Shown here piece by piece: positions 1 to 23,102 of a stretch of DNA of 23,102 nt. The translations under genes and the position numbers were made by a program. Positions within the stretch are counted from its first letter, which is position 1, and every line of letters begins with the position of its first letter. The notes below the pieces were generated by a model. It searched no databases and was not told where the DNA came from. It worked only from the letters and a program-made list of their open reading frames with translations. The stretch lies in the IMG/VR virus record IMGVR_UViG_3300034198_026895, positions 1 to 23,102 of that record. The stretch is one strand, 5' to 3'. This DNA comes from a virus.

Positions 1-161
1 CTGGTACTGGTGCTACCATTACTATTTCAATAACTACGGACACTCTTTATCTTGCTGAATCAGGAACTACTGGTTCAAGAACTCTTGCTCCTTTTGGAAT
101 AGCCAGTGCTGTAAAAATTACTTCTACTAGTTGGATTATTTCAGGTAACGGACTATCTTAA
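1..161 (+). CDS. C-terminal end of a phage tail/fibre-type structural protein (partial)
   Basis: The window opens inside this gene. The reading frame beginning at base 3 is open to a TAA at 159-161 and encodes 52 residues, rich in Thr, Ser, Ile and Gly, ending in the residues SWIISGNGLS. This low-complexity beta-rich ending is typical of distal tail proteins of aquatic phages, but no catalytic motif is visible and the N-terminus lies outside the window. Its stop codon overlaps the ATG of the next gene (TAATG), so the two are probably translationally coupled. The tail assignment rests on composition and on the neighbouring fibre-like genes. Confidence 0.6.
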   Translation, partial: GTGATITISITTDTLYLAESGTTGSRTLAPFGIASAVKITSTSWIISGNGLS

Positions 162-1003
162 TGTCTGGTGTCTTTGTCGGTATTGTCGCCGCTTTTCCTT
201 CAATTAAGTTTGATGTTAATTACCTAATTATCGCTGGTGCAGGCGGCGGTGCAGGTGGTGGTGGTGGTGCAGGTGGTTACAGATTGTCTGTAACAGGTGA
301 ATCATCTGGTGCCAATTCTGCTGCTGAAAGTCCTTTATCTTTGAAACCTTCTACAAACTATGTAGTTACTGTCGGTGCAGGTGGAGCTTTAGGCTCAGGC
401 GCTAGAGGTGGCGCTGGTTCTGATTCTGTATTTTCTTCCATTACATCGTTGGGTGGTGGAGGAGCTGGAGCAGTAGCCACCGACACTGTAGGCACTGGAC
501 AAACAGGTGGTTCTGGTGGTGGTGGTGGAAGCTTTAGTGGGAATAGTAATCCCGCTGGGGGATCTGGAACTGCGCTGCAAGGTTTAGCAGGTGGCACTGG
601 AGCTTATGTTGTTAGCGTAAGCATTTCTGGTGGCGGTGGCGGTGGAGCTGGTGGCAATGGTGGCAATAGCTCTGGTAACACCCCAGGTGTAGCTGGAGCA
701 GGTTTAGCATCATCTATAACTGGTACTAGCGTCACAAGAGCAGTTGGTGGTGCTGGCCAAGGTGATACAAACTTTGTCAGAACCGCACCCGATGCAAACA
801 CAGGCTCTGGTGGATTTGGTGCGTATTACTATGCTCCAACTTCATATAACCCATCAGCGGGTGGCTCGGGTGTAGTAATACTTCGCTACCCGTCCGCATT
901 TACAATTACAATTGGTGCTGGACTTACTGGCTCAACTGCGACTGTTAGCACAGACAAAGTAACAACAATAACCGCTGGCACTGGAAATGTCAGCTGGACA
1001 TAG
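161..1003 (+). CDS. Glycine-rich tail adhesin-like protein
   Basis: This 280-residue protein has a short N-terminus followed, from about residue 25, by the pattern NYLIIAGAGGGAGGGGG, several further Gly runs (around residues 28-40, 95-125, 155-170 and 195-205), and a C-terminal segment containing GGSGVVILRYP and ending AGTGNVSW. Proteins with this order of elements are common next to tail-fibre genes in aquatic phages. Polyglycine runs of this kind form packed polyglycine-II helices in the gp38 adhesin of Salmonella phage S16, which sits at the fibre tip and binds the receptor. A receptor-binding or fibre-tip role is therefore inferred. It starts on a TAATG overlap with the preceding gene. 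A short sequence around this start recurs at 10500-10512. Confidence 0.75.
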   Translation: MSGVFVGIVAAFPSIKFDVNYLIIAGAGGGAGGGGGAGGYRLSVTGESSGANSAAESPLSLKPSTNYVVTVGAGGALGSGARGGAGSDSVFSSITSLGGGGAGAVATDTVGTGQTGGSGGGGGSFSGNSNPAGGSGTALQGLAGGTGAYVVSVSISGGGGGGAGGNGGNSSGNTPGVAGAGLASSITGTSVTRAVGGAGQGDTNFVRTAPDANTGSGGFGAYYYAPTSYNPSAGGSGVVILRYPSAFTITIGAGLTGSTATVSTDKVTTITAGTGNVSWT

Positions 1004-1016
1004 ATAGGAAAACAAA

Positions 1017-1367
1017 ATGGCACATTACGCATTTTTAGACGAAAACAACGTAGTAACTCAGGTAATAACTGGCATTGATGAGACTGAGCTTATTGAGGGT
1101 CTTGACCCTGAAACTTGGTACGGCAACTTTAGGGGTCAGGTTTGTAAGCGAACTTCATATAACGGTAACTACCGTAAGAATTACGCAGGTATTGGCTACA
1201 GCTACGATGAAGAGCGTGACGCTTTTATCCAACCAAAACCTTATGACTCTTGGATTCTCAATGAAGACACTTGTCAGTGGGAACCACCAATAGCGTATCC
1301 AGAAGACGATAACATTTACTCATGGAACGAAGAAACCACATCTTGGCAATTAGAGGAAACAGTCTAA
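1017..1367 (+). CDS. Conserved small phage virion-type protein
   Basis: This 116-residue protein starts MAHYAFLDENNVVTQVI and contains TSYNGNYRKNYAGIGYSYD, then DAFIQPKPYDSW and a Trp/Glu-rich tail. The same order of motifs is found in a widespread family of small uncharacterised proteins in cyanophages and other aquatic phages, usually beside tail genes. The biochemical role is unknown; a tail-associated or host-recognition accessory is inferred from position. An AGGA element lies about ten bases before the ATG. It is probably transcribed with the two genes upstream, since the gap is only 13 bases. Confidence 0.7.
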   Translation: MAHYAFLDENNVVTQVITGIDETELIEGLDPETWYGNFRGQVCKRTSYNGNYRKNYAGIGYSYDEERDAFIQPKPYDSWILNEDTCQWEPPIAYPEDDNIYSWNEETTSWQLEETV

Positions 1368-1390
1368 ACATCTGTTATAACAGAAAATTA

Positions 1391-1399
1391 TGGTATAAT
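1391..1399 (+). promoter_or_regulatory. Extended -10 promoter, leaderless start for the next gene
   Basis: TGG followed by TATAAT (1394-1399) forms an extended -10 element. Only seven bases separate it from the ATG at 1407, so transcription should begin at or next to the start codon, and there is no room for a ribosome binding site. No convincing -35 box is seen. Leaderless mRNAs are common in actinobacteria. The start site is predicted from spacing only. Confidence 0.65.
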
Positions 1400-1406
1400 T
1401 ACTAAT

Positions 1407-1826
1407 ATGGCTGCTATTAATTTTCCAGATTCCCCCGCTGTAAACGATCAATTTTCTGTTGACGGCAGGACTTGGAAATGGACTGGAACTGTTTGGGAGT
1501 TTGTGGGGGTAGCATCAGTTTTACAAATTACAGAAAAAACTGCATCTCACACACTAGTTCTATCAGATAAAGATAAACTTATTGAAATGAACTCTGCAAG
1601 TGCTAACACTTTGACGGTACCGCTAAACTCATCGCAAGCATTTCAAATAGGAAGTCAACTTAATATTTTACAAACTGGAGCTGGACAGACAACAATAGCT
1701 CCAGTAAACGGCAGCGTCATCATAAATGCAACACCAGGACTTAAACTAAGAGCACAATGGTCTTCTGCTACCCTGATTAAAAGAGCTGAAAATGTTTGGG
1801 TGCTAGCTGGAGACCTTGTACTATGA
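1407..1826 (+). CDS. INFPDSP-type phage tail-fibre/appendage protein
   Basis: This 139-residue protein begins MAAINFPDSPAVNDQFSVDG followed by RTWKWTGTVWEFVG. This N-terminal module occurs in many phage tail appendage proteins. The rest is a beta-rich domain with repeated Thr/Ser/Gln (about residues 40-139), with no catalytic motif. It appears to be transcribed from its own leaderless promoter at 1391-1399. Its stop TGA overlaps the next ATG (ATGA at 1823-1826), which fixes the start of the downstream gene. A truncated paralogue of its first 21 residues, with a similar promoter, lies at 10540-10617. Confidence 0.7.
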   Translation: MAAINFPDSPAVNDQFSVDGRTWKWTGTVWEFVGVASVLQITEKTASHTLVLSDKDKLIEMNSASANTLTVPLNSSQAFQIGSQLNILQTGAGQTTIAPVNGSVIINATPGLKLRAQWSSATLIKRAENVWVLAGDLVL

Positions 1827-3385
1827 GAAAAGTATTTTTTGGTATAGCATCTGTAAGAAAAACCTTTAAAGATATATTTTCAGCTAGAGCTAATACCACT
1901 GGATCTTTAGGCACTGCTAGTGATGGTAGTCAGTGGCAAGCTATTTCAAAAATAATTACGGTTCTGAGTGGTAAAGCTGTAGCTAATTACGTACCCCAGC
2001 CAGCAGACGCTGGTAGCGAGTATCCAATCGCAGTAATTAACATGCCTACACAAAATAACATCATTACTTTAGAAGATACTGATATTGGTTCTGGTGTAGC
2101 TCTATGGGTACAAACAAGTGCTGACTGGTGGATGGTATCTGTAGATTCAGCATATAACACTATTCCAGCAGCCACCAACTATACTTCTGCACCAGCAACA
2201 TTTAGTGGCCAAGCAAACTATACTATGGAAACTACCTATAGCTCTTCAGAGGCAGGCTTTAGTGTCGGAGATGTATATTCTTCAGGAGTCGCAACATACT
2301 CTATTTTACCATCAGAATATTCTTCTGGAATATCAAGTTATACTGCTGGCTTAGATACTTATACCTCATCTGTAGATACTTATTCTTCCACCCCAACATT
2401 TTCATCAAGCACTCCATTTACTAGCTTGCAGCCATTTAGTTCTGTTCAGGTTTTTTCTTCAGCTACCCCATTTTCAAGTGCACAAAATTATTTTAGTCAA
2501 AATAATGCTTATACTTCATTTGCTAATTTTACTTCAGGAACTGTCTTCAGTAGGTTTACTCCTTATACTAGAGCAGCCACCCTGTATACTCAAAACTTTA
2601 CAAGACAATATACACGAAGGCCATCTCCTTTAGCTTATACTAGAAATTACACTTCTGCATACTTTTCTTCACTAGGAAATGTTTGGTCTAGCGCAGCTTT
2701 CTATACCGCAGGTACCGTCTATACCTCAGTCATTAATGGTCTTACCGCATCCCAATCTTGGACCTCTGCAGCAGCTACTTTCACTGCAGGAACAACAACT
2801 TATACTGCAGATCCAACAACCTATACTGCAGGACTAACAGCTTATACTGCAGGGCTAGATGTTTATACAGCTGCTACATTTTATACTAGTGCTGGAGGAA
2901 CCTTTTCCTCAGCAACTGCATTTACTTCTACAACACCATTTAGCTCTGCTACCCCATATTCAAGTGCAACAACTTTTTCTTCTGCTACAAATTATTTTGC
3001 AGATCTTGTTTTTTCTAGTGGTCTAACCTATAGTGCTGGAACTAGCTATATATCAGCAGTTGCATATACATCTAACTATATTCCAGAAAGTTTTGCCTAT
3101 TCTGCCATTCTGAGAATCTCTCAATCAGTAAGCGATACTGTGTCAGAAATTTCTTCTTCAATAGTTTCTACCGCACAAACAATTAAGTCAATAATTGTTC
3201 AAACCTCTGGAAATCAAATCACAGCTAAAGCCTTTTCAGACATAACCCCCATTACCCAAATTGGAGATGACTTGATTTACAACGCCACAGGTGTCATAAT
3301 AAATACAAGATACGGAATATCAATATCAAAAGCAGAGTATACAAATAGCGAGATTGGAAGCTCTGTAAAGATAGAAAGAGGATAG
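1823..3385 (+). CDS. Aromatic/Ser/Thr repeat fibre-like protein
   Basis: I chose ATG at 1823 because it overlaps the previous stop (ATGA); an in-frame TTG at 1796 would add nine residues inside the upstream gene. The product is 520 residues. Residues 1-115 are a non-repetitive N-terminal domain. Residues about 120-425 are a chain of roughly 45 short units of six or seven residues, each starting with Phe or Tyr followed by Ser/Thr, Ser/Ala and Gly/Ala (for example FSSATPF, YTAGLTAYTAGLDVY). Residues 430-520 are a non-repetitive C-terminal domain rich in Ile and Ser. No signal peptide or enzyme motif is seen. Regular aromatic spacing suggests a beta-structured stalk, and the location after a fibre gene suggests a virion appendage. 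I do not recognise a named family. Confidence 0.6.
   Translation: MRKVFFGIASVRKTFKDIFSARANTTGSLGTASDGSQWQAISKIITVLSGKAVANYVPQPADAGSEYPIAVINMPTQNNIITLEDTDIGSGVALWVQTSADWWMVSVDSAYNTIPAATNYTSAPATFSGQANYTMETTYSSSEAGFSVGDVYSSGVATYSILPSEYSSGISSYTAGLDTYTSSVDTYSSTPTFSSSTPFTSLQPFSSVQVFSSATPFSSAQNYFSQNNAYTSFANFTSGTVFSRFTPYTRAATLYTQNFTRQYTRRPSPLAYTRNYTSAYFSSLGNVWSSAAFYTAGTVYTSVINGLTASQSWTSAAATFTAGTTTYTADPTTYTAGLTAYTAGLDVYTAATFYTSAGGTFSSATAFTSTTPFSSATPYSSATTFSSATNYFADLVFSSGLTYSAGTSYISAVAYTSNYIPESFAYSAILRISQSVSDTVSEISSSIVSTAQTIKSIIVQTSGNQITAKAFSDITPITQIGDDLIYNATGVIINTRYGISISKAEYTNSEIGSSVKIERG
2180..3097 (+). repeat. Degenerate 18-21 base coding repeat (aromatic hexads/heptads)
   Basis: The coding sequence repeats a unit of 18 or 21 bases encoding [FY][ST][SA][AG] plus two or three variable residues, about 45 times. 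Near-identical copies occur close together, for example TATACTGCAGG recurring between about 2800 and 2860, so slippage or recombination could change the copy number. Confidence 0.75.
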
Positions 3386-3386
3386 A

Positions 3387-4076
3387 TTGAAAGTTATAAG
3401 ATTTTTTTCACAAAAACATTATATGGGACTAGGACAGCCTCAACCAGCAAAAAAGTTTTTACCAAAGTGGTATAAAGATTCTGAAACTGTAACTATAGAC
3501 GAGCAGGGCGAAGAGCATTCTGGTCTAAAAAGATGTATTCCATTCTTAGACTCAATGATTAGTGGGTATATGCTTGTAACCCCAGTAGATATTTTTATAT
3601 CAAAAAACAAAGATGAATCTTTAAATATTAGATGGAATTCTGCAGAATCCTTTGAAGATTTTATAGCCGAAAGAGGAAAAGACTTAGGAGAAAAAATTCC
3701 AAGACCAGCTGGTCATTATCCAAATCATTTAGCATTTAGAGGATTCTGGGGTATGAAAACTCCTAGAGGATGGAGCATGTTAGTAGTTCAACCGCTAAAT
3801 AGATTTGATTTGCCATGGACCATCACTTCTGGCATAATGGATACAGATAAGTATTCAACTAGCGGAAATATTCCATTTTTTGTTAGAGAAGATTTTGAGG
3901 GTATGGTTCCAGCAGGAACACCCTTCGCACAACTTTTACCAATCAAAAGAAAATCTTGGAAATCTGTTCATAATGACCAAGGTATTGCTTATCTAGAAAC
4001 TCTACAAGGAGCCACTGTAAGAACTCCAGGCAAAAGCTATAAAAAATTATTTTGGATTAGAAAAGATTATAATTAA
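3387..4076 (+). CDS. Conserved phage protein of unknown function, paralogue 1
   Basis: This 229-residue protein starts with TTG, preceded by an AGAAAGAGG ribosome site (3373-3381), directly after the upstream TAG. Landmarks in order are PAKKFLPKWYKD (about 21-32), LKRCIPFLDSMISGYM (about 47-62), RGFWGMKTPRGWSMLVVQPLNRFDLPW (two adjacent motifs, about 118-145), DTDKYS (about 152) and FVREDFEGMVPAGTPFAQLLPIKR (two adjacent motifs, about 165-188). I recognise this motif order from uncharacterised proteins in many large environmental phages. No catalytic role is known to me. The gene at 4442 shows the same motif order in 217 residues, so the two are diverged duplicates. It begins a run of nearly gapless genes ending at 7863. 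Confidence 0.65.
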   Translation: MKVIRFFSQKHYMGLGQPQPAKKFLPKWYKDSETVTIDEQGEEHSGLKRCIPFLDSMISGYMLVTPVDIFISKNKDESLNIRWNSAESFEDFIAERGKDLGEKIPRPAGHYPNHLAFRGFWGMKTPRGWSMLVVQPLNRFDLPWTITSGIMDTDKYSTSGNIPFFVREDFEGMVPAGTPFAQLLPIKRKSWKSVHNDQGIAYLETLQGATVRTPGKSYKKLFWIRKDYN

Positions 4077-4077
4077 A

Positions 4078-4458
4078 ATGAGACAAAGAAGCAAAAAACA
4101 AATTTATGAAAATCTTTTAAGCGAGCACAGACCAACCATTAAAAGCTTTTTGTTAGAAATTTTAAGAATAAAGTTATTTAACTTACAAAAGGGTAAGCAG
4201 CCAGTTATTCCAGAAGGAGCAACTTGGACTTTAGAAGATGATAGACTAAAAAATTTACCATTGCAGTACATAGCCTTGATTAATAAAGAAGGCATCGTCA
4301 TTGAGCTAATTAGGATTAATAAAGAAACTGCAGATCAAATTTTAAGCAAAGACATAAAGCTAGTTCCGTACAATCCACAAATTGAGCTTGTAAAAAAGGG
4401 TATGTGGTACAATAAAAGAAAATTTTATCCAAAGGTGCAAAATGAAAAAGAAGATTAG
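4078..4458 (+). CDS. Hypothetical protein between two paralogues
   Basis: This 126-residue, Lys/Ile/Leu-rich basic protein starts one base after the preceding stop codon and overlaps the next gene by 17 bases. It has a Leu/Ile-rich helical N-terminus (about residues 10-40), then GATWTLEDDRLKNLPLQYIALINKEG, and a strongly basic C-terminus. I do not recognise a family and see no enzyme motif, signal peptide or membrane segment. Tight coupling to the two paralogous genes around it suggests a shared function with them. Confidence 0.55.
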   Translation: MRQRSKKQIYENLLSEHRPTIKSFLLEILRIKLFNLQKGKQPVIPEGATWTLEDDRLKNLPLQYIALINKEGIVIELIRINKETADQILSKDIKLVPYNPQIELVKKGMWYNKRKFYPKVQNEKED

Positions 4459-5095
4459 TTTTAGATCAGTTCATCCAGACTTAAATCTGCCACATCCAGT
4501 TCCAGCTTATAAGGCTATTCCAGAGTGGTATCGGACATCTAAGCCATTTGTAGCAGGAATTGAAACTTTAAAGAAATGTGTTCCACTTCTTGACTCTATG
4601 ACCGCAGGATACACGCTTACGCTTGCCGCAGATGTGTTTTTTAATAGGGGTGTTGTCCAAGATATATCCATAACTCACGTTGTTGAAGCTCACGCAGATG
4701 CTCAAATTGGCAATTTAAAAATTACCCCAGAATATTACGAAACTGTTTACAAGTGGATAAACTCTTTTGTGTTAAAAACACCAAAGGGATATAGCACACT
4801 ATTTGTTCACCCAATAAACAGAATTGATTTGCCTTTCTATAGCTTTTCTGGACTTGTAGATACCGACAAATTTCCAGTGGAAGTAAATTTTCCATTTCTA
4901 ATTAAAAAAGACTTTGTTGGCATTATTCCAGCAGGGACACCAATTGCTCAGGCCATACCAGTTAAAAGAGAAGACTGGTCCTCAAGTGTAGAAGATTCTT
5001 TAAGCTATCAACGTCCAGCTTTTACGCATACAATGCACAACCCACCTTTTAACTATTACAAGAAACACTTTTGGACAAGAAAGAAGTATTCTTAA
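4442..5095 (+). CDS. Conserved phage protein of unknown function, paralogue 2
   Basis: This 217-residue protein is homologous along its length to the product of 3387-4076. Shared landmarks are PAYKAIPEWYRTS, KKCVPLLDSMTAGYTL, FVLKTPKGYSTLFVHPINR with IDLPFYSFSGLVDTDKF following, and DFVGIIPAGTPIAQAIPVKR. Both copies end in a basic segment with FW and R-K (LFWIRKDY versus HFWTRKKY). The repeated conservation of DLPF/DLPW, DTDK and PAGTP suggests a folded domain with a common ligand, but the function is unknown. The start overlaps the preceding gene by 17 bases, and the stop overlaps the next ATG (TAATG). Confidence 0.65.
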   Translation: MKKKISFRSVHPDLNLPHPVPAYKAIPEWYRTSKPFVAGIETLKKCVPLLDSMTAGYTLTLAADVFFNRGVVQDISITHVVEAHADAQIGNLKITPEYYETVYKWINSFVLKTPKGYSTLFVHPINRIDLPFYSFSGLVDTDKFPVEVNFPFLIKKDFVGIIPAGTPIAQAIPVKREDWSSSVEDSLSYQRPAFTHTMHNPPFNYYKKHFWTRKKYS

Positions 5096-5439
5096 TGGAA
5101 AAAAAGAAAAAAAGAATTTGTGGAGAATGTCCAGAATGCAAGCTAGGACCAAAAACCTTTTGTTTTTGGCAAATAGATCAGGCTGTTCCAGAACACTTTA
5201 AGCCGTCGCTGATTAAAGCTTTTATTTCTCTAGAAGACGTGGATGGTTTTGGATATTTACAAGCAAAAGAAATGGACGATACCCAATTTAACTCAGAATT
5301 TTTGTCTTGGTTCTTGTCTTTTTGCGTAGGAAACAAAATTAACGTTTATTGGAAAACAAAAAATATTCCATTTTGCTTAGGAAGCACAGAGTTTATAGAA
5401 GCTTTGTCAAAGTCTTTTAAAGAAGCGGAAACAGAATAA
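5095..5439 (+). CDS. Small Cys-rich hypothetical protein
   Basis: I place the start at the ATG in the TAATG overlap (5093-5097). An in-frame TTG 24 bases upstream would lie inside the previous gene. The product is 114 residues. A basic N-terminus leads into CGECPECKLG (C9, C12, C15) and a further Cys at 22, which could bind zinc. The remainder is acidic and aromatic, with a hydrophobic stretch FLSWFLSFCVG around residue 70. No family is recognised. It ends in a TAATG overlap with a glycosyltransferase gene, which argues for co-translation and a role linked to the sugar cassette. Confidence 0.55.
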   Translation: MEKKKKRICGECPECKLGPKTFCFWQIDQAVPEHFKPSLIKAFISLEDVDGFGYLQAKEMDDTQFNSEFLSWFLSFCVGNKINVYWKTKNIPFCLGSTEFIEALSKSFKEAETE

Positions 5440-6527
5440 TGGAAAACCTAAAAAGTTTTTTCTTAAGAAAAAGAAAGAATATTGTTAAAACAATAGAGAT
5501 GTCCTATATGGATGAATACGATAGGCTAGATTACTATGAAGGAGTCTATACGGTAAGAAATATTGTACCCGAAACAAGCGACGATCTTTTTTATTTTATT
5601 CCAGATTTAAACATGATTCCTGGATACATAGACTCAACTTCTAAAAAAACATTAAACATTCTAAGTAATAAAAACAAACTAGTAGTTTCTATGGTAAACA
5701 GCTTTTATCATTCATTATTAGACAACATGTCAGAAGTTATTTACGCAATGGAATCATATCCTAAGCACGAAATAATTATTGATGTTAGTGAAACAAACGA
5801 ATCACTTAAACAAGATCCTTCCAAAGGATTTATGTATCATAATGTGTTTCTTTACTTTTTAGAAACTCTAAAGATAAAAAAAATAAAATATAGGATTGTA
5901 AATTTAAAAAAATATGACATCATCTATATAAATAATTTTAGGGTAGTAGCATACGATCTTGAGACAATTAAGAAAGCTAGCGTAGTTTATGATTTTTTTA
6001 AGACACGTCTTTCAAATCCAGACGCAAAGCCAACCAGAAAAGTTTTTATTAGCAGAGCTTTGACAGCTGGAAGAGACTATGATGCACCAACACTATCTCA
6101 TTCTAACGACGATAGGATGGATGACCACGAAAAACTAGACAACTTATTTGAGTCTATGGGGTATGAGATTGTGAAAACAGAAGAACTTGAATCTTTTCAA
6201 GAACAGCTAGATCTTTTTTATGAAACAAAAGTTCTAGCATCAATAACTGGATCAGGTTTGGCTAATGCGGCTTTTATGCAACCAGGACAGACGCTTATTG
6301 AAATTATTACACCACTTGTGGTTCCAGTTGGAGCTCCTGGACTTCCAAAAGATATAACAAATCCTTATTACACTCAAGAGCTTCACAACTTTTATAAAAA
6401 CTTAGCATTCTATAAAGATCACACTTATTTTGGGATTCACAACAACTCTAGGAGCTTCGAGTTGCTGAACGACACAATTGAAAAAGATCATAGAATTAAG
6501 ACCTTTTTGGATAGGTCAGATGAATAA
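5439..6527 (+). CDS. Glycosyltransferase family 61-like protein, copy 1
   Basis: This 362-residue protein has the C-terminal signature of the GT61/DUF563 family: KVFISRAL (201-208), a helix-loop ending GYEIVKTEELESFQEQLDLF (241-260), then VLASITGSGLANAAFMQPGQ (265-284) and LIEII. The mid-domain FYHSLLDNMSEV (89-100) corresponds to the family's YYHWLFD-type motif. In canonical members the signature reads HGAGLTN; here the His is replaced by Gly (TGSGL), a change shared by all three copies in this window. GT61 enzymes transfer sugars such as xylose or N-acetylglucosamine onto glycans or proteins. The substrate here is unknown. The gene starts on a TAATG overlap and its end overlaps the next gene by eight bases. 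Confidence 0.7.
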   Translation: MENLKSFFLRKRKNIVKTIEMSYMDEYDRLDYYEGVYTVRNIVPETSDDLFYFIPDLNMIPGYIDSTSKKTLNILSNKNKLVVSMVNSFYHSLLDNMSEVIYAMESYPKHEIIIDVSETNESLKQDPSKGFMYHNVFLYFLETLKIKKIKYRIVNLKKYDIIYINNFRVVAYDLETIKKASVVYDFFKTRLSNPDAKPTRKVFISRALTAGRDYDAPTLSHSNDDRMDDHEKLDNLFESMGYEIVKTEELESFQEQLDLFYETKVLASITGSGLANAAFMQPGQTLIEIITPLVVPVGAPGLPKDITNPYYTQELHNFYKNLAFYKDHTYFGIHNNSRSFELLNDTIEKDHRIKTFLDRSDE

Positions 6528-7863
6528 TGCTTTTATCTTTGACTTAGATGGGGTGCTGATAGATAGTAAAGAGATTCACTTTGATGCCCTGAATCTTGCC
6601 CTATCTGAAATAGATAGCTCTTATGTAATATCTAAAGAAGAGCAGGCTTTGACTTATGAGGGGCTTAGCACAAAAGCAAAACTAGATATTCTGTCATACT
6701 CTAAGGGCTTGCCAAAAGAATTTCACAATGTTATATGGGAAAAGAAGCAAATCTATTCATCAAGAATGTTTCAGGTATTTAATAAAGATCAAGAACTAAT
6801 AGATTTATTTAAGCTTATAAAGTCATTTAATATAAAAATTGGTGTTGCAAGTAATGCCATAAGAGAGACAGTTGTTGGATCTTTAAAAAGTTTGGGAGTC
6901 TATGAATTTGTAGACTACGCCCTCAGCAACGAAGATGTTTCTAATCCAAAGCCAAATCCAGAAATTTATAAAGCAATGATGTCTTTGCTAGGATCTTCTG
7001 CGGAAACAACTATAATCTTTGAAGACAGCGAAATAGGACAGACAGCAGCTAAATCATCTTTGGCAAAACTGTTCCCAGTAACAGAAAGAAAAGATATTTC
7101 ATTATCATATATATCCAAAGCCATAGAGTTTTTGACACCTAATAGTTTTCCAAATATATTAATACCAATGGCAGGAAACGGCTCTAGATTTTTTAATGCT
7201 GGATATAAAGACCCAAAACCATTAATTGATGTTGATGGAAAGCCTATGATTCAAAGGGTAGTTGAAAACATTAAAATCCCTGGAAACTATATTTTTATTG
7301 TTCAAGCTGAGCATTATGAAAGATACACCCTTGAAGTTATTCTTACAAGACTTGTTCCAAGATGCAGAATTATGCAGGTAAACGGAGTAACTGACGGGGC
7401 AGCTAGAACAGCCTTGCTGGCAAAAGAGTATATAAACAACCAGAGACCACTAATAATTGCAAACTCTGACCAGCTTTTAGACTGGGATAGCTCAGAGTTT
7501 ATGTCTCAACTACTTGAGATTGGAGCTGATGGAAATATGGCTCTATTTCTAGCTAATGAAGAGAAGTGGTCTTATGCAAAAATTAAGAATAACAGGATTG
7601 TAGAAGTAGCAGAAAAAGTAGTTATAAGTAATAATGCTAGCACGGGAATCTACGGGTGGGCAAAAGGCTCTGACTACGTAAAATATGCAGAACAAATGAT
7701 TGAGAAAAACATTATGGTAAACAATGAATTCTATATCTGTCCAGTGTATAACGAAGCAATTCAAGACAACAAAAGAATTTTGCCAATGTTTATAGATGCT
7801 ATGCATGGCCTAGGAACACCAGAAGATTTACAAAAGTTTTTGCTGCTAAAAGATAAGCTCTAA
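6520..7863 (+). CDS. HAD-family phosphatase fused to sugar nucleotidyltransferase
   Basis: I chose ATG at 6520 because FIFDLDGV follows within four residues, as HAD proteins require; an in-frame TTG at 6478 would add 14 residues inside the upstream gene. The product is 447 residues. Residues 1-205 are a HAD phosphatase or phosphomutase-like domain with motif I DLDG (D8, D10), motif II at SNA (S111), motif III K144 in NPKPNP and motif IV ED (168-169). Residues 212-447 are a nucleotidyltransferase domain with MAGNGSRF (217-224), DPKPLIDVDGKPMI (231-244), ANSDQ (314-318) and GLGTPEDL (430-437), as in NDP-sugar pyrophosphorylases. Together they could process a sugar phosphate and activate it to an NDP-sugar for the neighbouring glycosyltransferases. 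Which sugar and nucleotide are used cannot be read from the sequence. Confidence 0.85.
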   Translation: MNNAFIFDLDGVLIDSKEIHFDALNLALSEIDSSYVISKEEQALTYEGLSTKAKLDILSYSKGLPKEFHNVIWEKKQIYSSRMFQVFNKDQELIDLFKLIKSFNIKIGVASNAIRETVVGSLKSLGVYEFVDYALSNEDVSNPKPNPEIYKAMMSLLGSSAETTIIFEDSEIGQTAAKSSLAKLFPVTERKDISLSYISKAIEFLTPNSFPNILIPMAGNGSRFFNAGYKDPKPLIDVDGKPMIQRVVENIKIPGNYIFIVQAEHYERYTLEVILTRLVPRCRIMQVNGVTDGAARTALLAKEYINNQRPLIIANSDQLLDWDSSEFMSQLLEIGADGNMALFLANEEKWSYAKIKNNRIVEVAEKVVISNNASTGIYGWAKGSDYVKYAEQMIEKNIMVNNEFYICPVYNEAIQDNKRILPMFIDAMHGLGTPEDLQKFLLLKDKL

Positions 7864-7880
7864 ATCAAAGCAAAACAAAG

Positions 7881-7889
7881 TGTTATAAT
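7881..7889 (+). promoter_or_regulatory. Extended -10 promoter upstream of glycosyltransferase copy 2
   Basis: TGT plus TATAAT (7884-7889) lies in the 87-base gap after 7863. Transcription would start near 7896, giving a leader of about 55 bases to the ATG at 7951. A GGAAGG (7931-7936) in the leader is the only ribosome-site-like element and is further than usual from the ATG. No clear -35 is present. Confidence 0.5.
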
Positions 7890-7950
7890 TAAATTAGAAA
7901 GATGACATAATCTTTAAACAACTTTTATATGGAAGGGCCCCAGCTATACC

Positions 7951-8838
7951 ATGGTTTGCAATAGAATAGAAAAAGTAAATAATATTCATAATATAAACCT
8001 ACACACTTTAGGCTCGTTTTGTGATTTTGAGCCAGGGTATTCCCCAGAAGGCTCTAGCTCTGTAAGCTTCTTAGAAGACAATAAAACATATGTAATCATA
8101 GACTCTAAGTCAAACTATCATCATTTTCTTTTAAACATTATGATGACAGCCCTTATGGTGCTAGAAGAGGTAAGCCACGAAGGCCTTCATTTTGTTTTGT
8201 GCAATATTAATTTGAGGGGTGGAAAAGAAAATTTTGACAACTTGCTGATAGAACTGTTACAAGAACGTGGTATCAGCTATACGCAAGTAGATAACTCTGA
8301 ATTTACATACCTAAATGCAAAAAACTTTATTCCAATAAATGGTGTAGATATTGAAGTTGGTGTTCCACTTTTATATAATTATCTTTTAAATAAATATAAT
8401 ATGGTTCCAGAAACACCAAACAAAAAAATATATATTAGTAGAAAGAATTATTCAAGTCCTGACATAAGAGTTGACAACGAAGAAATCTTAGAAAATTACT
8501 TTATAGAAAAGGGATTTGAGATAGTATATCCAGAAGATATAACTACTTTTAAAGAACAGTTTGAACTTTTTAATTCTTGCTCTACTTTGGCAGCGCTAAG
8601 TGGTTCTGGGCTAACAAGTTTAATATTTATGCAAGAAAATCAAAAAGTCATTGAAATATTAACAGAAGTAATGGTTGGTCATACAATTTCTGATAAATTA
8701 ATCGTAAATATTGTTTATGGCATCCACAATCACTATAGGGATATGGCACTTTTAAAAAACCACACATATCTTGTTGCCTTAAACTCAGAAAAACAAGCAG
8801 AGCTAGTTAAAGCCAAGCTTGATAATATAGAGCTTTAG
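7951..8838 (+). CDS. Glycosyltransferase family 61-like protein, copy 2
   Basis: This is a 295-residue paralogue of the proteins at 5439 and 9507. Landmarks are NYHHFLLNIMMTALMVLEE (55-73, the YYHWLFD-type motif), KKIYISRKN (158-166), GFEIVYPEDITTFKEQFELF (188-207) and LAALSGSGLTSLIFM (213-227), followed by VIEIL. A C-terminal IHNHYRDMALLKNHTYL element matches IHNFYKTFSVLKNHTYI of copy 3 and LHNFYKNLAFYKDHTYF of copy 1. It is the shortest copy, with a reduced N-terminal region. Its own extended -10 lies upstream, so it may be expressed separately from the preceding operon. The start is less certain than for the coupled genes, because the ribosome site is poorly placed. Confidence 0.7.
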   Translation: MVCNRIEKVNNIHNINLHTLGSFCDFEPGYSPEGSSSVSFLEDNKTYVIIDSKSNYHHFLLNIMMTALMVLEEVSHEGLHFVLCNINLRGGKENFDNLLIELLQERGISYTQVDNSEFTYLNAKNFIPINGVDIEVGVPLLYNYLLNKYNMVPETPNKKIYISRKNYSSPDIRVDNEEILENYFIEKGFEIVYPEDITTFKEQFELFNSCSTLAALSGSGLTSLIFMQENQKVIEILTEVMVGHTISDKLIVNIVYGIHNHYRDMALLKNHTYLVALNSEKQAELVKAKLDNIEL

Positions 8839-8845
8839 TTAAAAT

Positions 8846-9286
8846 ATGTTAAAAATAGCTCATAGGGGAAACCTCAAAGGACCATCGCCAAGAGAAAACC
8901 ATCCATCCTATATTGAAGAAGCAATCTACGCAGGATTTGACGTAGAGGTTGATATTCGTTTAATAAATAACAAACTTTGGCTAGGACATGACGAGCCTCA
9001 ATATTTAACATCTAAAAATTTTTTAAATAGATATAAAGACAGTCTTTGGATTCACTGTAAAAATCTAGAAGCATTGGAATACTTTGTTAATTCAAAAGAA
9101 GACTTCAAATACTTTTGGCATGAAGAGGATAGCTACACTTTAACAAGTAATGGTTTAATTTGGACCTATCCAAGAAAGCCTATTACTGATAGGTCTATTC
9201 TTGTTCTTAATGGCCAAGAGTCACTACCACATACTGACACAGTCTTTGGTATTTGCAGTGACTATGTAAAGACTATATCCGATTAG
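8846..9286 (+). CDS. Minimal glycerophosphodiester phosphodiesterase-like protein
   Basis: This 146-residue protein carries active-site landmarks of the PI-PLC-like/GDPD fold: AHRGN (5-9), EN (17-18), YAGFDVEVDIR (28-38, with the E34 and D36 metal ligands), LGHDEP (46-51), WIHCKN (68-73), and LTSNGLIWTYP (99-109). Classical bacterial GDPDs have about 240 residues, so this is a compact phage form that I recognise from other large phages. GDPDs cleave glycerophosphodiesters to glycerol-3-phosphate and an alcohol. In this setting the substrate could be a teichoic-acid-like polymer, a phosphodiester-linked glycan or a lipid head group; this is inference. It begins seven bases after the preceding stop. 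Confidence 0.7.
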   Translation: MLKIAHRGNLKGPSPRENHPSYIEEAIYAGFDVEVDIRLINNKLWLGHDEPQYLTSKNFLNRYKDSLWIHCKNLEALEYFVNSKEDFKYFWHEEDSYTLTSNGLIWTYPRKPITDRSILVLNGQESLPHTDTVFGICSDYVKTISD

Positions 9287-9314
9287 CTTATAGGCACCTT
9301 GGATTTTTTTGAAG

Positions 9315-9325
9315 TACAATATAAT
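9315..9325 (+). promoter_or_regulatory. Probable leaderless -10 element for the 51-residue gene
   Basis: TACAAT (9315-9320) lies exactly six bases before ATG at 9327, the same geometry as the promoters at 1394, 10540, 11860 and 21295. An overlapping TATAAT (9320-9325) is too close to the ATG to serve it. It follows a T-run (9304-9310). No ribosome site is present. Confidence 0.4.
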
Positions 9326-9326
9326 T

Positions 9327-9482
9327 ATGAGAATTATTAAAATAATAAAGTCCGTAATATGCCAACTAAAAGGACACGAGCTTACTGTAGCCCAATGCCC
9401 AGTAACAAGATTTAAGTCTAAAACTTGCAACGTGTGCCTAATTAAGTTTGGTCCAGAGCATAAGGGAGCGAGCTTTTCGTAA
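9327..9482 (+). CDS. 51-residue Cys-rich small protein
   Basis: ATG at 9327 opens a 51-codon frame closed by TAA at 9480-9482. The product begins MRIIKIIKSVICQLKGHELT and contains C12, C24, and a CNVC pair (C34 and C37), then HKGASFS at the end. The order Cys, Gly-His, Cys, Cys-x-x-Cys is shared by small uncharacterised phage proteins and suggests a zinc-binding knuckle. The gene fills an otherwise unexplained gap between two genes and has a -10 element at leaderless spacing. Its short length keeps the confidence moderate. The function is unknown. Confidence 0.6.
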   Translation: MRIIKIIKSVICQLKGHELTVAQCPVTRFKSKTCNVCLIKFGPEHKGASFS

Positions 9483-9506
9483 CTACTAAAAGCTGTTTAG
9501 ACTAAC

Positions 9507-10502
9507 ATGACAAGTAATAAATATGACTTCTACCACATTCACGATAAAAGCGGATTTGCTGTTCATATAAACGAAAAGGTTTTATTTTCAGAACAAAATT
9601 TTAACAAAGAAGTCACCCTTATGACCTCTTATTTTAATAAAAATGTGCCAGATGTTGTAGACGAAAATGCTGTTGTAGAAATAATAAACGACAACTTTAA
9701 GGGCTTAATTCAAATTCCAGATAGCTATTTTCACTATTTCCCAGACTTTATTGGACCAATTTTTGTTTTTTTAGAAAACTGTATAAAAAGCAATATCAAA
9801 AAAGTAGAGCTTGTTTTAATAGAGATTGAAGAGAAGCAACCAATTGTTAAGGAGTTTGAGTCATTTTTAAACTACTGCTTAGACACATTTAGAGATAAAA
9901 TTGAAATTTCTTATGTGACTATAAATCAAGCCAACAAAGGAAAAAATCCATCTGAAACCTATATTAGAATAAACAACTCTACAGTAATTGATCAATACGA
10001 TATTGGAATTTCTTTAGACTTTATATATGAAAGTGCAAAAGGTTTTGCTAATTTATCAGAAGATTCTGTACCAAACAAGAAAGTTTTTTTATCTAGAAAG
10101 AACGATGTACATAAAGATAAATCACCCAACAGGCATATCTATGAAGATGATGCAGAAGAATTTTTTAGGTCAATAGGTTTTGAGATTGTTAATGGTGAGT
10201 CTTTTGGCAGTCTTAAAAAACAAATAGAATTCTTTGATCAGGTTAGTGTTTTTGCAGGGTATACTGGATCAGGCTTGACAAGTTCAATTTTTATGAAACC
10301 AGGACAAACCTTGATAGAAGTTGTTTGCCCAATAAAATTTGGAACCTGTGGGCAAGATAGCGGGGATGAGTGGGAGATTCACAACTTTTACAAAACCTTC
10401 TCAGTACTAAAAAACCACACATATATAGCTGTTCCAAATGTTGACAGAAGCAAAGAAAGCTTTTTAAGAGATATTAAAAAAGTGTTGAGCGGGTTGGTAT
10501 AA
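9507..10502 (+). CDS. Glycosyltransferase family 61-like protein, copy 3
   Basis: This 331-residue protein has the same family signature as the copies at 5439 and 7951: YFHYFPDFIGPIFVFLE (74-90), KKVFLSRKN (191-199), RSIGFEIVNGESFGSLKKQIEFF (split across 221-243), YTGSGLTSSIFMKPGQTLIEV (two adjacent motifs, 252-271) and EIHNFYKTFSVLKNHTYIAV near the end. The catalytic-site His of canonical HGAGL is again replaced (TGSGL). The N-terminal 70 residues do not resemble those of copies 1 or 2. The start codon follows TTTAGA at close spacing, but no ribosome site is visible. The stop TAA overlaps an ATG (TAATG) that opens only an eight-residue frame, a sign that the original downstream gene has been lost. 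Confidence 0.7.
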   Translation: MTSNKYDFYHIHDKSGFAVHINEKVLFSEQNFNKEVTLMTSYFNKNVPDVVDENAVVEIINDNFKGLIQIPDSYFHYFPDFIGPIFVFLENCIKSNIKKVELVLIEIEEKQPIVKEFESFLNYCLDTFRDKIEISYVTINQANKGKNPSETYIRINNSTVIDQYDIGISLDFIYESAKGFANLSEDSVPNKKVFLSRKNDVHKDKSPNRHIYEDDAEEFFRSIGFEIVNGESFGSLKKQIEFFDQVSVFAGYTGSGLTSSIFMKPGQTLIEVVCPIKFGTCGQDSGDEWEIHNFYKTFSVLKNHTYIAVPNVDRSKESFLRDIKKVLSGLV

Positions 10503-10528
10503 TGTCTGGTGTTTTGGATTTTAGTTAA
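10502..10528 (+). pseudogene. Possible eight-codon remnant of a polyglycine-adhesin start
   Basis: After the TAATG overlap the frame encodes only MSGVLDFS before TAA. The 13 bases TAATGTCTGGTGT (10500-10512) are identical to 159-171, the junction where the glycine-rich adhesin begins (MSGVF). Both sit on a stop-start overlap. This may be the stump of a second adhesin gene; the match is short and could be chance. Confidence 0.35.
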
Positions 10529-10539
10529 TTAATATAGGG

Positions 10540-10545
10540 TAGAAT
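10540..10545 (+). promoter_or_regulatory. Leaderless-type -10 element upstream of a truncated gene
   Basis: TAGAAT lies six bases before the ATG at 10552. The local context GGTAGAAT matches GGTATAAT before the intact paralogue at 1407, so the promoter was probably duplicated with the gene. If active it would now drive transcription through the scar into the ABC-GNAT gene. Confidence 0.5.
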
Positions 10546-10551
10546 AAAATT

Positions 10552-10617
10552 ATGCCTATTGATTTTCCAAACACCCCATCCGTAAATTACTCATTTACAG
10601 TAGGAGACCGCGGTTAA
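10552..10617 (+). pseudogene. 5' stump of an INFPDSP-type tail gene
   Basis: ATG at 10552 encodes MPIDFPNTPSVNYSFTVGDR, then Gly and a stop. It aligns with the first 22 residues of the tail protein at 1407 (MAAINFPDSPAVNDQFSVDG, then RTW), up to the point where the intact protein continues into Arg-Thr-Trp. The homology ends at GACCGC, and the sequence then changes character. This is the beginning of a diverged paralogue that has lost the rest of its coding region, most simply by a deletion with its endpoint near 10605-10612. Confidence 0.65.
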
Positions 10618-10675
10618 TTCAGTAAAAGTTAAAGATTTTTTACAAAGACTAGGAGTGTTAAAGCGCAATGACTAA
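10604..10675 (+). pseudogene. Possible 3' end of a lost gene
   Basis: In the frame one base over from the stump, an open stretch of 23 codons without a start codon ends NSVKVKDFLQRLGVLKRND and a TAA at 10673-10675. It overlaps the start of the ABC-GNAT gene (ATGACTAA), as intact neighbours in this window do. This looks like the end of a gene whose beginning is missing, joined to the tail-gene stump. A +1 frameshift could read across both pieces as about 40 residues, but no slippery motif is evident. Confidence 0.4.
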
Positions 10676-11741
10676 TTGGAAAAAACTAGAGCGTTCAGAG
10701 ACGGCCCTAACATCTAAAGTAGAAATGGACGAGCTGACTTTAGATTTAATAAAGCCTTTTGACTACAATTCAGATGGAACTGAAAAGTTCTACCCCTACT
10801 TACTTCCAAAAGATTTGCCTACAGATTTTGGAATCGGTGTAATAGTAGGAGCCTCTGGTACAGGTAAGTCGACGTTATTAAAGTCATTTGGAGAACCAGA
10901 AAATCCAAAGTGGAGTGACGGCTCTATAGCTTCTAACTTTGAGAGCCCGGTGGATGCTAATGAAAAGCTATCTGCAGCTGGACTTATGTCAGTTCCAGAA
11001 TGGGTTAAGCCATTTAAAGTTTTGTCTAATGGTCAGCAGTTTAGAGCCAACCTAGCTCGCTCTTTAGAAAACTCTTCTGTGATTGATGAGTTTACTTCAG
11101 TCATTGATAGAAACGTCGCTAAGGCTGCTTCAAATGCTATGGCAAGATACGTACGTAAAAATAATGTCAAAGGAATAGTTATTGCAACTGTTCATAGAGA
11201 CATTCTTGAGTACCTCGAGCCAGACTGGGTTATAGACACAGACCGTGGCGAGTGGACCTCAGAAAGGTATCTTCATCGACCTGAATTGGTACTCGACATT
11301 TATCCTGCCTCAAACAAGATTTGGGAGCACTTCGCTCAGTATCACTATCTCACCGAATCGCTCAACCGTTCAGCACGATGCTATGTGGGTGTCTGGGAAG
11401 GACAAGTAGTTGGTTTTGTTGCCACTATGTCTTACCCGTCTGGGACAGTGCAAAAAGCTTTTAGAGAGCATAGATTAGTAATCCACCCAGACTATCAAGG
11501 CCTAGGACTTGGTCCACGTCTTTCAGAAGTAGTTGCCCAGCATTACATAGATAACGGTAAACGTTATTTTTCTAAGACTAGCCACCCACGCCTAGGCGGG
11601 TATAGGGACCAGTCGGTAGTTTGGAAGCCAACCTCCAAAAATCACATGAAAAGGCTAGATGGCTTAAATCATAAAAAAATTAACCGCTGGGAAATAGACC
11701 CAAATCGCTGGAGCTATTCTCATGAATTTGTCGGCATTTAG
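10668..11741 (+). CDS. ABC-type ATPase fused to GNAT acetyltransferase (COG2401-like)
   Basis: This 357-residue protein has two parts. Residues about 50-200 are an ABC ATPase with Walker A GASGTGKST (61-69), an ABC-signature-like LSNGQQFRANLARSL (119-133), Walker B SSVIDEFTSVIDR (136-148) and H-loop TVHRD (174-178). Residues about 215-325 are a GNAT-type domain with YHYL (225-228), VGVWEGQVVGFV (240-251), and HRLVIHPDYQGLGLGPRL (268-285), the acetyl-CoA pyrophosphate-binding region. This combination matches COG2401. The pattern His-Tyr then GVWE also resembles the Mom GNAT of phage Mu, which modifies DNA adenine; a DNA or protein modification role is inferred. No membrane segments are present, so it is not a transporter. 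AGGAG at 10651-10655 precedes the ATG by 12 bases. A strong terminator follows. Confidence 0.8.
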   Translation: MTNWKKLERSETALTSKVEMDELTLDLIKPFDYNSDGTEKFYPYLLPKDLPTDFGIGVIVGASGTGKSTLLKSFGEPENPKWSDGSIASNFESPVDANEKLSAAGLMSVPEWVKPFKVLSNGQQFRANLARSLENSSVIDEFTSVIDRNVAKAASNAMARYVRKNNVKGIVIATVHRDILEYLEPDWVIDTDRGEWTSERYLHRPELVLDIYPASNKIWEHFAQYHYLTESLNRSARCYVGVWEGQVVGFVATMSYPSGTVQKAFREHRLVIHPDYQGLGLGPRLSEVVAQHYIDNGKRYFSKTSHPRLGGYRDQSVVWKPTSKNHMKRLDGLNHKKINRWEIDPNRWSYSHEFVGI

Positions 11742-11815
11742 TCTTTTTTATGATAAAGTTTAAATGTCAAATTGAATTTGTTATTCATTTTGTCGCACAA
11801 CTCCTTTCGTATAGA

Positions 11816-11849
11816 AAACCCGCTCGTAGCTGAACCTACGGGCGGGTTT
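11816..11849 (+). terminator. Intrinsic terminator
   Basis: A 14-base arm AAACCCGCTCGTAG (11816-11829), loop CTGAAC and arm CTACGGGCGGGTTT (11836-11849) pair completely with a single G-U wobble, and are followed by TTATTT. It ends the transcript of the ABC-GNAT gene and insulates the recombinase promoter, which starts eleven bases later. Confidence 0.9.
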
Positions 11850-11859
11850 TTATTTAGGC

Positions 11860-11865
11860 TATAAT
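11860..11865 (+). promoter_or_regulatory. Leaderless promoter of the serine recombinase
   Basis: TATAAT is followed by six bases and then ATG at 11872, so the mRNA should start at or beside the start codon. The -35 region would fall within the 3' arm of the terminator, and no consensus is visible there. No ribosome site is present. Confidence 0.65.
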
Positions 11866-11871
11866 TAGACT

Positions 11872-12528
11872 ATGAGCGAACAAGGACTGGCACTTTTATA
11901 CGCTAGGGTTTCAACCCAGCTACAAGTAAACGATGGCGTTTCGCTAGAAGTCCAAGAGCGCAGTTTAAGGCAAGCAGCAGAGCTAGCTGGATATACAGAT
12001 CTAGAGTTGGTAAGAGAAGAGGGACGCTCTGGTAAATCCATTAGTGGTAGGCCAGCTCTAACTAATTCTTTAAAAAGATTAGATGCTGGAGAAGCTAGCG
12101 CTCTTTTTGTTACAAGAATTGACAGACTAGCTCGCTCAACAAAAGATTTTCTTAGTATCATCGATAGAGCCAATACTAATAAGTGGAGGCTAGTAATGCT
12201 TGATTTAAATCTTGACACTAGTTCATATCAAGGAAGATTTGTAGTAACCATAATGAGCGCCTTAGCCGAAATGGAGAGGGGAATTATCTCAGAGCGTCAA
12301 AAAGACGTCCACAAAGACAGGCGTGAGCGTGGAGTTGTTTGGGGAGTAGACATGGGCCCTATGAATAAGACTTCTCAAGATGTCAAAGAAAGAATTGTTA
12401 AAGAACGCTTATCTGGCAAAAGTTATAGAGTGATAGCAGATATCTTGAACAAAGAAGAAATTCCCACTCAAAATAATACTAAGTGGTATGCCACCACAGT
12501 TAAAAATATTTACGATAGTTTTATTTAG
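11872..12528 (+). CDS. Small serine recombinase (resolvase/invertase family)
   Basis: This 218-residue protein has an N-terminal resolvase domain with YARVS (10-14, catalytic Ser14), EEGRSGKSISGRP (49-61), TRIDRLARST (81-90, active-site arginines) and MSALAEMERGIISERQK (128-144). After about residue 165 comes a short helix-turn-helix-like region, RLSGKSYRVIADILNKEEIP (179-198) with W-x-x-x-T-V, resembling the start of the Recombinase domain of large serine integrases. The zinc ribbon and coiled coil of integrases are absent. It could be a resolvase, a DNA invertase acting on the nearby fibre genes, or a trimmed integrase. It is isolated by its own terminator-promoter pair and converges on the glycosyltransferase gene, overlapping it by eight bases. 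Confidence 0.85.
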   Translation: MSEQGLALLYARVSTQLQVNDGVSLEVQERSLRQAAELAGYTDLELVREEGRSGKSISGRPALTNSLKRLDAGEASALFVTRIDRLARSTKDFLSIIDRANTNKWRLVMLDLNLDTSSYQGRFVVTIMSALAEMERGIISERQKDVHKDRRERGVVWGVDMGPMNKTSQDVKERIVKERLSGKSYRVIADILNKEEIPTQNNTKWYATTVKNIYDSFI

Positions 12529-13321
12529 TAGGACCAGATTTAGGGTTAGGTTTTATCCAAGAGTTTGAATCTTCAATCCTAGATTGAAGAATTATAGACT
12601 TAGCAAAACTACCAGAAAATTCGTAAGAACCAAAGTGGGTAATTTGAACCCAAGGCGCGGCATAGACCTTACCGCCAAGTTTTTCCCACTTTTTACAGAA
12701 ATAGTAATCTTCAGAAAGTAAAATTCCTTTTTCATCAATTTCTGTCTTAAAAAAATCGTAGTGTTTTTTACTAAAATCTATCTCGCCAGTAGAGGCAGCT
12801 CCAGCATAGGTTTCAGTAGTAGGAATCATTTTTTCAAACACTTCACGCTTTATTAGCATCATTCCAGTAGCTACGTTGTCGACCTGCAATGGCTTATCTA
12901 TGACTATAGTAACGGACTGGTCCTCATCAGTTTTTAAGTTAGCTGAGAAGTAACCAGTGTATTTTTCTAATTCTTTAACATTTATTCCGTAATCAATAGC
13001 GCTAAGTACTCTTGGCCAGTTGATACTTTTCATAGGGTAAATAGCACCTATTAGTTCTACATCAGACTCAATCATTTTAAGAATTTCATGGCTTTTAAAA
13101 CCTTGGTCAGCATCTATAAAAAGTAAGTAATCGGAGTCTGTGTTTAAGAACTCATTTACTAAAGTATTCCTAGCCCTAGTGATTAAGCTTTCGTTGTAGG
13201 TTTTACCGTAAAGAGCACTATGTCCAGCACTATGTAGAGTGTTAATCAAGTCCAATAAACCCTGAGTATATTCACCAGTACACATTCCACCATACATCGG
13301 GGTTGCTATAAAAATTTTCAT
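12521..13321 (-). CDS. GT-A fold glycosyltransferase
   Basis: This 266-residue protein begins MKIFIATPMYGGMCTGEYTQ, contains ESLITRARNTLVNEFL (44-59) and the nucleotide-sugar/metal motif LLFIDADQGF (66-75, D70 and D72), then an acceptor-side region with VDNVATGMMLIKREVFE and SEDYYFCKKWEKLGGKVYAAPWVQITHFG near the C-terminus (two adjacent motifs). This is the layout of phage and viral GT2/Anp1-like glycosyltransferases, with ED(Y) as the likely base and a late His as metal ligand. The substrate is unknown. The ribosome site is GAAAG six bases before the ATG. A GAAA-tetraloop hairpin ends 19 bases upstream of the start. It lies downstream of the primase on the same strand. Confidence 0.8.
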   Translation of the reverse strand: MKIFIATPMYGGMCTGEYTQGLLDLINTLHSAGHSALYGKTYNESLITRARNTLVNEFLNTDSDYLLFIDADQGFKSHEILKMIESDVELIGAIYPMKSINWPRVLSAIDYGINVKELEKYTGYFSANLKTDEDQSVTIVIDKPLQVDNVATGMMLIKREVFEKMIPTTETYAGAASTGEIDFSKKHYDFFKTEIDEKGILLSEDYYFCKKWEKLGGKVYAAPWVQITHFGSYEFSGSFAKSIILQSRIEDSNSWIKPNPKSGPTK

Positions 13322-13340
13322 TATTTTCTTTCTTTATTTG

Positions 13341-13364
13341 GGGCTGGACATTTCTGCCCAGCCC
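13341..13364 (-). promoter_or_regulatory. GAAA-tetraloop hairpin upstream of the glycosyltransferase start
   Basis: On the minus strand GGGCTGGGCA, loop GAAA and TGTCCAGCCC form a ten-pair stem with one G-U. It is followed by eight bases, GAAAG, six bases and the ATG at 13321. There is no U-run after it, so it is not a standard intrinsic terminator. It could be a U-less terminator for the primase, an mRNA 5' end stabiliser or a protein-binding site. A near-copy of this arrangement is at 22991-23020. Confidence 0.65.
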
Positions 13365-13418
13365 TCAGCGTTAGTCTCCCGTACCGCAAATATAGGTTAT
13401 CACTAAATAAGCTAAAAA

Positions 13419-16064
13419 TCAAAACCTAGCTAATCTATTGGCCATATTCCAGTCCACGGTAGCTGCACTTGGTACGGCCTTTGGTAGCAGTATCCTACCA
13501 ATAATTTCCGCTTTAGCTCCTTGTCCTATAACCTCTAGTCCACGGTCAGCCATCTTACGCTGGAAAGCAATCTGAGTCATAGGCTTTTCACCACGGTCTT
13601 CGCTCCACAAGCGATAGACCTGATATAAAGACTTGATTAGAAGAGAAGAACCAGCCACTTCTTTAGTCTCCTCATTTAGGAAGATTCCAAGTCTGTCTTC
13701 GTTCTTACGGTAGATGTCAGCAGCCTCTTGTACAGCCACACACCAGCCCAGAGGGTCACGGGCACCAGAGTTACAGTACTTAATTGCCCCCTCTACTGCC
13801 CAAGCTAGGACGGCTGGCAGTGCGCCCTCAGGGTCAAATAGGTAGGCCTTTAGGTCTGGGTCTGGGGACTCAGGGACGTTGCTCCAAGGAATTGGCCTGA
13901 TACGACGCCACATAGCATCGTCGTTAATCATAGGTCTGTGGTTAGTAGTAATCCAAAGCTTGGCTTGAGCACTAAAAGTGAAAGGCTTTTCACCCGGCGA
14001 GCGTGCTGAAATTTCAGATGAACCAGTTAATTTCTTGACCGAGTTTTCCTTCATACGCTCAGACTCTGGAAGCTCGTCAACCCAAACCATTCGACGTCCG
14101 CGAAGCTCTGCCCAGTGATACAAGTCAGAACCACTTGTCATTCCATCATTGTGAGCCAAGATACTTGAGTCCAATGGCCAAGCATATTCTTTAGTTCCTA
14201 GAGCTTTAACAATAGCTTCAACAAAAGTGTTTTTACCAGAACCGGGAGGACCATAAACCAAGAAAAGCAAGTCTTGGTTGTTAAGTCCAGTAAGAGTGTA
14301 GCCAGCAGCCTTTTGTAGCCATTCTTGTAGCTCTTTATCTCCACCAGTTGCAAAGTCAATAAATTGCTCCCAGCGGACGTTTCTCATGCCTTGAGTGTAA
14401 GCAACAGGTGCACGCTTTGTAATGAACAAGTCTGGACGTCCTTTTAGTAGTTCTCCAGTTCTTAAGTCAATTACACCGTTAGAAACTCCAAGCAAATAAG
14501 CGTCACTATCCCACGACTCTACTTCAGTCACCACTCTTGGGTCAGAGTTTGCACTGTCAATAGCAGCTCCGATTTTTCCGTTTGATTTGGCAGCGTTAGC
14601 CCACTTAATAATTTCGTTCTTCTTTTCAGGTTCTTCATAGTGAGCAGTCTCGGTAACAATAATTGGTGGAAGTTTTTTAGCAAGCTCATGCATGCCCAAA
14701 TCTTCAGCATCTGGTTTCCAGTACTGACCGTCCCAAATAAACCATCCAATACCGGGGGTATACCTAATAGAAGCACCAAAGGTGTCTACTATTCGACGTC
14801 CGTTACCAGTATCTGATAAAGAGCGCTTACCCTGAGTACCGCCCTCTGCCTCTGAGATTGCGTCAGGGTCTCTAGGGACGTCAATGTTTCCAGAACTAAA
14901 AGCTTGGTCAATAGACATTCCACCTTTAGCAGCCATAGAGACCGCACCACCTAGAGTTCCAGGCAAGTTGTATTCGTCCTCGTCTTGGGGGGCCGACGTA
15001 CTTACTGGTCTTGCATTAGCTGGTGGAGCAGAAACTTTAGATGAATTAGCTTCTTCTGTAGATTTGTTTGCCCAATCGGAAAGTCCAGGCCAAAGCTTTT
15101 CAGTGACAGGGTTTTCTGACACAAAGTCCATAGCACGCCTAGTGTGCATCAATACTCCGTTAGGGCCCTCAACATTTAGCGGAGGCCTAATTTTTTCATG
15201 GTTAAAGCGAATAAGCATTGTCTCAATCATCATTCGCTTTTCTGGAGTATCTACACCAAACTTATTTGCTATGGCGCAAGCTAGAGCGTAGAGGTCAACT
15301 GCGCGTGAGCCTTCATCAATTCCTTCATCAAGAATTTTTGCAATATCTACACGCTCGCCACGAAACTCTAGGTCAGATAGCCAGTCCCATTCACCAGCTG
15401 ATAGAGAAGTACCGCTAGAGCCAATCCTTCTACCACGCTTACGCAAGATTTGAAGTAATTCTTCAGGAGCTTCTGTCATCTCCATTTCCCAAGGAGCATG
15501 GCCTTCTCTCCACTCGTAAGTAACTCCAGAGCCATGACGAGAAGGTGCAAGCATCACGTAACCATTGTGTTTAATGTCAATGCCCGGTAAGTCAGCAGAC
15601 TTTAAGTTACCAACCAATTGCTCGGAAGCATCGACTTTATAAAATAAGTGACGACCACGTACTTTTTTATTTTTGTGGTTGTAAGAGCCAGTGTAGGCTT
15701 CCACTGTTGCTGGAAGCGCCCCTTCTAACAATTCTTCAAACTTTTGAAAAGAGTCAATTCCACCAGAGCGTGGGTCAACGTCAATTACTAAAAATCCGCT
15801 TCTGTTGCAAACAACTCCAATGTTGTTCGCTGGTGTATTTTCCCACCAACCATTTACTATGCTTTCTTCGGAAGTAGCTTTAACATTCCATTCACCAATA
15901 GCTGGGTGCTTGCCAACGTCTTTTGGCTCGGTGTGGGTTCCATTACAAGTACATCTTCCACCATCGGTAAGTCCGTAGCAGGGTAGAATTTTCCAATCTT
16001 GACTGGCATACCAAGTAGAAGCTTTTTTAAGTTTATCTTCGTGGGGGGTTTTAGGAGTAGTCAA
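13419..16064 (-). CDS. Primase-helicase: prim-pol domain plus SF3/D5-type helicase
   Basis: This 881-residue replication protein has an N-terminal bifunctional primase-polymerase domain (about 15-200). It shows a Cys/His cluster and GKHPAIGEWN (51-60), the catalytic acidic motif FLVIDVDPRSGGIDSF (91-106, D95 and D97), GRHLFYKV (137-144) and GIDIKHNGYVMLAPSRHGSG (161-180). A Ser/Pro-rich linker of roughly 330-420 follows. The C-terminal half is a D5-N plus superfamily 3 helicase with Walker A GPPGSGKNTF near residue 605, Walker B MVWVDELPES near 660, and a sensor region KLWITTNHRPMINDDAMWRR. It would lay primers and unwind DNA at the phage origin. The TTG start at 16064 has AGGAG 11 bases upstream. 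An extended -10 lies at 16128-16136. Confidence 0.93.
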   Translation of the reverse strand: MTTPKTPHEDKLKKASTWYASQDWKILPCYGLTDGGRCTCNGTHTEPKDVGKHPAIGEWNVKATSEESIVNGWWENTPANNIGVVCNRSGFLVIDVDPRSGGIDSFQKFEELLEGALPATVEAYTGSYNHKNKKVRGRHLFYKVDASEQLVGNLKSADLPGIDIKHNGYVMLAPSRHGSGVTYEWREGHAPWEMEMTEAPEELLQILRKRGRRIGSSGTSLSAGEWDWLSDLEFRGERVDIAKILDEGIDEGSRAVDLYALACAIANKFGVDTPEKRMMIETMLIRFNHEKIRPPLNVEGPNGVLMHTRRAMDFVSENPVTEKLWPGLSDWANKSTEEANSSKVSAPPANARPVSTSAPQDEDEYNLPGTLGGAVSMAAKGGMSIDQAFSSGNIDVPRDPDAISEAEGGTQGKRSLSDTGNGRRIVDTFGASIRYTPGIGWFIWDGQYWKPDAEDLGMHELAKKLPPIIVTETAHYEEPEKKNEIIKWANAAKSNGKIGAAIDSANSDPRVVTEVESWDSDAYLLGVSNGVIDLRTGELLKGRPDLFITKRAPVAYTQGMRNVRWEQFIDFATGGDKELQEWLQKAAGYTLTGLNNQDLLFLVYGPPGSGKNTFVEAIVKALGTKEYAWPLDSSILAHNDGMTSGSDLYHWAELRGRRMVWVDELPESERMKENSVKKLTGSSEISARSPGEKPFTFSAQAKLWITTNHRPMINDDAMWRRIRPIPWSNVPESPDPDLKAYLFDPEGALPAVLAWAVEGAIKYCNSGARDPLGWCVAVQEAADIYRKNEDRLGIFLNEETKEVAGSSLLIKSLYQVYRLWSEDRGEKPMTQIAFQRKMADRGLEVIGQGAKAEIIGRILLPKAVPSAATVDWNMANRLARF

Positions 16065-16127
16065 TTAACTTGGCTCTCCTTTTGAATTCGTCGCTTTAAT
16101 GTTACTTACCTTTCAAGATAGAAGCCT

Positions 16128-16136
16128 ATATTAGCA
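16128..16136 (-). promoter_or_regulatory. Candidate extended -10 promoter for the primase operon
   Basis: On the minus strand TGC followed by TAATAT gives an extended -10, with a predicted start near 16121 and a leader of about 57 bases ending in AAAAGGAGAG before the TTG at 16064. The 191-base intergenic region is divergent, and no clear operator or origin-like repeat was found in it. Confidence 0.45.
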
Positions 16137-16202
16137 CGAAAAACTAGCTAGAGCTATGTTTGCCAGCGGCGAGTCTTGAGTTAAATTGAACTTTTAAAAA
16201 TC

Positions 16203-16211
16203 TGATAAAAT
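16203..16211 (+). promoter_or_regulatory. Candidate extended -10 promoter for the plus-strand middle operon
   Basis: TGA followed by TAAAAT (16206-16211) gives an extended -10; TTGAAC at 16186-16191 is a possible but closely spaced -35. The leader then contains GAAAGAAAG just before the ATG at 16256. It faces away from the primase promoter. Confidence 0.4.
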
Positions 16212-16255
16212 TATAAATACTGAGTGTACTAAATTCAAATCACGAAAGAAAGTTT

Positions 16256-16612
16256 ATGCCAAACGAGCTACTGTTTTCAATAGCAGCCATAGTAACAGCC
16301 CTAGGGGTAATAATAGCTGGAATGCTGGCTATATACAAAATAGCCAAAAGAGTAGATGATGCAATTGGCTTGGACACACAAGGTAGGACTATCTCCGAGA
16401 GAATGAAAAAAGTAGAGTATCAGCTTTGGGAAAATGGCGGTAGCTCTTTGGCAGACAGGGTAAACACCATAGAAACTCACGTTATTAAGATGTCAGCCGA
16501 AGTAGAGCTAATCAAAGACATTACTATAGCGCTACAAGGGATGCCAATGCAGAATCTTCAAGTTCTACAAGAACCTAAGCGCAAGACACGCCCAAGTAAG
16601 AAAGATGGTTAG
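16256..16612 (+). CDS. Small membrane protein with coiled coil (possible holin-like)
   Basis: This 118-residue protein has one strongly hydrophobic N-terminal segment (about 5-28, LLFSIAAIVTALGVIIAGML and following) with no charged residues inside, then a helical, charged region (about 40-95) containing VEYQLWENGGSSLADRVNTIE, and a very basic C-terminus (about 105-118). Actinophages often encode single-pass membrane proteins with this VEYQLW-N-GG-SL pattern. They are sometimes annotated as holins, but proof is lacking and no endolysin is in the window. GAAAG elements just before the ATG provide the ribosome site. It leads the plus-strand middle operon. Confidence 0.65.
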   Translation: MPNELLFSIAAIVTALGVIIAGMLAIYKIAKRVDDAIGLDTQGRTISERMKKVEYQLWENGGSSLADRVNTIETHVIKMSAEVELIKDITIALQGMPMQNLQVLQEPKRKTRPSKKDG

Positions 16613-16639
16613 TTTATAGGCTTACTTTAACCTTTGGTG

Positions 16640-16645
16640 TAGAAT
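16640..16645 (+). promoter_or_regulatory. Possible -10 element before the HTH-like gene
   Basis: TAGAAT in a GGTGTAGAAT context resembles the -10 at 10540. Here it would give a leader of about 26 bases containing AAGGAG (16667-16672), five bases before the TTG start. It has no clear -35. Confidence 0.35.
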
Positions 16646-16677
16646 AAAAAGACGTAATACAAAATGAAGGAGTCATC

Positions 16678-16944
16678 TTGACACTCTCTAATAAGCTAGA
16701 AGAAGCCATATTTGAGGCCAGCAATAGACTTTGTAAGCTAGGGGAACTTATCCATGGCTCTAGTCTTTCTGATGAAGATAGAAAACGTCTAGAAATAATT
16801 CTGTCCGTTCCAGATTCTAATCCAGCAAAAGTTCCAAATACTGTCTTAGCAAAAATTCTTAGAGAAGAAGGCTATGATATAAGTAACAGTGCCGTAGACA
16901 GACACCGACGCAAAAACTGCCCTTGCAGTAGATTGGTTAAATAG
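16678..16944 (+). CDS. Small helix-turn-helix-like protein
   Basis: The start is TTG, supported by AAGGAG at 16667-16672 with ideal spacing. The product is 88 residues: a helical N-terminus (1-50) and a C-terminal region, VPNTVLAKILREEGYDISNS, then AVDRHRRKNCPCSR. The pattern of a helix, a turn and S-x-x-x-V-x-R-H-R-R followed by C-x-C is typical of small DNA-binding proteins of actinophages, and the basic helix could contact DNA. The gene directly precedes the metallophosphoesterase with only two bases between them, suggesting a shared role in DNA processing. The exact function is unknown. Confidence 0.6.
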   Translation: MTLSNKLEEAIFEASNRLCKLGELIHGSSLSDEDRKRLEIILSVPDSNPAKVPNTVLAKILREEGYDISNSAVDRHRRKNCPCSRLVK

Positions 16945-16946
16945 TT

Positions 16947-18140
16947 TTGGGAATATCAGACAAACTACAAAGCTTAGTAAGCCCAGGGACATCTGGTTCA
17001 GACTTTAAGCTCTCAAACACCCCAGAAAACTGGCGCTCTAAAATGGACGTCGATGATAGAACTGGCGGGTTTGTCATCTCACAGCCACGTCCAGCTGGAG
17101 AGCCTCAGGATGCTAGAAAAATTCTTGAAGACTTTGACATGGACCCTGACTATTGGTCAGTCACCTCTATCCGTAGAGGCAAGTGGCAAAAGTTTGATGG
17201 AGAGTACTTAGAGTCTCTCAGGGTAAACGTAGTTCCAGCTAGAGTTTTAGAAGAAGATAGATTAGACGCAGAAAAGCTAGTTGATGAAATAAAAAAATGG
17301 CGTCCAGCGTCTGGAATTAAAACTCAGACAGGCGAAGGAGCATTTGCTCTTTTTCCTAGCGACCAGCAAATAGGTAAGAAAACTGGCAGTGGAGGTACCG
17401 AACAGTCAGTAGAAAGAATTTTACAGCTAACAGAATCATCAGTTCAAAGGTTTAAAGGCCTAACTAAGATGGGCCTAGGTCTAGGAACTATTGTTTTAGG
17501 ATTGCCTGGCGACCACGTAGAAGGAATTGTTAGCCAAGGCGGACGTTTGCAGGGACAAGCAGTTTCTGATTTAGGACTTACAGAGCAAGTAAGAGTTGCT
17601 AGAAGACTTCTTATGGCTCAGATTAAAGCTCACGCCCCACTAGCAGAGCGAATGATTGTTCCAGTAATTAACGGAAACCACGACGAAGTTACTCGTCAAG
17701 TTGCAGCTGACCCAGCCGATGGCTGGAACGTAGAAATTGCGTCAGCAGTGCAGGACGCTTGTGCGGAAAATCCAGCACTACAGCACATTGAATTTAGGTA
17801 CCCAGCTCCAGGACATCAAACACTTACCGTAGACGTAAATGGAACCATGCTTGGAATGTTCCACGGACACCAATCTAGAGACCCACTAAAGTATATTTCT
17901 GGACAAGCAGCTGGTCAAACAGCTCTTGGAATGGCAGACGTTTGGGTGTCAGGTCATTTCCACAACTTCTCAACCAAAGACATCGGAGAACGTTTGTGGC
18001 TTCAGTGTCCAACCACAGACCCAGGGAGCGAGTGGTTTAGGGACCGCTCAGGAATGAACTCTAAGCCAGGGCTGCTAACCATGGTTATGGGTGGGGGCTA
18101 CGAGCCTAGAGAGAACATCAGCGTACTAGCGGTAAAATAA
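16947..18140 (+). CDS. Calcineurin-like metallophosphoesterase (possible nuclease)
   Basis: This 397-residue protein shows the ordered metal-binding motifs of the calcineurin-like superfamily: SDQQIG (138-143, D139), LPGDHVEG (186-193), INGNHDE (241-247), FHGHQS (305-310) and SGHFHN (335-340). The N-terminal 125 residues contain DPDYWSVTSIRRGKWQ (66-81), an extension shared by actinophage relatives. Such phage proteins are often annotated as Mre11-like exonucleases. Nuclease activity is plausible but is not shown by the motifs alone. The TTG start, two bases after the preceding stop, lacks a good ribosome site and would rely on coupling; the next Met is at residue 33. Confidence 0.8.
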   Translation: MGISDKLQSLVSPGTSGSDFKLSNTPENWRSKMDVDDRTGGFVISQPRPAGEPQDARKILEDFDMDPDYWSVTSIRRGKWQKFDGEYLESLRVNVVPARVLEEDRLDAEKLVDEIKKWRPASGIKTQTGEGAFALFPSDQQIGKKTGSGGTEQSVERILQLTESSVQRFKGLTKMGLGLGTIVLGLPGDHVEGIVSQGGRLQGQAVSDLGLTEQVRVARRLLMAQIKAHAPLAERMIVPVINGNHDEVTRQVAADPADGWNVEIASAVQDACAENPALQHIEFRYPAPGHQTLTVDVNGTMLGMFHGHQSRDPLKYISGQAAGQTALGMADVWVSGHFHNFSTKDIGERLWLQCPTTDPGSEWFRDRSGMNSKPGLLTMVMGGGYEPRENISVLAVK

Positions 18141-18142
18141 CA

Positions 18143-18955
18143 ATGAATAGTAAAACCTACGTTATTTGCTGGGACGGCTCAATAAGCAACTGTTTAGACA
18201 TAGACAGTCAACTTTCTACGAGTGATTTAGATTACTTAATTTATAACGTAGCCGAACAAGAAGTAGATAAAAAGAACTGGGTGAGAGCCGAAAACATAAG
18301 GTATTACGGTCATATGCATAACTTTCTAAAAGATTTTGAAAAAACTGACTATGACATCTTTGTGTTTAATGCTGGAGACCCCGTTTATTCAGACTGGGTA
18401 GGTTATACAAAAAGAGTAGAAACCTTAATGTCTATTGACCCAGACATAGATGCCATAGCACCTAACATGATAAATGACCTATTTAGTGACGAAGGCTCAT
18501 ACATAGCTAAGTCAGGTTTACATAGCGGTCTAGATTTATGTGCCCACACAAATGGCATACACTTTGCATTATCTAGAGAATTAGCTTTATTTCTAAAACA
18601 GTACATGGACTGGGCAGTAGAGTCTAAAAAACTACTTATACCTGAAATGACCTCTGGCTGGGGTATAGATACAGTTTTTTGCGCTACAGCTGTTTACAGA
18701 AACAAAAAAATTTACAGGGACGTTTCTTTAACTGCTTTTCACCCAAACACTTCTAGCACTGATGACGGAGTAGGGAACAAAGAAGTTGCAATTGTTCTAG
18801 ATTCTTTTAGAGAATTTTGTGAAATAAACGGCATAAACTCAGACGTAATTAAAAGTATTTATGACATAGCCTATAAAAAAGCTAGAGAAAGAAGCAACTA
18901 CAAAATAGAATTAAAAAGTCTATATTTAAATCTAGAAGGAGAATTAGTTGTCTGA
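18143..18955 (+). CDS. Putative GT-A-like glycosyltransferase, unusual family
   Basis: This 270-residue protein has features reminiscent of GT-A enzymes: DYDIFVFNAGDPVYSDW (69-85), where NAGDP could replace the usual DxD; GWGIDTVFC (172-180), like the GWG-E/D acceptor motif of galactosyltransferases; and LTAFHPNTSS (196-205), with a possible metal-binding His. I do not recognise the family by name, and the assignment relies partly on its neighbours, a cytidylyltransferase and a GT2. It starts three bases after the metallophosphoesterase stop. Its end overlaps the next gene by eight bases, with AAGGAG inside its last codons serving that gene. Confidence 0.5.
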   Translation: MNSKTYVICWDGSISNCLDIDSQLSTSDLDYLIYNVAEQEVDKKNWVRAENIRYYGHMHNFLKDFEKTDYDIFVFNAGDPVYSDWVGYTKRVETLMSIDPDIDAIAPNMINDLFSDEGSYIAKSGLHSGLDLCAHTNGIHFALSRELALFLKQYMDWAVESKKLLIPEMTSGWGIDTVFCATAVYRNKKIYRDVSLTAFHPNTSSTDDGVGNKEVAIVLDSFREFCEINGINSDVIKSIYDIAYKKARERSNYKIELKSLYLNLEGELVV

Positions 18956-19373
18956 GCCTAGAGTATATACTGGAGGAAGCTTTGACCTACCGCACTTTGG
19001 CCACTATAGGCTACTTGAAAGGGCCTCTCACTTTGGAAAAGTTACAGTAGCTCTAAATTTAAATGACTTTTACAAAGAATATAAAGGTAAAGAACTAGTC
19101 TTATCTTACGAAGAACGCCGTGAAATTCTTCTAGCCTGCAAGTGGGTAGATGAGGTAATTCCTAACTACGGGGGAGCAGACTCTAAGATTGCTATAGAAA
19201 TAGTTAAACCAGATTACATAGTAGTTAGCTCAGATTGGGCTAGAAAAGACTACTACTCTCAGATGGGTTTTGACCAAGAATGGCTTGATGAGCGCGGTAT
19301 AGGATTGATTTATCTGCCCCACACAAAGGGCATAAGCACAACTGATATTAATAAAAGAATGGACTGGTACTAA
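18948..19373 (+). CDS. TagD/RfaE-like cytidylyltransferase
   Basis: This 141-residue protein has the nucleotidyltransferase signature GGSFDLPHFGH (9-19) and the C-terminal ISTTDINKR (129-137), as in glycerol-3-phosphate cytidylyltransferase and ADP-heptose synthase domains. Its length fits the TagD type, which makes CDP-glycerol from CTP and glycerol-3-phosphate. Other CDP- or ADP-activated substrates are possible. The TTG start overlaps the previous gene and has AAGGAG about eight bases upstream. Its stop overlaps the next ATG (TAATG), so it is coupled to a glycosyltransferase that could use a related product. Confidence 0.82.
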   Translation: MSEPRVYTGGSFDLPHFGHYRLLERASHFGKVTVALNLNDFYKEYKGKELVLSYEERREILLACKWVDEVIPNYGGADSKIAIEIVKPDYIVVSSDWARKDYYSQMGFDQEWLDERGIGLIYLPHTKGISTTDINKRMDWY

Positions 19374-20431
19374 TGAAGGTAGCCGTATACGCCATAGCTT
19401 TAAATGAAAAACAATTTGTAAAGCGGTGGGCAGATTCCTGCAAAGACGCTGACTTTAGGTTTATCCTAGATACTGGTTCTACAGATGGAACAGTAGAAGA
19501 AGCCTACGCTCAAGGCGTGGATTGCATGATTGCGTCTATTAAGCCTTGGCGCTTTGATGACGCAAGAAACGTATCTTTAGCACTTATTCCAGAAGACATT
19601 GACTACTGTATCGCTTTGGATATGGATGAAGTGTTATTGCCTGGATGGAAAGAAGAGCTTGAAAAAGCACACAAACAAAGACTAACTAGACCTCGCTATA
19701 AATACACTTGGTCTTGGAATGCAGATGGAACCCCCGGGCTTGAGTATGGTGGAGATAAAATCCATTCTAGACACGGATATCGTTGGAAACACCCAGTCCA
19801 TGAAGTGATTACTGCAGACCGTACTAAAGAGATTCAAGGCTGGGTTGATTTAGAAATTCATCACCACCCAGACAACACTAAGTCTAGGGGACAATACTTA
19901 CCACTACTAGAGCTATCAGTGAGAGAAGACCCTTCAGACGATAGGAACGCTTACTATTATGCTAGAGAGTTGTTTTTTAATCGCCAGTATGAAATAGCAG
20001 CCAAAGAGTTTGAAAGACATCTTTCCCTACCCAGAGCGGTTTGGCGACCAGAGCGTGCAGCCTCAATGAGGTACATAGCAAAATGTAGACCACAAGAAGC
20101 TAAGCATTGGTTAACTAAAGCTGTAGAAGAAGACCCCAATAGGAGAGAAGCTTTAGTAGAGTTAGCGCAGTGGGGATACGAAAATAGAAGCTGGGAGCTA
20201 TCTTTAAATTATGCTAAAAGAGCTTTAGACATTAAGGAAAAACCTTTAGACTACCTATGCGAAGATTTTGCTTGGGGTGCAAAGCCTTGGGACCTAGCTG
20301 CAATAGCATCCTACAACTTAGGTAAATACGTAGAAGCTTTAGAATTTAACACTAAAGCTTTAGAGATAGAACCAAATAATGAGAGATTAAATTCTAATCA
20401 AGAATACTACAAAGAAAAAGTTATTTTTTAG
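19373..20431 (+). CDS. Family 2 glycosyltransferase with C-terminal TPR repeats
   Basis: This 352-residue protein has an N-terminal GT2 domain with ALNEKQFVKRW (9-19), LDTGSTDGT (32-40), PWRFDDARN (58-66) and the metal motif IALDMDEVLLPGW (80-92, D83 and D85), followed by HPVHEVI and the helix-forming region. Residues about 200-345 contain TPR-like repeats, for example AIASYNLGKYVEALEFNTKALEIEPNN. This GT2-TPR layout is known from SunS-like and other protein- or peptide-modifying enzymes; TPRs could hold a protein acceptor. A protein glycosylation role is therefore inferred. It converges with the WhiB gene, their stop codons overlapping by four bases. Confidence 0.85.
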   Translation: MKVAVYAIALNEKQFVKRWADSCKDADFRFILDTGSTDGTVEEAYAQGVDCMIASIKPWRFDDARNVSLALIPEDIDYCIALDMDEVLLPGWKEELEKAHKQRLTRPRYKYTWSWNADGTPGLEYGGDKIHSRHGYRWKHPVHEVITADRTKEIQGWVDLEIHHHPDNTKSRGQYLPLLELSVREDPSDDRNAYYYARELFFNRQYEIAAKEFERHLSLPRAVWRPERAASMRYIAKCRPQEAKHWLTKAVEEDPNRREALVELAQWGYENRSWELSLNYAKRALDIKEKPLDYLCEDFAWGAKPWDLAAIASYNLGKYVEALEFNTKALEIEPNNERLNSNQEYYKEKVIF

Positions 20432-20946
20432 TCTTTGTTTTTTTGCTTGGGCTTAGGTTTTGATTTTCTTTTAGACTCTGCTCTAGCCTGTTTCTCGGCA
20501 ATCTCTGAATGATAAGCATTTACAGCATTTGCGCTAGTTCTACTTCTCCATTTAAAAGTACATTCAGTGCACTCAACCATTCTGGCAGTTGTCCATCTAC
20601 CACCATTCGGTAGGTCAATTATGTAAGTCTTAAGCTTGCCAGTACGAGCAGAGCAGTAAGGGCATTGAGGGTACCTACCGCGTCTGTATTCAATACCATC
20701 AGCATTGACCGAAAGTGCTCTACGTATTTCATTCTCATCTCTACCTCCCCAAATTCCCCAAATTTCTTTGGACTCTAGTGCAAATTTTATGCAATCTTTT
20801 CTTATAGGGCATTGAAAGCAAAGGTTTTTTGCTGTGTACTTTTCTACAGGTTCGTCAGAAAAGAAGTAGTCAACCAAAGACTCATTTTCTGGTTTTGCAC
20901 ACTCTGCTCGCTCTTGCCAATTTAATTTTTTAAAGTTATCTAGCAC
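20428..20946 (-). CDS. WhiB-family transcription factor with extra C-terminal zinc ribbon
   Basis: This 172-residue protein contains the WhiB iron-sulfur cysteines C16, C43, C46 and C52 (CFQCPIRKDC, 43-52) and the GIWGG turn (64-68), followed by RDENEIRRAL. WhiB proteins exist only in actinobacteria and their phages, which supports the host assignment. Residues 95-129 add CPYC and CTEC pairs, forming a zinc ribbon not found in short cellular WhiB proteins, and the last 35 residues are Lys/Arg/Pro-rich. WhiB proteins bind the housekeeping sigma factor region 4; this one may redirect host or phage transcription. The GTG start overlaps the previous gene by 11 bases, and expression likely comes from the promoter at 21290-21295. 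Confidence 0.88.
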   Translation of the reverse strand: MLDNFKKLNWQERAECAKPENESLVDYFFSDEPVEKYTAKNLCFQCPIRKDCIKFALESKEIWGIWGGRDENEIRRALSVNADGIEYRRGRYPQCPYCSARTGKLKTYIIDLPNGGRWTTARMVECTECTFKWRSRTSANAVNAYHSEIAEKQARAESKRKSKPKPKQKNKD

Positions 20947-21283
20947 TTATCTCAATCCATGTAATAGGGAAAACTTCTTCTACAGTGTCGCCGTAATCAG
21001 TTTCTCCATACATGTCGCACGATGTTAGCTCCGTATCGCCGTCTACATGACCACAGTAGCCAAATAAAGACATATGGCCACCTTCAATTTTCCCAAAAGC
21101 TTGACCTAAAGAGTCAGTAATTCCGTCCCTTTGTAGGGCAGAAGCTAAGGCTCTTTTGACTACTTCATTAGAAACATCTATGTGACCGATTGTGCAAAAA
21201 ACTACAGCTGAGTCAGAAGCAAACTGGTATAAATTACCAGTCCACTCGCTCCAAAGTGCTTCTCCAGCTCTAGAATCTTTCAC
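20936..21283 (-). CDS. Hypothetical protein upstream of whiB-like gene
   Basis: This 115-residue acidic protein begins at a GTG (21283) six bases after a TATAAT on the minus strand, so it probably has a leaderless mRNA. It contains IGHIDVSNEVVKRALASALQ (32-51), then GKIEGGHMSLFGYCGHVDGD (about 64-83), and ends EEVFPITWIEIS. The two His/Gly/Cys-containing loops may be ligand-binding, but I do not recognise the family. It overlaps the WhiB-like gene by 11 bases, so the two form one operon and might act together. Confidence 0.6.
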   Translation of the reverse strand: MKDSRAGEALWSEWTGNLYQFASDSAVVFCTIGHIDVSNEVVKRALASALQRDGITDSLGQAFGKIEGGHMSLFGYCGHVDGDTELTSCDMYGETDYGDTVEEVFPITWIEISAR

Positions 21284-21289
21284 AGTTTA

Positions 21290-21295
21290 ATTATA
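21290..21295 (-). promoter_or_regulatory. Leaderless promoter of the WhiB operon
   Basis: On the minus strand TATAAT (21295 to 21290) is followed by six bases and then the GTG start at 21283. This is the same geometry as at 1394 and 11860, here with GTG instead of ATG. No ribosome site lies between. A G-rich patch (21315-21330, plus strand) lies upstream. Confidence 0.65.
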
Positions 21296-21341
21296 CATTA
21301 AGTACAATAATAAGTGGCGGGGAGCGGGGTTTATTTTTCTG

Positions 21342-21548
21342 TCAAATACTCTTTAATTTGGCGTGTACAGACACATTAAAATCGCTAGAATCAGTCATTT
21401 TTTCGTGATAAAGCTCTATTTCAACTTTAGAGTTAAGCTCATCAATGTCATAAATTTCTAAATAATTCATCAAAATTTCTTGGGCCTTGGCCAAAGATTT
21501 TTTATAACTTTGGGAGTTAAAATTAAACTTAAGTGTGGAGCGTGACAC
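21342..21548 (-). CDS. Small hypothetical protein
   Basis: This 68-residue protein starts with a GTG that overlaps the stop of the preceding gene (TAGTG). It has a basic N-terminus (MSRSTLKFNFNSQSYKKSLA), a helical middle (KAQEILMNYLEIYDI) and a beta-like C-terminus (KVEIELYHEKM, then DFNVSVHAKLKSI). No family is recognised. The coupling to the upstream gene and consistent alternation of charged and hydrophobic residues support it being real. Confidence 0.5.
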   Translation of the reverse strand: MSRSTLKFNFNSQSYKKSLAKAQEILMNYLEIYDIDELNSKVEIELYHEKMTDSSDFNVSVHAKLKSI

Positions 21549-21961
21549 TATTTAACTCTTTTTTGTAGCTTATATGGAGAGTAGTGAGTTCCATCAAGCT
21601 TAGGCTCTTTCCCATCAGTAGAGTTAATAATAATATCTCCAGAACGGATGGCCACAATAACACCACGTCTGCCATTGTGTATAGAGCCAGTAGGCCCATC
21701 AAAAGCATCTTTAGAGACTCTAACTAGGTCACCAATAATAAACATTCCTGGCCCTCCGTCAACCCAGAATTCATTTTTTCCGTCTGGACTTAAGGAGTGT
21801 CCTAGTGCTAGGGTTTCAAAAATACTTAAAGCATCTCTTTGAGCTTGAGGTGTCATTCCATCTATTTCTTCCCAAGTTTCGAGTAGCTTTAAGACAGCCT
21901 TACCGACTCCAATTCTTACTTTTGCTTCAACAAATTGCTGTTTTACCCATTCGTAATCCAT
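21548..21961 (-). CDS. Hypothetical protein with KOW/SH3-like C-terminus
   Basis: This 137-residue protein has a helical N-terminal half (1-65) and a beta-rich C-terminal half with GDLVRVSKDAFDGPTGSIHN (77-96) followed by GRRGVIVAIRSGDIIINSTDG. The arrangement G-D-x-V-x-V, then a P-x-G turn, then G-x-I/V-x-x-I resembles KOW/SH3-like barrels that bind nucleic acids or proteins. Related small proteins exist in actinophages. ATG at 21961 follows the stop of the glycosyltransferase gene by six bases, with TAGGA as ribosome site. The function is inferred only from fold resemblance. Confidence 0.55.
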   Translation of the reverse strand: MDYEWVKQQFVEAKVRIGVGKAVLKLLETWEEIDGMTPQAQRDALSIFETLALGHSLSPDGKNEFWVDGGPGMFIIGDLVRVSKDAFDGPTGSIHNGRRGVIVAIRSGDIIINSTDGKEPKLDGTHYSPYKLQKRVK

Positions 21962-21967
21962 TTTTTC

Positions 21968-22972
21968 CTAACTTATTCTTAATATAGATTGTAGCTCATT
22001 TATGGAGCTTTTTTGGTTGCCAATTCGTGAAATATAAATATCTTTTTGAGCCCTAGCCAATAGGTCTCTGTTTTCTTGTGCCATAGTGTCAATGTTTGAT
22101 GCTAATACCGCCCACGGGGCTCCTAAATACTGAGAAACAGTCCAGTCGGTTGCTATAGGGGTGTTTGAGTTTAGAGCTTGAACATACCTATAAGTCCACC
22201 ATGAGCCATCTCTCTTACTTGTGGTAATAATTGCACCTATAGAACGACTTATTTGGTCTAAGACATCATTGTCGGTAACTCCCTTACCCCACTTCATAGC
22301 AACACTTGGTAGAGAAAGAGTTTTAATGGTTTTTTCACTCCATTCATTATAGATGTCAATTGACCATTTATTTGCCCTAGTCTTATCTAAGTTCGGTAGC
22401 TCTGTTATGTAAAAAGAATCTAGATTAACCCCGTGGAGATTATTTTTTGCAAAGCTAGAAAGTTTTACGTGTTCCAATAAACCCCAAGGAAGTTTTGGAT
22501 AAATAGTTGTTGGCCATTCTTCTTCATTTAAAGATTTAAGGACGTTAAAAAGCCTAGCCTCAACATCTGAGTCAGCCACCACAAAGTCATATTCTTTTCT
22601 TTTAGAGTAAAAGGATTTAGTAAAACTTTTTGGGTTATTGACCATTGATTTTATGCTTGAAGTTATTAGAGAGCAATTTGGTAAGTCCACAAACAAAGTC
22701 AGTTTTCCAGACTTTTTTGCTAAATCAATTACGTTTAAAGCTCCATAAATTTTATGTGAAGTTAGGCTTCCCACTGGTGCTATCCCAACTAGTACCGAAT
22801 CAAACTCTTCTAAGTCCGAGTCGGTTGCGGTAACACTGGGGGCTGACCAAGTAACTTCGTGGCCAGCGGAGGTCAAAACTTCATGCAAAACTGAAGAAAA
22901 AGTTTTAGAGGTTTTATTTACTTTTTCGGATGTCTGTGGGGCAGTCATTCCTGTCAAAAAAATTTTTGCCAT
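21968..22972 (-). CDS. GT-B-like putative glycosyltransferase
   Basis: This 334-residue protein begins MAKIFLTGMTAPQTSEKVNK and runs through a Rossmann-like first half (LTLFVDLPNCSLI, then FVVADSDVEARLF near residue 135). The second half holds SIGAIITTSKRDGSWWTYRY (about 245-264), VQALNSNTPIATDW and YLGAPWAVLA. The latter elements fit the donor-binding half of GT-B glycosyltransferases, where E/D and Arg contact the nucleotide sugar. I recall proteins of this kind with the same opening in actinophages. The substrate is unknown; DNA, virion proteins or cell-wall sugars are all possible. A GAAA-tetraloop hairpin and GAAAG ribosome site precede the ATG in the same spacing as for the gene at 13321. 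Confidence 0.65.
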   Translation of the reverse strand: MAKIFLTGMTAPQTSEKVNKTSKTFSSVLHEVLTSAGHEVTWSAPSVTATDSDLEEFDSVLVGIAPVGSLTSHKIYGALNVIDLAKKSGKLTLFVDLPNCSLITSSIKSMVNNPKSFTKSFYSKRKEYDFVVADSDVEARLFNVLKSLNEEEWPTTIYPKLPWGLLEHVKLSSFAKNNLHGVNLDSFYITELPNLDKTRANKWSIDIYNEWSEKTIKTLSLPSVAMKWGKGVTDNDVLDQISRSIGAIITTSKRDGSWWTYRYVQALNSNTPIATDWTVSQYLGAPWAVLASNIDTMAQENRDLLARAQKDIYISRIGNQKSSINELQSILRIS

Positions 22973-22990
22973 ATTACGCTTTCATTATTA

Positions 22991-23020
22991 GGGGGCACCA
23001 CTATTTCTAGCGATGCCCCC
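22991..23020 (-). promoter_or_regulatory. GAAA-tetraloop hairpin upstream of the GT-B-like gene
   Basis: On the minus strand the arms GGGGGCATCGCTA and TAGTGGTGCCCCC pair over 13 positions with two G-U wobbles around a GAAA tetraloop. After it come seven bases, GAAAG, six bases and ATG at 22972. It matches the arrangement at 13341-13364 (eight bases, GAAAG, six bases, ATG). On the plus strand a T-rich run follows, but no plus-strand gene precedes it, so terminator function in that direction has no obvious purpose. Confidence 0.65.
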
Positions 23021-23033
23021 TTTAGTTTTTTAT

Positions 23034-23102
23034 TTAGAACGGTGCGTTAGCTGGAGCTGCAACAGGAGATGCAGGAGCTGGTGCAGGTGCAGGTGCTGGT
23101 GC
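23034..23102 (-). CDS. Ala/Pro-rich C-terminus of an upstream minus-strand gene (partial)
   Basis: Read on the minus strand from the window edge, 22 codons are open to a TAA at 23036-23034. They encode alternating Ala and Pro followed by SPVAAPANAPF. The Ala-Pro run is a typical flexible tail. A final Pro-Phe recalls single-stranded DNA-binding proteins, but their acidic residues are absent here. The rest of the gene lies outside the window, so its function cannot be stated. Confidence 0.55.
   Translation of the reverse strand, partial: APAPAPAPAPASPVAAPANAPF

Follow-up and report, generated by a model that had tools for sequence, protein, structure and literature searches.

Remnants of three genes at a likely mosaic joint between two phage lineages in a freshwater-type phage

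In a 23,102-nucleotide stretch of viral DNA, referred to here as the window, two complete genes are separated by 165 bases that contain no complete gene. Upstream lies copy 3 of the GT61 glycosyltransferase gene of a sugar cassette; downstream lies the ABC-GNAT gene. Pfam Glyco_transf_61 was matched in both of the cassette glycosyltransferase copies that were tested. Both neighbours are intact, and the breaks in the sequence fall at or near gene boundaries. The initial annotation had described three short frames at 10500-10675. All three are present as described, and each is a broken piece that could be identified through intact relatives (Table 1). We refer to the region as the scar. The scar had no Rfam match and the tRNA scan was also empty; the break is therefore not explained by a known RNA element or a tRNA attachment site.

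The upstream gene departs from its relatives in its final codons. Its C-terminus reads VLSGLV before the stop, where relatives carry VSKML or VSRMI in the alignment. The 16 bases at 10484-10499 have no certain origin. VLSGLV might be the last residues of a fibre gene or belong to an MSG gene start, but it is too short for either assignment.

Table 1. Features of the scar and its flanks (positions in the window).
Feature	Position	Strand	Evidence
Group A block: promoter, INFPDSP tail gene, 520-529 aa protein and GT61 sugar cassette	1386..10483	+	Continuous 86.9% DNA match to G004
GT61 glycosyltransferase copy 3, intact	9507..10502	+	Alignment with relatives
J1 zone: homology to all cassette-bearing relatives stops	10484..10503	+	Sequence comparison
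Piece 1: start of Gly-rich MSG-type adhesin gene, ATG 10502, frame MSGVLDFS and stop	10500..10528	+	17/17 bases with L047 12593-12609
J2: presumed point of change from A to B sequence	10517..10534	+	Piece 1 matches A, piece 2 matches B
GGTAGAAT promoter-like motif, 6 nt 5' of ATG 10552	10538..10545	+	Motif enriched upstream of ORFs
Piece 2: DFPN/INFPDSP tail gene, first 20 codons, one more codon and stop	10552..10617	+	G008rc 28535-28612
J3: deletion on the group B side, about 2.2 kb relative to G008	10611..10622	+	Homology limits
Piece 3: final 17 codons and stop of phrog_13596 PD-(D/E)XK nuclease-like gene	10622..10675	+	L002 4489-4917, L004 4583-5008
ABC-GNAT gene, intact, first gene of continuous group B backbone	10668..11741	+	87-88% aa to L002-L005; phrog_11143

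Two groups of related contigs bear on the scar. Group A (G001, G003, G004 and L041) carries the tail genes and the sugar cassette, and group B (G008, L002 and L003) carries a nuclease-like gene, ABC-GNAT, a recombinase and a primase. Piece 1 had been reported to share 13 bases, TAATGTCTGGTGT, with the start of the polyglycine adhesin gene; this identity is present (159-171), and a longer match exists in contig L047. All 17 bases of TAATGTCTGGTGTTTTG (10500-10516) are identical there to the start of a 277-aa Gly-rich gene beginning MSGVLSALL. The TAATGTCTGG junction, a TAATG overlap leading from the end of a fibre gene to the start of an MSG gene, also occurs in G001, in G004 and at position 159 of the window. 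These matches identify piece 1 as the beginning of a Gly-rich adhesin gene of the MSGVL type.

Piece 2 encodes MPIDFPNTPSVNYSFTVGDRG before its stop codon and is preceded by GGTAGAAT. DNA from 10535 to 10611 aligned to G008 with a score of 66, compared to a mean of 22.0 for 300 shuffles (sd 2.3, maximum 33), whereas the best group A contig reached at most 37. The counterpart in G008 is the start of an intact 268-aa gene (MPIDFPNSPTVNDIYSVGNR...). The earlier proposal that this piece combines a promoter with the homologous start of a tail gene was upheld, with 20 codons matched and the G008 gene as the best relative; piece 2 marks the start of a tail gene whose nearest relative is in G008. A motif of the form GGTANAAT lies no more than 30 bases upstream of 20 of the 433 ORFs in the window and the group A and B contigs (1.1 expected), mostly 3-9 bases from the start codon. 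This spacing suggests leaderless promoters, and the surviving GGTAGAAT, a predicted promoter, may drive ABC-GNAT.

Piece 3 is a start-less frame of 23 codons (10604-10675) whose stop codon (10673-10675) overlaps the start of ABC-GNAT. Its final 17 codons, VKVKDFLQRLGVLKRND, match the C-terminus of an intact 142-aa gene of L002 with a score of 69; the corresponding values for 2,000 shuffles were a mean of 20, an sd of 3.6 and a maximum of 40. The parent gene (141-142 aa), assigned to phrog_13596, stands intact directly before ABC-GNAT in L002 and L004 with a similar ATGA overlap, and the same gene end was found before ABC-GNAT in L003 and L005. The initial annotation had taken this piece for the end of a tail gene, which was incorrect: phrog_13596 is nuclease-like. 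In marine phages it adjoins genes for DNA polymerase, exonuclease or ribonucleotide reductase, and in phages HTVC031P and HMO-2011 it is found among replication and nucleotide genes. The gene had no match in Pfam, and its invariant residues include E21 and KVEVKTD. The best hits to its predicted fold (pLDDT 84) were weak, namely I-Ssp6803I (E 0.025) and D212 (E 0.29). From this model, the product is probably a PD-(D/E)XK nuclease.

Each fragment of the scar therefore aligns to an end of an intact homologue, and the stubs are most likely non-functional. We also considered whether the short frames might act as leader peptides, or as a regulatory region of ABC-GNAT, instead of being debris. A phage-typical promoter-like motif retained 6 nt before ATG 10552 and a TATAAT box overlapping 10498-10503 would be consistent with such a role, but each frame is a fragment of a gene that is longer and intact in relatives, and the frames were absent upstream of ABC-GNAT in all 13 relatives inspected. 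Pattern scans for two of the frames gave no match, nor did Rfam. Conservation of the frames in relatives, which the initial annotation had named as the observation that would speak against remnants, was not found in contig scans. A functional role is very unlikely, and the three frames should be kept off the list of genes to annotate.

The flanks of the scar belong to different phage lineages. To the left, from 1386 onward, the window is group A, and this homology stops at 10483; from 10622/10625 to its end the window is group B, at 77.5% to L002 and 79% to G008. Between the groups, relatives in G008 were found for 10 of the 142 proteins of G001, with a median identity of 47%. ABC-GNAT and the primase were each found in none of seven cassette-bearing records and the recombinase in none of the four tested, although these records are fragmentary and absence from them is no proof. 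The ABC-GNAT records that were compared are without the sugar cassette. Tetranucleotide profiles were excluded as evidence, as those of the right half of the window and of group A were inseparable; Gly codons probably bias the profile of the first 1.4 kb. One named relative of the group B primase (67% identity) is that of Actinomycetia phage DSL-LC01, which comes from Dishui Lake (PMC10611076). This relationship suggests an actinobacterial host for the backbone.

Because the match of piece 1 is to group A and that of piece 2 to group B, the switch from A to B would lie between these two pieces, at J2. At J3, tail homology stops at 10611 and homology to the nuclease-like gene begins at 10622-10625. 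J1 is probably a third joint, so that a minimum of two joints, and probably three, is needed to explain the scar. These data bear on the initial annotation, in which a second tail-gene cassette once stood here and was removed by one deletion that left both ends. Tail-gene bodies are indeed missing and gene remnants do remain, and intact versions of each gene were found in relatives. However, the remaining ends derive from three genes and two lineages, and the right-hand one is nuclease-like and does not belong to a tail gene. A single deletion is also disfavoured by the change of lineage from piece 1 to piece 2, and we consider it extremely unlikely. The accompanying idea that the site is a boundary fared better: the sugar-cassette block ends here and fibre genes are exchanged here, with homology limits at 10483 and 10622. 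Overall, the initial annotation was largely right on mechanism, and its interpretation is supported in part.

Related genomes differ at the same places. G004 diverges from G001 and G003 just after glycosyltransferase copy 3 (G004rc 11248), and L002 diverges from G008 at the start of the nuclease-like gene; therefore both sides of the scar are also places of gene-content change in other genomes. The gene order of L002 (the end of a fibre-like gene, a Gly-rich gene, a promoter with the INFPDSP gene, the nuclease-like gene and ABC-GNAT) is colinear with the pieces.

Several further differences in gene content were observed. The break in G004 lies about six bases past the stop codon of glycosyltransferase copy 3 (G004rc near 11248; L047 8990-9050), and G004 is without the fourth glycosyltransferase that follows copy 3 in G001, G003 and L041. 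In L002, a predicted sulfotransferase-like gene occupies 3562-4440 on the opposite strand, with the LDENN gene on one side and the nuclease-like gene on the other. Within the cassette of the window, two paralogue-like proteins of 229 and 217 aa are encoded at 3387-4076 and 4442-5095; the one tested had no Pfam match. The MSGVF adhesin and MAHYAF genes (161-1367) stand to the left of the cassette in the window, while their relatives in G004 stand to its right; tail genes have therefore been reshuffled around the cassette.

We consider it likely that 10484-10675 is a natural mosaic joint of groups A and B, formed at a variable tail-gene boundary and retaining gene stubs. This joint is known from one metagenomic contig. 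Viral contigs scanned for pieces 1 and 2 with exact and degenerate patterns yielded no second genome with the same joint, a search of the window's own record found no second copy of the scar region, and none of the GTDB genomes searched for ABC-GNAT encodes it. An assembly chimera, in which A and B contigs were wrongly joined near 10517-10534, would account for the lineage changing exactly at the scar and for the lack of an independent contig across the joint in the viral contig scans; the window is, moreover, a 23 kb viral metagenome record. Several properties of the scar argue against such an artefact. Apart from the L047 17-mer, the longest exact match of the scar to the sequences fetched was 13 bases (every third base sampled), so the long shared word needed by a de Bruijn assembler was not found. 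The scar packs two or three separate joints into 140 bases, both neighbouring genes keep their reading frames along with proper start and stop codons, and L002 holds other cargo at the same position, in the interval between LDENN and the nuclease-like gene. We therefore regard a chimera as improbable.

For a natural joint, we infer the following course of events. A group A block of tail genes and sugar cassette would have entered a group B phage by recombination, in its variable tail-gene region and immediately 5' of the nuclease-like gene and ABC-GNAT. Deletions, either afterwards or along with the exchange, would have removed the gene bodies around the joint. The stubs left behind are an A-type MSGVL adhesin gene start, a B-type tail-gene promoter with the first 20 codons, and the last 17 codons of a B-type nuclease-like gene.

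The promoter-INFPDSP start that survives in piece 2 has a counterpart at the left-hand cassette edge (1386-1430). It is at this promoter that the A-continuous block begins, and at 10535-10560 a related gene has left its promoter and start in the scar. Two routes have been proposed for the exchanges near gene boundaries that characterize phage mosaicism, namely short conserved boundary sequences and illegitimate recombination (PMC3029335). It is conceivable, if doubtful, that the promoter with the INFPDSP/DFPN start, which opens many tail genes in both lineages as well as the left edge of the cassette, is a standard recombination handle. With such a handle, unrelated phages would exchange entire host-recognition and sugar modules at a docking site that precedes the nuclease-like gene and ABC-GNAT. 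Relaxed homologous recombination by phage recombinases (PMC3945230) could unite tail genes that have diverged yet hold a conserved start region in common; however, sequence comparison revealed no shared homology tract between the parents at J2 or J3.

The scar resembles the module boundaries of mycobacteriophages and other tailed phages (PMC3029335) in that exchange occurs near gene ends, flanking genes are intact, most joints have little or no shared sequence and cargo genes sit between conserved ones. It differs in that remnants of three or more genes survive within 140 bases, and its history is therefore partly readable. Distant phages are known to share host-recognition modules, as in Alteromonas phages A5 and V22, where a tail/fibre module is common to phages whose other genes differ (PMC10579305). 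The block described here is similar, but its cargo extends to sugar genes, GT61 glycosyltransferases among them. Taken as a natural joint, the scar is a clear yet ordinary case of phage genome mosaicism in a freshwater-type phage. It would then offer a piece-by-piece view of how a tail and sugar-modification block can pass from one uncultured phage lineage to another. It also suggests a fixed site of exchange, ahead of the nuclease-like gene and ABC-GNAT, for which other genomes can be examined.
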